NCBI GenBank assembly: GCA_002840755.1
Contig: PHBZ01000009.1
Coordinates: 124,001-188,000 of the forward strand
Length of the DNA: 64,000 nt
Source: Chloroflexi bacterium HGW-Chloroflexi-10
GTDB lineage: Bacteria > Chloroflexota > Anaerolineae > Anaerolineales > Anaerolineaceae
Reading direction: 5' to 3'
How positions within the stretch are numbered: position 1 is the first letter of the stretch; every line of letters begins with the position of its first letter. Both the position numbers and the translations under genes were made by a program. Under the pieces are notes generated by a model. It was not told the DNA's origin. It saw only the letters and a list, made by a program, of their open reading frames with translations, and did no database searches. Below, piece by piece: positions 1-64,000 of the stretch.

Positions 1-85
1 GTAACCACCCGTACAGGGAACAACAAATACCTGGACAATACCCATTTTAATAGAATGAATCACCGTGCCCAACCTTCCAAAAAAA

Positions 86-412
86 TCAGAATAACAGCCA
101 GCGCGCTAGTGCTACCACCAGCATGCCTGCAATCACCGTACCAAACAGGCTTTTCTTCTTCCAGGCCACCACACCAGCCGGGATCGCGCCCCACAAATAC
201 AGATTATCCCAACGCCATTGGACGGCACCATCCTGCACCAACAGAGAAGGCAGTAAAAGGGCCGCCAGAACCGCCACCGGCACATAGCGCAGCCAGGCTT
301 CTAAAAATGGATGCAGCTTTTTCCCGCGCAGAAACCATGCCGGCAGCAAACGCGGTACAAATGTGACCACCAACATCCCTACCATCGTCATTAGGATTGT
401 TTTTTCAGCCAT
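86..412 (-). CDS. azlD: AzlD-family branched-chain amino acid transport protein
   Basis: Small membrane protein of 108 residues with about four hydrophobic segments, the usual size and pattern of AzlD. AzlD is the small partner of the AzlC permease, and together they export branched-chain amino acids or their analogues across the cytoplasmic membrane. The start overlaps the end of the upstream azlC gene by 22 bp on the same strand, so the two are very likely translated from one message. Partner identity is family knowledge; the substrate is not readable here. Confidence 0.8.
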   Translation of the reverse strand: MAEKTILMTMVGMLVVTFVPRLLPAWFLRGKKLHPFLEAWLRYVPVAVLAALLLPSLLVQDGAVQWRWDNLYLWGAIPAGVVAWKKKSLFGTVIAGMLVVALARWLLF

Positions 413-1104
413 GTTTCAACTCCTGCGCCAATTGCTGCGCCAATTACAGTTGCCACTATCACATTCCAATCGGTAAAACCAATCACCCACAATATCATCG
501 AAAACAAACCGCTGAAGATAGCAATTCCCACCTGCAGTGGTTTGCGAATTTGCAGCAATAACAATGCAATGAACATGGCCGGCAGCGCATAATCCAAAGC
601 CAGAGGGCGTACATCCTGAATCAAATTACCGGCAGCCCCGCCCAGAAAACTACCCAATACCCAGGAAAGCTGGCAGGTCAGATTGATTAACAGGGTGGTG
701 CCGGGTTGGTTTTCGCCGCGTTCAAATCGCAAGCTGTGCACTCCGAAAGTTTCATCGGTTAATTCATAGCAAAAAGCTGCCACCTGACTGTTTTTCCAAC
801 GGCTCAAATGCGGCGCCAGTGCCGCCGACATCAACATATGACGCAAATTGACAATTAAGGTGGTCATGATGATCGAGCCTGGCAATGCCGCTTGGGCAAA
901 CATACCCACAGCGATGAATTGGGAAGACCCGGCATAAACGATGAAAGACATTAATACCGTCTGAAACAGGGTCAAACCGGCGTTTACCGCCAATACCCCA
1001 TAAGCAAATCCGATGGGAATATAACCCATTACAACCGGCAATGCCTGAGTAAAGAAACTCAGCCGGCTTCTAGCGGGAGTAGGTTGTTCGATTGAAACAC
1101 TCAT
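391..1104 (-). CDS. azlC: AzlC-family branched-chain amino acid permease
   Basis: Protein of 237 residues with multiple membrane segments. The N-terminal stretch has the family-typical G-Y-I-P-I-G-F-A-Y-G run followed by a segment ending in YAGSSQF, both hallmarks of AzlC. It forms an exporter with AzlD encoded immediately downstream with overlapping ends. The start has a GGAAA-type ribosome site a few bases upstream. Export of leucine-like amino acids is inferred from the family; other substrates are possible. Confidence 0.85.
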   Translation of the reverse strand: MSVSIEQPTPARSRLSFFTQALPVVMGYIPIGFAYGVLAVNAGLTLFQTVLMSFIVYAGSSQFIAVGMFAQAALPGSIIMTTLIVNLRHMLMSAALAPHLSRWKNSQVAAFCYELTDETFGVHSLRFERGENQPGTTLLINLTCQLSWVLGSFLGGAAGNLIQDVRPLALDYALPAMFIALLLLQIRKPLQVGIAIFSGLFSMILWVIGFTDWNVIVATVIGAAIGAGVETWLKKQS

Positions 1105-1514
1105 TTGATTTTCCTTGGGTGTAATAGGACGATTATATCAAAAGATTCAACCTGACCAGGATCATCATTGCCCACGAAAATTTCTCAAGTGAATACATCA
1201 CCATATCTGGTAAGCTCAAAGAATAGCATAATTTCTTTCCTAATCCTATATAAGGTATGATAACAATTTTATAAAACATAAGCCAAAACTTACGGTAAAA
1301 AAAATTTTGTTCATTACAACTTTCAAAAAGAATAGCCAAAAACCACCCACCCAATCAAAGAAATCTGACCAACCAATTAACAACAATAAATGTATTTATG
1401 ACCTTTTTATTTTATTTTTATGGCAAACATAATCTCAATACTTTACAATTGCCAAAATAAAAAAGTATATAACAAATAATTCATTCGCCACCAGGATTTA
1501 GGAGAGGTATAGGA
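1105..1514. other. AT-rich intergenic region between divergent genes
   Basis: A 410-bp AT-rich gap separates azlC (minus) from the chemoreceptor gene (plus). A 73-codon minus-strand open frame inside it (1133-1354) has biased composition and no ribosome site, and I do not regard it as a gene. The region probably holds the two divergent promoters; only the plus-strand one has recognisable boxes. Confidence 0.5.
1442..1471 (+). promoter_or_regulatory. candidate promoter of the chemoreceptor gene
   Basis: TTTACA at 1442-1447 and TATATA at 1466-1471 are separated by 18 bp, about 40 bp upstream of the start codon at 1515. The surroundings are very AT-rich, so chance matches are possible. Confidence 0.3.
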
Positions 1515-2996
1515 ATGGCATTTATCCCCAAAAAAAACCTGATTTCGCTTACAGCGCAATCGCAACTTCTAACGGCTGTAGGTGCTCCTATAATCGCAGT
1601 TGATACAAACTATAAAATCACATATATTAATCCTGCTGGAGCAGATTTGGTTAGAAAAAAAACAGAAGAATGTCTGGGTAAAAATTGTTACGACATTTTC
1701 CAGACCAATCATTGCCAAAGCAGTGCCTGCCGTACCCGCCAGGCTATGGACACAAGGAAAATCCATACGGGCCGTACCATCAGTCACGCCGGGAATCAGC
1801 AGACACCTATCCAATATTGTTCCAACGCCATTCTTGATGCTCAGGACAATGTTATTGGCGCTGTGGAATACATTATGGTCTTACAGGATATTTATAATGT
1901 TTGCCAGAATGTAACCGGTATTAGCAGCGAAATAGGCAGCGCCAGCGATCAATTAGCAGTTGCATCCACTCAATCTGGTCTGGCTACCAATCAAATTTCC
2001 GCAACCATCCAGCAGGTTGCCCACGGCACCCAGCAGCAAACGACGCACATAACAAATACAGCCAAATCAGTAGAACAAATGGCAAGGACAGTAAACGGGG
2101 TTGCCAAAGGTGCCCAGGAACAAGCCAAGGCAGTTGATCGTACCGCTCAACTCACCGGACGTATCGCCACAATGGTACAACAGGTTACATTAAACGCGGA
2201 AGCAGGAGCCAAAGAGGCTGCCACAGCGGCTGAAACAGCCCGCAAAGGGTCTGGAACTGTAGAAGAAAACTTGCGCGCCATGGAAACAATAAAAACAAAA
2301 GTTGACCAATCAGCCAGCAAAGTCAAAGAAATGGGAGACCGCTCCCAACAAATTGGGGCTATCGTTGAAACGATTGATGATATTGCCTCACAAACGAACC
2401 TGCTTGCACTCAATGCTGCCATTGAGGCAGCACGTGCCGGCGAACACGGAAAGGGCTTCGCCGTTGTGGCCGATGAAGTGCGCAAGTTGGCAGAAAAATC
2501 AGCTTCTGCTACCCGTGAGATTGGCTCGCTCATTAAAGGTATCCAATCCACCGTCACAGACGCAGTAGAAGCAATGAATTCCAGTGCAAGCGAAGTAGAA
2601 AAAGGCGTCCAGGGTGCTAACCAATCCGGGAAAGCGTTAAACGAAATTCTAGACTCGGCAGAACAGGTACGCAAACAAGTTGAAAATATTGCCCTAGCTG
2701 CCAAGAGTATGAGCAACGCCTCAGATGAAATGGTTAATGCGATGGATTCAGTTTCGGCCGTAGTTGAAGAAAACACTGCCGCTACCGAAGAAATGGCTGC
2801 AAATGCAGGCGAATTAACCCAATCTATTGAAAATATTGCCAGCATCAGTGAAGAGAATTCTGCCTCAGTAGAAGAGGTTAGTGCTTCCACCGAGGAGCTT
2901 AACGCCCAAGTGGAAGAAGTAGCTCAATCTGCACACGCATTAAATAAAATGGCAACTAGCCTGCTAACTTTAGTGGAAGGTTTTCGATTTGATTAA
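1515..2996 (+). CDS. cytoplasmic methyl-accepting chemotaxis protein with N-terminal PAS
   Basis: Protein of 493 residues without any membrane segment. Residues about 12-125 form a PAS sensor (typical run from the PIIAVD strand to the [14 protein letters not shown] strand) with several cysteines that could hold a cofactor. From about residue 140 onward it is a long helical coiled coil containing the conserved chemoreceptor hairpin ([16 protein letters not shown], then [14 protein letters not shown]), which contacts CheA and CheW. It is therefore a soluble chemoreceptor sensing an internal signal. The start follows an AGGAGAGG ribosome site. The message ends at the strong hairpin at 3061-3091. 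No che genes are adjacent. Confidence 0.9.
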
Positions 2997-3060
2997 TTAC
3001 CCAGCCAGAAAGATATGCTTCGAATAACCTGAAACATATCATCCTGATTTATTGGTAGCA

Positions 3061-3098
3061 TGTCCCGGTCTTTCTCCCAAAGACCGGGACACATTTTT
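3061..3098 (+). terminator. Rho-independent terminator after the chemoreceptor gene
   Basis: A perfect 13-bp stem (TGTCCCGGTCTTT at 3061-3073 with its complement at 3079-3091, 5-nt loop) is followed by CATTTTT. It lies 64 bp past the chemoreceptor stop and rules out a start codon at 3060 for the next gene. Confidence 0.85.
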
Positions 3099-3134
3099 AA
3101 AGCAAATCCAAACACCAGAAATCTAAAAATTCAA

Positions 3135-3140
3135 TATAAT
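3135..3140 (+). promoter_or_regulatory. -10 element placed for a leaderless transcript
   Basis: A perfect TATAAT lies only 6 bp before the ATG at 3147, and no Shine-Dalgarno sequence fits between them. Transcription from this box would begin at or next to the start codon. No good -35 box is visible. Confidence 0.4.
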
Positions 3141-3146
3141 AAACCT

Positions 3147-5657
3147 ATGAACAATGAAATCGCGATCTTCATTTCCTGGTATGTATTGATTGGCCTGTTT
3201 GGCTTACTGGTTTTTCCACTCACATTTACACTCTTTCGCTCCATCCCCGACCGGGGCGTTACGGTAATCAAAGGCTTCGGCTTGTTGGTGATCAGTTACC
3301 TGCACTGGTTGTTGTGTTCATTGGGTCTCTCACACAATACCATCGGAGGGATTCTCATTGCTGTTTTTGCCGTCACAGCTGCCTCGTTCTGGGTTTTCTC
3401 TAAACAGTCTGCCGGGATCAAAACCTGGTTAAAATCCAATTGGAAGCTGATCCTCAGCGCCGAGCTTCTCTTTCTGTTGGCTTTTATTGGCATGGCTCTA
3501 GTTCGCGCACAGATGCCGGATATCTCCGGTACCGAAAAGCCAATGGAATTTATGTTCATCAACTCCATCCTGCGAAGTGATACCTTTCCTCCGCAGGATG
3601 CCTGGCTAACCGGTTACGGCATTAGTTACTATTATTTCGGTTACGTGATGGTGGCTCTGATCACCATGCTCACCCAAACCCACCCAGCCATTGCCTTTAA
3701 CCTGGCGATCGCACTGGTCTTTGCCCTGACCGCAATCGGTGCATTTGGGGTAACCTACAACCTGATCACTCACCAAAAGAAGCATGAAAAAACGGAGGGG
3801 CCGCTGTTCAGTGCCATTGGGCCTGCCCTCCTGGCGCCATTACTCATCCTGGTGATGGGTAATTTTTATGGTTTTCTGGATGTTTTACACAACCACAATC
3901 AATTAAAGGACTTTCAGGTGCCGGCTGTCTGGTTCCATGCTGCTGATCCAATTAATCAGGATGCGGTAATCAAAGGACAACCCGGGATTCGAAGTGGCCT
4001 GATCGACTTTTGGACCTGGATGGATCTAAAACTTTTGGACAGACCCCAGGGGGAACCACGCCCGATTGAAAATTTAGACCAGCCTTTCTGGTGGTTTGCT
4101 TCACGTACCGTACACGATCGCAACCTGGCAGGAAATGACTATACAGAAGTAATTGATGAGTTTCCGGCCTTTTCCTTCCTTCTGGCCGACCTGCACCCGC
4201 ATGTCCTCGCTCTACCTTTTGTAACGATTGTGATCCTTTTGTGCCTGGAATGGCTATTTTATACTCAGGATAATCTTAAAGAAGAAAAATCGGATTACTG
4301 GCTGCGCATCCTGTTTTCCGCTCTGATCCTGGGCAGCCTCATCTTCCTGAATACCTGGGATTTTCCAATTTATGCCTTTTTATTTATTCTGGCCGGTTTG
4401 ATCGGTCTGTATGGGCGCCGCGAACCACCACAAGCATTACCGGATTTCAAATCCTTTATCCGCACAGTTGGTATGGTATTACTGGGAGCGGTCATTTTCT
4501 ACCTACCCTTTATTCTCTCTCTGCAGTCCCAGGCTGGTGGAATTCTGCCTAATCTGGTTTACTCCACCCGATTGCGTCAAATCATTGTGGCATTCTGGCC
4601 CTTTCTACTCCCTGTAGTGGCCTTTGTGATCTGGTCGATTCGCCGGCCAGAAATGCGTTTTGATCAAAAAATTGCCTGGCGCATTGCGCTCATTTTCCTG
4701 GGTAGTATTCTGCTGGTGGTGATTACCTTGTCCCTGGTCATATTGTTAAACCCGGAGAGAGCTGGCATCGTAGCACAATACTTCGCTCCATTTGGCGTCA
4801 ACCTGGGTATAAGCCTGGTCCTGCAACGCCGTCTTGTGGAAAGTGGCACTGCTTTGTTGGCAGTGCTTTTGATCAGTGTTTCAGCAGGGCTAATCTGGGG
4901 CGGGCGACGCGAAAGCGATTCAACACCACGCTTCCTCTTTGCTTTGATTCTAACCGGTGCATTGTTGTTGGCTGGCCCGGAATTTGTTTACTTACGCGAC
5001 AATTTTGGCTACCGTATGAACACCGTATTTAAATTCTATTACCAGATCTGGGTCCTGTGGAGCCTGGCAACCACCTATATCCTCTGGCGACTTTTTACCC
5101 GTCTCCAGGGAGTTCGTCTTGTGGTCTGGTCAGTACTGGTTGCAGTCACTTTGCTGCCCGGTCTGGTTTACCCAATCGGTAATCTGGGCCGGATATTTCC
5201 AAATGCTGGCCAGGCAATTGACCCTACGCTGGATGGGATGCGCTTCTTTAATATTTACCACCCCAATGATTGGGCTGCCATTGAATGGCTGCAAACCAAT
5301 GTAACCGAACCAGTCGTGATTTTAGAAGGCTCATTCGGCGCTTACTGGGTTGATGGTCCTTCTTCACGTTTTTCCATGGCTACCGGTTTGCCAACCCTGA
5401 TGGGCTGGGCAAACCACGAAGGCCAATGGCGCGGCGAAGGCTTTAGGGAGGTTGACATGCGCGAGAATGAAATCCGCACCATCTACACGGAACATGACTG
5501 GAGCATTACCCAGACTTTGCTGGATAAATACAAGGTGCAATACGTAATTGTTACTCAATGGGAAACTAACTGGTACGGTACTGTAAACCAGGCCAAGTTT
5601 GATACGTACCTGGAGCGAGTCTTTGAATCCGGAGATGTGATCATCTACAAATACTGA
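3147..5657 (+). CDS. DUF2298 / YYY-domain multi-spanning membrane protein
   Basis: Protein of 836 residues from the ATG at 3147, rich in membrane segments. It carries the YYYFGY motif in the first third and two acidic Asp/Glu clusters (DEFPAFSFLLADLHPHV) typical of the Chloroflexi/archaeal YYY family. The family resembles GT-C type glycosyltransferases in layout: many transmembrane helices and a soluble C-terminal part that here contains NDWAAIEWLQ. The exact reaction is unknown. The longer open frame beginning at 3060 starts inside the preceding terminator, so I chose 3147. The gene stands alone, with terminators on both sides. Confidence 0.8.
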   Translation: MNNEIAIFISWYVLIGLFGLLVFPLTFTLFRSIPDRGVTVIKGFGLLVISYLHWLLCSLGLSHNTIGGILIAVFAVTAASFWVFSKQSAGIKTWLKSNWKLILSAELLFLLAFIGMALVRAQMPDISGTEKPMEFMFINSILRSDTFPPQDAWLTGYGISYYYFGYVMVALITMLTQTHPAIAFNLAIALVFALTAIGAFGVTYNLITHQKKHEKTEGPLFSAIGPALLAPLLILVMGNFYGFLDVLHNHNQLKDFQVPAVWFHAADPINQDAVIKGQPGIRSGLIDFWTWMDLKLLDRPQGEPRPIENLDQPFWWFASRTVHDRNLAGNDYTEVIDEFPAFSFLLADLHPHVLALPFVTIVILLCLEWLFYTQDNLKEEKSDYWLRILFSALILGSLIFLNTWDFPIYAFLFILAGLIGLYGRREPPQALPDFKSFIRTVGMVLLGAVIFYLPFILSLQSQAGGILPNLVYSTRLRQIIVAFWPFLLPVVAFVIWSIRRPEMRFDQKIAWRIALIFLGSILLVVITLSLVILLNPERAGIVAQYFAPFGVNLGISLVLQRRLVESGTALLAVLLISVSAGLIWGGRRESDSTPRFLFALILTGALLLAGPEFVYLRDNFGYRMNTVFKFYYQIWVLWSLATTYILWRLFTRLQGVRLVVWSVLVAVTLLPGLVYPIGNLGRIFPNAGQAIDPTLDGMRFFNIYHPNDWAAIEWLQTNVTEPVVILEGSFGAYWVDGPSSRFSMATGLPTLMGWANHEGQWRGEGFREVDMRENEIRTIYTEHDWSITQTLLDKYKVQYVIVTQWETNWYGTVNQAKFDTYLERVFESGDVIIYKY

Positions 5658-5752
5658 TTCAAAAGAATATTCTCATCTGGAGAGTTTTTTGGCAACTCAG
5701 ATCATTCAAATTGATCCGTGCTTTTACAAATTTGAGAATTTGAACATTAAAC

Positions 5753-5783
5753 CGTAAAGGCGGGTTGGGCACCCGCCTTTACG
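5753..5783. terminator. bidirectional terminator between convergent genes
   Basis: A perfect 13-bp inverted repeat (CGTAAAGGCGGGT at 5753-5765 and its complement at 5771-5783) with a 5-nt loop lies between the DUF2298 gene and the minus-strand peptidase. The T-tract is weak on both strands. Confidence 0.6.
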
Positions 5784-5816
5784 CATCGTGAGGAGAAAAC
5801 CACGTCAATAAGCCAA

Positions 5817-6716
5817 TCAGGAACGTTGCACTGCCAGTGCTCCACCATTCCCCCGCATAAAATATTCTAAAGTACTTCCGGTCACCACCAAGGGAGTGCG
5901 CCGGGCTGGATCATTTATTGTAAACAGATCGCGTTGTTGATCATAACTGCTGACGGTCACAAAATGAGCCGTAGCACCACCGGGAGCTATCTGATTATCC
6001 ACTCCACGGTCACCTGTCCAGGGCAAAGGGGATTTTCCAGCAAATGTGCCGCTAACCACTACTTTAGCGCCGCCAAGCAAAGCTGAACGGATCGCCTCGG
6101 AATTACCTGCCAGTAACTGTCCACTCGCACCAGCCGCCTGAACACCGCGCATCACATCACTAAAGTTAGTATAAGAATTATGTTCAGCTTCTGCACGCTG
6201 CCCATTCGCAAACACACCATCGCGATAACTGTCAGCTATCATACTGCGACGAGCCATATCCACTACTTCACCTGGCAGGCTACCAGAAGATTCGCCGGCA
6301 ACTGCCAGACCTACTCCATGCAAAGCCATTGCCAACGCTGTGGGACCACAATTGGCATTAGCGCCATCGCCTCCAACTTGGTTCTCAGCATCAAACTGGT
6401 TAATATGTATTGTTTGAGCCTGTTGCAGTGTCAATTCATTGCTCAAACTACCCAATGTGCTCATTCCGCTGCTCAGGTTAGTATTCAAACTACCCATTAA
6501 CATCATCATTAACGGGGACATAATATTGTCGCTGCCTGATAAACTTTCGCCGCCGGTAGAATCACCCAGTGGGTTAAAGATTTGGCTGAACATCATAGCT
6601 GACATTATTTGTTGAAATTCCTGCTGCACATCCCGGTTACGATAGGTTTCCAGTGTGGCAGGTTGAATTCCATAGTTCATAAATTGCATTAGTGGGTTGA
6701 TATTTTGGCTTTCCAT
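5817..6716 (-). CDS. C39-like / papain-like cysteine peptidase domain protein
   Basis: Protein of 299 residues from the ATG at 6716. The first half is low-complexity, rich in Met, Ser, Gly and Asn (runs such as SPLMMMLMGS). The second half is a C39-like peptidase fold with three plausible catalytic elements in order: NCGPTALAMAL (Cys), AHFVTVSSYD (His) and TINDPA (Asp). There is no ABC-transporter part, so it is not a bacteriocin exporter. Such stand-alone domains process or cross-link peptides. A start 96 bp upstream is possible, but it would add a hydrophobic stretch encoded in very AT-rich DNA. No signal peptide is seen from the chosen start. Confidence 0.6.
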   Translation of the reverse strand: MESQNINPLMQFMNYGIQPATLETYRNRDVQQEFQQIMSAMMFSQIFNPLGDSTGGESLSGSDNIMSPLMMMLMGSLNTNLSSGMSTLGSLSNELTLQQAQTIHINQFDAENQVGGDGANANCGPTALAMALHGVGLAVAGESSGSLPGEVVDMARRSMIADSYRDGVFANGQRAEAEHNSYTNFSDVMRGVQAAGASGQLLAGNSEAIRSALLGGAKVVVSGTFAGKSPLPWTGDRGVDNQIAPGGATAHFVTVSSYDQQRDLFTINDPARRTPLVVTGSTLEYFMRGNGGALAVQRS

Positions 6717-7095
6717 GATCTTTATTATAAAAAGGATTATATATTCTGCCGTAAAAGCGCTGTAAAAAAAGGATATAAAATACCCAAATATCTGTTCAAG
6801 TTCTTTCCACACACCCTACTTGCCCAAAAATTGATGTTTTTAGAATTCATTTTTGCTCGTATTAACTTGAATTTTATATTCAAACGTCATTAATCGTGCC
6901 ATACTTAGTTAATTATTCATTTAAAGTTTTCATGTTGAATGGAATTTTTTCAATTACTATTTTCTAGGTTCCACGCAACCTGTATTTAATTAAATCTAAT
7001 TCACAAATTTATTGATGAAGAATTGCCGGATTTGTTTTCATTCAACTTCTTAGAAAATTTATCAGGTAATTGGGGACCCTGTTTCGGAGTAAATA
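6717..7095. other. AT-rich divergent intergenic region
   Basis: A 379-bp AT-rich spacer between the peptidase (minus) and the histidine kinase (plus). Besides the -10 element at 6724-6729 I see no structured RNA, repeat or coding sequence. A short open frame at 6705-6893 has no family resemblance. Confidence 0.5.
6724..6729 (-). promoter_or_regulatory. -10 element 7 bp before the peptidase start codon
   Basis: Read on the minus strand, a perfect TATAAT lies 7 bp before the ATG at 6716 with no ribosome-binding sequence between. This matches the arrangement in front of the gene at 3147 and again suggests a leaderless message. Confidence 0.35.
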
Positions 7096-10000
7096 ATGGC
7101 CAATAATCCATATCTTAATTTATTCGAACTATTTCTTGTTTTTGTAAATGGTATTTTAATTGTTTTTCTTCCCAGGAAATTCATTAAACCATTTTTCTGG
7201 ACAATACTTTTTCTCCAGATAACACTTGTTTTTCATGCCATTGGTAATCTTTTATTTACGATTCACCAATCAGGTACCGGCTTGGTTTTCTTAAGTGTTT
7301 TCATGGTAATAGGCTCCATATTTATTTTCCCAATAATTTGGGTTGAGATCGTTTGGAAACTAACACACACAAGATCCCCAATTTATAAAGGAAAAATCCA
7401 TTCTTTATTATTGAGTATTGTCGGACTTCTTTTTTTGATCGTTGTTTACAATCTAATCAATTATTCATCCTGGCATTCCTATAATCCATACAATTTTTTT
7501 GTTGAAAACCATCGTTTATTACAACTATCTTTTTTAATTATTCTTGCTTTCCTCTGTCTTAATCTCTTTAAACTTAGAAAATTAACTTTCCTTCTAAAAC
7601 GGAATACATTACTAACCTGGTGGAATGCCGCGGCTTCGACGTTTTTTATTCTATCGACCTATGTTTTATTGATATTTTTTCCATTTGACATGAATATTTG
7701 CGTGGCAGAGCTTTTGTTATCCAGCATTTCCGGGTGGTTGATCATTCTAACTGTTTTGATCTTCAACCTAAATACACGTTATGAGCAAATTTTTGACAGC
7801 CTGGATGAAGCGATTCTTCGCCTCAATTCAAAAAAACAATTGCTGAATGCAAACACTCGGGCGCGAGAAATGTTTGGAATCGGTGAAAAAGAATTTGGTT
7901 CAAGTGTCTCATCAAAGATCCTTGATAAAATTCCTGTTAATTTTGACCTGATTGATGGAAATGAGCAACCAAATATATACGAGTCCCATGACCAGCAACA
8001 CTATTATTTCGTTGATATTCAATCTCATATGGATGAAATTTCGGAAAAATACCATTCCATCTGTATTCGGGATATCACCAATGAAGTCAATGCCAAAAAG
8101 AAATTAGAAAGAAAAATCACTGAATTTGAATCATTAAACACACTATCCATTATTGCGAACTCCGTTAATACAATTGATGAGCTTTTTTCCATAAACGGTG
8201 AAATCATTCAAAACTTATTAGGAACAGAGCAAATAATTGTATTTATTCAAAAAACCAATTTTTGTTATACATTTGGTAAATCCATTCTTACTCTCAACCA
8301 CCCGATTATTAAACAAACCGCCTTGCAATTGGAGGAGCAGCAGGAAACAACACGCTGCTTATTAAAGGAGGATATTCAAAGTGAACAAAATTACACCCTG
8401 GCTGCATTTCAAATTGTTTCTAATAAAGAAAGATTAGGTAATTTCTATTTGATTTTTTCTGAGGAAAATTCAAATTTAGAAGCAAGAAATATGCTTATTT
8501 ACCAACTATTAGAACAATTAGGTCTCTCAATTTCCAAGAACCTGATTATTTCCAGCATGGAGAATAGCATCGAGATACGCACAAAAGAACTAAGTGCTCT
8601 TAATAATGAACTCCACCGCCAAATTAAGGATAAGGAATTAACTGCACAATTGCTAGGGAATCAAAAATTTGCCCTCGAGCGTTTGGTAAGAGAACTCAAT
8701 TATTTTGATTGGCTGAATAAGCTGGTTACAGAATCAAACTTTCCAGTTGAAATGGTTCTAAAGATAAGTACGAAACTTATTGCCGAAGTAATATCATTAA
8801 CCAATGATGCGACCGTCAATTTGCAATACATGACACATCATTATTGTTCAAAGGAAAGAAGTTTTGAACAAAGCGATATTGAAGTACAAAGACAATTAAT
8901 GAACAAATCAAGAATTGTCCTGCAACTAAAATATGATTTTCCCCAACAAAAGTCTGAAAAAGATCAGGAAACAGACCAGAGGTTCATGCAAACGGTTGTT
9001 GAACAATTGTTTGTATTGATCGAGAACCGGCTAACCAAGAAAAAACTCGAAGACAATCTGGAATTTATGCAAGTTCTGATTGATACTATACCAAATCCTG
9101 TTTTTTATAAAACGACGGATGGCATATATCTGGGTTGCAACAAATTATATGCCAGTCAAATGTTCGGCGTTGATAAAAAAGAAGTGATCGGAAAAGAAGT
9201 GTTTGAGTTTACGGATGTATTAAATCCGGAATTAGCGATTCTGTACACCCAAAAGGATAAGGAGTTGTTTGATAACCCTGGAATTCAAGTTTTTGAAGCC
9301 CATGTACATTGTGCTGACGGTGTTGAACGGGATTATTTGTATAACAAACAGACATATCAGAATACCAACGGTGAAGTCGCTGGAATTGTCGGAATTTTAT
9401 CCGATATTACTCCTCTTAAACAGGTAACGAAAGAGTTGTCCAGGTTGGTGACAGCTGTCGAATTTGCTGGTGAAGCGATTGTAATGATTTCTCTATCAGG
9501 TTCTATTGAGTATCTTAATCAGGAATTCTCCAAAGTGATTGGTTTTGATAAAGAGACAGTTCTACAAACTTCATTTGACTCACTTCTGTATCGCACCGAT
9601 GATCAACAATCCTTTGTTGATATGATTCATCAAACGCGTAACAAGAGTATCTGGGAAGGTCATTTTGCGTTCCAATCGGACGACAAACATGTTCTAGAAC
9701 ATAGCGTTACTGCAGCACCTATTGAAGAAAAGGATGGCACTATTCGTGACATAGTATTGGTGATGCGTGATGTATCAAATATTCAAAAAATGGAACTAAG
9801 ACTTCATCAAGCACAAAAACTGGAAGCTATCGGACAATTAGCAGCCGGAATTGCGCACGAAATCAATACTCCTACCCAATATGTATATAACAACACCGCT
9901 TTCCTGCAAGAAGCATTTGAGGACATATCAAAAATTTTGTCTTACCTTGATGTACTTAAGAGTGAAACAGTGGTAAGTAATGAAATAGCTTTCGCCGAGT

Positions 10001-10617
10001 TGGTGAGAAATACAGATCTGGATTTTTTGAAATCGGAAATTCCAGCAGCAATTGAAGGTTCTATTCAAGGACTGCAACGTATTACCAATATTGTTTCCGC
10101 AATGAAAGAATTCTCGCACCCGGGCACCGTTGAAATGGTCTTGATGGATATTAACCACAATATTGAAAATACAATCATTGTATCCAGGAACGAATGGAAA
10201 TATATTGCAGATCTGGAATTCAATAAACAAGAAAATCTTCCACAAATATTGTGTTTACCGGGCGAATTTAATCAGGTTGTTTTGAATTTGATAGTGAATG
10301 CAGCACACGCTATTGAGGAACACAAAAAAAATGTTCCAACACTCAAAGGAAAAATAACCGTTAGTACAGAGTCAAAAAACGAAAGCATCATTATTTCAAT
10401 CCGAGATAATGGATATGGTATTCCCCTAAATATTCAGGACAAAATATTCGATCCATTTTTTACAACAAAAAGAGTTGGAAAAGGTACTGGACAGGGGCTA
10501 TCAATCGCATATGATGTAATTGTTAATAAATTGAATGGGAAGATTTGGTTTGTTTCGGAAACCTCAGTGGGTACAACTTTTTACCTACAAATTCCCTGCC
10601 CGATATGTAAGGAGTAA
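7096..10617 (+). CDS. membrane-bound multi-PAS sensor histidine kinase
   Basis: Protein of 1173 residues. Residues 1-230 hold about seven hydrophobic segments, a membrane sensor module. Then follow a PAS domain (about 230-330), a GAF-like region, a helical linker, a second GAF-like region, two PAS domains (about 655-900) and the catalytic core. The phosphoacceptor is His921 in GIAHEINTPTQY. The ATPase domain shows the N box (NLIVNAAHAIEE), G1 (DNGYGIP), F box (FDPFFTTK) and G2 (GKGTGQGLS). It opens a four-gene cluster with three receiver-domain proteins, which are its likely phosphotransfer partners. The next gene's ribosome site overlaps the stop codon, so the cluster is probably one operon. 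Confidence 0.9.
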   Translation: MANNPYLNLFELFLVFVNGILIVFLPRKFIKPFFWTILFLQITLVFHAIGNLLFTIHQSGTGLVFLSVFMVIGSIFIFPIIWVEIVWKLTHTRSPIYKGKIHSLLLSIVGLLFLIVVYNLINYSSWHSYNPYNFFVENHRLLQLSFLIILAFLCLNLFKLRKLTFLLKRNTLLTWWNAAASTFFILSTYVLLIFFPFDMNICVAELLLSSISGWLIILTVLIFNLNTRYEQIFDSLDEAILRLNSKKQLLNANTRAREMFGIGEKEFGSSVSSKILDKIPVNFDLIDGNEQPNIYESHDQQHYYFVDIQSHMDEISEKYHSICIRDITNEVNAKKKLERKITEFESLNTLSIIANSVNTIDELFSINGEIIQNLLGTEQIIVFIQKTNFCYTFGKSILTLNHPIIKQTALQLEEQQETTRCLLKEDIQSEQNYTLAAFQIVSNKERLGNFYLIFSEENSNLEARNMLIYQLLEQLGLSISKNLIISSMENSIEIRTKELSALNNELHRQIKDKELTAQLLGNQKFALERLVRELNYFDWLNKLVTESNFPVEMVLKISTKLIAEVISLTNDATVNLQYMTHHYCSKERSFEQSDIEVQRQLMNKSRIVLQLKYDFPQQKSEKDQETDQRFMQTVVEQLFVLIENRLTKKKLEDNLEFMQVLIDTIPNPVFYKTTDGIYLGCNKLYASQMFGVDKKEVIGKEVFEFTDVLNPELAILYTQKDKELFDNPGIQVFEAHVHCADGVERDYLYNKQTYQNTNGEVAGIVGILSDITPLKQVTKELSRLVTAVEFAGEAIVMISLSGSIEYLNQEFSKVIGFDKETVLQTSFDSLLYRTDDQQSFVDMIHQTRNKSIWEGHFAFQSDDKHVLEHSVTAAPIEEKDGTIRDIVLVMRDVSNIQKMELRLHQAQKLEAIGQLAAGIAHEINTPTQYVYNNTAFLQEAFEDISKILSYLDVLKSETVVSNEIAFAELVRNTDLDFLKSEIPAAIEGSIQGLQRITNIVSAMKEFSHPGTVEMVLMDINHNIENTIIVSRNEWKYIADLEFNKQENLPQILCLPGEFNQVVLNLIVNAAHAIEEHKKNVPTLKGKITVSTESKNESIIISIRDNGYGIPLNIQDKIFDPFFTTKRVGKGTGQGLSIAYDVIVNKLNGKIWFVSETSVGTTFYLQIPCPICKE

Positions 10618-10621
10618 TTAT

Positions 10622-11029
10622 TTGGAAGACCTGAAGAGAATTCTAGTTGTAGACGATGATATTGAGTTATTAAATTCCATCAAGCGGATTTTATTTAATA
10701 AAAGAGGGATTTGGGATCTGGATTTCGTTGATTCTGTGTCTCTGGCAAAAGAAAAATTATCTACCAAAAAATATGATGTGGTTTTGACAGATATTCAAAT
10801 GCCTGAACAAGATGGATTTTCATTAATTTCATTTATGAGAAATGAAGCCATTGACACAAGTATACCTATTGTTGTTTTTTCAGGATTGGGCGACACAAGA
10901 CTTAAACAACGTGTTCTGAATTTAGGAGTCACCGATTTTCTGAATAAGCCAATTAATTCTTCTGAGTTGATCGCCCGTCTGCAAAATGTAATTACCCTGA
11001 AGATACCAGAATATCCTTTTGGAACATGA
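10622..11029 (+). CDS. receiver (REC) domain, probably the front half of a split RR-HD-GYP protein
   Basis: A 135-residue CheY-like receiver starting at TTG 10622, 7 bp after an AAGGAG site within the end of the kinase gene. Acidic pocket DDD at 11-13, phosphoacceptor Asp57 (VVLTDIQMP) and Lys109 (FLNKP) are present. The frame ends just where a linker should run into the HD-GYP domain encoded 11 bp upstream of this stop in another frame. Reading the +1 frame across 10995-11020 gives NILLEHEVTLQ and then the HD-GYP domain, the normal layout of RpfG-type regulators. The gene is therefore either disrupted by a one-base indel or has become two translationally coupled genes. Confidence 0.75.
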   Translation: MEDLKRILVVDDDIELLNSIKRILFNKRGIWDLDFVDSVSLAKEKLSTKKYDVVLTDIQMPEQDGFSLISFMRNEAIDTSIPIVVFSGLGDTRLKQRVLNLGVTDFLNKPINSSELIARLQNVITLKIPEYPFGT

Positions 11030-11726
11030 AGTCACGCTGCAAACGATCAACCTGGAATTTACCCAAAGAGAAATGATTATGCGGCTGGCGATCATGGCTG
11101 AATACCATGATCATGAAACAGGTAACCATGTTTTACGTATGGCTTCATTATCAAAAGCGCTGGCTACCGCCTGCGGATTCGATAAAAATTTCATTGAAAC
11201 CATTTACCTTACCAGCCCAATGCATGACGTAGGAAAAATAGGAGTTCCTGCGGCAATATTACAAAAACCTGGCAAACTCACTCAGAAAGAATGGACTGTT
11301 GTTAAACAACACTGTAAATTTGGCAAAGAAATCTTATCTAACAATTTTCCACATTTGGATTCATTTTGGAAAGAACTGCCAGACTTATCTTTATTAAATC
11401 AGGTCACCGAGGTGCCAAATCGTTTTTTGGAAACGGCTTCTAAAATAGCCTATACCCATCACGAACACTGGGATGGAAAAGGATACCCGCTGGGTTTAGA
11501 GCGGGAACAAATTCCTATAGAAGGCCGCATTACTGCACTGACAGATGCTTATGATGTAATGCGTTCCAAACGTCCTTATAAAGAAGCCTATCCAGAAGAA
11601 GAAGTAATCCGTATTATTAAAGCCGAAGCAGGATATCACTTTGATCCTTATCTGGTCAAAGTACTAATTGGTATTCGTAAACAGGTAAATTCTATTTTCA
11701 ATCAGTATTTAGAAAATGTAGAGTAA
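11019..11726 (+). CDS. HD-GYP domain cyclic-di-GMP phosphodiesterase
   Basis: A 235-residue HD-GYP domain. The HD pair lies in PMHDVGKIG and the GYP signature in HWDGKGYPLGL, with the HHEH metal ligands in front. It begins with LEFTQREMIMRLAIMAEY, the usual helix joining a receiver to HD-GYP. All metal-binding positions I can check are intact, so hydrolysis of cyclic-di-GMP is likely. It overlaps the receiver gene by 11 bp in a different frame. If the two were one protein, phosphorylation of Asp57 would control this activity. An ATG at 11019 lacks a clear ribosome site, which favours coupling or a frameshift. Confidence 0.8.
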   Translation: MEHEVTLQTINLEFTQREMIMRLAIMAEYHDHETGNHVLRMASLSKALATACGFDKNFIETIYLTSPMHDVGKIGVPAAILQKPGKLTQKEWTVVKQHCKFGKEILSNNFPHLDSFWKELPDLSLLNQVTEVPNRFLETASKIAYTHHEHWDGKGYPLGLEREQIPIEGRITALTDAYDVMRSKRPYKEAYPEEEVIRIIKAEAGYHFDPYLVKVLIGIRKQVNSIFNQYLENVE

Positions 11727-11730
11727 AACA

Positions 11731-12915
11731 ATGGAAAAATTATTATTTGTTGATGATAACCCGGAAATATTAAATTCAATCCGTCGCATGCTTTATCCTA
11801 TGCGAAGTATTTGGGAAATGGAGTTTGCAGCTTCAGGGGAGGAAGCTTTAGAAAAAATTAAAAGAAATTATTACGATGTGCTAATTTCGGATATTCGTAT
11901 GCCAAATATGGATGGGGTTACTTTACTTGAACATACCAGAAACATTTCTCCTGAAACAATTCGCATTGCCCTATCTGGGCAATCAGATTATGAAACCAGC
12001 TTACATGCTATCGGCCCAATCCACCAATTTTTATCCAAACCGATTGAAGCAACTTCTTTCAAACAAGTGCTAATATCCGCCTTGAAACTAAATGACCTGT
12101 TAACCGACGTAAGTGTTAAAAAAACAATATCCAAAATGCGTTCTTTGCCTGGAAAACCGGATTTATACAACCGGATTATGGATGAAGTACGAAAACCGGA
12201 ACCTTCTCTCAACCAGATCGCTGCCTGGATTGAACAAGATGTTGGTATTTCCGCAAAGGTCTTACAATTAATTAACTCAGCTTTCTTTGGATTGCCAAGA
12301 CATATAGAAAGTCCAATACACGCTGTTGTCTTGTTGGGTTTAGACACAGTATCTTCTCTGTTTTTAAGTGCTGGTATTTTCTCACAATTTGACAATAATA
12401 TTTTAAAGAAACTTGAATTAGAAAATGTCTACGATCATAGTGTTCGTGTGGGAGTATTGGCTGGAAAAATAATGCAAACACTGGAACCAAACTCACGAAA
12501 AAAAGACAACGCATTTATTGCCGGTTTAATGCACGATATTGGAAAACTGGTCTACGCCACAAATCTTCCTCAAAATTACTACAAAATTATCTGGCAATCG
12601 AAACTTAATAAGCAGCCTTTACATGTTCTCGAAAAACATTACTTTTATGCGGATCACGCGCAGGCAGGTTCTTATTTATTGGGCTTATGGAATTTTCCGG
12701 ATGATATTGTTCAGGCAGTCGTTCTTCACCATCAAGATCGAGAATTTGTACAAAATTCACCTATTCTAGCACGAGTACTTGCCTGTACAAATTTTTGGGA
12801 AGGCTTACATGAGGTTCAGCCGGAAATAAAGATAACAACTTCAGAGATAGAAGATATTCTAAAATCATTTGGCTTACCCGTAAAACTCGCCTCTGTTTTA
12901 GAAAACAGTAATTAA
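11731..12915 (+). CDS. response regulator with HDOD output domain
   Basis: Protein of 394 residues. The receiver spans residues 1-125 with acidic DD at 8-9, Asp54 (LISDIRMPNMDG) and Lys in FLSKPIE. An HDOD domain follows (about 140-340) with the typical opening LPGKPDLYNRIMDEV, the helix ISAKVLQLINSAFFG, and MHDIGKLVYA. HDOD proteins act in nutrient, motility and second-messenger signalling rather than as clear enzymes. It lies 4 bp after the HD-GYP gene and 10 bp before the next receiver gene, consistent with one operon. Confidence 0.85.
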   Translation: MEKLLFVDDNPEILNSIRRMLYPMRSIWEMEFAASGEEALEKIKRNYYDVLISDIRMPNMDGVTLLEHTRNISPETIRIALSGQSDYETSLHAIGPIHQFLSKPIEATSFKQVLISALKLNDLLTDVSVKKTISKMRSLPGKPDLYNRIMDEVRKPEPSLNQIAAWIEQDVGISAKVLQLINSAFFGLPRHIESPIHAVVLLGLDTVSSLFLSAGIFSQFDNNILKKLELENVYDHSVRVGVLAGKIMQTLEPNSRKKDNAFIAGLMHDIGKLVYATNLPQNYYKIIWQSKLNKQPLHVLEKHYFYADHAQAGSYLLGLWNFPDDIVQAVVLHHQDREFVQNSPILARVLACTNFWEGLHEVQPEIKITTSEIEDILKSFGLPVKLASVLENSN

Positions 12916-12925
12916 GGAGAAAATT

Positions 12926-14077
12926 TTGGAAGCAAAAATTTTGATTGTAGATGACGATCCCGAATTACTTCGATCTTTTGCCCGCCAATTTTACAAAACC
13001 TACGATATTGTAATAGCAAACGGACCAGAAGAGGGATTAACCCAGATCAAAAATGACCCGCAGATTGCTGTTGTTATTTCAGATTTTGCCATGCCAATTA
13101 TGGACGGTGTTCTATTTCTCACCAAAGTAAAGCAAATTGAACCACAGGTTATACGTATATTACTGACGGGTTATGCAGATTTGACCATTGCAATCAATGC
13201 GGTTAATGCCGGTCATATTTTTCGATTTTTAACCAAACCAATTTCAAAAGAAGCAATGCAATTCACTTTAGCAGAAGCATTACGTCAATATCACCTGGAA
13301 GAAGCCGAACGACAATTATTAGAAAAAACTTTAAACGGATCATTATCTTTACTGGCCGAAATTCTGAGTTTGGTAAACCCGGCAGCTTTTAGTAAAGCTA
13401 CGCGCATCAAAAAACATATTCGGCACATGGTAGCAAAACTCAATTTAACAAATGGTTGGCAATACGAACTGGCTGCCGCTTTATCTCAAATTGGTTTCGT
13501 AACCTTACCTTCAGATATTGGAGATAAATATGCTCAAGGTGAAGATTTAAGCTCTAAAGAAACTGAAATGTTGCTTCGTCACCCACAGGTTGCACAAAGA
13601 TTGTTGGAAAAAATTCCCAGGCTTGAAGCCATTTCACAAATGATTGCCTTACAGAATGAGCCATTTAGTATTTTTATGCAAAAAGAAACAGCTGAAAATG
13701 AAGTTACCATAGGTGGGCAGTTATTAAAGACTGCTCTGGATTTTGATGAGTTCATTCAAAAAGGAACAAAGGCAGAAGATGCGCAAACAATAATGATAAA
13801 GAAAGCTGGAGTCTATAATCCGCGTTTTGTTGCTGCACTTGGAGATGGAATCCTGGTATGGGCTAATTGGGAAAAAAGATTAATCCTGGTGAAACAATTA
13901 CAAATTGGTATGATCATAAATAAAGATGTTTATTCGCAGAATGATATCTTTCTTGTAAGTAAAGGACAGGAAGTTACGCTTTCCGTTCTTGAAAGAGTCA
14001 ATAATTTTCATGAAAGCGCCGGTGTTAAACAACCCCTTGAAGTATTGGTTTCTATAGAAAAAACTGAAATCATTTAG
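12926..14077 (+). CDS. response regulator with degenerate HD-type output domain
   Basis: Protein of 383 residues from a TTG start after AAGGAG. Receiver domain with DDD at 9-11, Asp53 (VISDFAMPIMDG) and Lys in FLTKPIS. The C-terminal part follows the helical layout of an HD-GYP protein (helix with IKKHIRHMVAKLNL, later LLRHPQVAQRLLEKIP), but the HD pair and the GYP loop are missing: the HD position reads LSQIGF. It is therefore probably a catalytically dead relative acting by protein contacts. It is the last gene of the four-gene signalling cluster; no clear terminator follows directly. Confidence 0.7.
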   Translation: MEAKILIVDDDPELLRSFARQFYKTYDIVIANGPEEGLTQIKNDPQIAVVISDFAMPIMDGVLFLTKVKQIEPQVIRILLTGYADLTIAINAVNAGHIFRFLTKPISKEAMQFTLAEALRQYHLEEAERQLLEKTLNGSLSLLAEILSLVNPAAFSKATRIKKHIRHMVAKLNLTNGWQYELAAALSQIGFVTLPSDIGDKYAQGEDLSSKETEMLLRHPQVAQRLLEKIPRLEAISQMIALQNEPFSIFMQKETAENEVTIGGQLLKTALDFDEFIQKGTKAEDAQTIMIKKAGVYNPRFVAALGDGILVWANWEKRLILVKQLQIGMIINKDVYSQNDIFLVSKGQEVTLSVLERVNNFHESAGVKQPLEVLVSIEKTEII

Positions 14078-14312
14078 TTTTTGAGCAATAGAAAAATAGA
14101 TTCTCCGCACCTTTTGTCAGATAACGCTATTCCACGGTATCAATTTGTAGGGTTAGTCTCAATTTCTGAACTTTCAATATTTTTACAATTATTGTCTCAG
14201 GAAATTCAAATTTGATTGCGGAAATTTTTCTTATTACGTAGTCCTAAATTATTTCCGTAGATGATGTGTGTCTACCTGCAACAAGAAAATAGTTTTGATT
14301 AAGAATATATTA
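14078..14312. other. intergenic region without recognised features
   Basis: AT-rich sequence after the signalling cluster. I see no gene, no strong terminator hairpin and no repeat before the promoter at 14313. Confidence 0.4.
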
Positions 14313-14340
14313 TTGACAATTTTTGTATATTTTCTATAAT
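14313..14340 (+). promoter_or_regulatory. near-consensus sigma-70 promoter
   Basis: TTGACA at 14313-14318 and TATAAT at 14335-14340, both perfect, with a 16-bp spacer. Transcription would start near 14347, giving a leader of about 195 nt before the HD-GYP gene. This is the best promoter match in the window. Confidence 0.75.
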
Positions 14341-14346
14341 GAAATT

Positions 14347-14540
14347 ATTCAAGCAGGGTGCGACCCGGGTTATCATACCTCCTTTTATCTGTGATGGGTG
14401 TGAAAGTTCACCAACAATTGAAAATAGCTCCCAGCCGGCATTGAGCCCCGGCTCTTTCTAAAAACCCGGTATCCATCCCAATCTCCTTATTGAGGAGATT
14501 TGTTGTCTTAATATTTCTATCAAGCCGCAGGAGGAGCAAG
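14347..14540 (+). promoter_or_regulatory. structured 5' leader of the GAF/HD-GYP gene
   Basis: The leader contains several short hairpins: GGGT-GCG-ACCC near 14357-14367, GAGCCCCGGCTC near 14443, and AATCTCCT (14480-14487) pairing with AGGAGATT (14493-14500), followed by the T-rich TGTTGTCTT. The last one resembles an attenuator placed 30 nt before the ribosome site GAGGAG. I do not recognise a known riboswitch class, and in particular not the GEMM motif found at 56886 and 57131. Confidence 0.35.
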
Positions 14541-17105
14541 ATGAAAAGTGAAACTCACCAGATTTATAACAACATTCTGGTTCAATTAGCCACCGAACCC
14601 AGGCTGAATTCATCAGAAGGTGATAGTATGAACCGCACACTGATGGAGGTCCTGGCCAGCACTCTCGATGCGGAAAGAGTGTGTCTCTGGAGCCTGCAAA
14701 GTGAGCAACTCTATTTGGAATCTGAGAATAGTTACAGCCGCACCACGGGGAAACATAGCAAGCTGCCGCAACTAAATCTGCGCAACCTGCCTGATTTTTT
14801 TCATGTCATTCGCACAAGCCGTTACCTGGATATTTTTAATCTGTCACAGGATGAACGCGTAAAGGAGTTAGTTGAAACTACAGATCACATGACTGGCGTA
14901 AAATCCACTTTGCTGATCCCTTTACGCAGCGGTGGTGCGCTGAGTGGCTTATTACAAGTGGACCAGACTCGTTCCCGGCGCATCTGGATTAATGATGAGA
15001 TTCAGTTTGCCTGCCAGGTGGCTGACTTGGCCGCTATGAACACCCAACATTTTGATATCCGTTATCGCGAGCGCCAATTGGACCATGTGCTGGCCTTTGC
15101 CCGCGATCTGGAAGGTAAATTTGACTTTTTTACTCTGTGTGAACGTTTTGCCGCTTATCTGGCGGGAGCATTGCAGGCTGAGCATGTCTTAATATTTAAA
15201 ACCGACCCACATCACCGCAAATTATGGGTAGTTAATCAATATTCTGCTCCTCCCGGATATGAAAAATTATATTTGGATTATCGCCAAGGGGCCGCGGGTA
15301 TGTGTGCAGATCATGGCCGAGTGATTGAAATTGCGGATTATTCAACATTCAAAGCACGAGAGGAGATCTACGATCAATTCAATCCATTTCAGGCTGTTCT
15401 TGTAGAACCCATTATCCGTAAAGGTAAGACTGTTTATGTACTTCAGGCAATGCGTAAAGAATCCAACAAACGCTTTCGCCGATTAGAAGCACGCGTTATG
15501 CAGCAAATGGCCGCCTGGTTTGGAATGCTGGTGGACCAAACACTGTTAACTGAACGAATTAGTTCATTAATCGAATATCGCAAAACTCTAAATCATATTC
15601 TTGAAACCAGCCATTTTGTATCCGGTGTTCCGGACTTAATCAACACTGTCCTGGATTATTGTCTACCCGTATTGAAAACCCGCATGGCAATTGTATTGTT
15701 GGAGGAGCATGTTGTCATCCGTGGATTGCCAGGAAAATTTGAAGAAGACCTTTCTTTAATTTTAAACGGAAGTCAAGCCTGGCGCAGTGCCCCTGTAGTA
15801 ATTTTTAGCATGGAACAAGCCGCTCAATTACATCCCATTATCTTGGAAGCCTTTCAAGAAACTGACATTCAAGCATTTGTCCTGGCGCCAGTCATGATTG
15901 AAGATACCCGCCTGGGATATTTTCTGGTAGCTTCCTCACAGTGCTGCGAATGGAAGGACGATGATGTTGCCCTGGTTGAGATTGCAGCCAAACATCTGGG
16001 GATGGAAGCGCGACGGGTAAAAACTTTTGTGGAAAATCAGCAGCGTGCCAATCTTACCTGGCGCCTAAACAACATCAGCCTGAAATTTAGTCATATCCTA
16101 TCTTATGCTGAGGCAGTACAAGTGGTTGGCAATGCCGCTGTGGAAATAATGCAGCCCGATCATGCTTTTATCTTGTTACGCTCCCCTCAAAAAACATTGG
16201 TCAATGCCTTTTCTTATGCAATTCCGGATTGGACGTTACAACAAATCATAGAAACCGAAGGTAACGAGTTAGAAAATATCTTCCTGTGCTGTCCCTATCC
16301 ATTTTTGATCCAAAATATTATGGAGAATACCTTCCCGCGTTTGTTGGGAAAATATCTGCTGGCTGAAGATATTTGCAGTATCAAAGCCCTACCATTTATG
16401 TACCAGGAGCAAACCATTGGAATGGTCATTGCACTATATGAAGACCCACAAACCTGGCCGGAATACGAACAGGAAATGATGATGATTTTTGCCCGCAGTG
16501 CGGTACTAACCTTACAGAATGCCTGGATGTATGAAGAACTCGAAAAAGGATACCTGGAACTGGCGCTGGTTCTGGCTGATGCCATGGAAACCCGCGAAAC
16601 CAGTATCTCCGGAATATCCATGCGGATTGCCAATTGGGCCGAAACAACCGCCCGACACCTGGGCTGCTCCGAGGAAGAAATCCGTGATATCCGCTGGGCA
16701 GCCATGCTGCATGATATCGGTAAATCCGAGATTCCAGACCAGGTAATCCACAAACCCGGTCCCCTATCTAAAGAGGAATGGAATATTGTGCAGAAAGCGC
16801 CCACTGAGGGCGAAAAGATCATCCGGCCGTTGCAGCGCTACCGGCCAGTAGGCAATATCATCCGTAGTTTCCATGAACGCTTCGACGGGAGCGGTTATCC
16901 GGACAATCTGAAAGAACGTGAAATACCGATTGGCGCACGAATTCTGGCTGTGGCAGAAGCATACGGCAGCATGATTGACCAGCGTGCGTACCGAAAGGCA
17001 TTAAAACCACACGAAGCGCTGGAAGAAATCCGTAATAACAGCGGCACCCAATTTGACCCACGCGTGGTAGAGGCCTTCATCACAGCTATCCCTGCGGTTG
17101 TCTGA
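14541..17105 (+). CDS. multi-GAF HD-GYP cyclic-di-GMP phosphodiesterase
   Basis: Protein of 854 residues from the ATG at 14541, which follows GAGGAGCAAG. It has three or four GAF-like modules in tandem (about residues 20-180, 190-350, 360-500, 515-680) and a C-terminal HD-GYP domain (about 690-850). The catalytic signatures are intact: AAMLHDIGKSEIPD and HERFDGSGYPDNL. No membrane segment or receiver is present, so small cytosolic ligands read by the GAF domains probably set its activity. It is monocistronic behind the promoter at 14313. An in-frame start at 14490 overlaps the leader hairpin and has no ribosome site. Confidence 0.88.
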   Translation: MKSETHQIYNNILVQLATEPRLNSSEGDSMNRTLMEVLASTLDAERVCLWSLQSEQLYLESENSYSRTTGKHSKLPQLNLRNLPDFFHVIRTSRYLDIFNLSQDERVKELVETTDHMTGVKSTLLIPLRSGGALSGLLQVDQTRSRRIWINDEIQFACQVADLAAMNTQHFDIRYRERQLDHVLAFARDLEGKFDFFTLCERFAAYLAGALQAEHVLIFKTDPHHRKLWVVNQYSAPPGYEKLYLDYRQGAAGMCADHGRVIEIADYSTFKAREEIYDQFNPFQAVLVEPIIRKGKTVYVLQAMRKESNKRFRRLEARVMQQMAAWFGMLVDQTLLTERISSLIEYRKTLNHILETSHFVSGVPDLINTVLDYCLPVLKTRMAIVLLEEHVVIRGLPGKFEEDLSLILNGSQAWRSAPVVIFSMEQAAQLHPIILEAFQETDIQAFVLAPVMIEDTRLGYFLVASSQCCEWKDDDVALVEIAAKHLGMEARRVKTFVENQQRANLTWRLNNISLKFSHILSYAEAVQVVGNAAVEIMQPDHAFILLRSPQKTLVNAFSYAIPDWTLQQIIETEGNELENIFLCCPYPFLIQNIMENTFPRLLGKYLLAEDICSIKALPFMYQEQTIGMVIALYEDPQTWPEYEQEMMMIFARSAVLTLQNAWMYEELEKGYLELALVLADAMETRETSISGISMRIANWAETTARHLGCSEEEIRDIRWAAMLHDIGKSEIPDQVIHKPGPLSKEEWNIVQKAPTEGEKIIRPLQRYRPVGNIIRSFHERFDGSGYPDNLKEREIPIGARILAVAEAYGSMIDQRAYRKALKPHEALEEIRNNSGTQFDPRVVEAFITAIPAVV

Positions 17106-17210
17106 GGTTAAGCCACCTCAACCGAAATGCCTATCAGAACGTGTAACATAAACGGCAGTTTCAAAAAAATGCGTTGGCACCACTTAATAATAAATACTCT
17201 ACTGATTAAA

Positions 17211-18101
17211 TCAGACTGTTTGCAGTTTATTTTTTTGTTCCTTCATAGGGAAGTACCAGCACCCAAAATGGATTCCGATTCCCAATGCCAGCATCAACAT
17301 ACCAACCACGGCCAATACCGGTAATTGCAGATAATAGCCGTTCCAAAAACCAATAAAATTAAAATAAAGGTGAAAAACCAATGGAACTGCAAACACAGGC
17401 CAATCTAACCGGGCGGGCACTGAGAAACGCGGGCGCGCCACGTACACAACCACCATTCCTACCAATAACAACAACAGCATACTCATCGCGCTGACAATTT
17501 CAGTTTTGGCGAACACATTCGCAAAGATGGCGTTGGCCAACGCCAGAATGACGACCGAACCTGCCATTGCCAGTGGTGCGTACACCCATTGCCGCCAGGT
17601 TTGCCGGGGCAAATGCCAGCCAAGGGCACGCAGCCAGTAAAGCAAACCACTATAAGAAACCACCACGATATACCATGCCCAAAAGTTTCCCCAGGGTACA
17701 CCAAACCATTCGGCATCCATTGGGATAACCCAGTTCCAAAAGCCCAGACGAATCGCCACGACATCCATGGCCAAATCGAGATTCAAGGCCATAAAACCCA
17801 CCAAAAATGGACGTGCAAAATCAGGCATTTCCAGCAGGCGCACGAACTCCATACCACTGTAAATAATAACAGCCCATCCCAATCCAATACACAATGGAGC
17901 ACCATCAACCATCACCAGAAAATGCCCGTATTGATAAGCTTCCAACTGCTGAATCGTCATCCATTCCAAAAAGACCCCATACAGCACACTGACCAACAAC
18001 TCCAACAAACGGGTTTTCCCTTGCCGGTGGGCATGCCATACACATCCTGCAAATAAGAGATAGTTAAGTACTTCAAAAATCAAAAATTCCGTTTCCGGCA
18101 T
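17211..18101 (-). CDS. carotenoid biosynthesis-like membrane protein (DUF422/CruF-like)
   Basis: Protein of 296 residues with about eight membrane segments. The conserved-looking centre is LDLAMDVVAIRLGFWNW followed by WFGVPWGNFWAWY, which fits the DUF422 family, whose characterised members (CruF type) hydrate carotenoid end groups. The N-terminal EVLNYLLFAGCVWHA and YGVFLEW segments also fit. No other carotenoid gene is in the window, so the role is inferred from family resemblance and other polytopic families remain possible. It stands alone on the minus strand, convergent with the HD-GYP gene. Confidence 0.5.
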   Translation of the reverse strand: MPETEFLIFEVLNYLLFAGCVWHAHRQGKTRLLELLVSVLYGVFLEWMTIQQLEAYQYGHFLVMVDGAPLCIGLGWAVIIYSGMEFVRLLEMPDFARPFLVGFMALNLDLAMDVVAIRLGFWNWVIPMDAEWFGVPWGNFWAWYIVVVSYSGLLYWLRALGWHLPRQTWRQWVYAPLAMAGSVVILALANAIFANVFAKTEIVSAMSMLLLLLVGMVVVYVARPRFSVPARLDWPVFAVPLVFHLYFNFIGFWNGYYLQLPVLAVVGMLMLALGIGIHFGCWYFPMKEQKNKLQTV

Positions 18102-18548
18102 CGGGCTGCTCTCCCTTCACAATCAATTCTGTTTTCACATTATTATAGCCCCGCATTTATTCCATGCTGTATAGGATTATTTACTCTCTTTTAATTCCCT
18201 TTAGAGAAAACCTCTATACAATTAAACACAGAGAAACCATGCAGAATATAAACGAACTACAGCAGCACACAAAAACACCAACAGCCAACCCAATGTTTGT
18301 TTGTGTAAAAAACCGGATTTCAGCATTTAAGTACATCTCTTTCAAAAAACTAGCGCATACAGTGGTTTAAAATTGCATTTCCATTATACGCAGGTAAAAA
18401 CCGAGACCAATGGAATAACCCGGTAATTAATGATTTAAATCGTAATATTTATCTGCTTTTTACATGATACGAACCAGCATTTGCTCTATAATTACCTGGC
18501 AGTCGGAACTCCAGTAATCTCATCAGAATAAAGGAAAACAGTAAATTA
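18102..18548. other. 447-bp intergenic region
   Basis: Between divergent genes. A TATAAT box at 18487-18492 lies 57 bp before the V4R-like gene, but no -35 at normal spacing is seen. An open frame at 18164-18370 on the plus strand has no ribosome site or family resemblance. Nothing else is recognised. Confidence 0.4.
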
Positions 18549-19177
18549 ATGGTAGAAAAAAGTGGACTTTACCTTCCAAACCGTATTGCACGGGTAATGT
18601 TGGTTACCCTGAGTGATCTGATGGGAGAACATGGTCTGAACGCAGCTTTGCATCGCGCCGGTCTTCCGGAATATCAACAACTTATCCCTCCGGATAATAT
18701 GGAAAAAGTTTTTGATTTCGCTGATTATGCCGCTGTTTGCACTGGCGTTACCGATACCTACGGCCCACGCGGCGCTAAAGTTTTCATGATTCGCGCTGGG
18801 CGCGCTGGTTTTTTGAATGGCATCCAGGGATTTATACAACAATATGGCGCAAGCCTGGAAGCCACCGGCAAACTAGTGCCGTTAAGCATCAAGCTGCCGC
18901 TCTTCCTGAAATGGATCGCACGCAATTACAATGAGACCAGCGACCGGCTGGTGGAAGTAAAAGACGCTGGTAATCATTATCTGTATATCAACAATCGCTG
19001 TCCAGTGTGCTGGGACGCACTGTAACCGCGCCGGACTGCCATATTACCCTGGGATTTCTACAGGAAGCTGCCAGCTTTATCGCACAGGGAGGGCAATTTC
19101 AGATCCGTCAGATTAGTTCGATTTCCGCTGGCGACCCAAGTTGTGACTTCGTCATTCCTAAAGAGCCGCTTGAGTAA
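18549..19177 (+). pseudogene. V4R-like (4-vinyl reductase type) domain protein split by a frameshift
   Basis: The first frame (18549-19025) encodes 158 residues ending after YLYINNRCPVCW. From about 19010 the -1 frame continues in register with LGRTVTAPDC and runs to a TAA at 19175-19177 (sequence GFLQEAASFIAQGG, then SISAGDPSCDFVIP). Together this gives about 209 residues with the CPxC, mid-domain Cys and final DPSCDF pattern of V4R ligand-binding domains. V4R proteins bind small hydrophobic or tetrapyrrole ligands. A one-base indel near 19008-19016 is the simplest cause, either a real mutation or a sequence error. It has no obvious operon partner. Confidence 0.65.
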
Positions 19178-19366
19178 GCCTGTTTCCATCCGGGTAATTA
19201 TTGGCCGCGATAAAAAAACTTCCAAATCATCATCAACCTTGTAGCCCGAAAATAAGAATTAAATTACTCCCCTCTCATCCTTGTAAAAATTCTCCCATAC
19301 AAGGATTTTTATTTTGCGTTATATCATGATATATATGATAAATATAACATTAATAAGGAGGCTAAA

Positions 19367-20218
19367 ATGTCTGATTACATGCATCCTGAAGTTCTGGTTG
19401 AAACGGATTGGGTACAGCAACATCTCAATGATACCCAGATGCGCCTGGTGGAATCAAATGAAGATGCGCTTTTGTACGAAACCGGTCATATCCCCGGTGC
19501 AGCCAAGATTGATTGGTTCACCGTATTACAGCATCCCACCCGGCGTGATTTCCTCTCAAGAAGTGATTTTGAGAAATTATGTTCGACGCTAGGCATTGCC
19601 AATGATACAGTGGTTGTCTTTTATGGAGACAAAAGCAATTGGTTTGCAGTGTATGCTTTCTGGTTGTTCCTCTATTTCGGGCATGAGAATCTGCGCGTGA
19701 TGAATGGCGGGCGAGCCAAATGGGTTGCCGAAGGACGCCCACTGACCAACGAAACCACATCGCATGAACCAACCCAATACCGGGCACTGACTCCCAACAA
19801 CACCATACGCGCTTTTCGGGATGATGTCTTCCGTCACCTGGAACGGAAATTGCCGCTGGTGGATGTACGCTCACCAAAGGAATTCAGTGGTGAACTGCTG
19901 CACATGCCCGGATATCCTCAGGAAGGCGCACAACGCGGTGGTCATATCCCCGGCGCGGTAAACATTCCATGGGCGCAGACTGTTCGTGAAGATGGCACCT
20001 TTAAATCGGCTGATGAACTGCATGATTTGTACCGCGCGCAAGGCATCTACCCGGAAAAAGACATTATCGCTTATTGTCGTATCGGGGAGCGTAGTTCCCA
20101 TTCCTGGTTTGTGTTGCAATTTCTGCTTGGATACCCCAGTGTAAAGAACTACGACGGCTCGTGGACCGAATGGGGTAATCTGGTCGGCGCGCCTGTCGAA
20201 AAAGGACCAGGGGCATGA
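19367..20218 (+). CDS. two-domain rhodanese (thiosulfate sulfurtransferase)
   Basis: Protein of 283 residues starting 7 bp after a strong AAGGAGG site. It has two rhodanese domains: an inactive N-terminal one with the [13 protein letters not shown] motif, and a C-terminal one with [25 protein letters not shown] and the active-site loop [15 protein letters not shown], whose Cys carries the persulfide. The CRIGER loop is typical of thiosulfate-type enzymes rather than mercaptopyruvate ones. The stop overlaps the sufE-like start (ATGA), so the two are co-translated. This suggests sulfur delivery for Fe-S cluster assembly or related thiolation. Confidence 0.9.
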
Positions 20219-20652
20219 GTTCAGAAAAGGTACTGCCACTCAACCTGGAAGAAATTGTGGGCGATTTTGAATTGTGTGAAGGACGCGAAAAGCTGGAACT
20301 GCTCCTGGATTTTGCCCGGAGCTTTCCGGATTTTCCGGATCAATTACACTCAAATTTCGGTATGGAAGAGGTGCCTGAATGCATGACCCCTGTCCACATG
20401 GCATCTGAAGAAAAAGAAGGCAAACTTTTTTTCTACTTTGATATTCCGCCTGAATCACCGACAGTACGCGGGTTTGCTACGTTGATGATGAATGGCATCA
20501 ATGGTTGTAATGCTGAAGAGATTCTGCGTATCCCATCCGATTTTTACCTTAGTATGGGCCTGCAAGATGTGCTTACCCCACAGCGCTTGAATGGGATGGC
20601 AGCCATTCTGGCGCACGTCCAACGCCGCGCGGCACAATCGTTAAATTCATAG
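20215..20652 (+). CDS. sufE: SufE-family sulfur acceptor protein
   Basis: Protein of 145 residues with the SufE layout: an N-terminal helix, the acceptor Cys in [11 protein letters not shown], the strand [18 protein letters not shown], and a C-terminal helical region with LGLQ-like [17 protein letters not shown]. SufE takes persulfide sulfur from a cysteine desulfurase and passes it to the Fe-S scaffold. Here its start overlaps the rhodanese stop by 4 bp, suggesting that the rhodanese is its sulfur source or competitor. No SufS or scaffold gene lies in the window. Confidence 0.85.
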
Positions 20653-20823
20653 GTTTCGCTTTATATTTGATGATACACAAACGCTTCAGAAACCCTTTTT
20701 ATCAAATTCGTTCAGTAACCTACCTTTAAATTTCGAGGGCCCTGCCAAGAGGTGTTGTTAAACATTTTCTTGGAGAAATCGGTTTCGATTTTTATCGCTT
20801 TGTTTGTTCAGTTTTTCACAATT

Positions 20824-20839
20824 ATACCTAATTTGGTAT
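20824..20839. promoter_or_regulatory. palindrome upstream of the hydrogenase promoter
   Basis: Imperfect palindrome of the form ATACCnAATTnGGTAT (16 bp), 27 bp upstream of the -35 box. The position would suit an activator. The regulator is unknown. Confidence 0.25.
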
Positions 20840-20866
20840 TATTACGAGTTTTTATCCGTTTACTAC

Positions 20867-20895
20867 TTGAATAAGTATATTTAATATGCTACTAT
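20867..20895 (+). promoter_or_regulatory. candidate promoter of the hydrogenase operon
   Basis: TTGAAT at 20867-20872 and TACTAT at 20890-20895 with a 17-bp spacer, in AT-rich DNA about 167 bp before the first hydrogenase start codon. Confidence 0.4.
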
Positions 20896-21061
20896 GTTAA
20901 TATTCATTGGTTGAATTCCATTTTTACAGGTTTTTCAACACACCCCATCCCAACACAATTTATTTAACGGTACTTAATTAAAAGAATTCTTGCGTTCCAG
21001 CTTCAAGAATGCCTTTTCGTTTAATTTGTCTTTTCTATTATCGGGAAAGGAGATGTTATTT

Positions 21062-22210
21062 ATGTTTCATTTTGGAGAAAGCATCCAGGAGGTCCTTCAG
21101 AGAGAAGGATTGTCGCGCCGCGATTTCTTAAAGTTCTGTGGGCTGATGGCCGGCGCTTTGACGCTGCCAAAAAGCGCCGCTGACCAAATTGCCCGCGCAT
21201 TGGAATCCCCCAGACGGTTGCCGGTCGTCTGGCTGGAACTGCAGGATTGCGCCGGCTGCAGTGAAGCCTTCCTGCGTTCTACCAGCCCAACCGCGGCAGA
21301 GTTGGTTTTGGATGTACTTTCCGTAGACTATCATGAAACCATTATGGCTGCTTCAGGATTTCAAGCAGAAAAATCTAAAGACGATGCGCTTGCTGCCGGC
21401 GGATATATTCTTGTTGTAGAAGGTTCTATTTCGGTATCCGGTAGCGGTGAATATTGCTGCATCGCGGGGAAATCCTCCAAGGCTATTCTGGAAGAAGCTG
21501 CCGAAAACGCCGTTGCGATCATTGCGGTTGGCAATTGCGCCACTTTTGGTGGTATTCCGGCTGCCAATCCGAATCCGACCGGAGCGGTAGGAGTTTGGGA
21601 TATCATCAAAAACAAACCGGTTATTAATATTGCCGGCTGTCCAATGAACCCCGCCAACCTTACCGCCACTGTTGTCCATTACCTGACCTTTGGAGCGCTG
21701 CCTGAAATGGACCAATTTAACCGCCCACTATTTGCATTTGGCCGTCGTATTCACGATAATTGTGAGCGGCGCGGTCATTTTGATGCGGGTGAATTTGTGA
21801 TGGAGTGGGGAGATGAAGGCCACCGTGCCGGATGGTGCCTGTATAAGATGGGATGTAAGGGGCCAGCTTCCTACCATAATTGCCCAAGTATCCGTTATAA
21901 CGACGGCACCAGTTGGCCTATTGCAGCCGGACACCCCTGTATCGGCTGCTCTGAACCCGGATTCTGGAACTGGGAAGTATACAAACCGGTCTATCTCAAT
22001 GAAATAACCCCTCCGATTACTTTTCCAACGGTTGAAAACCCGGAGCGCCAGATTTCGCCGGCTGCCATCGCCATTAGTGGTACCGCCATAGGGGCAATCA
22101 CCGGCGCTGCGGGTGCCTTTGCCTATAACTCGATCACCAGGCGATCAAAAGGAATCGGGCCGGATGTGGATGAAAGCGAACCAGAAGAACACTTTACCGA
22201 GCAGCATTAG
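21062..22210 (+). CDS. hybO: [NiFe] hydrogenase small subunit (Hyb-type, Tat-exported)
   Basis: Protein of 382 residues from the ATG at 21062, 9 bp after AAAGGAG; an ATG at 21053 sits too close to that site. The N-terminus has a twin-arginine signal (SRRDFLKFCG). Ligands of the proximal cluster are in DCAGCSE, GNCATFGG and AGCPMNP. The distal cluster His/Cys are in IHDNCERRGHF and KMGCKGP, and further Cys in HNCP and HPCIGCSEPGFW serve the medial cluster. A hydrophobic C-terminal helix anchors it to the membrane. It passes electrons from the large subunit to the ferredoxin-like and NrfD-like subunits encoded next. Confidence 0.93.
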   Translation: MFHFGESIQEVLQREGLSRRDFLKFCGLMAGALTLPKSAADQIARALESPRRLPVVWLELQDCAGCSEAFLRSTSPTAAELVLDVLSVDYHETIMAASGFQAEKSKDDALAAGGYILVVEGSISVSGSGEYCCIAGKSSKAILEEAAENAVAIIAVGNCATFGGIPAANPNPTGAVGVWDIIKNKPVINIAGCPMNPANLTATVVHYLTFGALPEMDQFNRPLFAFGRRIHDNCERRGHFDAGEFVMEWGDEGHRAGWCLYKMGCKGPASYHNCPSIRYNDGTSWPIAAGHPCIGCSEPGFWNWEVYKPVYLNEITPPITFPTVENPERQISPAAIAISGTAIGAITGAAGAFAYNSITRRSKGIGPDVDESEPEEHFTEQH

Positions 22211-22226
22211 CGGAAGGAGCGCCAAT

Positions 22227-23087
22227 ATGGAGATAAACCGTAGAGACTTCCTAAAAATGGCCGGTGCCGGACTCGGTGGTTTTATGTTGCCAATCCCCTC
22301 ACCAATCGATGCCAGCGCGACTAATAATGCTGAAGAGTCATCCTCAATGCTATATGACACCACTCTATGTGTGGGCTGCCGGGCTTGCCAGACCGCCTGT
22401 AAAAATCGTGCCGGGCTGCCCTACGAGACCGATGCTCAGCATATGTATGAAATGCCAACTGAACTGACCGCCGACACCTGGACCCTGATCAAACTGTATG
22501 ACGGTAATGAAGATTGGTCTTTCATTAAAAAGCAGTGTATGCACTGCATCGAGCCGGCTTGCGCCTCAGTTTGCCCGGTGCAGGCTCTCGAAAAGACCCC
22601 GGAAGGCCCCGTTATATACCATGCCTACAAATGTATTGGCTGCCGCTACTGTATGACAGCCTGTCCTTTTGATATCCCAAAATATGAATGGGATCAAGTA
22701 AAACCATTTATTCAGAAATGTGATTTCTGTGCGGATCGTCTGGCCGAAGGATTGGAGCCTGCCTGCGGTGCAGCCTGCCCAACCGGTGCATTAATCTCAG
22801 GCCGGCGCGGTAATATGCTGGAAATCGCTCGTAAACGTATCCAGGATAAACCGGATAGTTACACCAAACACATTTATGGGGAACATGAAGTTGGCGGCAC
22901 ATCCATGCTCTACCTTACACATGTTGCCTATGATAAATTGGGTTTCCCGGAGTTGGGCGAAGACCCGATTCCTGAGATCACCTGGCCATACATGAAGGCT
23001 GTACCATTTGTATTCTTCGGTATGGGTGCCATTATGGCCGGCATTTATGCCATTACCCACCGCAATAAGAAATCTGAGGAGGTATAA
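22227..23087 (+). CDS. hybA: HybA-like four-cluster ferredoxin subunit
   Basis: Protein of 286 residues. It has a Tat-type N-terminus (NRRDFLKMAGAG), then 4Fe-4S ligand groups CVGCRACQTAC, CMHCIEPACASVCP, CIGCRYCMTACPF and CDFCADR...CGAACP, the four-cluster pattern of HybA/DmsB-like electron carriers. The hydrophobic C-terminus (PFVFFGMGAIMAGIYAI) anchors it in the membrane. It carries electrons between the small subunit and the quinone-reactive HybB-like protein. ATG at 22227 follows GGAAGGAG. It starts 16 bp after the small subunit stop. Confidence 0.92.
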   Translation: MEINRRDFLKMAGAGLGGFMLPIPSPIDASATNNAEESSSMLYDTTLCVGCRACQTACKNRAGLPYETDAQHMYEMPTELTADTWTLIKLYDGNEDWSFIKKQCMHCIEPACASVCPVQALEKTPEGPVIYHAYKCIGCRYCMTACPFDIPKYEWDQVKPFIQKCDFCADRLAEGLEPACGAACPTGALISGRRGNMLEIARKRIQDKPDSYTKHIYGEHEVGGTSMLYLTHVAYDKLGFPELGEDPIPEITWPYMKAVPFVFFGMGAIMAGIYAITHRNKKSEEV

Positions 23088-23088
23088 C

Positions 23089-24240
23089 ATGGCTACCGGT
23101 TTAGGAGAAATCAGACTTCGGCGCTACCCGGTGGGCGTGGGAATGATCCTCATCTGGCTTACCGGTGCGGTTGGACTGGGTGTGGCGGTCTACCGTTGGA
23201 TTGTTGGGTTACATATTACCAACATGAGCGACGGCCGGCCATGGGGCATCTGGATCAGTTTTGATATGATGAGCGGAATCGGGTTAGCAGCCGGTGCTTT
23301 TTCGGTTGCAGCGATTGTGTATGTGTTTAACCTTAAAAAACTGTACCCAATTGTGCGCCCGACCATTCTGACCGGCTTTATCAGCTACATTCTGGCTGCA
23401 TTAACCCTGCTGGTCGACCTGGGTTTACCGGATCGTATCTGGCATTTGATCATTTATTGGAATATCCACTCACCGCTCTTTGAGATCGGCTGGTGTGTCA
23501 TGGCTTATACGACGGTTCTGGCGCTGGAATTCAGCCCGATCCTGTTTGAAGCATTGGGCTGGAAGGTGCCGCTGCAATTTATCCGCCGCGTTACCATTCC
23601 ATTGGTTATTCTGGGGATCATGCTTTCCACACTGCACCAATCCACCCTGGGAACAATGCTCACCGCCTTACCTTACCGTATTCACCCGCTGTGGTATTCA
23701 CCACTCCTGCCGCTGTATTTCTTTATAACGGCAATTGCTGCCGGATTAGCCATGACTGTTTTCGAGAGTTACCATTCCGCCCGTACCTATCAGCAAAAAT
23801 TTGAATTGGGCATTGTCTCCACACTCACCAAATGGATTCCCTATGTGTTGGGGGTTTACTTTGTCATCCGCATCATTGAGTTATTTGTTACCGGAAAATA
23901 TGTTTACCTGGTACAGGATCCCTGGCCGACTTTTTTCTTCTTGATCGAAATGATGGGTGGCATCTTGATCCCAATTCTCTTGTTCGCCGACCGGCGCGTA
24001 CGCAACAGTCAGAGCGGTATTGTCTGGGCAGCCTTTCTGACCATGGGCGGCTTAATTCTGAACCGATTTAACACCAGCCTGGTGTTTCTGAATGGTGATT
24101 TTTACTTTCCCAGTGCGGCAGAAATCGCCGTATCCATTGGGCTGACCTGTTTAGGGATCATCATGTTTGATGCGGCTATTCGCTTTTTACCTATGTATAA
24201 AGAACCGAAAAAAGAACAAACAGCTATTAAACAAATTTAG
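23089..24240 (+). CDS. hybB: HybB/NrfD-like integral membrane subunit
   Basis: Protein of 383 residues with about ten membrane segments and the NrfD-family features [17 protein letters not shown] near the front and [23 protein letters not shown] near the end. It exchanges electrons with the quinone pool and may couple this to proton movement. The ATG at 23089 follows a GAGGAGG site inside the hybA end and lies 1 bp after the hybA stop. The longer frame from 23008 overlaps hybA and is not needed. Confidence 0.92.
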
Positions 24241-24266
24241 TATCCACGCAAATAAGGAGAATGAAT

Positions 24267-25985
24267 ATGGCAAAAATTGTTATTGATCCCATTACCCGGA
24301 TTGAAGGTCACCTGCGCATTGAAGTGGAAGTGGATGGCGGCAAAGTCACCAAAGCCTGGAGCAGCAGCACCATGTTCCGCGGTATTGAAGAAATCCTCAA
24401 AGGCCGCGACCCGCGTGGAGCCTGGACGATCACTCAGCGTATTTGCGGTGTTTGAACGACGGTACACGCAGTCAGCTCCGTGCGAGCTGTAGAAGATGCT
24501 CTGAAAATTCAGGTACCAACCAATGCGCGGATCATCCGCAATATTATTGATGCCATTCAATTTGTACAGGACCATGTGGTCCATTTCTACCATCTGCATG
24601 CCCTCGACTGGGTGGATATTGTCAACGCGTTGGAAGCCGACCCACAGGCAACTGCCGACCTGGCGCAATCTATCTCCGATTGGCCCAACTCCAGCCCAAC
24701 TTATTTTCAAGCAGTGCAGGATAAGGTGAAAAAATTTGTGGCCAGCGGGCAGTTGGGTATCTTTGCCAACGCCTATTGGGGTCACCCGGCTTACAAACTA
24801 CCCCCCGAAGCCAACCTGATGGCCGTAGCGCATTACCTGGAGGCCCTGGATTGGCAGCGTGAAGTCATCAAAGCGCACGCCATCTTGGGTGCAAAGAATC
24901 CACACCTGCAAACCTACCTGGTAGGCGGCATGTCCATTCCGGTCGACCCGAACAGCGAAGTAGCCATAAACGCGGATAAGATCGCCCAGTTATTGCAATT
25001 GTTCGCCAAAGCTAAAGACTTTGTTAACCGCGTTTACCTGCCGGATGTCCTGGCTGTGGCACCTTTCTACCTGGATTGGGCCGGTATTGGCGAAGGCCTG
25101 GGCAACTTCATGTCCTATGGTGATATCCCGCTGGTGGATAACTTCGACCCGAACAAACCCGGAGATATGTTCTTCCCGCGCGGCATTATTTTGGACCGCG
25201 ACCTGAGTACGGTGCACCCACTCGACCCGGAAAAGATTAACGAATACGTTACTCACTCCTGGTACACGTATGAGGACGAGAAACAAGGTCTGCATCCATC
25301 GGTGGGAACTACGGTAGCCAACTATACCGGTCCCAAACCACCCTACGAATTCCTGGACACCGAAAATAAATACTCCTGGCTCAAGGCTCCGCGTTATGAT
25401 GAAAAATCCATGGAAGTTGGCCCATTGGCACGGATGCTGATTGGCTACGCTTCCGGGCAGGAACGCGTTGTGGAACTGGTTAACGCCGTCCTCACAAAAC
25501 TGGACGCCCCGGCCACCGCCCTGTTCTCCACTCTTGGCCGCGTAGCCGCGCGCTGCATCGAAACCGTGCTGCTGGCAGAAAACCTGGAAACCTGGACGCT
25601 GGAACTGGCCGCGAATATCGCCAAGGGCGACCTGGCCATTCACGAACAGGCGCATTGGGATCCCTCTACCTGGCCGGCCGAATGTATGGGCTGGGGTTGG
25701 ACGGAGGCTCCACGCGGCGCGTTGGGTCACTGGATCCACATCAAAGACGGCAAGATCGCTAATTACCAGGCAATTGTCCCCTCCACCTGGAACGGCTCCC
25801 CGCGCGATGCCAATGGTTTACCAGGCGCATATGAGGCTGCGCTGATTGGCACTCCGGTTGCCGACCCGAACATGCCTGTCGAGATCCTACGTACTGTGCA
25901 TTCCTTCGATCCCTGCATGGCCTGCGCCGTACACGTGCTGGACGCCCAGGGTAACGAAATCACCAGCGTAATTGTGATGGACTAA
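24267..25985 (+). CDS. hybC: [NiFe] hydrogenase large subunit with in-frame TGA (putative selenocysteine 63)
   Basis: Read through a TGA at 24453-24455, the frame gives 572 residues. The N-terminal nickel motif is RICGV-TGA-TTVH: Cys60 is present, the TGA takes the place of the second Cys (residue 63) and His67 is in register. The C-terminal motif DPCMACAVH (Cys550, Cys553) is intact, followed by a 16-residue tail for protease removal. On both sides of the TGA the sequence is normal for the family (DPITRIEGH at 7-15, [12 protein letters not shown] after). No ribosome site precedes any internal start, and a protein starting at GTG 24480 would lack the first metal ligands. A hairpin follows the TGA (24473-24489). 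I infer selenocysteine insertion at a bridging ligand; a nonsense mutation or sequence error is the alternative. The ATG at 24267, 7 bp after AAGGAG, fits better than 24261. Confidence 0.9.
24473..24489 (+). promoter_or_regulatory. candidate bacterial SECIS stem-loop
   Basis: Perfect 6-bp stem CAGCTC (24473-24478) and GAGCTG (24484-24489) with the 5-nt loop CGTGC. The stem begins 17 nt and the loop 23 nt after the TGA at 24453-24455. Bacterial SelB-binding hairpins lie directly 3' of the UGA within the coding sequence and carry an exposed G/U pair in the loop, as here. A lower helix (GCA 24468-24470 with TGC 24497-24499) is possible but weak. Confidence 0.55.
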
Positions 25986-25988
25986 CCC

Positions 25989-26495
25989 TTGATACCTAAA
26001 ACCCTCATTTTAGGGGTTGGCAATTATCTGCTCTCAGATGATGGCGTCAGCGTGCATGCCATTGAACGCATGCTGACGCTGCACCAACTCCCTGCTGAAA
26101 TCCAGGTCGTGGATGGCGGTACCTGCGGCCTGGATCTGCTCCAATATCTGGAAGGTATCAGCCGCCTGATCATCGTCGATGCCGTTAATAACCGTGCCGA
26201 ACCAGGCACCCTCATCCGCCTGACCGGTGACCAGGTACCCGCCTATCTTTCCTTAAAAATATCACCGCATGATATCGGCTTGCCGGACCTGCTGGCCACC
26301 GCCAAACTGCGTGACCTCTACCCGCAGCAGGTGGTCGTCCTCGGCATCCAGCCGGAATCGTTGGCAGTGGGTGTGGAACTCACACCGGTAGTGGCAGCTC
26401 GGTTGGATGAGTTGGTTCAGGCGGTTTTTGAAGAGGCGATGAAGAAAATAGTAGAGATAAATACCTCATCCATTACCCGTGTCACAACGATTTAG
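25989..26495 (+). CDS. hybD: hydrogenase maturation endopeptidase (HybD/HyaD family)
   Basis: Protein of 168 residues from TTG at 25989, 3 bp after the large subunit stop. It has the family start LILGVGNYLLSDDGVSVHAIE with the nickel-sensing Asp/Glu positions, a mid-domain DGGTCGLDLL and ISPHDIGLPDLL with the conserved His. It clips the large subunit after the His of the DPCMACAVH motif once nickel has been inserted. It is the last gene of the operon and is followed by a terminator. The general Hyp maturation genes are not in this window. Confidence 0.9.
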   Translation: MIPKTLILGVGNYLLSDDGVSVHAIERMLTLHQLPAEIQVVDGGTCGLDLLQYLEGISRLIIVDAVNNRAEPGTLIRLTGDQVPAYLSLKISPHDIGLPDLLATAKLRDLYPQQVVVLGIQPESLAVGVELTPVVAARLDELVQAVFEEAMKKIVEINTSSITRVTTI

Positions 26496-26533
26496 TTCGT
26501 AATCTCACGATCTGAACATTCTTATACTTGGCA

Positions 26534-26562
26534 AAAAAACCTGCGCAAACTGCAGGTTTTTT
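26534..26562 (+). terminator. Rho-independent terminator of the hydrogenase operon
   Basis: AAAAAACCTGC (26534-26544) pairs perfectly with GCAGGTTTTTT (26552-26562) across a 7-nt loop, ending in six T residues, 38 bp after the protease gene. Confidence 0.9.
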
Positions 26563-26876
26563 ATTTCACCATAATTTCGTTATGTTCCATATATTTCTTT
26601 GCTCAGCAATGTACCGCGCTCAGCATCCAAACATTCTTGAAAAATTTCTTGGGATGGAAAATTTAGAATTCCTCCCCTTAGAGCAACAAGGAAGAGGTAA
26701 ACATTTTTTAAACCTTTCTCCAGATTTTGGACGCTTTTTGGACGGTCTTTTTATAAAATCTATGCTAGGCTTTTAGATGCTATTTCAGTGGATTAAGTTT
26801 CTGAGAAAGCGTCTTTTATTTTCCATCGTCTCCAAAGAATTTTAATCCGGTCAACCCGAAAACAAGGAGTACTTCA
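26563..26876. other. intergenic region before the exoprotein cluster
   Basis: 314 bp without a credible gene. An open frame from 26528 to 26776 begins inside the terminator and is rejected. No hairpin, repeat or clear promoter is seen; an AAGGAG site at its end serves the next gene. Confidence 0.45.
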
Positions 26877-28679
26877 ATGCAATTTCTTCGATCTCATGCT
26901 GGCTTTTTGCGAATTTTATTATTAACCGTGTTTATTTCAAGTCTGCTCCTACCACAGACATATCATCCTGTTTCCGCCCAATATACTCCGATAGATACAG
27001 GTTCTGTATTAAAGGCGGGAACAACAATCACGGTTAACTCAATATTAGATGTAATCAATTATACGGATGGACTCTGCACCTTACGTGAGGCAATTATTAC
27101 TGCAAACGCAAACCGTGGTTTTACTGCTGTGGCAGGGGAATGTACATCCGGTATCGGCAACGATCATATCATTTTGCCTGCCGGTACTTTTATGCTGACT
27201 ATTCCTGCTGGAAATGGTGACAACCAGTTTTCCGGAGATATGGATATTCTCGACGATTTAACCATAACCGGAGCAGGCAGGGTTTGTGCTACTCCCGGTG
27301 AAAAATGTACGATTGTCAAGCAAAATATTGTTCCCGCCATCCGGATATTTCAGATCAATGAAGGCGTCGTGGTCAACATGTCTGAATTTGGAATCTATAG
27401 TGGCCGAGAAGATCAAGGTTGGGGCGGCGGCGGTATTTATAACGCCGGAACACTTACCATGGACACAATGATTATGGTTGCGAATTCCGCCAACACAATA
27501 GGCGGGGCTATTTATAACACCTCCTCGGGAACTGCAACGATCAGCACTGTGGGTTTTGCCAACAATTCAGCAGAAAATGGAGGAACTATTGCCAATTATG
27601 GAAACCTGACTCTCGACCAGATTGGAATGACGTTGGGAACTGCAAGTGGTATTGGGGGCTGTATCTGGAATGCTGGTGGAAATTTCACTATCCAGAATGC
27701 CCATTTGAGTTCCTGTTCAGCGGCAAATGGTGGTGCAATTTTTGGCAGCAGCACCATTTCCATTGCCAATGTCACCATAAAAAACAGTTCTGCATCCACA
27801 GGCAGTGGCGGTGGTATCTATGCATACAATACCACCGGTATCACCAATGTTACTTTCAGCGGCAACACAGCCGGAAATCAAGGTGGCGGAATTTTCGCTG
27901 ACAAATATGCCAGACTTACCCTGCTCAACTCGACCCTAAGCGAGAACACAGCGGTTAATGGGGGTGGTGGGGTTGCCTTCGATGGTTCAGGCGATGGTTT
28001 TCTCAACATCAAGAACACGATCAACACTAACAATTGTAACGGTCCGATCACTTCTTTGGGGCATAATATTGATACCGGGTCGACCTGCGGGTTTACCGAA
28101 ACCGGTGATCTGCAAAACACCAACCCGCTTCTGGGGCCTCTGGAATACGGTGGAGCAGAATTTGATACCCACGCATTGTTGACTGGCAGCCCGGCCATCG
28201 ATGCTGGTGATAATCAGGGCTGCCCAACAACAGACGAACGCGGAATTGGCCGGCCAAAGGATGGCAACAACGACGGTGTGGCTGCCTGTGACATTGGCGC
28301 TTATGAATATCACGCCCCTAAAATTTCTGTTTCAGATGTGACGGTAACTGAAGGCAACTCCGGTGAAAACTTTGCCATATTCACCATCTCGCTGGATGAT
28401 ATCAGTTTCACCAGCACCCAGGTGGATTACCAAACCATTGTTGGCAGCGCGGGAAATACAGATTTCGATGACAAAGCCGACACACTGACCATTCCAGCCA
28501 AAGCCCTTAGCCGTAACGTTTCCATTCCGGTTTACACCGACCTGGTACATGAAAATGATGAGATCTTCTATCTGCAAATCAGTAATCCGGTCAATGCCAG
28601 TCTCGGTGATTCCTCAGGAGTTTGTACAATTATTAATGATGACAATTTTAAATTATTTCTTCCCCTATTGCTTAAATAG
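26877..28679 (+). CDS. secreted CSLREA / beta-helix / Calx-beta protein with FLPLLLK tail
   Basis: Protein of 600 residues with a Sec signal peptide (about residues 1-38, cleavage near VSAQ). A CSLREA-type start (DGLCTLREAII) leads into right-handed beta-helix repeats rich in Gly, Asn and Ser (about 90-420), then the choice-of-anchor Q segment (TGSPAIDAGDNQGCP, CDIGAYEY). A Calx-beta domain (about 480-590) ends in TIINDD, and the last residues are KLFLPLLLK. Such proteins are exported and probably sit at the cell surface; no enzyme signature is seen. Its Calx-beta domain is a close relative of the one encoded at 29743-32313. Confidence 0.85.
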   Translation: MQFLRSHAGFLRILLLTVFISSLLLPQTYHPVSAQYTPIDTGSVLKAGTTITVNSILDVINYTDGLCTLREAIITANANRGFTAVAGECTSGIGNDHIILPAGTFMLTIPAGNGDNQFSGDMDILDDLTITGAGRVCATPGEKCTIVKQNIVPAIRIFQINEGVVVNMSEFGIYSGREDQGWGGGGIYNAGTLTMDTMIMVANSANTIGGAIYNTSSGTATISTVGFANNSAENGGTIANYGNLTLDQIGMTLGTASGIGGCIWNAGGNFTIQNAHLSSCSAANGGAIFGSSTISIANVTIKNSSASTGSGGGIYAYNTTGITNVTFSGNTAGNQGGGIFADKYARLTLLNSTLSENTAVNGGGGVAFDGSGDGFLNIKNTINTNNCNGPITSLGHNIDTGSTCGFTETGDLQNTNPLLGPLEYGGAEFDTHALLTGSPAIDAGDNQGCPTTDERGIGRPKDGNNDGVAACDIGAYEYHAPKISVSDVTVTEGNSGENFAIFTISLDDISFTSTQVDYQTIVGSAGNTDFDDKADTLTIPAKALSRNVSIPVYTDLVHENDEIFYLQISNPVNASLGDSSGVCTIINDDNFKLFLPLLLK

Positions 28680-28747
28680 GTAACATCAAAACAAACGATT
28701 AAAAGTTTATTTATTCAACATTGACTAAAAACTCATAGGAGGGCATC

Positions 28748-29605
28748 ATGCCCAAAAAAACCGCCATATTCTCAGCCAGTACGATATTATTATTCTGTAT
28801 TCTGGCTTGCAACCTGCAAGCTAACGTTCCAACGCCAACACCAACCACCCAGGAAGCAACACAAGGTAACACGGAAACGGTCGCACAAATACCAACAGAA
28901 ACCGCCTTGCCACCGACGCCAACCAACACGGATATCCCAACCTCAACATCCGCGCCCACCGAGGCGCCAACCGCAGTTCCATCACCCACAGTGACCAATA
29001 CGCCGGTTCCCTGCAACCTGGCACAATTTGTGGCCGATGTTACCGTATCGGATAACGAGACTTTCACCACAGGCAGCGCATTCACCAAAACCTGGCGTTT
29101 GAAGAACATTGGCTCCTGTTCCTGGACCTCCGGCTACCAGATCATTTATGTTTCAGGGGATGGAATGAGTGGTCCGCAATCGGCTGCATTTACCAACGGC
29201 GCTGTAGATCCGGGTGCAACAGTGGATATCAGTATCAACCTGACGGCACCTGCCAGCCCGGGTACCTATAAAGGTCTGTACAAATTACGCGCACCGGATG
29301 GCACAACCTTTGGCATTGGCGGCCAGGGCAGTGATTCCTTCTGGGTTCAAATCGTTGCTGAGGCTGAGGAAGTACAGATTCCTACCTTAAGCCGCAACCT
29401 GTCCCTGACCACACCAAGAATGCTGGGTGAGGATGTAATGACGCTCCAAAAACGTTTGTTGGAACTGGGTTACAGTGAATTGGGCAAAGCGGACGGTATC
29501 TTTGGTCCTAAAACCGATCAGGTCGTACGCGATTTTCAGGAAGACCAGGGATTGACCGTGGACGGCGTCGTCGGGAAGAAAACCTGGGAGAGACTGTGGC
29601 GATAA
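28748..29605 (+). CDS. lipoprotein with NBR1-type Ig and peptidoglycan-binding domains
   Basis: Protein of 285 residues. The N-terminal signal ends in a lipobox (FCILACNLQ), so the Cys is probably lipidated. A Thr/Pro-rich spacer of about 60 residues reaches away from the membrane. Next comes an NBR1-like Ig domain (about 95-200; TWRLKNIGSCSWTSGY and PGTYKGLYKLRAPDG), then a PG_binding_1 domain (about 220-285; LQKRLLELGY, ADGIFGPKT, VDGVVGKKTWERLW). It probably fixes itself to cell-wall material. The start lies after AGGAGG. It sits between two related exoprotein genes, which suggests a shared surface role. Confidence 0.88.
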   Translation: MPKKTAIFSASTILLFCILACNLQANVPTPTPTTQEATQGNTETVAQIPTETALPPTPTNTDIPTSTSAPTEAPTAVPSPTVTNTPVPCNLAQFVADVTVSDNETFTTGSAFTKTWRLKNIGSCSWTSGYQIIYVSGDGMSGPQSAAFTNGAVDPGATVDISINLTAPASPGTYKGLYKLRAPDGTTFGIGGQGSDSFWVQIVAEAEEVQIPTLSRNLSLTTPRMLGEDVMTLQKRLLELGYSELGKADGIFGPKTDQVVRDFQEDQGLTVDGVVGKKTWERLWR

Positions 29606-29742
29606 ATCCTGGAACACTTCAATACAGGTGATCTGATCTTTCTCTGTTTTTGGTTCTTTTATCCCTTGAAAAACATGTATAATCTTTTGTATAGAATATA
29701 AAAAATGTACATAATAAATCACAAAAGAAAAGGGAAACCAGA

Positions 29743-32313
29743 ATGTGCAAAATTGCAAACACAGGCACTCGAATTTTCTGTATATGTAGCATTACAATAT
29801 TCATCACTGCCCTCGCCTGGCAGCCCATAAGCAATGTCTCTGCTGCCATTTCCATTCAAGCGCTGATTGATGCAGCACCTGTTGGCGGTATAGTGAACAT
29901 CCCAGCCGACACTTATAATGAAAGTCTGGAGATAAGTAAGAACATTACCCTGCGCGGATCATCCAACACCAACACCATTCTCCAACCGGCAGAGGTCGGG
30001 GAGCGGGTCATTACGGTGGCTAGCGGATACGATTTACGCCTGGAAAATCTTCAGGTTAGCGGCGCTCAAATTAGTGATGCCGGCGGCGGGGTTTACCTCG
30101 CTGGCGGCAGTCTGGAAGTGGATGGTTGTAAAATCATCAATAATTCGGCAGCCTATGGCGGAGGTATATTCCAGGAAGGAACAGACGGATGGGTCACTAT
30201 CGAAAATAGTGTCATCGCTGGGAACTCCGCTGTAAATCATGGCGGCGGAATATACGTCCGCGGCGATTTCACATTGATTTCAAGCGACCTGACTAATAAT
30301 ACCGCCAGCTGGCATGGCGGCGGAGCACATGTTGACTCGGGTGACGCCCTGATAACCAGTGGCGTGATCAGTGGAAATATTGCCACTAATGGAAACGGCG
30401 GCGGTATCAACATTAACAACAGTATCACCATCGCTGGATCAAACATCTTTGAAAATACAGCTGGCGAAAAGGGTGGTGGTGTGAATCAATGGAACGATAC
30501 AGACGGCGTACTGGTCAATCTTACCGGCACAACCTTCGACTCCAATACGGCAGTGTTGCACGGTGGCGGCCTGAATATGGAAAAAGGCGCTGAAACAACC
30601 ATTACTACCAGCGATTTCATTGATAATATCGTCGACTCAAACAATACAACCAACACTTCCGGCGGCGGCCTCTATTTTTTCGCTGAAACCCCGGGAAACT
30701 CTCTCACTATCACCGGCAGCACTTTTACGGGGAATGAAGCACAATGCAGCGGATGTGGAAATATGAGCGGCGGCGGAGTTTATGCCGAGGCCAACTCTGC
30801 TGGATTGATCTCCGTCCATGATAGTTACTTCGAGGATAATTATGCCTGGAGCGGCGGCGGATTATTTGCCGATTTAGCCGAGATTGAAAACACCACATTC
30901 AAAAGCAATTCGAGCGGTTACGGCGGCGGCGCCTATATATCCGACACGTCTACCATTCGCAACAGCATCTTCCTGCAAAACCACGCGGTAAACGAGGGTG
31001 GCGCTTTGATAGCCGGTGGCGCTCATACAAATATCTCGATTTTCGCCACTTTGTTTGATGGGACCACCATCGGAACTCCCTCCGGAGCGGCATTGGATAT
31101 CAAATCTTTCGGAGCGACCCTGGAAAATGTAGCCATTTCAAATACCATCGGCTATAAAAGCGCAGCCATTGATATCGAGAATATGCTTAACCGCACTGTC
31201 AATTTAAACCACATCACGATCAATGGCGTAAGCGACTCAGCGCCTGAGGCCGAGCGCGATCCCAGTGGTATCCGGATTGCCAATTCCACGGATGTCAATG
31301 TTTACAACTCCATCATTTCTAACATTCCTGATGGAACCGGTGTCTCTACCGATGCCATTAGTGCAACAGAACTGGATAAAACCTTGTGGTACAACAATGC
31401 CATCAACACCGGCGCAACAGGAACGATTACCAGCACTAATCCACACAGTGGCAACCCAGCCTTCGCAACAGACGGCTACCACCTGACAGCTGCTTCACCT
31501 GCCATCGGGTTGGCCAGCGTCACCAGCGTAACCACTGACCTGGACGGTGAAACCCGCGAGGCCCAGCCGGACTTAGGCGCAGACGAATATAACTTACCTG
31601 CGGTTTCAGTCTCAGATATTAGCGTAACCGAGGGCAACACCGGCACCTCAAATGCCACTTTCACTATTACCCTGGGTTATAGAATTTCTAGCGATACTCA
31701 GGTGGATTACCAAACCAATATTGGCAGCGCGGGAAACACTGACTTCGATGATCAATCAGGCATACTGACCATTCCAACTGAAACACTCAGTAAAACAGTC
31801 AGCATTCCGATATATTCGGATCTGATTGATGAGATTGACGAGGAATTCTACCTTCAGCTCAGCGATCCGGTTAATGCCTATCTTGGAGATGCTTCCGGAA
31901 CCTGTATTATTGTGGATGACGATGCTCCTCCGGTAATCTCGGTTGTGGCAGGGGAGGTCATTGAAGGTAATATCGGGACAACCGATCTGATTTACACAAT
32001 TACTCTCTCGGCGCAAAGTGAAAAGAACATCCAGTTTACATTAACAACCCAGGATGGAACAGCAACGGCTAATCTCGATTACCTCTCCTCTACCGGTCTG
32101 GTAAGCTTTTCTCCCCTGGAACGCCAGGCAATGGTTAAAACGATAACGACTACAGTTATTGGTGATTTTATGGACGAAACCGATGAAACTATCCAGGTGA
32201 GCATTTCAGACCCGGAAAATGCCACACTCGGGAATGCAGCTGCAACGCTAACCATTGTAGATGATGACGATAACAATGTATTTCTCCCGTTACTGATCAG
32301 AAATGCTCCATAA
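29743..32313 (+). CDS. secreted beta-helix protein with two Calx-beta domains and FLPLLIRNAP tail
   Basis: Protein of 856 residues with a signal peptide (about 1-36, ending VSAA). Residues 40-600 form a right-handed beta-helix with many GGG turns (GGGIY, GGGLY, GGGAY) like polymorphic outer repeats. An anchor-Q-like segment (AASPAIGLASV, DLGADEY) follows, then two Calx-beta domains (about 620-730 and 735-845), both ending in V-D-D-D. The final residues are VFLPLLIRNAP. It contains no catalytic motif that I recognise. A TATAAT is present at 29678-29683, but without a well-placed -35. Confidence 0.85.
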   Translation: MCKIANTGTRIFCICSITIFITALAWQPISNVSAAISIQALIDAAPVGGIVNIPADTYNESLEISKNITLRGSSNTNTILQPAEVGERVITVASGYDLRLENLQVSGAQISDAGGGVYLAGGSLEVDGCKIINNSAAYGGGIFQEGTDGWVTIENSVIAGNSAVNHGGGIYVRGDFTLISSDLTNNTASWHGGGAHVDSGDALITSGVISGNIATNGNGGGININNSITIAGSNIFENTAGEKGGGVNQWNDTDGVLVNLTGTTFDSNTAVLHGGGLNMEKGAETTITTSDFIDNIVDSNNTTNTSGGGLYFFAETPGNSLTITGSTFTGNEAQCSGCGNMSGGGVYAEANSAGLISVHDSYFEDNYAWSGGGLFADLAEIENTTFKSNSSGYGGGAYISDTSTIRNSIFLQNHAVNEGGALIAGGAHTNISIFATLFDGTTIGTPSGAALDIKSFGATLENVAISNTIGYKSAAIDIENMLNRTVNLNHITINGVSDSAPEAERDPSGIRIANSTDVNVYNSIISNIPDGTGVSTDAISATELDKTLWYNNAINTGATGTITSTNPHSGNPAFATDGYHLTAASPAIGLASVTSVTTDLDGETREAQPDLGADEYNLPAVSVSDISVTEGNTGTSNATFTITLGYRISSDTQVDYQTNIGSAGNTDFDDQSGILTIPTETLSKTVSIPIYSDLIDEIDEEFYLQLSDPVNAYLGDASGTCIIVDDDAPPVISVVAGEVIEGNIGTTDLIYTITLSAQSEKNIQFTLTTQDGTATANLDYLSSTGLVSFSPLERQAMVKTITTTVIGDFMDETDETIQVSISDPENATLGNAAATLTIVDDDDNNVFLPLLIRNAP

Positions 32314-32423
32314 GACAATTCAGATAAAATGAGAAATGTATGCAAGAGGAATTGGGGACACTGAATCCCTGATTCCTCTTCTCTCATTGGTCTCAATCCA
32401 ATTGTTCACTCAATTTATTTTGT

Positions 32424-32864
32424 TTACACAAACTGGGAAATAAATTTCAGGTAGCCTTGTAGGCCGCCTTCATTGGCTCTGCGCGCAAGAGATTTTTGTA
32501 ATCGTCTGATGCAGCGGGCCAATATTTCCACGGTTACCAGCTGCGGAGACGGAAAGTCTATGCCGTCTTTCTGCTGCATGGGTGAGCGGCCTAAACGCCA
32601 TTCACAAATTGACATCACCCGCTGATACACTATATTCGCCAGATCACCCTTGGGTTTGACCGCGTCTTTGCCGATCGGTTCATTGCGAAACGTTTGAAAC
32701 AACGCCTGATAGGCCTTCTCCACATCATAATCGATCAATGCCGGGTATTCCCTGTAACAACCGGCAACCACCGCTTCAATATTTTGCAGCACATCCGTAT
32801 ACTCATCTTCGATACTCAAGTTTAGCTCCACATTTGTAAATGTTAATTGATACAAACATAACAC
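32424..32864 (-). CDS. hypothetical protein
   Basis: Open frame of 146 residues, mostly helical and mixed in charge, with no signal peptide or membrane segment and no motif I recognise. A GTG start about 11 codons in (VELNLSIEDEY) is a reasonable alternative because the first residues (MLCLYQ) come from AT-rich sequence without a ribosome site. It lies upstream of, but not coupled to, the toxin-antitoxin pair on the same strand. Confidence 0.5.
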   Translation of the reverse strand: MLCLYQLTFTNVELNLSIEDEYTDVLQNIEAVVAGCYREYPALIDYDVEKAYQALFQTFRNEPIGKDAVKPKGDLANIVYQRVMSICEWRLGRSPMQQKDGIDFPSPQLVTVEILARCIRRLQKSLARRANEGGLQGYLKFISQFV

Positions 32865-32957
32865 AAATTTTGGATCGTCACAATAAGGAGGGGCAGGTAC
32901 AGCTAGAAGTTACAAATTTTTTCTTCAACTTTATTCTTAAGCCAATCGTTGATTCTT

Positions 32958-33383
32958 TTACTGTATCCAGGGATTAATCAACTGCACTCCACAAAGCAGA
33001 AAATCGGATTGATTACGAGTTACAACAATCAGGTTGTGTTGAAATGCCGTCGCAGCTATCAGCGCATCCATCACGCTCATCGGTTGTCCATTATTTTCCA
33101 TGCGCGCCGTTAACGAACCCCACAACAACATTGTTTGCGCATCTAACGGAAGAACCCGATCATGAAAACGATCGAGCAGCCCATTATTCCACCAAACCTG
33201 CAATTCCGTTTTCCGGTTTGAATCCGGCAAGCGCTCAATACCGCGTTGAATTTCACCAATCGTTACTGCTGAGAGAAATAATCGCTCCTCATCAATACTG
33301 GCAACCCACTGCAGAATTTTTTCTTCTGGTTTACGACGGGTAAATTCGGAAAGAACACAGGTATCCAATAAGTAATTCATCAA
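32958..33383 (-). CDS. PIN-domain toxin (VapC/FitB type)
   Basis: Protein of 141 residues with the PIN layout: NYLLDTCVLSE at the start (first Asp), EIQRGIERL (Glu), MDALIAATA (Asp pair) and VVTRNQSDF near the end. These acidic residues bind metal in RNA-cleaving PIN toxins. The start overlaps the upstream antitoxin gene by 4 bp, giving translational coupling. The target RNA is unknown. The partner is of Phd/YefM type, a common pairing for FitB-like PIN proteins. Confidence 0.88.
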   Translation of the reverse strand: MMNYLLDTCVLSEFTRRKPEEKILQWVASIDEERLFLSAVTIGEIQRGIERLPDSNRKTELQVWWNNGLLDRFHDRVLPLDAQTMLLWGSLTARMENNGQPMSVMDALIAATAFQHNLIVVTRNQSDFLLCGVQLINPWIQ

Positions 33384-33634
33384 TCCAACCCAATATCCCT
33401 GGGCAAACTGCGATCCCGTTCAATGAACAATTCCGAACCAGCCAATGGAGATGTCTGTAAAAAATTTGTAAGGCTGTCATCCGGACGGGTCAAGCGTTCA
33501 TATTCTTCAAACGGCAATATCACTACTGCGTTTTTACCGCGCCGCGTTACAATTTGAGCCCCTTGCGCCAATGCACGTTCAACCACCTCACTGAATTTGC
33601 TTTTTGCATCCTGCAATTGCCAGATATTGTTCAT
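33380..33634 (-). CDS. Phd/YefM-family antitoxin
   Basis: Protein of 84 residues with the family front IWQLQDAKSKFSEVVERAL, then QIVTRRGKNAVVILPFEEYERL. Residues 1-60 should form the DNA-binding fold and the C-terminal part should mask the PIN toxin. The gene comes first in the operon and overlaps the toxin by 4 bp. An inverted repeat at 33646-33674 between promoter and start codon is the probable autoregulatory site. Confidence 0.88.
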   Translation of the reverse strand: MNNIWQLQDAKSKFSEVVERALAQGAQIVTRRGKNAVVILPFEEYERLTRPDDSLTNFLQTSPLAGSELFIERDRSLPRDIGLD

Positions 33635-33645
33635 TTTACACCTCC

Positions 33646-33674
33646 AAAACAGACTAGTCTGACCAGTCTGTTTT
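33646..33674 (-). promoter_or_regulatory. operator of the toxin-antitoxin operon
   Basis: Perfect 10-bp arms AAAACAGACT (33646-33655) and AGTCTGTTTT (33665-33674) around a 9-bp centre that itself repeats AGTCTG. It covers the likely transcription start and lies 11 bp before the antitoxin ATG, a standard position for antitoxin autorepression. Confidence 0.6.
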
Positions 33675-33675
33675 G

Positions 33676-33705
33676 ATTATACAACCTTATTTGCCTGGAA
33701 AGCAA
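33676..33705 (-). promoter_or_regulatory. promoter of the toxin-antitoxin operon
   Basis: On the minus strand, TTGCTT (33700-33705) and a perfect TATAAT (33676-33681) are separated by 18 bp. The operator palindrome begins 1 bp downstream of the -10 box. Confidence 0.55.
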
Positions 33706-33790
33706 GCCCTGTTTTTACAAAATTTCCTAGAAAAGTAATGAGTGGGCTATATAGTAACCAGAAATCAGGTTTGCCACGATTTCCTATTTC

Positions 33791-35134
33791 CTAATCTACT
33801 GTCTTCTCTCCCTCAAAATAAATCGGGTTGGAGAGCAGCGCCGGCAGCAGCGGCAGACCGGGCAGGAAGGCGCGCAGCACTTCAACGCGGGCGAATCCGG
33901 GAGCGGGCATAATGTATTCCATTTCAAAGTCGCCATTGGTTGGGGCCTTCCATACCACCTGGGCATCCGTGGCGGTGACCACACGCACCACATCCCCGGC
34001 CAGCAGGTTGTTTACTGTAAGCCAAAGTTCCTTCGCCTCCGTCCAATGAACAGTATCGCCCATCACCGCATCGTCGCCGGCTGACATTTCCAGGGTGGGG
34101 CCGTTGGGGGCAAAGACCAGGTAGGCGTGCCCATTTCTCAGTGCGTCCAGAATATCGCTGGCTCCGGCTGATTGGGCATACACACAGGTGGTTGGGCCGC
34201 CCAGGAAAATAAAGGGCGTATCCCGGTGGTAATCACTGCCACCGCAAATGGGCACTTTCTTTCCTGAAACCAGCAGGTTCTGCCACAAACCCAACGCCTT
34301 CAGGTTGGATTCGCGCATCGGACCATTCCAGATTTCCAGGCAGTCAAACGGCAGCGTGTTCAGGTCATAGGCAAAGCCGCAGCCTTCTTCGAAGGGATGG
34401 TTGATGGTAATCAGCGCACCGCGTTGGCGGGCAGACTCAAAACGGGACAAAGCCTCTTCGAGGGTGTTGGTGGCAAAGCAGCCATCGAAGGGCTTATCCA
34501 CACCCAGAAAATTGGCGTGCCCCTGATAGTGCGTCCATTCCATACCAGGAATCAGGGTAACACCCTCCACACGCGGGAGCGCCACAGCGGAGATCATCTG
34601 ATTGTGATCGGTAATGGCCACAAAATTCAGCCCACTGCGTTTGGCTTTCCAGGCCAGTTCCTCGGCAGTATGCACCCCATCCGACGCCAGGGTATGCGCG
34701 TGCAGATCACCCTTCAGCCAGCCCGGCTGTTTGTAGATCAGGCCGACCCTATAGGATACCTCGACGCCATCGGGTTCTACTTTGTAGGCTCCCACCAGAA
34801 TCTGCCAGGTGCCGGGGACAATCCGGCAAGGCTTATACCCGGGCGTGGCATCCGTCTCACTGACAAAAAACTCACTTTTATCCGAACCGGACGCCCCAAC
34901 CTGCTCACCATCCGGACCGATCAACCCGATATCGATGATATTGACCTCCTCCCGGGAATGAAAAATCAGCCCGAGCTGTTCATCATCATCCATTCGATAC
35001 CGTTCATACGTATAAGAAATATAGATCAACTCCACATGTTCTTCCACCGTGAACGGAATTGTAAAATAGGTTCCCTGTTTTTCAGGGGGAATGTGTTCCT
35101 CAAAAATATAACCGGCTTTACCTGGAAGCTGCAT
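33791..35134 (-). CDS. CehA/McbA-family PHP metallohydrolase
   Basis: Protein of 447 residues. An N-terminal beta-rich region (about 1-145) is followed by a PHP domain starting at GDLHAHTLASDG with the metal-binding HxH pair, then FVAITDHNQ, the acidic PGMEWTHY and HANFLG. CGGSDYHRDTPF supplies late His/Asp ligands. PHP enzymes of this group hydrolyse esters or phosphoesters using several metal ions; the substrate is not evident. It is followed closely upstream by an esterase gene (7 bp) and a sugar symporter, suggesting one operon for use of a plant or glycoside-type compound. Confidence 0.8.
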   Translation of the reverse strand: MQLPGKAGYIFEEHIPPEKQGTYFTIPFTVEEHVELIYISYTYERYRMDDDEQLGLIFHSREEVNIIDIGLIGPDGEQVGASGSDKSEFFVSETDATPGYKPCRIVPGTWQILVGAYKVEPDGVEVSYRVGLIYKQPGWLKGDLHAHTLASDGVHTAEELAWKAKRSGLNFVAITDHNQMISAVALPRVEGVTLIPGMEWTHYQGHANFLGVDKPFDGCFATNTLEEALSRFESARQRGALITINHPFEEGCGFAYDLNTLPFDCLEIWNGPMRESNLKALGLWQNLLVSGKKVPICGGSDYHRDTPFIFLGGPTTCVYAQSAGASDILDALRNGHAYLVFAPNGPTLEMSAGDDAVMGDTVHWTEAKELWLTVNNLLAGDVVRVVTATDAQVVWKAPTNGDFEMEYIMPAPGFARVEVLRAFLPGLPLLPALLSNPIYFEGEKTVD

Positions 35135-35141
35135 ATCACTC

Positions 35142-35915
35142 CTATGCGGGAATTGGTCCCAAAACCTCTGCTAAAAAGCGGCGAATCTGAATATCCCAGA
35201 AAAGCCAATCGTGCTTGCCGTCCGCCTCATGATAATTAATATCCACACCCAATGACTGGCACAATTTATGGTAATACACATTCAAAGGGTACAGATCTTC
35301 CTGACGCCCGCAGGCCATATAAAGTTTTGGAAGCGCCGCGGAATTTTGGGCGGCATTTTTCAGCCAGAGTTCCGGGTCGTGTGCGCTGCCAGCCAATTTA
35401 CTCAGATCGCCAAAGAGCAAAGCAAATTCGGCGTGGCGCTTATCATCCGGGATATCGGTCAGGATACGCATAGAAAGCACCCCGGACAAACTAGCGGCGG
35501 CATGGTACAACTCGGGATGCAGGAAGGCGGCCTTAAAAGCACCATAGCCGCCCATCGAGATACCGGCAATCAGGGTATCTTCGCGCCGCGGCAGCAGGCC
35601 AAATACATCCGCAAGATAGCGCGGCAGTTCTTCGGTAATATAGGCAAAATAAGCCTGTCCATTGGGCTGATCAACATAGAAACTGCGCCCCACCGAAGGC
35701 ATCACCACCACCAGCCCGTAGGCGTTGGCGTAGGTTTCGATAGAAGAGTAGCGCTGCCAGGCCGAAGCGTCGTCGCTCAGGCCGTGCAGCAGATACAATA
35801 CTTTGCGCTCACGCACAGGCACCCCATTCATCCGGCCCGGATCGGGCAGGATGATATTCAGCGGGAGGTTAACTTTCACCGTCACAGGAACATGGTCCAG
35901 GTGAATCAATGCCAT
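35142..35915 (-). CDS. esterase D-like alpha/beta hydrolase
   Basis: Protein of 257 residues with the alpha/beta-hydrolase fold of the esterase/feruloyl esterase group. It shows VLYLLHGLSDDASAW (oxyanion region), the nucleophile elbow AGISMGGYGAF, an acid near ACGRQEDLYPLN and the catalytic His in HEADGKHDWLFWD. No signal peptide is seen, so it acts in the cytoplasm. Genes lie 7 bp and 14 bp away on either side. The pairing with a GPH sugar symporter and a metallohydrolase suggests deacylation of an imported sugar derivative, which is inference. Confidence 0.85.
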   Translation of the reverse strand: MALIHLDHVPVTVKVNLPLNIILPDPGRMNGVPVRERKVLYLLHGLSDDASAWQRYSSIETYANAYGLVVVMPSVGRSFYVDQPNGQAYFAYITEELPRYLADVFGLLPRREDTLIAGISMGGYGAFKAAFLHPELYHAAASLSGVLSMRILTDIPDDKRHAEFALLFGDLSKLAGSAHDPELWLKNAAQNSAALPKLYMACGRQEDLYPLNVYYHKLCQSLGVDINYHEADGKHDWLFWDIQIRRFLAEVLGPIPA

Positions 35916-35929
35916 AATCTGACTCCTCT

Positions 35930-37228
35930 CTATTCAACCGCAGGAATTGCGGGGGCGGCTTCATCTATTCCAAAATTGACCAGGAACGAGAACCCAAAGC
36001 TGATAACCATCAAAACCAGTGGGAAAACCGTCAGCAAAAAGCGGGAAGCATTGGCCGGGTCCGTTCCGGGGTTCAAACCGCTTTCAAAACCAAAGATCAC
36101 AAAAATCAGATAGAAGGCTAAACTGGTGAACAGCCCATTCAGACGGTTCATGAAACCTAAGGCATTGGAGATGATCCCCTCGCGGCGCAGATTATGCTTG
36201 CGGGTATCCTCATCCATAATCCTGGCCCCGATCAGATCCATGGTGGTGATCACGCCGGCAAAGCCAAACCCAACCAGGGCGCTGCCGACGGCGGCCGTGA
36301 CCAGGGAGTTGGCAAAGTACAGCGGAATAAAGGCGACTGCCAGGGTTGCCAGAGCGGCGCGCCAGACCGGGATTAACGAATATTTGCGCACCCAAAACGC
36401 CCAGACGGAAACACAGGCGATCGCAATGATCAACACTGAGGCAAACAAAATGGTTGACTGACCATCGGGAATTTGCAGCGTATATTTGACGAAAAATGGG
36501 AGGGAGGCCAATACGAGCGACATCGCCGCGCTATAAAAGGCATTGGTGAAACCTGCCAGCCAGAACTTGCGATTGGCGGCCAGGTTTTTAAGGCTGTCCC
36601 AGAATTTGGGTTTTTCCTCTTCATCACGAATCTCAACTTCTCTTGAGGTAAAGGCCATATACAGGATGACACCACCACCGAGTAAACCGTAGAGAATGGC
36701 CGTCCAGGCGTAGCCGATGGCGCCGGTCACCAGCGGGGTGAGCGCGATGCTGATGATCATGGCGACGAGTTGAAAAGCCTGGCGCATGGCGTTGGTTTTG
36801 GCGCGGCTGGCATCGGTGCGGAAGAGTTCCGGGAAGAGCGCGCCGTAATTGGCATTGATGACCGAGTCGAGCGTACCGGTGAGAATATAAAACAACATGG
36901 CGTAGGCAAACAAGGTATTCCCCGCCAGAAAAGCCGGGGTGCTGTAAAACGCAATAAAACACAGAATCAGCAGCGGGGTACCAATTACCAGCCACGGACG
37001 TCTGCGTCCCCAGCGGGAACGGGTACGGTCCGATAAAAAGCCATACACCGGGTTATCGATGGCATCGATAAAGGTATAGACAAACAGAATGATGGATAGC
37101 TGAACGGTGGTCAGCCCGAGACGGTCCACATAGTAGATGGCGGCATAGGTCTTGAACATATTGATCGGGATGGATGTACCAAACATACCGACGGCGTAAT
37201 TGAACGACTTGAACCTGGGTTCCTTCAT
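35930..37228 (-). CDS. GPH-family sugar:cation symporter (MelB-like MFS)
   Basis: Protein of 432 residues from the ATG at 37228, preceded by GGAGG. Twelve membrane segments are likely. The signature after helix 2, DAIDNPVYGFLSDRTRSRWG followed by RRRPW, is diagnostic of the glycoside-pentoside-hexuronide group. It imports a sugar or glycoside with Na+ or H+. It is first in a three-gene operon with the esterase and the PHP metallohydrolase. The longer frame to 37276 would add residues from the promoter region. Confidence 0.88.
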   Translation of the reverse strand: MKEPRFKSFNYAVGMFGTSIPINMFKTYAAIYYVDRLGLTTVQLSIILFVYTFIDAIDNPVYGFLSDRTRSRWGRRRPWLVIGTPLLILCFIAFYSTPAFLAGNTLFAYAMLFYILTGTLDSVINANYGALFPELFRTDASRAKTNAMRQAFQLVAMIISIALTPLVTGAIGYAWTAILYGLLGGGVILYMAFTSREVEIRDEEEKPKFWDSLKNLAANRKFWLAGFTNAFYSAAMSLVLASLPFFVKYTLQIPDGQSTILFASVLIIAIACVSVWAFWVRKYSLIPVWRAALATLAVAFIPLYFANSLVTAAVGSALVGFGFAGVITTMDLIGARIMDEDTRKHNLRREGIISNALGFMNRLNGLFTSLAFYLIFVIFGFESGLNPGTDPANASRFLLTVFPLVLMVISFGFSFLVNFGIDEAAPAIPAVE

Positions 37229-37570
37229 GTTTTGATATCCTCCATGGGTAGTGAAAAAAAAGGTACTTACAATCAAGGAATTACGTAAATTCGTACGTTC
37301 ATTATATATCAGCCTGGCGATTCAGCCTTGCAAAAACTGGTCATTTAATTAGACCTTAACAAGAAAATAACAATGCGGGATGGGGAAGAAAAGTGATACG
37401 GGGAGAATAGGTGGGTCTGGTTAAGGGTGAAAATGGTGATTTCCTATACGGACCCACCCTTGTCTCATACGATCCAGGTGGGAAAGGTGTGAAAAAAATA
37501 GTTTCCATCACTTGATACTGATTCGGGTTAAAATTGAGGATGCAATTATTCCCTGGAAAGGATTTCCCGT
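37229..37570. other. divergent intergenic region
   Basis: 342 bp between the symporter operon (minus) and the DUF5054 gene (plus). It must contain both promoters, but I see no convincing boxes, repeat or RNA structure. Confidence 0.4.
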
Positions 37571-39485
37571 ATGCCTCAAAAAATTCATCTGATCTTTAAA
37601 ACACATCTGGATGTTGGCTTTACCAATTACGCCGCAGCCGTCGTGCAGAATTACTTTACCAACTATATTCCAGCGGCGATGCGGGTGGCCAGGGAACTGC
37701 GTGAATCCGGACGGCCGGAGCGCTTCATCTGGACGACCGGCTCCTGGCTGATCTGGAAATTCCTGGAAGAGGCTGCTCCCGAGCCGCGCAAGCAGATGGA
37801 AGAAGCGATTGTGGCCGGGGATCTTGCCTGGCATGCGCTGCCCTTCACCACGCATACGGAGCTAATGGATGCCGATCTTTTCCGCCGCGGATTGTCGCTT
37901 TCGCAGCAGCTCGACCGGCGCTTTGGCAAACGCACCATCGCCGCCAAGCTGACGGATGTGCCCGGGCATACACGCGGGATCGTGCCGCTGCTGGCCGAAG
38001 CCGGCGTCCAGTTTTTGCACCTGGGCGTGAATGGATCCTCTACCCTGCCGCAGCTGCCGCCCCTCTTCCGCTGGCAGGACATCAGCGACAGCGGAGCGGA
38101 AATTATGGTGATGTTGGAATCCGGTTACGGCAGCACATTTACGGTAGCGGGCATTGACGATTCGCTGGCCTTCAGCCACACCTCGGACAACCTCGGCCCG
38201 CAAACCAGCGAGCAGGTTGTGCAAGCCTACCAGGAAGCGCAAAACGCGCATCCTGACGCGCAGGTGTTTGCCTCCACGCTGGATGCCTTCGCCGCTGCGC
38301 TAGCGCCGGTGCGCGCATCACTGCCGGTGGTGACCCAGGAAATTGGCGACACGTGGATCCACGGCGTAGGCAGTGACCCGATCAAGGTGAGCCAGCTGCG
38401 CGAGCTGCTGCGGCTGCGGACGACATGGCTGCAAGAGAATCCCAGACTGAGCGATGACCCGCAGTATCAGCGCTTCGAGCAAAAACTGCTGATGGTCGCT
38501 GAGCACACCTGGGGCATGGATGAGAAAACCTTCCTGGCCGACCATGAAAACTACAGTAAAGCGGCTTTCAACACCGCCAGGAACCGGGAGAACTTCCGTA
38601 CCTTTGAAGCCTCGTGGAAGGAAAAGCGGGCTTACATTCAGGCCGCGGTGGATGCCCTGGGAGTTTCCCAAATGGCACATACTGCCCATGAGCGCCTGGC
38701 CGCCATCCGCCCTGCCCAGCCGGATTTGAGCACATGGCAGTCAGCCGAACCTGGCGATCTGACGCTGACCAGCGCGCATTTCAGCGTACAATTTGACCCG
38801 CGCTGCGCAGCGCTGGTTTCTTTGGTCTCCCTGCCTGATCAGCGGGAGTGGGCTGATCAGGAGCACTCATTGGGCCGGCTGCGTTACCAGACTTTCTCCG
38901 CTGCGGATTACGAGCGCTTCTTCCGGCAGTACATCCTCCCGGAAGAGCAGCACAATGACTGGAGCCGTGAGGACTTCACCAAACCGGGTCTGGAGAACAG
39001 TAACGCCCTCAGCCGGTTGTGGCAGCCGCAGGTGACGGCGCAGTACCGGCGGCAGTCGGATGCGGATATACAGGTACTTTTTCATCTAAGAGGTGAAGCG
39101 GAAAGCGTGGAAAACGGAAGCCGTGTGGCTGCAATTCCAGCCGCTGGTTTCCCCGCAAGCCCGGTGGACTATGGAGAAACTGGGAAGGTCTATCTCCCCA
39201 TTGGATGTGGCGGCGAAGGGTGGACGCCATCTGCACGCGGTTGGCAGCCAGGTAAGCTGCGACGACAAGGTGGCCGGATTGCGCATCCTGCCGTTGGACA
39301 GCCCGCTGGCGGCTCCGGGGGAACCCAGCCTGTTAAACTTTAGCGGTGTACAACCGGATTTGAGGGGTGGGATGCACTTTAACCTGTACAACAACGTGTG
39401 GGGCACCAACTTCCCGATGTGGTTTGAGGAAGAGTGCCGCTTCCGGTTTGGATTGGTAGTACATTCTGGTGTGGAGCCTGCGTGA
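37571..39485 (+). pseudogene. DUF5054 glycosidase-like protein, frameshifted near the 3' end
   Basis: The N-terminus KIHLIFKTHLDVGFTNYAA, with FIWTTGSWLIWKFLEEA and later HTELMDADLFRRGLS, is typical of DUF5054 proteins, which resemble GH38 alpha-mannosidases in their first domain. The first frame (37571-39343) loses family-like sequence after VLFHLRGEAE near 39095 and turns into Gly/Pro-rich nonsense. The +1 frame continues sensibly with AWKTEAVWLQFQPLVSPQAR and NNVWGTNFPMWF to a stop at 39485. Joined, the protein has about 637 residues. A single-base indel between about 39090 and 39110 explains this. It is adjacent to, and divergent from, the sugar uptake operon. Confidence 0.7.
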
Positions 39486-39795
39486 CCTCACAATCGCTGG
39501 TTATGCGGCGGGACTACGCTTGAAGAGCAGGGAGCATTCATTTTTCGATAAAAAAATTCAATCGAAACAAATATCTTTTGAAGCGAAAAACCGGTATATA
39601 CGAAAATAATTATGGTTGTACCGGCATATATGGTTGTTAAAGTGCTGTATTTGTTTCAAAAAACAAATATTTGTTTTTCAGGTTCGAACTGTCTTTTTTT
39701 GTAGATCATGAAGGATGGACGCATTCCACCCCGATGAAGTTTGCGACAGTTCTATTTTAGAATAATTGTTCTAATTTGTCAATAGGGAAAAAGTT
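39486..39795. other. AT-rich spacer with small repeats
   Basis: Non-coding. It holds two near-identical copies of ACCGG(T/C)ATATA (about 39589 and 39620) and a hairpin of 9-bp arms, TATTTGTTT (39648-39656) with AAACAAATA (39661-39669), followed by TTTGTTTTTC, a possible terminator. Its base composition is unlike the GC-richer flanking genes, suggesting a rearranged segment. Confidence 0.4.
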
Positions 39796-40050
39796 TTACA
39801 GAGAAATTGTGGTTGCGGTTTGCCTGACCCAGCGCTGGTGCCGGTTATACCAGAGCGGTGAGGATTGCCCGAGTCTGGCTATTTGTCTGGGGTGAGCAAG
39901 CGGCAAGACTTTTATTTCTCTGCCACCTATTTGCACGCTGTGCAGCTGCCCGTAGGCGTGTTCCTCCATTCCAAAATCGGAGAGCATTTTCCAGCGGTTG
40001 TCAAAAAAGCGCAGAAACCATTGAATGGATATGGTGATAACACAAATCAA
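39796..40050 (-). pseudogene. 3' remnant of a uracil-DNA glycosylase-like gene
   Basis: About 60 codons read EEHAYGQLHSVQIGG then REIKVLPLAHPRQIARLG and SSPLWYNRHQRW, which matches the C-terminal part of uracil-DNA glycosylase superfamily proteins (HPR/HPS motif followed by a helix with a Trp). Nothing of the N-terminal active-site motif lies upstream; that place is taken by the GNAT gene 25 bp away. I take it as a truncated leftover, not a working gene. Confidence 0.4.
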
Positions 40051-40074
40051 TTACTTATTCGGAAGTATCTTGAT

Positions 40075-40596
40075 TTAGATATACTTCTCCATCCTGATAT
40101 CCTGCCACATTCTCCCCTGCCAGTAGGTGAAGTCGTTTATTCTGGCGATTTCGACATAGCCCAACTTGAGATACAACTTGATGGCGTTGGTGTTGAATTC
40201 AAATACGCCAAGTTCTATGCGTGTGAGTCCCTGCGATTTGATCTGTTCTTCGAGATATTGCATGGCTTGATAGCCGATGCCTTTGCCACGCCCGGCGGCT
40301 TCGCCGATGGAGATGCCGATCCAGACTGTGCCCGGTTCTTTTTTGATCAGGTGAATGGGATCAACCTGGTAGTTGATTTCGCCGATTAGTTGTCCATCCA
40401 GGTAGATGAGGTAGATTTGATCATAGCGAAGGCGCTGCACCAGGTGTTCTATTGTGACAGGCTGACGTTTATCAAGATCGGCTTGATTGCGGTTGGGGCG
40501 GGTCTTTGGAATGAGGTCAGGGTCATTTTCCCAGCGGGTGAAGGCTGCGGCAATTTCGGAGGTGGGTTGGATTAGTTTGGTGTATTGGATGTTCAA
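40075..40596 (-). CDS. GNAT-family N-acetyltransferase
   Basis: Protein of 173 residues with the GNAT fold: LIGEINYQVD on strands 3-4, GTVWIGISIGEAAGRGKGIGYQAMQYL as strand 4 and the acetyl-CoA loop (GRGKGIG), and ELGVFEFNTNAIKLYLKLGYVEI with the terminal NaxAixLYeklGF pattern. It is probably of RimJ/RimL-like type, acetylating a small amine or N-terminus; the acceptor is unknown. The gene is alone, next to the RAYT repeat region. Confidence 0.85.
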   Translation of the reverse strand: MNIQYTKLIQPTSEIAAAFTRWENDPDLIPKTRPNRNQADLDKRQPVTIEHLVQRLRYDQIYLIYLDGQLIGEINYQVDPIHLIKKEPGTVWIGISIGEAAGRGKGIGYQAMQYLEEQIKSQGLTRIELGVFEFNTNAIKLYLKLGYVEIARINDFTYWQGRMWQDIRMEKYI

Positions 40597-40642
40597 GGTT
40601 TTCTCTTTTCTGTGGAAATGTGAGATGGGGGTGGGTCTAAAC

Positions 40643-40736
40643 AGGAGAAACGCACTTCCTTGGCGTACCGCCGGATTGTTTGCCGGAATTGTTTGCCAGA
40701 GGTGAAGGTTGCCGGGCTAGAAAGTGCATCTCTCCT
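40643..40736. repeat. 94-bp palindromic REP-like element, copy A
   Basis: One of four 94-bp copies in the same orientation. Each starts AGGAGAAACGCACTT and ends AAAGTGCATCTCTCCT, so its ends are inverted repeats of each other, with an inner hairpin (TACCGCCGG...GCCGGCA type). Copy A is followed by the 15-bp spacer ACTGGCGACTCTATC, nearly identical to the spacer after copy C. Confidence 0.85.
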
Positions 40737-40751
40737 ACTGGCGACTCTATC

Positions 40752-40789
40752 AGGAGAAACGCGGGTTGGCAAATGGGGTGGGTCTGATC
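40752..40789. repeat. 38-bp repeat unit before copy B
   Basis: Starts AGGAGAAACGCGGGTTGGCA and ends GGGTCTGATC, directly joined to copy B. The same 38-bp unit occurs three times in tandem before copy C. Confidence 0.75.
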
Positions 40790-40883
40790 AGGAGAAACTC
40801 ACTTTTTCGGCTTACCGCCGGTTTGTTTGTCGGCAGCGTTTGCCAGACGAGAAAGTTGTTAGGCGTGAAAGTGCATCTCTCCT
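40790..40883. repeat. 94-bp REP-like element, copy B, reaching the RAYT stop codon
   Basis: Same length and inverted ends as copy A. Its last bases (read on the minus strand TAGGAGAGATGCACTTTC) contain the TAG stop of the transposase gene at 40882-40884. Confidence 0.85.
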
Positions 40884-41460
40884 ACTCTTCCAGATATTTC
40901 CGTATCTCTTCGGGCAGGTTGCGGGATAGTAAATCTTCATATATGAAAGTACGATAGGCGGCGGCGCTGCCGAAAATATCGATGACAAATTGCGGGTCGT
41001 AGAGTGTGCCCTGGCGCTCACCGATAAATTCAAGGTAGTTGGAGTAGGGCCAATCGGCCGGGCCGGTGACGTATCCATGGATGACGGGGTTGCCGTGAAT
41101 GTAGCGGCAGAGGTGCAGCAGGTGGGCGGTGGTTTGGACGGTTTTAACGCGGTAGGCGCTCTGGAATAATGTGTCGGAATGTTGGTAGAGTTTGTTGTAG
41201 GCTTTGGTGTAGCTGTTGAAAACACGTTGGGGCAGCAATCCGGCTGGATGTTCGTCATCCTGACGAATGAGGAAATGGAAATGGGAGGGCATGAGGCAGT
41301 AGGCAATGAGGGTCAGGTTGAACTGGCTGCTGTAGTGTTTGATTTTACGCAGGACGAACAGGTAATTTTCGGGTTCCTGGAAGATGGGTTTTTGATGGGC
41401 GCCGCGATTGTAGATGTGGTAGTACTGGCCGGAGATGTAGTCTGGGCGTGGGACGGGCAT
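40882..41460 (-). CDS. REP-associated tyrosine transposase (RAYT, Y1 HUH type)
   Basis: Protein of 192 residues with the Y1-transposase layout: YYHIYNRGAHQKPIF near the front, the metal-binding HUH pair in AYCLMPSHFHFLI, and a later helix SYTKAYNKLY bearing the presumed catalytic Tyr. CRYIHGNPV and WPYSNYLEF are RAYT-typical. RAYTs move short palindromic REP elements by single-strand cleavage. Here four 94-bp palindromes and a 38-bp tandem array flank the gene, so the enzyme and its substrates are found together. No second transposase gene or terminal inverted repeats of an insertion sequence are present. Confidence 0.88.
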   Translation of the reverse strand: MPVPRPDYISGQYYHIYNRGAHQKPIFQEPENYLFVLRKIKHYSSQFNLTLIAYCLMPSHFHFLIRQDDEHPAGLLPQRVFNSYTKAYNKLYQHSDTLFQSAYRVKTVQTTAHLLHLCRYIHGNPVIHGYVTGPADWPYSNYLEFIGERQGTLYDPQFVIDIFGSAAAYRTFIYEDLLSRNLPEEIRKYLEE

Positions 41461-41498
41461 GGGTGGCCTTTCGGGAAGGTGTGGGGGGTGGGCTAATC

Positions 41499-41612
41499 AG
41501 GAGAAACGGGATTTGGGAAACGGGGAACTTGCAAACAGGAGAAACGCACTTTGGCAAACGGGGCGGGTCTGATCAGGAGAAACGGGATTTGGCAAACCGG
41601 GCGGGTCTGATC
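41499..41612. repeat. three tandem 38-bp units
   Basis: Units start at 41499, 41537 and 41575, exactly 38 bp apart, and lead directly into copy C at 41613. Each begins AGGAGAAACG and, in the clearest copies, ends GGGCGGGTCTGATC. The unit starts like the 94-bp element but lacks its palindromic body. Confidence 0.8.
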
Positions 41613-41706
41613 AGGAGAAACGCACTTTTTCGGCTTACCGCCGGATTGTTTGCAGGCAGGGCTTGCCAGAAGGAAAGGTTGTTAGGCGTGAAAGTGCATC
41701 TCTCCT
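41613..41706. repeat. 94-bp REP-like element, copy C
   Basis: Same length, orientation and inverted ends as copies A, B and D. It is followed by the 15-bp spacer ACTGGCGATTCTAAC and then copy D. Confidence 0.85.
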
Positions 41707-41721
41707 ACTGGCGATTCTAAC

Positions 41722-41815
41722 AGGAGAAACGCACTTCCTTGGCTTACCGCCGGATTGTTTGCCGGCAGCGTTTGCCAGAGGGGAAAGTTGCCGGGCTAGA
41801 AAGTGCATCTCTCCT
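41722..41815. repeat. 94-bp REP-like element, copy D, reaching a stop codon
   Basis: Same element as copies A-C. Its end supplies the TAG stop (41814-41816) of the SAM hydrolase-family gene read on the minus strand, exactly as copy B does for the RAYT gene. Confidence 0.85.
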
Positions 41816-42656
41816 ATTTGGTGAATTCAACTTCCCATTCGGGGCCGAAATCCAGGTGGTAGTGGTCGCTGAAACTGCCCTGGCTGATGGCGACGGAGAC
41901 TTTCATGAGTTCGTTGTTGTAGATGATGACTTCGCCTTTTTGGGCATAGCCAAAGGATTTGTGAAAGAGAACTTTTTCTGAAAAGACGACCTGGCCAGCG
42001 CGGCGAATGGTCAGGTTCAGGTGATCGCCGTAGACGAAGCCCGCCCGGGTAAACAGGGAGAGGGGAATGTTGGTCCACAGGTTGCCAAAGTTCGGATCAC
42101 CAATTTCGAAAATCCCTTTGATTTTGCTGTTCTCTACGATTGGTTCTTGAATAGGGAGGGTGACAATCTCGTCCACAGAGTAGGCGGGGCCGACCTGTTC
42201 GTAGGTGATGATTCCACTCGCCAGTTTCGCGGCGCAGTAGCCAAAAAGGTCCCTGCCATGAAATACACTGACTTCTTCGGTATTTTTTCCTCTTAAGCGG
42301 TTGACTGCCTGATCGATTTCCCTGATCTCGGTAATACCGACCCAATGCACAAGATGGGTGAGGGTGCCGTTATCCGGGGTGACGACGTAGTAGCCGTCTG
42401 CTGTTTTTGCGATACAAGCCTTGCGGGGTGTGCCGACGCCGGGATCGACGACTGAGACAAAGATGGTTCCTTCAGGCCAGAAGGACATGGATTGGAACAA
42501 GCGGTAGGATGCGCTCCAGATATCATATTGGGGGATCTCGTGGGTACCGTCGAAAATTTCCAGTTGGCGATCGACACTCTTAACCACACCATACATGGCG
42601 CAGACGGCGCCTTCCTTGTAGGTAAAATCGGTTTGAAATACTAATATTGGTTTCAT
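41814..42656 (-). CDS. SAM hydrolase / SAM-dependent halogenase superfamily protein (DUF62)
   Basis: Protein of 280 residues. The family start ILVFQTDFTYKEGAV (substrate Asp), VVDPGVGTPRKA, VTPDNGTL and HGRDLFGYCAAKLASG are all in register, followed by the C-terminal beta-domain with GDPNFGNLWTNIP. Characterised relatives hydrolyse S-adenosylmethionine to adenosine, or attach halide to it. The usual bacterial form is the hydrolase. It is last in an operon with ECF transporter genes (15-bp gap to ecfT), a known association of this family, suggesting a shared nucleoside or methionine-related substrate. Its stop codon lies in repeat copy D. Confidence 0.85.
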   Translation of the reverse strand: MKPILVFQTDFTYKEGAVCAMYGVVKSVDRQLEIFDGTHEIPQYDIWSASYRLFQSMSFWPEGTIFVSVVDPGVGTPRKACIAKTADGYYVVTPDNGTLTHLVHWVGITEIREIDQAVNRLRGKNTEEVSVFHGRDLFGYCAAKLASGIITYEQVGPAYSVDEIVTLPIQEPIVENSKIKGIFEIGDPNFGNLWTNIPLSLFTRAGFVYGDHLNLTIRRAGQVVFSEKVLFHKSFGYAQKGEVIIYNNELMKVSVAISQGSFSDHYHLDFGPEWEVEFTK

Positions 42657-42670
42657 TTTTTGTGTTTCTC

Positions 42671-43510
42671 CTAAATGAACGGATTGTAAAAACGGCTGTG
42701 GTTGACGAAAGCCGATACCAAAATGGTGCCGATGAAGATCAGCGCCGAAATTGCAAGCGCCGTGTAATCCTGTTTTGTCAGTTTTTTGGAGGTGTACCAG
42801 GTGCGCCTTTTGCTCTTGGCAAAACCGCGCAAATCCATGGCGTTGCTGATGAGTTCAATTCTGTCGAGGGAAGAAAATATGAGGGGGATGACGATCAGCA
42901 GGGCATTTTTAAAGCGGTCGGAAAATTTTGCCTTGTGAGACAGATCCAATCCGCGGGCCTGCTGGGCCAGGCTGATATCACGATAATCGCGCTGAACATC
43001 CGGGAAGTAGCGCAGGGTCAGCGCGACGGCAAAAGCAGCCTTGTAGTTCACCCCAATCCCGTTCAGGGAGGAGGCGAATTCGCTGGGGTTGGTGGTAAGC
43101 AGAAAGATGATTCCGAAGGGAATGACCGACGCATATTTGAAGAACTTGGTAACCTGGTAGAAAATCTGCTCCCAGGTCAGGCTGAGCCCGGCATACAGGC
43201 CGGTGATCTCGTGGCGCGTGCCGTAAATCGTTACGCCCTGTTCCGGGGAGAAGAAAAAGGAAATGACGGCATTGGTGACCAGGAAGATGAGGACATAGAT
43301 GACCATCAGGCGAATCTGAGAAAACTTGATGCGCGAAAGCCTGAGGACGACGAGGGAAAAAACCATCACCGCCAGGATGACGCGAATATCATAAGAGAAC
43401 ATGACGGCAAAGGTCAGCAGTAAAAAGCAGACCAGTTTTGTGAGACCGGAAAGCCTGTGGATGGGGGTATCCAGGGAGTTGTACGAAAAAAGCCTGGTCT
43501 TCATGTTCAT
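42671..43510 (-). CDS. ecfT: ECF transporter T component (EcfT)
   Basis: Protein of 279 residues with about five membrane segments and the coupling helices carrying AQQARGLDL and DLRGFAKS, the two Ala/Leu-Arg-Gly motifs by which EcfT contacts the two ATPase grooves. It is the transmembrane scaffold joining the S component to the ATPases. It overlaps the fused ATPase gene by 4 bp. Confidence 0.9.
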   Translation of the reverse strand: MNMKTRLFSYNSLDTPIHRLSGLTKLVCFLLLTFAVMFSYDIRVILAVMVFSLVVLRLSRIKFSQIRLMVIYVLIFLVTNAVISFFFSPEQGVTIYGTRHEITGLYAGLSLTWEQIFYQVTKFFKYASVIPFGIIFLLTTNPSEFASSLNGIGVNYKAAFAVALTLRYFPDVQRDYRDISLAQQARGLDLSHKAKFSDRFKNALLIVIPLIFSSLDRIELISNAMDLRGFAKSKRRTWYTSKKLTKQDYTALAISALIFIGTILVSAFVNHSRFYNPFI

Positions 43511-45216
43511 CGGTTTTTCAACCCCCTTTCGTAATCAATAAACCCCTGCACAAAATGGGTGCCATCCGGGATGCCGGCCATGTGGGCCAGGTTGAAGAGT
43601 GAAGTTTCCTTCAAGTTCGCCTCCGCGATGACCCCGGGATCTGTCAGGACGACGGATGCTGCGGTATCGGCTATTTTTCTGCCGCCAGCCAGTACAATGG
43701 CGCGGGGGGTATATTCGAGCATCAGGTGCATGTCGTGGGTGATGAGGATAATGGTTACACCGAGTTTGTTGATTTCCACCAGAAACTCCATGATCTCGGT
43801 GTAGTGACGAAAATCCTGGCCGGCTGTGGGTTCGTCCAGAATGAGAATTTTGGGATTGAGCACCAGGATAGCCGCAATGGTCACGCGTTTTTTCTGGCCG
43901 TAGCTTAACGCAGAGATAGGCCACTGCCTGAACGGGGTTAGCCCACAGACCTTGAGCACTTTTTCCACGCGTTCGGAAATTTGATCCTCAGGGATATTTC
44001 TCAGGCGCAGTCCCAGGGCCACCTCGTCATAGATCATGGGTTTGGAGATCATCTGATTGGGGTTTTGCATGACTAACCCGATGATTTCCGCGCGTTCCTT
44101 GATGGTTTTGTCTTTGATATCCACGCCTTGATAGTAAATGGTCCCACGGTCTTCTTTTTCAAATCCGCAGAGCAATTTAGACAGGGTGGACTTGCCCGCG
44201 CCATTTTTACCAACGATGGAAATCATCTCCGCCTCACGGATGTCAAAGCTGATATCATCCAAGATTTGACGAACACCATCGTAGGAAAAGGATACATTTT
44301 CCAACTTCAGAATGGATGGGTTGCTATTCTGCTGGTCCCGACCCAGGATGGCGTTATGCCAGATATTCAACGCATCCCTGGAAAATTCCGGATTCAGGGT
44401 GGTGATATGCCCCGGCAGCATTTCACTGGTCACCTTAACACCGGCGTACTTCAACGCTGTAACATACAGGGGTTCGCGAATACCGTTATCCGTCAGGACT
44501 GTAGAAGAGACCAGTTCATGGGCGTTCATATCCGCAATGATTCTACCCTCATTGAGGACAATGACCCTGTCTATGCTTCTGTGAAGGACGTCTTCCAAAC
44601 GATGTTCGATAATGACAATTGTCTTATTTGAATTCCCATGAATATCGTCAATAATCTCGATGGCCGTCTTACCTGTAGCGGGGTCCAGATTGGCAAGCGG
44701 CTCGTCAAAGAGCAGGATATCGACATCATCGATCAGGACGCCGGCGAGCGAGGTGCGTTGTTTCTGCCCGCCAGACAGCTCAAAGGGGGAAGAAGTGAGC
44801 CAGTTTTGCATATCCACCATCTGAGCCACTTTATTAACGCGCGCGTGCATCTCGGTATGGGGAATATTGTCATTCTCCAGCGCAAAAGCGATATCCTCAC
44901 CGGCGGTCAGCCCGACAAATTGCCCGTCAGAATCCTGTAAGACCGTGCCGATCATCTTTGACAGGTTGAAAATATTCTGTTCTTTTGTTTCCAGGCCGTT
45001 TATTTTCAGGCTGCCCTTGATTTCGCCTTTGTATGAAAATGGAATCAAACCGTTCAGGCAATGTCCGAGGGTGCTTTTGCCGCTGCCGCTGGGCCCGACG
45101 ATCAATATTTTTTCGCCGGGGTATATCTTCAGGTTGATATCATACAGTGTGGGTTCGGCCTGACTGTAATATTGAAAAGAAAAATTTTGAAATTCTATGA
45201 TGGCTTGTTTATGCAT
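43507..45216 (-). CDS. fused double ATPase of an ECF transporter (EcfA-EcfA')
   Basis: Protein of 569 residues with two complete ABC ATPase domains. Domain 1: Walker A GPSGSGKST, signature LSGGQKQR, Walker B DILLFDEP. Domain 2: Walker A GKNGAGKST, signature LSYGQKKR, Walker B ILILDEPTAGQD and the switch His in ITHDMH. Both halves are intact, so a single chain can replace the EcfA/EcfA' pair. It energises uptake through EcfT and the UPF0397 S component encoded upstream. It overlaps ecfT by 4 bp. Confidence 0.93.
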   Translation of the reverse strand: MHKQAIIEFQNFSFQYYSQAEPTLYDINLKIYPGEKILIVGPSGSGKSTLGHCLNGLIPFSYKGEIKGSLKINGLETKEQNIFNLSKMIGTVLQDSDGQFVGLTAGEDIAFALENDNIPHTEMHARVNKVAQMVDMQNWLTSSPFELSGGQKQRTSLAGVLIDDVDILLFDEPLANLDPATGKTAIEIIDDIHGNSNKTIVIIEHRLEDVLHRSIDRVIVLNEGRIIADMNAHELVSSTVLTDNGIREPLYVTALKYAGVKVTSEMLPGHITTLNPEFSRDALNIWHNAILGRDQQNSNPSILKLENVSFSYDGVRQILDDISFDIREAEMISIVGKNGAGKSTLSKLLCGFEKEDRGTIYYQGVDIKDKTIKERAEIIGLVMQNPNQMISKPMIYDEVALGLRLRNIPEDQISERVEKVLKVCGLTPFRQWPISALSYGQKKRVTIAAILVLNPKILILDEPTAGQDFRHYTEIMEFLVEINKLGVTIILITHDMHLMLEYTPRAIVLAGGRKIADTAASVVLTDPGVIAEANLKETSLFNLAHMAGIPDGTHFVQGFIDYERGLKNR

Positions 45217-45354
45217 TAATTACCAAATCCGTTCAATAACAATAGAATGACCCGGCGCTTTGCCGGCGGCCTTGCTGGTGAGGGGTTAAATCCGGTGGAT
45301 ATTTCAGTACAGCCCTTGCATTGGTTGATGGTTTTCCGGTTGAGTGCGTTTTTC

Positions 45355-45389
45355 AAATCCCAGGCTGTTTAGTAAACAGCCTGGGATTT
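45355..45389. promoter_or_regulatory. perfect 17-bp inverted repeat inside the ECF operon
   Basis: AAATCCCAGGCTGTTTA (45355-45371) and its exact complement (45373-45389) surround one base. Followed by TTTTT on the plus strand but only by ATTTGAAA on the minus strand, it lies between the S component and ATPase genes. It could lower expression of downstream genes by partial termination or protect a processed end. Confidence 0.6.
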
Positions 45390-45420
45390 TTATAAAGCGA
45401 TTGAATGGGAAACAGCGCTT

Positions 45421-45978
45421 CTACTGTTTGCTCAGGCTGCCTTTCTTGGTGCGTGTCGCGGCATAAGCGATCAGAAGCAGGGTGCCAATGACACCCGCGC
45501 TGACGGAATTCATAATGGCGGCGGTGATTCCCTGGGTGAAGACCAGGTTGGCGGGTTCCTGATAGATGAGGATATCCAGTACCGGGGCTACAATTACCCA
45601 GGCGATGATATTGCCGATAATCTGGATCACATTGAAGGTGAGGATGTCTTTGGCTTTGAATTCGCCTTCTTCCACTTTGGTACGCTTGTAGCTGAAACCA
45701 AAGACCAACCCGGAAATACCGCTGGCAATGACCCAACTCCACCAGGGAGAGCCATACTGGATGGCGTCGCTCAGGGCGTGTCCAATGAATGCGATCAAAG
45801 CGCCGGCTATAGGCCCAAACAGGGCGGCGAAGAAAGCGCTTAAACCATAGGCTGTCTGGAAGCTCGTCTCAGGGATTGGTGAAGGCACTTTGACATACAT
45901 GAACAATAATGTGAAGATTGCGGCTCCCAGCCCGGTGGCAACAATGGTTCTTGTAGTGACTTTGAATAAATCTTTCAT
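45421..45978 (-). CDS. UPF0397-family ECF transporter S component
   Basis: Protein of 185 residues from the ATG at 45978, which is preceded by AAAGGAG; the longer frame is not needed. Six membrane segments are likely. The family-like core runs TIVATGLGAAIF, SPIPETSFQTAYGLSAFFAALFG (shown here in parts: SPIPETSFQ, AALFGPIAGALIAFIGHAL) and GSPWWSWVIASGISG. S components bind a vitamin-like substrate and dock on EcfT/EcfA. The substrate of UPF0397 members is not firmly known. It leads the operon, with a 204-bp gap and a hairpin before the ATPase gene. Confidence 0.85.
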   Translation of the reverse strand: MKDLFKVTTRTIVATGLGAAIFTLLFMYVKVPSPIPETSFQTAYGLSAFFAALFGPIAGALIAFIGHALSDAIQYGSPWWSWVIASGISGLVFGFSYKRTKVEEGEFKAKDILTFNVIQIIGNIIAWVIVAPVLDILIYQEPANLVFTQGITAAIMNSVSAGVIGTLLLIAYAATRTKKGSLSKQ

Positions 45979-46469
45979 TTCTTCTCCTTTATGAATCAAA
46001 TGATTATTGAGATTACCTATTTGCATCATTTTAGCTTTTCAGCCAGGTCAAAAAAGTTTTGTTGATTAAAGCGGGTACCTCCTCCCTGAAAAAACTATTG
46101 AAATCGAACTGATTGACAATTACTCCATCGTTCCAAGTTTAACCAGCATCATAAACCAGGCCGGCTTTGGTAACCAACCCGATTGTTTAAAATTTGCGCC
46201 AATCCTTTAAATTTCTGTTTTTGAAGGCAATTATAGATGAATTGTACAATCAAAGAGGAATCTAACGCAAGTCAGAAAACGTGGAAAAAGAGAGCTGTGG
46301 GTGATTCATTTCCACCACAGCAGACCCGCCCTTACCGTATTGTGTTATGTGAACTTATTACCGAATTAATTTCTTACCCCCAATTAATTTCACAAGAAGC
46401 AAGAGGCAGGCGTATCTTTTCCTGTTCAAATTTCGTCATTAATATCAAATACACTTTTCGGAGGGTCAA
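45979..46469. other. 491-bp divergent intergenic region
   Basis: Between the ECF operon and a small membrane protein gene. It contains ATTGTACAATCAAA at 46241-46254, which recurs at 53308-53321 with similar flanks. A 78-codon open frame at 46237-46473 runs into the next ribosome site and is rejected. No other feature is seen. Confidence 0.4.
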
Positions 46470-46823
46470 ATGAAAATAAAAAAAATTCAAAGCCACAATT
46501 TATCGATCTTTGGGTGGGGCGCTTTGTTTGTTTGGTGGAGTGTAGTTGTAATGATCGACCCGATCACACTGGGGATGGGCGCCCTGGGAACCGGGCTGAT
46601 TATGGTGTGTATCAACACCGCCAGGGTATTGAAAGGCATTAAGCCGGTTAACTCCACCACGGACATCGGCATCACCTTGATATTGTGGGGCGCGCTGGAC
46701 CAGGTTCGGCTGATGTTGGGTATGCCCGCCGGGTTATCATTTGGGCTGATACTGTTGGTGGTTGGGCTGAACATCTGGCTGACGCCGCTGCTACACCGTT
46801 CAAATCCGGAACAGCCAGGGTAA
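46470..46823 (+). CDS. small three-helix membrane protein
   Basis: Protein of 117 residues with about four hydrophobic stretches (FGWGALFVWWSVVVM, GMGALGTGLIMVCI, ITLILWGALDQ, GLILLVVGLNIWL). I do not recognise a family. The start follows GGAGGGTC. Its stop overlaps the sigma factor start (TAATG), so the two are co-translated; it may act as the membrane partner or sensor of that sigma factor in place of a classical anti-sigma protein, which is only inference from position. Confidence 0.7.
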   Translation: MKIKKIQSHNLSIFGWGALFVWWSVVVMIDPITLGMGALGTGLIMVCINTARVLKGIKPVNSTTDIGITLILWGALDQVRLMLGMPAGLSFGLILLVVGLNIWLTPLLHRSNPEQPG

Positions 46824-47419
46824 TGCGCCAGTTGTATAATTATGTAAGAGGCTCAACAGTGGTTGATGACGAACATAACTTCCTGAAAATCTATGCGGAT
46901 TTTCGTTCGCGGATTCTGCGCTTCCTGGCGGGCTTAGTGGGCGAGTTTGAGGCCGAGGACCTGACACAGGAAGTTTTTATTCGGGTCAGCCAGGCTCTTC
47001 CCACCTTCCGGTACGAGTCGCGCCTCTCGACCTGGATTTATCGCATCGCAACCAACGCTGCTTTCGACCGGCTGCGCCAACCCACTTACCGGCGTGCGGC
47101 ACTGGTCGCCCTGCCAGATGATCCGGACTCGGGCGAGCAGGTGTTGGATCAGGATATCTGGACCGGTGAACCACCCCAATCGGTCGAGCAGCGCCTTCAT
47201 CGCAAACAACGCTTTGAGTGTTATTGTGATTTTATCGAAAAGCTGCCTGAGAATTACAGGCTGGTCGTAGCCCTCAGCCAACTGGAAGACTTTACTGCCA
47301 AAGAAATGGCCGATATTCTGGGCCTGAGTGTGGATGTAGTCAAAATCCGGCTGCATCGGGGCCGGGCCAGACTGCTGGAAGAGATCAAAACCCATTGCAA
47401 ACCCGAGGATTGGCTGTAA
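46823..47419 (+). CDS. ECF-type RNA polymerase sigma factor
   Basis: Protein of 198 residues from the ATG at 46823. Region 2 (about 25-90) shows FEAEDLTQEVFIRV and STWIYRIATNAAFDRLR; region 4 (about 135-190) shows LPENYRLVVALSQLEDFTAKEMADI then LGLSVDVVKIRLHRGR as the DNA-reading helix. It has no region 1 or 3, as in the extracytoplasmic-function group. An open frame extending upstream overlaps the membrane protein and is not used. No zinc-binding anti-sigma gene follows. Confidence 0.9.
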   Translation: MRQLYNYVRGSTVVDDEHNFLKIYADFRSRILRFLAGLVGEFEAEDLTQEVFIRVSQALPTFRYESRLSTWIYRIATNAAFDRLRQPTYRRAALVALPDDPDSGEQVLDQDIWTGEPPQSVEQRLHRKQRFECYCDFIEKLPENYRLVVALSQLEDFTAKEMADILGLSVDVVKIRLHRGRARLLEEIKTHCKPEDWL

Positions 47420-47674
47420 AAAGAGCGATACTGATTGAATCATACAACGAGGCAAAAGAAGATAAAAAGCTAATTCGAGATGGGGATTTTTGCCAAGGGT
47501 GTCTATTTTCCATGGATGTAAGCGCGAAATACAACCTTGAAGGGATCAAAATATTGCCCCGCGAGTGGGTGATTGGGCTGGCAGACACATGCAAAACCTA
47601 CAAAATCCATATAGGTACTATCGGGTGGTGATATTATGATTCTGATATGATACAGCAGAAAGGAGGTTGCAGAT

Positions 47675-48544
47675 TTGGAACCGTTAAAGCAATTAAATTT
47701 GGCAATGAGCTATATTGAAGACAATCTGGCAGGAGAAATTGACTTTGAACAAATATCCAGGCTGGCCGGATGTTCGGAATATCATTTCAGGCGCATGTTT
47801 TCATTTCTCAGCGGGCTACCGCTTGGTGAATATATTCGCCGCAGGCGTTTGGCGCAGGCTGCTCTGGAATTGCAAAACAGTGATATTAAAGTAATTGATC
47901 TGGCGATACAGTATGGGTATGATTCGCCGGATTCTTTTTCAAGAGCATTTCATGGGTTGCATGGCGTCACACCAACTGAAGCAAGAAAAAGAGGTACGGC
48001 CCTTAAAGCCGTTCCACCAATGACTTTCCAATTAACCATTCAAGGAGGTTTTGAAATGGATTATCGAATCGTGGAAAAAGAAGCATTTAGTATTGTTGGG
48101 ATTAAGAAAAGTGTTTCGTTACTCTATAATGGAGTCAACCCGGAGATTGCTGCGATGTGGGCAAGCCTTACGGAAGCGGATATCAGAACGTTAAAACAGT
48201 TATCCAGCGTGGAACCATTGGGGCTTATAAGCGCCTCTGTGAATTTCACGGAAGGCAGAGAAGAAGGCGGAAAACTGGACCAATATATTGGCGTGGCAAC
48301 CAAAGCAACGCATTCCGGTGAATGGGAAGTGCTTGCTGTACCGGCAACTACCTGGGCGGTGTTTACTGCGATTGGCTCTTTCCCGGAAACACTGCAAAAT
48401 ATTTGGGGAAGAATCTATTCCGAATGGTTTGCTACATCAGGATATGAGCTTGCCCAGGGACCGGAAATTCTTTGGAATGAGAGTAAAGACACTACCCTGC
48501 CAAATTATCGCAGTGAAATATGGATTCCGGTTGTAAAAAAGTAA
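47675..48544 (+). CDS. AraC-type regulator with GyrI-like ligand-binding domain
   Basis: Protein of 289 residues from TTG at 47675 after AGGAGG. Residues 8-105 form two AraC helix-turn-helix units ([36 protein letters not shown] then [10 protein letters not shown]). Residues 125-288 are a GyrI-like domain ([39 protein letters not shown]). Relatives sense small toxic or drug-like molecules and activate stress or efflux genes. The last 14 codons and the stop recur as a remnant at 52525-52573. A terminator hairpin follows at 48580. Confidence 0.9.
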
Positions 48545-48547
48545 GGT
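48499..48547. repeat. 49-bp direct repeat, left copy (3' end of the AraC/GyrI gene)
   Basis: Matches 52525-52573 at 47 of 49 positions. It covers codons [14 protein letters not shown], the stop and 3 further bases. The two copies bracket about 4 kb carrying the subtilase gene. Confidence 0.9.
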
Positions 48548-48579
48548 GATGATTTTTCTATTGTATTAAATAAAATTGA

Positions 48580-48608
48580 AAAGCCCACTCCGAATTAGAG
48601 TGGGCTTT
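48580..48608. terminator. bidirectional terminator
   Basis: AAAGCCCACTC (48580-48590) pairs with GAGTGGGCTTT (48598-48608) over a 7-nt loop, between the convergent regulator and subtilase genes. On the minus strand it continues TTCAATTTTATT. Confidence 0.75.
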
Positions 48609-48642
48609 GGCATAAACTGATGTTTGTGTATTGCGCCTGCTA

Positions 48643-51600
48643 TTATTTCAATAACAATGGCAGGAAAATTGTGTATGATGTTTCCTCACCGGCGACAAAA
48701 CCACCGTAGCCGCTGGCACTCCACAACCCACCTACATTGCGCGCCTGAACGATTACCCAGTACTGGCGTCCTTCTACCAGTCCCAGGCTGCTTTTCATTA
48801 AAGTTGTGCTGGTTGTTGAGGTCCAGTTTACTATGTCGGCAGCGCCGGGTGCTGACCCAATGGCGTAGCGATATCCGGTAATTTCCGAATCCGGATCGTT
48901 TGTATGCCATGTGGCTTCAACGCTTGAAGGGACGCCTGTAATGCCTGAAGCCCAAACACGGGGAGCCGGGGGTGGCGTCTGGTCGGTGATTGTTCCACCG
49001 TAACCAACAGTGAATCCGAAAAGTGTATCAATAGGGACTGTCATTCCATCTGCACCTTTCGCATCCCCAACACTGACCGTATAGGTTCCCACCGGTACCA
49101 GGGATGTGATATCAAAAGTAGCCTGCCAAACAAATTCGGTAAGCCACTGTGCATTATCGGAAACGATATAAGAAGTGAACGGTGAAACAGTGCCAAACGT
49201 GACCGTTGGATTAATTGACTGATCCATCGGTGCGCTGAAGGTGAATTCAAAAGTCACTTGCTCGATACCTACCGGGCTCGGTGTGATGACTGCATTTGAA
49301 AGATATGCCGGCGCGGTGGGTTCTGGGGAGGTTAAGAATGGTTGATAAAACACCACACCCGGATTTGCATCGTCAAAATAATCGAAAATAAGCTGGTTTA
49401 TGTGCACCGGATTGGTTGTACCCCAATAGTTATTGGTGGCAGTAATATCGCTAGCGCTGCTTACCCGACGCACAAATACATAACTAAGCGTATTATTTAC
49501 CCAGTTATTGTTTTGGTAGACACCCATCGGTCCTGCCAAACCATAATCACCCGTGCAATTAAAACATATCAACGAGTTACTATTGTTGTAAACGAATGTG
49601 TTTCTGGTCACTGTTGGCGCGGCTTGGTCGTGGGCATAAATCACCGCACAAGACTCATCACAAGATCCTACGTCGAAATTATGGTAAGCGAACAAGTTGT
49701 GATTTATCGTTGGGCTGGCAGTATCCAGCCAGATGCCATTACCCGAGTGATCAGGGCCATTTTTTCCCAGGAAAATATTATCCTGAATCAAAATATCTCC
49801 AGTGGAACTCGTCACTGTTTCGAGAAACAATCCAGCGCCATTTCCTGAGATATGGTTGGCGGTAATCTCCACAGGTGAGTTGTCAATAGCAAAGTAAAAG
49901 CTATAGCTGCCATTATCGATAAATTTGCTGCCGGTAACAATGGTGTTGGCAGCCTGCTGGTACATCGCGAAACCTGCACCTTCATTTTCCAGAAAAAGCG
50001 AATCACGCACCACCAAAGTGCCGCTGCGGGAATTTAACCATGCTCTCCGCCATAATGCGCTTTTGGGGAAGGAAGTCTCTCCTTCGTTATTGCCTTTATT
50101 CCGAAAGAATGTAACATTGGAAATATACGGCATGGCGACCATCAATGCGACCCCTTCACCATACTCAATGCGGGCATTGCGAATTATGGAGCCAGACAGA
50201 TATTCGTTATCCAGATCCAGGGTCGCATCAACCGCCGTCTCCGCGAATTTAATCAGTTTCCAGCTACCCGGCAATGGATTCTGTTGATCTGAAGTGAAGA
50301 TAATTTCTTCTCCGCCCAGAGCATCGGCAATTAACGTTCCACTTATTAGCAGGGATTTACCAGCCGCGAACCTGACAACGGTACCTGGAGCGATGGTCAG
50401 GGTTATACCCTCGCCTACCAATATATTGTCGATCACATGGTAAGTCTTATCATTTGTCCAGGTAGTATTGCTGCCTATCGGGCCGCCTACATCCATTGTG
50501 CCGCTTTGGGTATTGATATCCAAAGGTAATACCACCTGAAAACCACCATCTGCCACGATGGTGAGCAAAAACTGCATCGTGTACGCGTATGGAGCAGTAT
50601 CCGACACTGAAAAAACAAATGCTGCCGGATTCTGCTGCACAGCATAGGCATTAATAGTATCAAAAGCGGCGGTATTGTTGTCAATAGTAACATACGGATC
50701 CACACTGCTCAGTGTAGCGCTAACATTGGTAGCTGTGCCCCAATTATTCCGCAATGTAACCATCAGGTTAACAGCGCTCCCGGGGGCTGTCGTACCAGCG
50801 GTTATACCATTTACAGTGTAGCCGGAAATGCTCAACTCCGGTTGAGCCGGCATCGTTACCGCCTGCCCGGCATTGATCCGGCCGCTACCCAGGCTCCCAG
50901 CATAATCGGGATTCAGTCCTTCAATGGAATCGGTGGTGTGAATTATGTGAGCTCGCACCTGATTGGGCAGCCAATCCTGATGCTGGCTGCGCAGCAGACC
51001 AGCCAACCCCGCAACAAACGGCGCAGCCATGGAAGTACCGGATGCTGAACCATAGCTTCCGCCATTGAATGTTGTACTTATCAATTCTCCCGGCGCGGAA
51101 ACATCCACCCAGGTTCCAAAATTAGATGTGTCGACTTTTTTATCCAAACTGGTAGTACCGGCCACAGCTAAAACATAATCATCATACGCGGCGGGATAAA
51201 ACGCATTGCTGCTGGTATCATTACCCGCCCCACCTACGACAACAGCTGTCTGTGAAGCGGCGGCGATGGCCGCTTTGAGCGTGGCCGAGTCACTGTAACC
51301 ACCCAGGCTCAGGTTGATCACATCCGCTCCCTTTTGCGCGGCATACAACACTCCGGAGGCAATATCCGAATAGTTGGCTACTCCACCGGATTGAACAACT
51401 TTGATAATCATCAACTTGCAATCCCAGCATACACCCGCCACACCCACACCGTTGTTGGTTGATGCTGCGATTACACCAGCGACCTGAGTTCCATGGCCGG
51501 TATTATCGCTCAAATCGGCATCATTATCTACGAAATTCCAACCCTGGATATCGTCTATATATCCGTTGTTGTCATCATCCAAACCGTTACTAATGATTTC

Positions 51601-52260
51601 GCCCGGGTTTGTCCAATACTGACTCGCCAAATCTGCATGGCTGGCATCGCTGCCCGAATCAACGACAGCGATCACCACATCTTCTGAGCCTGTAACCACA
51701 TCCCAGGCGGCCGGCGCATTGATCTGCGTCAGCCCCCACTGCTCCGAGAAATGCAGATCATCCGGAATGGCGATGATTTCTGCCAGATAATCCGGTTCGG
51801 CAAATGCCACTACCGGATTAGCACTCAGTTCCCGCACAGCATGGAAAACATCGACACTTGGCGCTAATTGCAAACGGTAAATATTGCTGATATCCAAAAC
51901 GGTATTCGCAGAGGAAACTGATAAAGATCTTTCCGATTCCTGAAAGACCGGCTCGATGCCCTGCACACCCAGACCTGAGAACAGACTTGCGAGCGAATTA
52001 TCGCCAATCTGAAGATCTTGCCGGTTCATTTGTAATTTGGCTTCAGGTTTGAGGGCAATCAGCACTACTCCAGGGGCGATTTCCGGATGTTGATTGTCGA
52101 TATTCTTTCCCGAATCTATCGAAGCGGATTTCAGTGCATCATCAGCCAGGCTCTGCCCGATCTCTGCCTGCACGCGTGGAATTGGCTGCAATGTTGCCAA
52201 AAAGACCGCCAACATACTTAATGAAACAACCAATTTGAACAACCCATTGGACTTATTCAT
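48643..52260 (-). CDS. secreted subtilisin-like serine protease with beta-helix region and FLPLLLK tail
   Basis: Protein of 1205 residues with a signal peptide (about 1-32, RVQA). Residues 60-165 look like a propeptide (PGVVLIALKPEA; VVAFAEPDYLAEI). The S8 domain (about 175-470) has the triad Asp201 (VVDSG), His256 (NTGHGTQVAG) and Ser410 (ASGTSMAAPF), with the oxyanion Asn in GGAGNDTS. A C-terminal half follows with parallel beta-helix repeats (about 620-960), Ig/Fn3-like modules and the tail TIFLPLLLK. It should be an active exported protease. A 49-bp direct repeat flanks the gene. Confidence 0.92.
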   Translation of the reverse strand: MNKSNGLFKLVVSLSMLAVFLATLQPIPRVQAEIGQSLADDALKSASIDSGKNIDNQHPEIAPGVVLIALKPEAKLQMNRQDLQIGDNSLASLFSGLGVQGIEPVFQESERSLSVSSANTVLDISNIYRLQLAPSVDVFHAVRELSANPVVAFAEPDYLAEIIAIPDDLHFSEQWGLTQINAPAAWDVVTGSEDVVIAVVDSGSDASHADLASQYWTNPGEIISNGLDDDNNGYIDDIQGWNFVDNDADLSDNTGHGTQVAGVIAASTNNGVGVAGVCWDCKLMIIKVVQSGGVANYSDIASGVLYAAQKGADVINLSLGGYSDSATLKAAIAAASQTAVVVGGAGNDTSSNAFYPAAYDDYVLAVAGTTSLDKKVDTSNFGTWVDVSAPGELISTTFNGGSYGSASGTSMAAPFVAGLAGLLRSQHQDWLPNQVRAHIIHTTDSIEGLNPDYAGSLGSGRINAGQAVTMPAQPELSISGYTVNGITAGTTAPGSAVNLMVTLRNNWGTATNVSATLSSVDPYVTIDNNTAAFDTINAYAVQQNPAAFVFSVSDTAPYAYTMQFLLTIVADGGFQVVLPLDINTQSGTMDVGGPIGSNTTWTNDKTYHVIDNILVGEGITLTIAPGTVVRFAAGKSLLISGTLIADALGGEEIIFTSDQQNPLPGSWKLIKFAETAVDATLDLDNEYLSGSIIRNARIEYGEGVALMVAMPYISNVTFFRNKGNNEGETSFPKSALWRRAWLNSRSGTLVVRDSLFLENEGAGFAMYQQAANTIVTGSKFIDNGSYSFYFAIDNSPVEITANHISGNGAGLFLETVTSSTGDILIQDNIFLGKNGPDHSGNGIWLDTASPTINHNLFAYHNFDVGSCDESCAVIYAHDQAAPTVTRNTFVYNNSNSLICFNCTGDYGLAGPMGVYQNNNWVNNTLSYVFVRRVSSASDITATNNYWGTTNPVHINQLIFDYFDDANPGVVFYQPFLTSPEPTAPAYLSNAVITPSPVGIEQVTFEFTFSAPMDQSINPTVTFGTVSPFTSYIVSDNAQWLTEFVWQATFDITSLVPVGTYTVSVGDAKGADGMTVPIDTLFGFTVGYGGTITDQTPPPAPRVWASGITGVPSSVEATWHTNDPDSEITGYRYAIGSAPGAADIVNWTSTTSTTLMKSSLGLVEGRQYWVIVQARNVGGLWSASGYGGFVAGEETSYTIFLPLLLK

Positions 52261-52591
52261 ATGATATCTCCTGAAAATTAACCACCAAATATATTAAAAT
52301 AGGAGGTTCAGTCAATCTACTATTCTATTTTTTATGATCTTTTGGAAATTATTCATTTAGAGTTCTGCATGGTTATCCACCTTTACAGAACAATTGCAAT
52401 ATGATCAGTATAGCACTGATTGAGTATCCAGGATCAATCTATTAGATAATTATCTTAACAAAAAAGATAGGTTAACCCTCTGAAAAGGGTTTTCCTGACA
52501 AATAAGATAAAACAAATTCAATAAGCCAAATTATCACAGTGAAATATGGATTCCGATTGTAAAAAAGTAAGGTTAGAGATTGCCCAGCACC
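52261..52591. other. intergenic region with a gene remnant
   Basis: AT-rich. It holds a palindrome AGATAATTATCT near 52444, a small hairpin AACCCT/AGGGTT (52474-52491) followed by TTCC, the 49-bp repeat at 52525-52573 and the hairpin starting at 52577. Codons before the 49-bp repeat contain a stop, so the remnant is not expressed as a protein. Confidence 0.5.
52525..52573. repeat. 49-bp direct repeat, right copy (remnant of an AraC/GyrI gene end)
   Basis: Codes in one frame for PNYHSEIWIPIVKK and a stop, then GGT, matching 48499-48547 with two substitutions. Sequence on both outer sides of the match is unrelated to the left copy. Confidence 0.9.
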
Positions 52592-52614
52592 CTATTCAGA
52601 TGCCTGGGCAATCT
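52577..52614. terminator. terminator hairpin after the CheB-like gene
   Basis: AGATTGCCCAG (52577-52587) pairs with CTGGGCAATCT (52604-52614). The CheB-like reading frame ends inside the hairpin; on the minus strand a TTTTTT tract follows some 12 bases later. Confidence 0.55.
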
Positions 52615-53182
52615 TTATGATTTGTTTAGCGATATCCTCAGGCGAAAGGATGAAATCAATAAAACCGCTTTCAATGGCAGTTTCTGGCATATCCGGCTCT
52701 TTGGCCGTATCAAGCTTTTGCGCGATGGTAGTGCCCCCGACTTCTTTAATATCCTGCAGCGCTTCTGAGCCATCACCATCAAATCCGGAGACGATGACAG
52801 CGATCAGTTTGCCATCCCAATTCTCCGCCATCGATTGCAAGAATACTGTAATGACATTGGGCCATCCTCTCGGTTTGGAGATCGGCTTCAGACGGAACTC
52901 ACCATCCTGAACGTGTAAATCATGTTTTTCCGGGATGATGAATACACGATTGGGTTGGATATCCAGTTTTTCTGTAATCAACTCAACCGGCATCCTGGTG
53001 AACCGAGGGAGAATTTCGTGGAGGTAGGTGGCTACGGTTCTAAGGTGATTGACAATAACGATAGCCACACCCATATCATCCGGCAGGTTACTGAGTAAGC
53101 GGATATATGCGTCTAATCCACCAGCCGAACCCCCTACGCAAACGATGGGGAAGTCTCTTGCTATATTTTTCTTTGTTTTCAT
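52592..53182 (-). CDS. CheB-type methylesterase domain protein (no receiver)
   Basis: Protein of 196 residues from the ATG at 53182, preceded by GGAG at 8 bp; an ATG at 53197 is an alternative. It is a bare CheB catalytic domain: nucleophile Ser in VCVGGSAGGLDAY, His in VNHLRTV and Asp in VSGFDGDGSEAL, with NRVFIIPEKHDL as the usual central strand. Without a receiver domain it is not controlled like classical CheB. It may remove methyl groups from a chemoreceptor or another glutamyl ester. The spacing suggests a single-gene transcript. Confidence 0.85.
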   Translation of the reverse strand: MKTKKNIARDFPIVCVGGSAGGLDAYIRLLSNLPDDMGVAIVIVNHLRTVATYLHEILPRFTRMPVELITEKLDIQPNRVFIIPEKHDLHVQDGEFRLKPISKPRGWPNVITVFLQSMAENWDGKLIAVIVSGFDGDGSEALQDIKEVGGTTIAQKLDTAKEPDMPETAIESGFIDFILSPEDIAKQIIKIAQASE

Positions 53183-53582
53183 TGGCAATCGCTCCATGGT
53201 TTAAGGACAGGCAGCAAAGCGAATTAAGCTGCTCTGGCAAACGCGCCTGGTTTTTGGAATTTTTCCCTTTTATTAAGAACACTGTTTTGGCAGGCGGTTA
53301 TATATGCATTGTACAATCAAAAAGGTTAGCAGCACAAGCCTACATTCAATACCTTGCCACAAAAAGCGAACCGAGTAGGCTGTTCAAAATGGCAGAAATT
53401 TGACTTTCACTCCTGTCAGAGTTACAATATTTTTAGTCTATTAATCATTCGCAATATTTACCGGTAATGGGGGTTTATCTTATTCTCACCGATGCGTCAT
53501 CGTTAAAAAGGGTTTAAACCCGATCATGCTGTTTGTATTGATCAAGAGGTTCCAATTTTAATTCGAGGAGGTGAAAAGGAAA
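53183..53582. other. 400-bp divergent intergenic region
   Basis: Between the CheB-like gene and the SRPBCC gene. It contains the promoter at 53400-53428 and the repeated ATTGTACAATCAAA motif at 53308-53321. An open frame at 53107-53403 overlaps the CheB-like gene antisense and is rejected. Confidence 0.45.
53400..53428 (+). promoter_or_regulatory. candidate sigma-70 promoter of the SRPBCC/GlsB genes
   Basis: TTGACT (53400-53405) and TACAAT (53423-53428) with a 17-bp spacer, giving a leader of about 148 nt before the ATG at 53583. Confidence 0.55.
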
Positions 53583-54023
53583 ATGCCAAAATTTGAACGC
53601 GAAATAGAAATTGATGCTCCAGTTGAAAAAGTTTGGAAGGTAATAACAGATCCAAATCATTGGTCGCAGTGGTTCCCCGGTGTGGAGGGTGTTTCAAACG
53701 CAACATCGGCCAGTGTGGGCAGCATCGTTGAATGGACCAGTACAGGTCAAACGGGTTCCGCTACCATAGTGAAGATGGAACCGATGAAATATCTGGAGAT
53801 CCTGACCCAAATGGGCGACGATAAGGACAGCCATGTTTTCAAGCTAAAACCGAGCGGCGGATTCTTTGGATTGAAGGATGATGAATGCAAGGTAGAGTAC
53901 ACCCTGGATACACTGATGGGGGGCGGTATTTTGGGTAACTTTGTGGCCGGCGGCAATCCAAAAGACGCAATGCGCGTTAAGAAGACAATGCATTTGCTCA
54001 GAAAACTGGTTGAAAGTCTTTAG
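53583..54023 (+). CDS. SRPBCC-fold (polyketide cyclase/START-like) protein
   Basis: Protein of 146 residues from the ATG at 53583, about 10 bp after GAGGAGGT. It begins with FEREIEIDAPVEKVWKVITDP then NHWSQWFPG, the standard opening of SRPBCC ligand-binding proteins, and ends in the long C-terminal helix (MRVKKTMHLLRKLVESL). It binds some hydrophobic molecule; the ligand is not predictable. A GTG at 53571 could add four residues. Confidence 0.85.
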   Translation: MPKFEREIEIDAPVEKVWKVITDPNHWSQWFPGVEGVSNATSASVGSIVEWTSTGQTGSATIVKMEPMKYLEILTQMGDDKDSHVFKLKPSGGFFGLKDDECKVEYTLDTLMGGGILGNFVAGGNPKDAMRVKKTMHLLRKLVESL

Positions 54024-54148
54024 CCCCAAGCCTTAGAGCGTACATAAAGAATGAGACTCCACCTGAGTTGGCCTGAGGTCAGGGAGCAGCGTTTCCATCA
54101 TCAATACACTTCAGGCATGGCATACGAAAGAAACAAGGAGAAAGAATC

Positions 54149-54400
54149 ATGGGATTTTTTTCAACAATTATAGTGGGTTTAATCGCCGGTTTGCTGGCTT
54201 CCTGGCTGATGAAGGCCAAGACAGGTATGCTGGTTGACATGATTTTAGGCATTGTCGGAGGCGTTATAGGCGGTTGGTTATCCAGCCTGTTATTTGGCGT
54301 TGACCTGATGAGCGGATTAAACCTCACCAGCATCATCACGGCGTTGGTTGGCGCATTTATCGTTATCGCCATCTTTCGCTTCTTCCGGCGCGGCAAGTAA
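54149..54400 (+). CDS. GlsB/YeaQ/YmgE-family small membrane protein
   Basis: Protein of 83 residues with three hydrophobic helices: FFSTIIVGLIAGLLASWLM, GMLVDMILGIVGGVIGGWL and TSIITALVGAFIVIAIF. The Gly-rich middle helix with MILGIVGG is the family signature. Members are often induced by stress; they carry the historic name transglycosylase-associated protein, but the function is not proven. A clear AAGGAG site lies upstream and a terminator at 54453 follows. Confidence 0.88.
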   Translation: MGFFSTIIVGLIAGLLASWLMKAKTGMLVDMILGIVGGVIGGWLSSLLFGVDLMSGLNLTSIITALVGAFIVIAIFRFFRRGK

Positions 54401-54452
54401 CCTGGAACGGATACAAGTTCCTCGCTTGCAGGTTCGCTAATTAATTTATGTC

Positions 54453-54487
54453 AGACAGTGGGCACGAAGGTGACCCACTGTCTTTTT
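54453..54487 (+). terminator. Rho-independent terminator after the GlsB-like gene
   Basis: AGACAGTGGG (54453-54462) pairs with CCCACTGTCT (54474-54483), followed by TTTTT. It also separates this gene from the convergent diguanylate cyclase. Confidence 0.85.
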
Positions 54488-54529
54488 AATGACCGGTGGA
54501 AAGAATTGTAGGAGACGCTGCCCTGATAA

Positions 54530-56077
54530 TCAATTCTCTCCAATAACAACCTGATTGCGTCCGGATTGTTTGGCAATCAACAGCGCCTGATCTGCGCGTT
54601 CACATGTGTTTTTTAAAGTATCACCCGGGGAATACGTCGAGACGCCTAAACTCGCTGTGATCTTTATGGTTTGATCCGAAAATACAAAATCCTTTTCTGC
54701 GATCGCGGTGCAAATGCGTTTGGCCACCAAAGCAGCTTCCGCAATGGGGGTGTTGGGTAAGAGCGCAATAAATTCTTCTCCGCCATATCTTGCTGCGGTA
54801 TCCAATCGCCGAATGTTCTTTTGAAAAAGCTGTGCTGTTTTTTGCAACAGCTTATCACCCATTATGTGCCCATAGGTATCATTGACAGATTTAAAATAAT
54901 CCAAATCCAACATAATGACTGAAAAAATACCAGCTTCCGTTTTTGCGCGATGAAACTCCTGGTTGGCTTCATTAAAAAAATGATGCCGGTTATACAGCCC
55001 GGATAATTCATCGAAAATGGCTGTATGTTTTATTTTTTGATACAACAGAGCATTTTGCAGCGTAACCGAAATTTGATCACCCATTAACATAAACAAAGAA
55101 AACTCATCTTCAGTAAAAGCTTTCTCCTGATCAAGCCGGGCTATGAGCAATGCGCCAATTGCCTCATTTGGGCTAACCAAAGGAGTGCCTATCAATGAGG
55201 TTGGTATGATGCCAAAAAAGTCTCTGCCGGATTCAGCAGCCAATGAAAGAAAGGCATCTGAATTTTTAAGATAGCAACTTTTTTTACCTTGAATAATCAA
55301 GCCCGGAATACCCTCCTGGTAAGGATAACTGTTGCCAACAAGATGTTTATATGAATCCGATAGATAGAAAGTTTTCCATGTAGTGTGATTTGGGTCAATA
55401 AGACAAACCACACAAATTGAAGATTGAAAAAATTCGGATATTTTTTTATCAACGGAATTCAGCATGATGGCTACATCGTCATGTGAAGTCTCTATCTTTA
55501 AAAGCTCATTTAAGAAAGATTGTTCTGTTGCCTTTCTTTTCAATTCGGTATAGAGCCGGGTATTTTCTAAAGCAATGGCAACCTGTGAAGCAAACAGTTC
55601 ACCAATCCATTCATCTTCTTCTGTAAAATGATTTTTTTTGTGGCTATCAAGATTGAGAGAGCCGATACCAATATTTTTTGCAAATAATGGGATGCACATC
55701 CAGGACAGAATGGTTTCTTCCAGAGGCTGGAAAAAGTGTGGATATTCAAGCGGGATTTCGCCAATCCGGATTGATTTACCAGTTTCAATAGCCGTTATGT
55801 TCGGCGAAACAATTTCGCTTGAAATCCGGATTGGGAAAGTCACTCCGAGTAATTTATCCGGATGTTTAAAATCGCGCAGAGCTACCAGCCGGAACAGATC
55901 GCCTTCACGCAACGAGATACTGGCACTATCAAAAGATATGACTGTGCTGATCTGCTGAAGTATCAGATCCAAAAGCTGGTCAAAATCCAACGTAGAAGAA
56001 AGAGCAATGGCCGTTTTGTGTAAGGCATTTGTTAGAGCAAATAATTTTTTATCCGTTTTTACCAATATTAGTAGCAT
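54530..56077 (-). CDS. GAF-GAF-GGDEF diguanylate cyclase
   Basis: Protein of about 515 residues from the ATG at 56077; a start at 56176 would add 33 residues from AT-rich DNA. Two GAF domains (about 10-165 and 180-340) precede a GGDEF domain (about 350-510). The active loop reads ARYGGEEF, and the product-inhibition I-site RRLD lies five residues before it, so the enzyme should make cyclic-di-GMP and be feedback controlled. Ribosome site placement is unclear (AAGG directly abuts the ATG). It supplies the messenger degraded by the two HD-GYP proteins and read by the riboswitches at 56886 and 57131. Confidence 0.88.
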   Translation of the reverse strand: MLLILVKTDKKLFALTNALHKTAIALSSTLDFDQLLDLILQQISTVISFDSASISLREGDLFRLVALRDFKHPDKLLGVTFPIRISSEIVSPNITAIETGKSIRIGEIPLEYPHFFQPLEETILSWMCIPLFAKNIGIGSLNLDSHKKNHFTEEDEWIGELFASQVAIALENTRLYTELKRKATEQSFLNELLKIETSHDDVAIMLNSVDKKISEFFQSSICVVCLIDPNHTTWKTFYLSDSYKHLVGNSYPYQEGIPGLIIQGKKSCYLKNSDAFLSLAAESGRDFFGIIPTSLIGTPLVSPNEAIGALLIARLDQEKAFTEDEFSLFMLMGDQISVTLQNALLYQKIKHTAIFDELSGLYNRHHFFNEANQEFHRAKTEAGIFSVIMLDLDYFKSVNDTYGHIMGDKLLQKTAQLFQKNIRRLDTAARYGGEEFIALLPNTPIAEAALVAKRICTAIAEKDFVFSDQTIKITASLGVSTYSPGDTLKNTCERADQALLIAKQSGRNQVVIGEN

Positions 56078-56410
56078 CCTTGTTGCAATATAAAACAAAA
56101 TCCTTTTTGTTTCGTAAACATAATTTTGGAGACACAAAATTATTGAATGACAAACCGTATGACTATTCTCTACCAATTACTATTGGGAATAATTTCACCC
56201 GATTTATAGGTTAAGCCAGGCGGTATGAATACCCCCTGTATCATCCTGAATGATACTACAGAAGCATCCATATATCCCCGTAAAAATAGCGTAAAGATTG
56301 TTTACAATATGGGGTCCTGATGAATCAATGGCGAAGAATATTTACAAAAAAATGTGAATCTGAAAATAAAATGCGCTCTTTTTGGCAAATTATGGATGAT
56401 TTTAAGGTAT
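56078..56410. other. intergenic region, no feature recognised
   Basis: 333 bp of AT-rich DNA between the diguanylate cyclase and the tRNA repeat region. I see no gene, hairpin with T-tract or repeat. Confidence 0.4.
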
Positions 56411-56618
56411 CTGCGAGAACCCCCACAACCTGCTGATTTCGAAAGGCAGCAACAAAAAATGGCGGTCAAACGACCGCCACCTGTAGTGTGCCCCCCGCAA
56501 GCGGGGACTACCTCCTTCCGCCTGACGGCGTCGGAGTCTGCGAGAACCCCCAACCTGCTGATTCGAAGGGTAACAATAAAAATGGCGGTCGTTTGACCGC
56601 CACCTGTAGTGTGCCCCC
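56411..56618 (-). repeat. two tandem remnants of the tRNA-Arg 3' half with terminators
   Basis: Units at 56411-56496 and 56538-56618 both contain AACCCCCAACCTGCTGATTCG-like sequence (the tRNA anticodon-to-T-loop region, slightly altered) followed on the plus strand by a hairpin. The hairpins are TGGCGGTC-AAAC-GACCGCCA (56460-56479) and TGGCGGTC-GTTT-GACCGCCA (56583-56602), each followed by a T-tract on the minus strand, so they can terminate tRNA transcription. A further CCCCGCAAGCGGGG hairpin lies between the units. Confidence 0.75.
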
Positions 56619-56684
56619 GGAGGGACTCGAACCCCCAACCTGCTGATTCGAAGTCAGTTACTCTATCCATTGAGCTACGAGGGC
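56612..56684 (-). tRNA. tRNA-Arg (anticodon TCG)
   Basis: Complete cloverleaf on the minus strand: acceptor GCCCTCG pairing with CGGGGGC (one G-U), D arm GCTC..GAGT, anticodon loop CTTCGAA giving TCG, T arm with GGTTCGAGTCC. The top base pair of the anticodon stem is an A-C mismatch. CCA is not encoded. It reads CGA codons. A terminator hairpin (56583-56602) follows, and two partial copies of its 3' half lie downstream. Confidence 0.93.
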
Positions 56685-56821
56685 ATAAGTAGGCGTATTA
56701 TACCGCATATCCCGAACAGGGTGAAGGAGCTTAATTTGTTTTTTGGCATTCTTCTATTTACTGCACCTTTCACGGATGCAAGTTCTCTTTACGCTTCCTT
56801 TACGTTACCTTGCATAAACGT

Positions 56822-56852
56822 TTGAGCAGTTAGGGTTCAGCTATGTTATATT
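56822..56852 (+). promoter_or_regulatory. possible promoter of the riboswitch-sortase transcript
   Basis: TTGAGC at 56822-56827 and TATATT at 56847-56852 (spacer 19 bp), or TTATAT one base earlier (spacer 18). Transcription would begin just before the first riboswitch. Confidence 0.35.
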
Positions 56853-56885
56853 AATAGCAAGCAAGGACGCACCTTAACAACTGTA

Positions 56886-56982
56886 CGACAAAGGCAAACC
56901 CGGTGAAAACCGGCGACGCAAAGCTATGGGTCTACCGTCTTCCCGCTCAGGAAGGCTACGACCGCCAGGCCGCCGAAACACG
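56886..56982 (+). ncRNA. cyclic-di-GMP-I (GEMM) riboswitch, first copy
   Basis: Contains the GEMM core AGGCAAACCCGGTGAAAACC then GGCGACGCAAAGC, a GNRA-like GAAA tetraloop closing CCGG helices, the second hairpin CCGTCTTCCCGCTCAGGAAGG and the closing GCCAGGCCGCCGA strand. The conserved G-A-C-G-C-A-A-A-G-C block contacts the ligand in this class. An intrinsic terminator lies 57 nt downstream (57039-57068), suggesting transcriptional control. Confidence 0.93.
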
Positions 56983-57038
56983 ATCGCGCTGATTTTCCAT
57001 CAAGGATGATGGTTCAGCAAACACTATTGCAACAGGCG

Positions 57039-57073
57039 GGACCTGGGTATTGTAACAATACCAGGTCCTTTTT
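57039..57073 (+). terminator. intrinsic terminator between the two riboswitches
   Basis: GGACCTGGGTATTG (57039-57052) pairs with CAATACCAGGTCC (57056-57068) with one bulged G, followed by TTTTT. It is probably the expression platform of the first riboswitch. A second perfect hairpin, GCCGTGC/GCACGGC (57092-57110), follows. Confidence 0.85.
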
Positions 57074-57130
57074 GATTACCGATCGTCCGCGGCCGTGCGA
57101 CTTGCACGGCACATTCAAATCTTTATAGGA

Positions 57131-57225
57131 ACGACAAGGGCAAACCCGGTGAAAACCGGCGACGCAAAGCCATGGATCTACAGCCTTCGCGCTCAAGAAG
57201 GCCAGGATTGCCAGGTTACCGAAAC
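57131..57225 (+). ncRNA. cyclic-di-GMP-I (GEMM) riboswitch, second copy
   Basis: A second full GEMM element: CAAGGGCAAACCCGGTGAAA then ACCGGCGACGCAAAGCC, an inner hairpin CAGCCTTCGCGCTCAAGAAGG and the closing GCCAGGTTACCGAAA. It follows the first copy in the same transcript and ends 82 nt before the sortase start codon. Confidence 0.93.
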
Positions 57226-57268
57226 CTTATCGCTTGCTGTTTACGAACAGTTGGTTTCATCTATGCGC

Positions 57269-57301
57269 ATGCCCTTAGCGTTCAAGGACAAAAAAGGGCA
57301 T
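57269..57301 (+). promoter_or_regulatory. SD-masking hairpin before the sortase start
   Basis: ATGCCCTT (57269-57276) can pair with AAGGGCAT (57294-57301). The second arm includes AAGGG, the only ribosome-site-like sequence before the ATG at 57308. It would suit translational control by the second riboswitch. Confidence 0.45.
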
Positions 57302-57307
57302 ATTACG

Positions 57308-58024
57308 ATGAAAAAACTGATCTTCTCACTCACCAGCATAATTTTTATCGCCATCGCTTTGATGGCAATTGCACAGCCAGTTCTGGCTGATGGCAAACTG
57401 CAACCTAACCAGGGTATTACCGTTACCTCCCGCATCCATAGCGAGACCGGGACGAAAATCTTTCTGCCGTCCGTCACCTCCGGATCTATTGCTATAGAGG
57501 AACCCGAGGAAGAACCGACCGGCGGTGACGCGCTCAGCACATTTATCAGCACGGTAAGCAACGGCGTTGCCAGCCAGGTAGTGGGCGCTTATGTGGAAAA
57601 TACCCTGTCCATGCCAGTGGTCCAGCAGCCTGCCAATAACGCCGGCTGGATCAGTTCCGTGAACAACACGATCACACAATTCAGCGCTGCAAGCAGTTTT
57701 GGCACTACCGGTTTACTGGCGCACAACACCCATGCAGGGATCAAATTTTTCGACCTGAGCATCGGAGATGAAGTTGTGGTGGTAATGGGCAATGGTGAAA
57801 CCAAAATATACCAGGTAGAAAGCATCCGCCGCTTCCAGGCTCTGCAGCCAACCGACCCTTACAGTGATTTCATTGACCTGGAAAACAACGCAGAACTTTC
57901 CGCCACGGATCTGTTCTACCAGGTATACACCGGCGAACATCACGTCACCTTCCAGACCTGCATTGCACAGGATGGCCAGGCTTCCTGGGGCCGCTTATTT
58001 GTCATCGCCACCCCGCTCGATTAG
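57308..58024 (+). CDS. sortase-domain cysteine transpeptidase under c-di-GMP riboswitch control
   Basis: Protein of 238 residues from the ATG at 57308. Signal peptide or N-terminal anchor at 1-27 (ALMAIAQPVLA). A linker contains TKIFLPSVTSG (about 49-59) and an acidic stretch. The sortase domain (about 85-236) has the catalytic His139 in GLLAHNTHAG, Cys218 in TFQTC and Arg229 in WGRLFVIATP, with LSIGDEVVVV as the usual strand. Sortases join surface proteins to the envelope through a sorting signal. Two tandem riboswitches, a terminator and an SD-masking hairpin precede it. It is convergent with the giant exoprotein at 58120. The open frame reaching back to 57095 runs through the riboswitch and is not coding. 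Confidence 0.85.
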   Translation: MKKLIFSLTSIIFIAIALMAIAQPVLADGKLQPNQGITVTSRIHSETGTKIFLPSVTSGSIAIEEPEEEPTGGDALSTFISTVSNGVASQVVGAYVENTLSMPVVQQPANNAGWISSVNNTITQFSAASSFGTTGLLAHNTHAGIKFFDLSIGDEVVVVMGNGETKIYQVESIRRFQALQPTDPYSDFIDLENNAELSATDLFYQVYTGEHHVTFQTCIAQDGQASWGRLFVIATPLD

Positions 58025-58063
58025 CAATTATCCCAGTTTTTTCGTATGCCCCTCCCCCCTAAT

Positions 58064-58097
58064 GGAAACCGCGCGTTTGAGCGAACGCGCGGTTTCC
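58064..58097. terminator. bidirectional terminator between sortase and exoprotein genes
   Basis: A perfect 14-bp stem GGAAACCGCGCGTT (58064-58077) with its complement at 58084-58097 and a 6-nt loop, between two convergent genes. Confidence 0.8.
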
Positions 58098-58119
58098 TGT
58101 TAATCTGAGAAGTACGGTA

Positions 58120-61100
58120 TTAGTTGAAAATAATGGGGAGGTAAAGGACAGTTCCACCAGTCACCGGAATACCGGGGAGAACGGTTATGGTAACTATTGC
58201 TTCATCCGCCCAGGTACTCTTGGCATTACCATCAGCAGGATAGGTTATCAATTGGTATTCAAAGGTATCTACACCCACAAAATCTGCATCAGGGATATAG
58301 GTAAAAGAACCATTCGCGTTCAGGGTTAATTTACCATGTAACGGTGCAACCAACAACGCTACAGCTTTGTTAATAGTGGTAATACCGGTATCATTCGACA
58401 TAACGCCGGGGGCTGCCACTACCAAAGTAACGTCTTCGGTTGTTTGATACTGGTCATTCACCGCATCCGGAGCAACTACAGTCACTTCCGGGCACACCAG
58501 TTCGTTATCCACTGCGGCACACACCTGGTAATCAGCATGCATAACCGGCGGGGTAAAGGTGGTGTTTACAACGGCATTTACGGTCAAACCGCTGCTCGGG
58601 AGCACAATACCACCCAAGGGTGTGGTAAAGGTCACCAATATATCATCCGGTAAAAAGCCGTCTGTTACGGTAGAAAGACCAACGGAATTGAAATATAAAC
58701 CGGCTTCAATATCTGTTGCCAGGCCTGGTTCCAATTCACTGGCATCCGGGATAACGGTAAGTACCAACCACGGAGCGGCATCAATGGTACCTGTTCCGTC
58801 AATCGGGTTACAACCTGCTGCACCTGGTCCGGCGTTACAACCCCACCAGTTATTTTCTGCATCGACCGTAACTGCTGCAACATCAGAATACAAACCAAAA
58901 TTGTTATTCACGATCCGATTGAAGTTTGCCGAAATATTTGTGAAAACAGCATCTGAACAATCACTACCAACACATTGGAAGAAAGCAACACCATAGTCAA
59001 AACCCATAACGGTGTTTGCAGTAAGGGTGACATGCATATCTTTAACATCATAGCCAGATTCGGCATCAATGCCAATTGTGCCGGTATTGTCAGCGCCCTC
59101 GAAAACAACTGTATTATTTTCAACAACAACCAGGTTTTCAGTAGCACTTTTTACCAAAGAATTCATACCAGCAGCTATGGAAGTTGCAGCTGCTTCAAAT
59201 GGTGCAGGAACAGCAGTCGGGGGGTCGGTTAAGATCATGCCATAACCAGAAACACCCACCATATTGATTTCAAAGGTATTATCAGCAAAGCGTCCACCGC
59301 CATCGATATTATAAAGACCCATTTGCGCTTCGGTGACTGTATTCCCAATCACATCTACATCTGCATAGAAATTGAGAATGCTGGTTGCAACATATTTTAT
59401 TGCAGCGCTGGTATTATCGTACCCAATTCCGGTAATGGTATTGTTTTCAATTGTCCCGGTAATTAGATCTCCGGAAACCTGAATACCATTCTGGGCAGTA
59501 ATAGCCGTTGGGCCTTGGCCAATCACATCATTGTTCTTAATATCAACAGTTAATGGTGTATCAGCTGAAGCATTAATCGCCATAGCGTTTTTCTGGAAAT
59601 CTTTAATATAGACATTATCCACCGTAAGAGAACGGGCTACAGTATCATTATTGTAAGCAAATAGTGCTACACCATGTTGTGTACCACTAAAAGGAGTATC
59701 TTCTACATTAAGGATTTTCGCATTTTGGATCGCACCACCAGCGTTGCGGAAAGCAACACCCATAAATCGATTATTTGCATTCCCTTTTCCAGCGCCATCA
59801 ACAGTCAATGTATCCAAAGTTACTTCAGCATCTTTAATACAGATGACTGAATGGGCATTATAGGAAGTGGTAAAGCAGGTTGGAACCACAGCGGGAGCCT
59901 GCACAATAACATTGCTGCTCTCACCAATCAGGGTCAGATCCTTTGCGATCGTTAATACTTCCACATAGGTGCCGTCCTGAATTAATACTGTATCACCAGG
60001 AAGCCCATTGTCAATTTCACCCTGAATTACACCACTAATTCGGCGTACATCAGGCATTGTTCCATACGATGTTACATAAGAGTATTCACGGATATCATTG
60101 GGTGGATTTGCACCAACAATAACAGCTTTATCAAATGTGTTTTCGTTCCAATAAGCCATCCAATTAAACTGGCTGTTATCGTAAATACCACGGGCACGAA
60201 TATGCTGATCATTATTGGCAAATTCATTTCCGGTGATGGTTGCACCACCGACGCCATTAATAAACCAGGGAACACCCGATCCGGAGCCTGTGAAACTGAT
60301 CGCGGCATATTCACCATTATCAGTGATTTTGTTGTTGGTGATCAGGCGGTCACTGACCGGCCCAGAATAACCAGCGCCGGAATTAATATCAATGCTACCA
60401 GTATCGATCCAGTTGGCGTTAAGTTTATAACTCTGCAAATGTGAAGTATCGGTAACTTCATCAAACGCCCAATCATTCAAGTAGACAGCGGAAGAATCCA
60501 GCGCATCTACATGACAATATTCTAAAGCGAAATTATCACCAATAACCTCAATGGTTTTATTCTGACCCAGATCAACGTTCTGCCAAAGCTTCAAACCCTG
60601 AACGGTAACATTATCACCTTCGACAAACATGCCACTCGGGCCAAAATTAGCCGTTGAATTAAGTTTTACATTCGCTAAAACTTCATCATAATCGGTAATA
60701 ACATTCCCGGCGGCATCAACACCTTCAATGGTAATTCCAGCCTTATCCTGACCGATAAATAAACCAAACTGATATGGACCGGATGGGCCAGTAGGTTTTT
60801 GAATATAGCGATCTACAGCGAACTCATTGTAGTCGCCTGGATACACTTTGATAGAATCACCCTGCTGAGCTGCATCAATGGCTGCCTGAATGGTAAGACC
60901 AGGTTCCACAATAAACTCACCGGTATCCAGTGATTGAATAGCCGCTTTTGTCGGCATAGGTGTAGTTGGATGTGGAGTAAATGGGGTTATCGCTTTGGCA
61001 CCGGAAAAAGTTTGCGAATACCAGGTTACGTCAGGAGCAGCGCTATTATATACCTTATAGGCCATTCCCCCTAAAGTCAGGTTGGTAGCCGGATACGCAT

Positions 61101-62613
61101 CGCCAGAAGGATATTGATCCAATTCGATATATAGTTGATTGATCTCACTAAAAGAGTTGGTTCCACTCAAGACGATATTATCTGATCCACCGGGATGATA
61201 GCGTCCATATGTATAGATCGCCATACCACCCCATGCATTACCGCTGGTGGTTACGTTGCTAACGGCAATGTTGTTTGAATCGGTCAGCGCGATACCTACG
61301 CCATAGGGAGTCCCACTCGAAATCACATTGTTAATCACACCACCGTTAACACCATTCAGATCAATACCTGAACGGCCGGTATTCTGAACCGTGACATTCT
61401 GAAGAGTGAAATTATCTACCCCGCTGGGTTTGATTCCATAGGTAGTACCATTTTTCAGGGTAAATGTATCGAGGGTCACATCATCAGACGTGACATAAAT
61501 GCCATAGGTTGCACTGGCGCCGGCATCTATCACTACACCTTCTCGGCTCTCTCCCTGTAAAGTAAGTGGTTTGTTGATAAGAAGGGTTTCACTATAGGAG
61601 CCATCTTTAACAAAAACGGTATCTCCAGCGGCGGCCAAATCAATAGCTTCTTGAATTGAGCTATTGGTATAGTAGGTCATCGGGATGGTGGAAGAACTGA
61701 AACCGAGCCAGGGTGAATAATCAATATATTGAGACGCCGTCCCTCCAATATTTGCTGCGGTGCCAGGGTTAACTGACGTACCACCAAATTCAACAGGGAT
61801 CAAATCAGCGTAGCCAGGTTCGGCAGAATTAGTGGAGTTCACAACCAGTGTTTGTGTGCCAAAATAGTTTTTGGTTAAATCAATGACAGAAATTGAATTC
61901 CAACGGTTTTGAACATCACCGTACCAATTTCCGCTAATGGTATTGTTGTTAATTTTTATACCCGTATTTAGTGGTGTAGGTGTAATGCTATTAAAGTTAA
62001 ATAAAACACCCAATGTCCAGTTATCAGTGATTTCATTATTCTGAACAATTGTATTGGCAATATTATTAGCAAACTGAATTCCGGTGCGATTATCTGAAAT
62101 AATGTTATTCAGGATAGAGTTTCCCTGCGCATTATTGATATACACACCATTACGATTGTGGGTAACGGTACAATTTTGGAGCACTGCCCCCGTAATACCC
62201 TGGCTAAAAATAACACCCTGACTTTTTACAGTGGAATTCCAATCAGTCAAGTTATTACCATCGCGGGAAATGGTAAAGCCTTCAACAATCACGCCGTTCG
62301 CACCAATGACAAGGGTATTAGAACTGCCGGTTTTTGGCCCAACTATGAAGGTTATATCTCTGCCAGCACCGATTAAGGAGAGATTAGTTTTATTGATAAC
62401 CACATCTTCAGTATATGTCCCTGCGGCTACATTAATGGTATCCCCAGGAGCGGCAGCTGTGATTGCTGCCTGAATGGTGGTGTAATCACAACCACTTGCA
62501 CAAACGGTAATTGTTGCAGCATTCACAGTACCGTTGGGAATTGCAAATAAACCACCAGCGATTAAAATCGCTAATAATAGATAAATTGCTTTTGAAAAGA
62601 ATTTTTTCTTCAT
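58120..62613 (-). CDS. giant secreted parallel beta-helix protein with YLPIIFN tail
   Basis: Protein of about 1497 residues from the ATG at 62613 (MKKKFFSKAIY), with a signal peptide ending near TVNA; a start at 62640 is possible. Three or more beta-helix blocks each open with a DUF1565/pectate-lyase-like phrase (TIQAAITAAAPGDTINVAAG; SIQEAIDLAAAGDTVFVKDG; TIQAAIDAAQQGDSIKVYPG) and many N-rich turns. Near the end are a cadherin-like Ig module (GSFTYIPDADFVGVDTFEY) and the tail GIPVTGGTVLYLPIIFN, which combines an IPVTG pentapeptide with the hydrophobic LP tail. No enzyme motif is seen. It may be a surface protein fixed by the neighbouring sortase. Confidence 0.85.
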   Translation of the reverse strand: MKKKFFSKAIYLLLAILIAGGLFAIPNGTVNAATITVCASGCDYTTIQAAITAAAPGDTINVAAGTYTEDVVINKTNLSLIGAGRDITFIVGPKTGSSNTLVIGANGVIVEGFTISRDGNNLTDWNSTVKSQGVIFSQGITGAVLQNCTVTHNRNGVYINNAQGNSILNNIISDNRTGIQFANNIANTIVQNNEITDNWTLGVLFNFNSITPTPLNTGIKINNNTISGNWYGDVQNRWNSISVIDLTKNYFGTQTLVVNSTNSAEPGYADLIPVEFGGTSVNPGTAANIGGTASQYIDYSPWLGFSSSTIPMTYYTNSSIQEAIDLAAAGDTVFVKDGSYSETLLINKPLTLQGESREGVVIDAGASATYGIYVTSDDVTLDTFTLKNGTTYGIKPSGVDNFTLQNVTVQNTGRSGIDLNGVNGGVINNVISSGTPYGVGIALTDSNNIAVSNVTTSGNAWGGMAIYTYGRYHPGGSDNIVLSGTNSFSEINQLYIELDQYPSGDAYPATNLTLGGMAYKVYNSAAPDVTWYSQTFSGAKAITPFTPHPTTPMPTKAAIQSLDTGEFIVEPGLTIQAAIDAAQQGDSIKVYPGDYNEFAVDRYIQKPTGPSGPYQFGLFIGQDKAGITIEGVDAAGNVITDYDEVLANVKLNSTANFGPSGMFVEGDNVTVQGLKLWQNVDLGQNKTIEVIGDNFALEYCHVDALDSSAVYLNDWAFDEVTDTSHLQSYKLNANWIDTGSIDINSGAGYSGPVSDRLITNNKITDNGEYAAISFTGSGSGVPWFINGVGGATITGNEFANNDQHIRARGIYDNSQFNWMAYWNENTFDKAVIVGANPPNDIREYSYVTSYGTMPDVRRISGVIQGEIDNGLPGDTVLIQDGTYVEVLTIAKDLTLIGESSNVIVQAPAVVPTCFTTSYNAHSVICIKDAEVTLDTLTVDGAGKGNANNRFMGVAFRNAGGAIQNAKILNVEDTPFSGTQHGVALFAYNNDTVARSLTVDNVYIKDFQKNAMAINASADTPLTVDIKNNDVIGQGPTAITAQNGIQVSGDLITGTIENNTITGIGYDNTSAAIKYVATSILNFYADVDVIGNTVTEAQMGLYNIDGGGRFADNTFEINMVGVSGYGMILTDPPTAVPAPFEAAATSIAAGMNSLVKSATENLVVVENNTVVFEGADNTGTIGIDAESGYDVKDMHVTLTANTVMGFDYGVAFFQCVGSDCSDAVFTNISANFNRIVNNNFGLYSDVAAVTVDAENNWWGCNAGPGAAGCNPIDGTGTIDAAPWLVLTVIPDASELEPGLATDIEAGLYFNSVGLSTVTDGFLPDDILVTFTTPLGGIVLPSSGLTVNAVVNTTFTPPVMHADYQVCAAVDNELVCPEVTVVAPDAVNDQYQTTEDVTLVVAAPGVMSNDTGITTINKAVALLVAPLHGKLTLNANGSFTYIPDADFVGVDTFEYQLITYPADGNAKSTWADEAIVTITVLPGIPVTGGTVLYLPIIFN

Positions 62614-63280
62614 TGCTTTCGAGTCCCCATAAGTCTTCAAATTATTTATTTTTCCAATAAGTCAACAGATATTGACCTCATCGAAAGATCATCCCTGATC
62701 GATCGAACCAGTAACAAAAACAAACCATTTCCGTAAGACCTCCTTTGGTTAATTTCATTTAAATCCGATTCTTGAAATTAAAAAAATAAACCGACAGCAA
62801 ATAAATTTACAGCCGGTTGCACCACTGGCTCCACAATATACTTGGTGCCCACGTTACGCAGCAGAAGAATAAGCCAATAGACTTATACCCCTGCATACGC
62901 GCGCATATTGTTTCTTCGCCGCATGCCCCTATATCAGTTGTACTAAATGGGTGTTCAGTCTGACCTTTACGGTCTGACCAGTAGAGAAATTTCTCCCTAT
63001 GTTTTTAATCTTAACGTATTTTTTACGCAGAGTCAACCCAAATTCGACCTTTTATAACCAAATACTAACTTTTAATACTTTTGTCATATCGAGTCAATGA
63101 TTGAATGTTTTTTGAAGATTATCAAAAAATCATGGCTTTCAGACCGCTGATACTTATTCGGATATTATTTATCTATATACAAAACATTATACATTCCTGA
63201 TAAGTCATTTGAAAATCTCCTGACAAACCGGTATAGTACAAACATCGTACAAAACTATATACAAACTTTGTGAGGAAAAA
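62614..63280. other. 667-bp divergent intergenic region
   Basis: Non-coding. It contains GTCTGACC twice, 14 bp apart (62958-62965, 62972-62979), followed by the palindrome GAGAAATTTCTC, possibly a regulator site, and the promoter at 63209-63237. No riboswitch motif is recognised. Confidence 0.45.
63209..63237 (+). promoter_or_regulatory. candidate promoter of the fasciclin lipoprotein gene
   Basis: TTGAAA (63209-63214) and TATAGT (63232-63237) with a 17-bp spacer. TACAAAC-type repeats follow between the start of transcription and the ATG. Confidence 0.6.
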
Positions 63281-64000
63281 ATGAAACACTTATCTGTATT
63301 CTCCCTTTTAGTGGTATTTGCTCTACTCCTGGCAGCCTGTGCTCCGGCAACACCAGCCGTTATGCCGGTAACCGGAAATGAAACACCTACACCAAAACCT
63401 GAATCCACCGCAGTGCCTACCGAGGCGCCGCAAACCATCGTAGATATCGCCGCAGCCGATGGCCGCTTTACCACGCTTGTGGCCGCTGTTCAGGCAGCTG
63501 ACTTAGCAACAACACTCAGCGGCGAAGGTCCGTTTACCGTTTTTGCCCCTACCGATGACGCCTTCGCAAAATTACCCGCGGGCACCGTAGAAGCCTTACT
63601 GGCAGACGTTGATACCCTAACCAGTATCCTGCTGTATCACGTGGTTTCAGGCACGGTTATGGCTGCCGATGTGGTGGAACTAACCAGCGCCGACACCGTA
63701 AATGGTTTACCGGTTGATATCAAAGTGATGGATGGCAAAGTTTTTATCAACGAAGCTGAAGTCATTATTACCGATATCGAAGCCAGCAATGGTGTCATTC
63801 ATGTGATCGATACCGTGATCCTGCCCCCGGCAGACATTGTGGATACAGCGATTGCCGATGGCCGCTTCACCACTTTGGTCACCGCTGTACAGGCAGCCGG
63901 CCTGGTTGAGACGCTCAAGGGCGAAGGTCCCTTCACCGTTTTTGCCCCCACCGATGAGGCTTTCGCTAAACTGCCTGCCGGCACAATCGATGCACTCCTG
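63281..64000 (+). CDS. fasciclin-domain lipoprotein (3' end outside the window)
   Basis: Partial, 240 codons to the window edge. Signal peptide with lipobox LLLAACAPA, so membrane-anchored outside. A short Thr/Pro linker containing MPVTGNETP is followed by a complete fasciclin domain (about 48-185; [53 protein letters not shown]) and the first half of a second, closely similar one. Fasciclin domains mediate adhesion. The start follows GAGGAAAA. Confidence 0.92.

Follow-up and report, generated by a model that had tools for sequence, protein, structure and literature searches.

Predicted selenocysteine at the nickel–iron bridging position of group 1 hydrogenase large subunits, alone or together with a second selenocysteine

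Introduction

A hydrogenase large subunit gene in a 64,000-nucleotide stretch of DNA from a Chloroflexota bacterium (hereafter the window) carries an in-frame TGA at a codon where a metal-binding cysteine is expected. The question is whether this codon is an error, a stop, or a site of selenocysteine (Sec) insertion, and, in the latter case, which kind of active site would result. The classical [NiFeSe] hydrogenases (HysAB of Desulfovibrio and Desulfomicrobium; family NF045518) likewise employ a group 1 large subunit in which a nickel ligand is Sec encoded by UGA, and solved [NiFeSe] chains are among the structure matches of the window protein. In HysA, Sec takes the place of the first cysteine of the C-terminal motif, which is a terminal ligand. 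In contrast, this residue is Cys in the window protein, and the predicted Sec lies in the N-terminal motif, either as the bridging ligand or as both the bridging and a terminal ligand. It is highly probable, judging from the sequences, that the window gene encodes a naturally occurring [NiFeSe] hydrogenase in which Sec takes the bridging position, and that a sister form harbors two Sec ligands.

The Large Subunit Gene

The gene and its metal-binding codons are as follows.

24267..25985, + strand: hybC-type [NiFe(Se)] hydrogenase large subunit, 572 amino acids with the TGA read through
24444..24446, + strand: codon 60, TGC, terminal nickel ligand; TGA in the double-TGA relatives
24453..24455, + strand: codon 63, TGA, position of the ligand bridging Ni and Fe, read as Sec on the basis of the frame and the homologues
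25914..25925, + strand: C-terminal CxxC, TGC at both Cys; the classical [NiFeSe] Sec site, Cys here

The frame runs from the ATG at 24267, preceded by AAGGAG, to the TAA at 25983–25985, and its sole in-frame TGA is codon 63 (24453–24455). An earlier note on this DNA had placed the TGA at the second cysteine of the N-terminal nickel motif, and the motif indeed reads RICGV-TGA-TTVH. The same note counted 62 open codons before the TGA and 510 after it; the open frame is confirmed, with the qualification that the 510 include the stop codon. It was also right that the C-terminal motif, DPCMACAVH, has cysteines and no Sec, both codons being TGC (25914–25916 and 25923–25925). The four-ligand pattern RxCxxC plus DPCxxCxxH is complete provided that UGA counts as Cys or Sec, and the protein matches the Pfam family NiFeSe_Hases (PF00374) with 786.5 bits over model positions 1–508 of 508. 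Alignment to solved group 1 hydrogenases assigns codons 60 and 63 to the two cysteines of the N-terminal motif, in agreement with the claim that the TGA falls on the cysteine bridging Ni and Fe. Codon 63 is taken here to be that bridging ligand by the established numbering (C76/C79 in Hyd-1). It corresponds to position 64 of Escherichia coli Hyd-2 (numbering 61/64 as in excerpts of PMC11212049).

The region downstream of the UGA is under purifying selection, with dN/dS values of 0.03–0.07 in four of five comparisons (the computable ones), at dS values near saturation (1.8–2.1); against the relative L030, dN/dS is 0.033 and dS 1.84. No NCBIfam cut-off is passed by the window protein or by seven relatives. 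With the classical [NiFeSe] family NF045518 (HysA), the window protein (P0001) scores 407.6 bits, under the cut-off of 780, which is also missed by the seven relatives, among them L255, a form with C-terminal Sec. The window genome contains a single group 1 large subunit.

A mechanical list of open reading frames gives just a 501-residue frame for this gene, beginning with a GTG at 24480. Genes of this type are easily mis-called, as the 501-residue frame in place of the 572-residue protein illustrates. A general reassignment of UGA is ruled out, since TGA terminates 7 of the 31 mechanically listed window frames of at least 250 residues, as well as several hybC genes among the homologues.

The Operon

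The large subunit gene lies fourth in a row of five.

20990..22210, + strand: hybO-type small subunit with Tat signal (TIGR00391 hydA, 450.4 bits, above cut-off; TIGR01409, PF14720, PF01058)
22227..23087, + strand: hybA-type ferredoxin subunit (NF008134 HybA, 276.4 bits, cut-off 263)
23089..24240, + strand: hybB/NrfD-type membrane subunit (PF03916 NrfD, above cut-off)
25989..26495, + strand: hybD-type maturation endopeptidase (PF01750; TIGR00072, 147.6 bits, above cut-off)

The order is hybO-hybA-hybB-hybC-hybD, and both the Fe–S small subunit and the maturation protease are present. The hybO frame is listed from a TTG, although translation probably starts at an ATG some 21 codons downstream; the listed hybA and hybB frames begin at 22113 and 23008, and their probable starts are at 22227 (MEINRRDFLK) and 23089. 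HybB scores 267.9 bits with NF008133, under the cut-off of 450. E. coli Hydrogenase-2, with the gene order hybOABCDE, shares the O-A-B-C-D arrangement, the Tat-type small subunit, and the HybD-type protease, but all four of its nickel ligands are Cys.

Relatives with TGA at codon 63 only are referred to as CxxU and those with TGA at codons 60 and 63 as UxxU. In a first scan of genome contigs, the O-A-B-C-D order is found in 12 of 12 CxxU loci but in just 3 of 16 UxxU loci; in 10 of these 16 just hybO-hybC-hybD is recognized, with no HybA or HybB match at E ≤ 1e-5. The electron route of the UxxU enzymes may therefore differ from HybA/HybB. Rhodanese and SufE genes upstream, considered as selenium suppliers, were rejected, as a search of 81 loci gave no match at E ≤ 1e-3.

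Distribution of TGA among Homologues

The first scan yielded at least 588 confirmed relatives, of which the best 80 were used. Among these 80, TGA stands at codon 63 only in 12 loci and at codons 60 and 63 in 16, with no further internal stop in the 28 TGA loci; one locus reads N over the motif and is unscored. Three wider samples were searched with the window protein as the query (E ≤ 1e-100). In the Chloroflexota sample, 59 of 400 genomes have a match, and three carry TGA in the N-terminal motif: the window genome, G242 (its sequence is that of L031), and, as a fragment, G061. In the Nitrospirota sample, drawn from the phylum to which a Nitrospiraceae bin belongs, 118 of 295 genomes have a match; among the matches listed, 48 contain two TGA codons and 20 contain one. 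All 41 of the two-TGA matches inspected have them at codons 60 and 63, and all 17 of the one-TGA matches inspected at codon 63 (the numbering of L199 is one higher). Three Nitrospirota genomes (G634, G559, and G741) each encode one TGA copy and one Cys copy. In the phylum of a Deltaproteobacteria-titled bin, 143 of 297 genomes have a match and, among the matches listed, 11 genomes are flagged for TGA. In nine of these (G029, G965, G837, G866, G975, G827, G879, G953, and G816) it lies in the N-terminal motif; of the other two, G985 has the classical C-terminal TGA, and G1013 is broken.

Together, 193 sequences including the window, all distinct in DNA and in protein, comprise 38 CxxU, 57 UxxU, and 98 Cys/Cys forms. 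The in-frame UGA is thus aligned with a conserved cysteine, and both states are well represented among homologues (95 and 98, respectively). TGA at codon 60 alone occurs in none of the 193. In the 95 TGA sequences, internal stops are confined to codons 60 and 63, a pattern well beyond chance; another internal stop is found in three sequences, all Cys/Cys in the N-terminal motif, namely L129 and L224, each with a TAG, and L255, the last having its TGA at the classical C-terminal Sec position. Of the sequences read, UxxU is commoner than CxxU. By record title, the TGA forms belong to Chloroflexota, Nitrospirota, and Deltaproteobacteria; nearly all of the named relatives are metagenome bins. The homologue comparison proposed in the earlier note therefore favors it, since many genomes retain the TGA at this very codon and it is not a matter of scattered decay. 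Left out of the 193 are duplicates (L102, L103, L120, L193, and L240), L097 (N over the motif), L163 and L164 (other hydrogenase kinds, from G439 and G139, whose flagged TGA lies outside the N-terminal motif), and L256, which is broken, with TGA and TAG off the motif.

An unrooted, quick FastTree tree of 175 sequences, with the two motif positions masked and the duplicates L103, L193, and L120 still included, requires at least 11 changes among the three motif states, against a mean of 72.2 for shuffled states. On it, TGA forms occur in Chloroflexota and twice in Nitrospirota, namely in the main clade and in a distant subfamily with about 47–51% identity to the window protein. A further TGA subfamily outside the tree shares about 52–54% identity and reads CGV-UGA-TYTH or -TYIH. 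Some of the Cys forms branch from within TGA forms, which makes losses as well as gains likely, the direction of change being unsettled on an unrooted tree. The lack of TGA at codon 60 alone among the 193 sequences suggests that Sec at the terminal position arises and vanishes in a fixed order relative to the bridging Sec.

A SECIS-like Hairpin Downstream of the UGA

A candidate Sec insertion element follows codon 63.

24473..24489, + strand: SECIS-like hairpin, stem 24473–24478/24484–24489, loop 24479–24483 (published bacterial model, excerpts of PMC13188914)

The bacterial model, as given in those excerpts of PMC13188914, calls for a loop of 3–9 nt, a stem of 4–16 bp, a spacing of 16–37 nt, a G in the first two loop positions, and a minimum free energy of −7.5 kcal/mol or lower. 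The window hairpin falls within all of these limits, with a 6-bp stem and a 5-nt loop that begins CG at nucleotide 24 after UGA63; the stem alone has −7.5 kcal/mol, just at the limit. A fold of 33 nt (identical to the same 33 nt of L022) prefers a different structure of −8.3 kcal/mol, while the fold of 45 nt contains the SECIS stem.

The best unbroken hairpin reaches −7.5 kcal/mol or lower in 32 of 38 CxxU, 15 of 57 UxxU, and 7 of 98 Cys sequences. When each sequence is compared with 100 synonymous reshuffles under the loop, stem, G, and spacing limits of PMC13188914, its best unbroken hairpin beats 95% of them in 31 of 38 CxxU, 21 of 57 UxxU, and 6 of 98 Cys cases. By this measure the signal is strong in the CxxU sequences but weaker in the UxxU sequences. 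A plain folding test of free energy against synonymous shuffles is weakly positive, p ≤ 0.05 being reached by 10/29 CxxU, 6/58 UxxU, and 8/88 Cys sequences. The model fits the window and most CxxU sequences well and the UxxU sequences, with their often bulged stems, more poorly: 21 of the 57 UxxU sequences lack an unbroken stem of four pairs with G at the loop start, and several of these 21 fold with a bulged stem.

Constraint at the RNA level is evident from synonymous codons at invariant amino acids, whose conservation was ranked over segments of the gene. The hairpin segment ranks 5/501, 6/402, 18/272, and 9/414 in four TGA groups (the second and third after removal of the duplicates L103 and L193, with which they rank 7 and 17), and the same site ranks 398/484, 227/502, 187/368, 301/472, and 112/318 in five Cys groups. 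Synonymous codons immediately 3′ of codon 63 are thus unusually conserved in all four TGA groups and in none of the five Cys groups, a constraint of the SECIS type.

The hairpin takes several shapes. The Chloroflexota CxxU sequences share CAGCUC-CGUGC-GAGCUG and their UxxU relatives CUGCUC-CGUGC-GAGCAG, such that an A-U pair becomes U-A and the same change turns Ser70 (AGC) into Cys (UGC). Nitrospirota sequences form a comparable loop of 5 nt or else a GGU loop, in many cases with one base bulged; the stem is longer in part of the distant Nitrospirota subfamily, and the TYTH group combines eight pairs with a GGU loop. The idea of one stem register shared by all TGA sequences was rejected: they use a 5-nt loop, a 3-nt and often bulged GGU loop, or a 4-nt loop on a longer stem. 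For 37 of the 71 distinct TGA sequences, the first register pairs 95.9% of cells against 89.1% when shuffled, with a covariation score of 0.158 against 0.051 ± 0.014, neither value being attained in 500 shuffles; the 37 were selected for their loop and share ancestry, so that the counts are not probabilities. Two pairs change on both sides in these 37, as is reached by 16 of 500 shuffles, and slid registers score 0.028 or less. Over all 71 distinct TGA sequences the first register pairs 73.5% of cells, and over 87 distinct Cys sequences 53.6%.

The apical loop starts at nucleotide 24 from UGA63 and 33 from UGA60, or at 19 and 28 in the longer-stem form. Since all of these distances lie inside the published 16–37 range, one hairpin could serve both UGA codons of the UxxU genes.

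Selenocysteine Machinery

Searches of the window genome (6.57 Mb in 101 contigs, completeness 99.61, contamination 6.67%) place selA, selB, and selD above cut-off, while the same searches are positive in 1, 2, and 2 of 14 control genomes, respectively. The selD match itself contains one TGA. The only tRNA-Sec-like gene with a UCA anticodon in the window genome scores 38.8 bits against a gathering score of 47; about 15 nt are missing from it, across the T-loop and 3′ acceptor strand. Its 5′ 77 nt are 93.5% identical to the intact gene of the nearest relative, with syntenic surroundings, and no other UCA tRNA is found among the eight matches in this genome. The window assembly therefore shows no intact selC, which is the main counter-evidence to the Sec reading. 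The gap could be a real lesion, an assembly fault, or a strain variant.

In the related genomes searched, made up of the 28 first-scan genomes with TGA plus one with an N-reading motif, tRNA-Sec exceeds the family cut-off in 27 of 29, the two misses (G029 and G035) being TGA genomes. The tRNA-Sec model also passes in 5 of 14 control genomes, so that a match alone is weak evidence. ARAGORN reports tRNA-SeC (tca) in all 11 relatives scanned. In a comparison based on 50 of the 80 first-scan loci, selA exceeds the cut-off in 27 of 28 TGA genomes, the 1.2-Mb genome G027 being the exception, and in 19 of 22 Cys genomes; it was rejected as a marker, as its presence permits Sec insertion but does not discriminate. 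The search for Sec genes that the earlier note had called for is thus borne out for selA, selB, and selD and for tRNA-Sec in the relatives; the tRNA-Sec copy in the window genome looks damaged.

Alternative Explanations

The TGA is one base from TGC and TGT and could reflect a misread base, or a Cys codon newly turned into a stop in a decaying gene, in a bin with 6.67% contamination and a selC copy that looks damaged. The same codon, however, is TGA in dozens of assemblies (95 of 193 sequences), which a one-base error does not explain; moreover, the hairpin region is conserved, and dN/dS 3′ of the TGA is 0.03–0.07 where computable. Error or decay is extremely improbable for the window gene and, by the conservation of TGA at codon 63, ruled out for the class. 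UGA might also be decoded by a suppressor tRNA as Cys or another residue. In the hydrogenase genes examined TGA is confined to Cys codons of the active site, whereas it is a terminator elsewhere, the UCA tRNA is assigned to the Sec type in all 11 relatives scanned, selA, selB, and selD are present, and a conserved hairpin 3′ of the UGA is what SelB-dependent decoding predicts. These observations make such a tRNA very unlikely, even though it is a Cys that is replaced and examples of tRNA-Cys with a UCA anticodon are known elsewhere.

The two other alternatives leave the class intact. The window organism alone may be losing the Sec trait, with selC broken and hybC recently silenced, as the gap of about 15 nt in a tRNA-Sec gene syntenic with an intact copy and the lack of a second UCA tRNA among the eight matches would suggest. 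This is unlikely given that the hybC frame and hairpin are intact, that dN/dS is low, and that selA, selB, and selD exceed their cut-offs; furthermore, the lesion could be an assembly fault or strain variant, and another tRNA-Sec copy may sit in a gap between the 101 contigs. Alternatively, the UGA may act as a selenium-dependent switch, mostly stopping translation at codon 63 and giving the full enzyme only under an ample selenium supply, while a Cys paralogue serves as the reserve. The paired TGA and Cys copies of G634, G559, and G741 would suit this arrangement, but a single group 1 large subunit is encoded in the window genome, and the switch is a tentative possibility for which the chances are rather poor. 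It is compatible with Sec at the bridging position.

Proposed Function

Sec at the bridging ligand thus remains the preferred reading. The earlier note's proposal that it would define a different class of active site is supported by the conserved TGA, the hairpin, and the Sec genes. That note was unaware of the commoner UxxU form, of the SECIS-like hairpin, and of engineered single exchanges in Hyd-1 and Hyd-2. Lineages of Chloroflexota, Nitrospirota, and Deltaproteobacteria-titled bins probably employ a natural selenolate bridge between Ni and Fe, with a double-selenolate site occurring at least as often and specified by one SECIS region and two UGA codons 9 nt apart. While codon identity, codon conservation, RNA-level constraint, Sec genes, and operon are observed, Sec in the mature protein, Se–Ni and Se–Fe coordination, and function are predictions.

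The window gene product would be a periplasmic, membrane-linked group 1 (Hyb-type) hydrogenase. The hairpin would direct SelB and Sec-tRNA to insert Sec at UGA63, and the resulting selenolate would serve as the ligand bridging Ni and Fe. In the sister clades, a single hairpin region after UGA60 and UGA63 would give two selenolates, one terminal and one bridging, in addition to the two C-terminal cysteines. The window enzyme is expected to oxidize or evolve H2, with electrons exchanged with quinone by way of the Fe–S small subunit, HybA, and HybB, a path that fits the window and 12 of 12 CxxU loci. Selenium at the bridge may alter Ni–Fe electronics, accelerate repair after oxidation, or both; an altered catalytic bias is another possible chemical benefit.

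Comparison with Known Enzymes

The archaeal F420-reducing and non-reducing [NiFeSe] hydrogenases (FrhA, VhuA/VhuU) likewise harbor Sec in a [NiFe] catalytic subunit; they belong to a different hydrogenase group and use an archaeal SECIS. Excerpts of a 2026 selenoproteome review list them as UxxC in a table, give hydrogenase alpha subunits as UxxC, and confine [NiFeSe] enzymes to sulfate reducers and methanogens (PMC13188914). The terms "large subunit" and "PF00374" are absent from the review (PMC13188914). UxxU does occur in its excerpts in other selenoproteins, with two Sec in a CxxC-type motif: a Prx-like protein, the FmdB family, and a metal-binding protein (PMC13188914). Unlike the UxxU form described here, these are not hydrogenases.

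Cys-to-Sec exchanges in E. coli Hyd-1 and Hyd-2 were reportedly engineered by Evans et al. in 2021. According to excerpts of PMC11212049, each of the four Ni-ligating cysteines of both enzymes was singly exchanged for Sec, and the Hyd-2 variants at positions 61, 64, 546, and 549 were all active in H2 oxidation, at a lower level. That each single-Sec Hyd-2 variant is active indicates that such a site can be assembled. The earlier note raised possible effects of a bridging selenium ligand on oxygen tolerance. In Hyd-1, as excerpted from a review, Sec at any position lowered H2 oxidation, and a gain in O2 tolerance was tied to the classical [NiFeSe] position and not to the bridging one (PMC9961374). 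These variants are man-made and single, whereas the forms described here are natural and have their own SECIS-like hairpin; the double exchange of the UxxU form is not among the variants described in the excerpts of PMC11212049.

A natural N-terminal Sec in a [NiFe] hydrogenase was not found in full-text searches of an open-access library, in excerpts of PMC9723677, PMC9751293, PMC13188914, PMC9312934, PMC11212049, PMC12134894, PMC1794560, PMC6258894, PMC9469722, PMC9727886, and PMC9961374, or by a term search in PMC12013277. An earlier description is possible in subscription papers or preprints.

Significance

[NiFeSe] hydrogenases with a predicted Sec at the bridging N-terminal ligand (CxxU), and the double form UxxU, would be new. 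In the literature excerpts, the effects of selenium in natural [NiFeSe] enzymes (a bias toward H2 production, less product inhibition, and protection from O2) concern one ligand position. Although Sec engineered into the remaining positions seemed to offer little gain, evolution appears to have kept the predicted bridging Sec in several lineages and more than one subfamily, often with a second Sec. The UxxU form poses the question of how two adjacent UGA codons are served, and the natural enzymes would allow the role of each chalcogen ligand to be tested.

Selenocysteine machinery and further hydrogenase-like subunits

A single tRNA-Sec-like gene with a UCA anticodon was detected in the window genome, and in this assembly approximately 15 nt across its T-loop and 3′ acceptor strand are missing.

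L004:1499-1587 (contig C24), tRNA-Sec-like gene, UCA anticodon

The flanks of this incomplete gene match those of an intact copy in the nearest relative. selD (L018, contig C45) probably encodes a selenoprotein as well, given the single in-frame TGA within its matched region. Two more large subunits, both distant and either hydrogenase-like or complex I-like, are encoded in this genome (L258–L260, contigs C58 and C24); their open frames span 477 and 398 amino acids and are free of internal stops.

Genomic neighborhood and operon composition

The hydrogenase operon of the window is flanked by the following genes:

19367-20652, rhodanese-type sulfurtransferase and SufE-like protein, directly upstream of the operon
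26877-28679, 600-amino acid protein, matches of choice-of-anchor Q, CSLREA, and Calx-beta-like type, downstream of the operon

A search of 81 loci gave no match to the upstream rhodanese and SufE-like genes at E ≤ 1e-3. The downstream protein is likely a surface protein.

Among the UxxU loci of the first scan (L031–L065), which harbor TGA at both codons 60 and 63, 10 of 16 have a hybO-hybC-hybD arrangement with no HybA/HybB match and a gap separating hybC from hybD. Therefore, a different membrane partner is likely in these loci.

Sequence variation among relatives

In eight Chloroflexota UxxU genes (L031, L032, L033, L035, L037, L041, L044, and L045), codon 70 is UGC (Cys) instead of AGC (Ser70). 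This substitution is accompanied by a synonymous Ala change, and the pairing of the SECIS-like hairpin is preserved. The identity of residue 70 in these genes is apparently shaped by RNA structure.

A distinct subfamily (L250–L254, ~52–54% identical), which is not included in the tree, carries TGA at codon 63 within the motif CGV-TGA-TYTH or CGV-TGA-TYIH, followed by a hairpin of 8 bp with a GGU loop; its TGA is perhaps an independent occurrence. The relative at L255:256-1857 has selenocysteine at the classical position (C-terminal motif DP-TGA-MACAVH) and thereby provides the survey with a naturally occurring positive control. Two Cys-type relatives, L129 and L224, contain an in-frame TAG (codons 483 and 557) that bears no relation to the motif.

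In the Nitrospirota sample, three genomes each encode one TGA copy and one Cys copy of the hydrogenase:

G634, L209 and L217
G559, L211 and L212
G741, L219 and L216

These paired copies may represent selenium-regulated isozymes.
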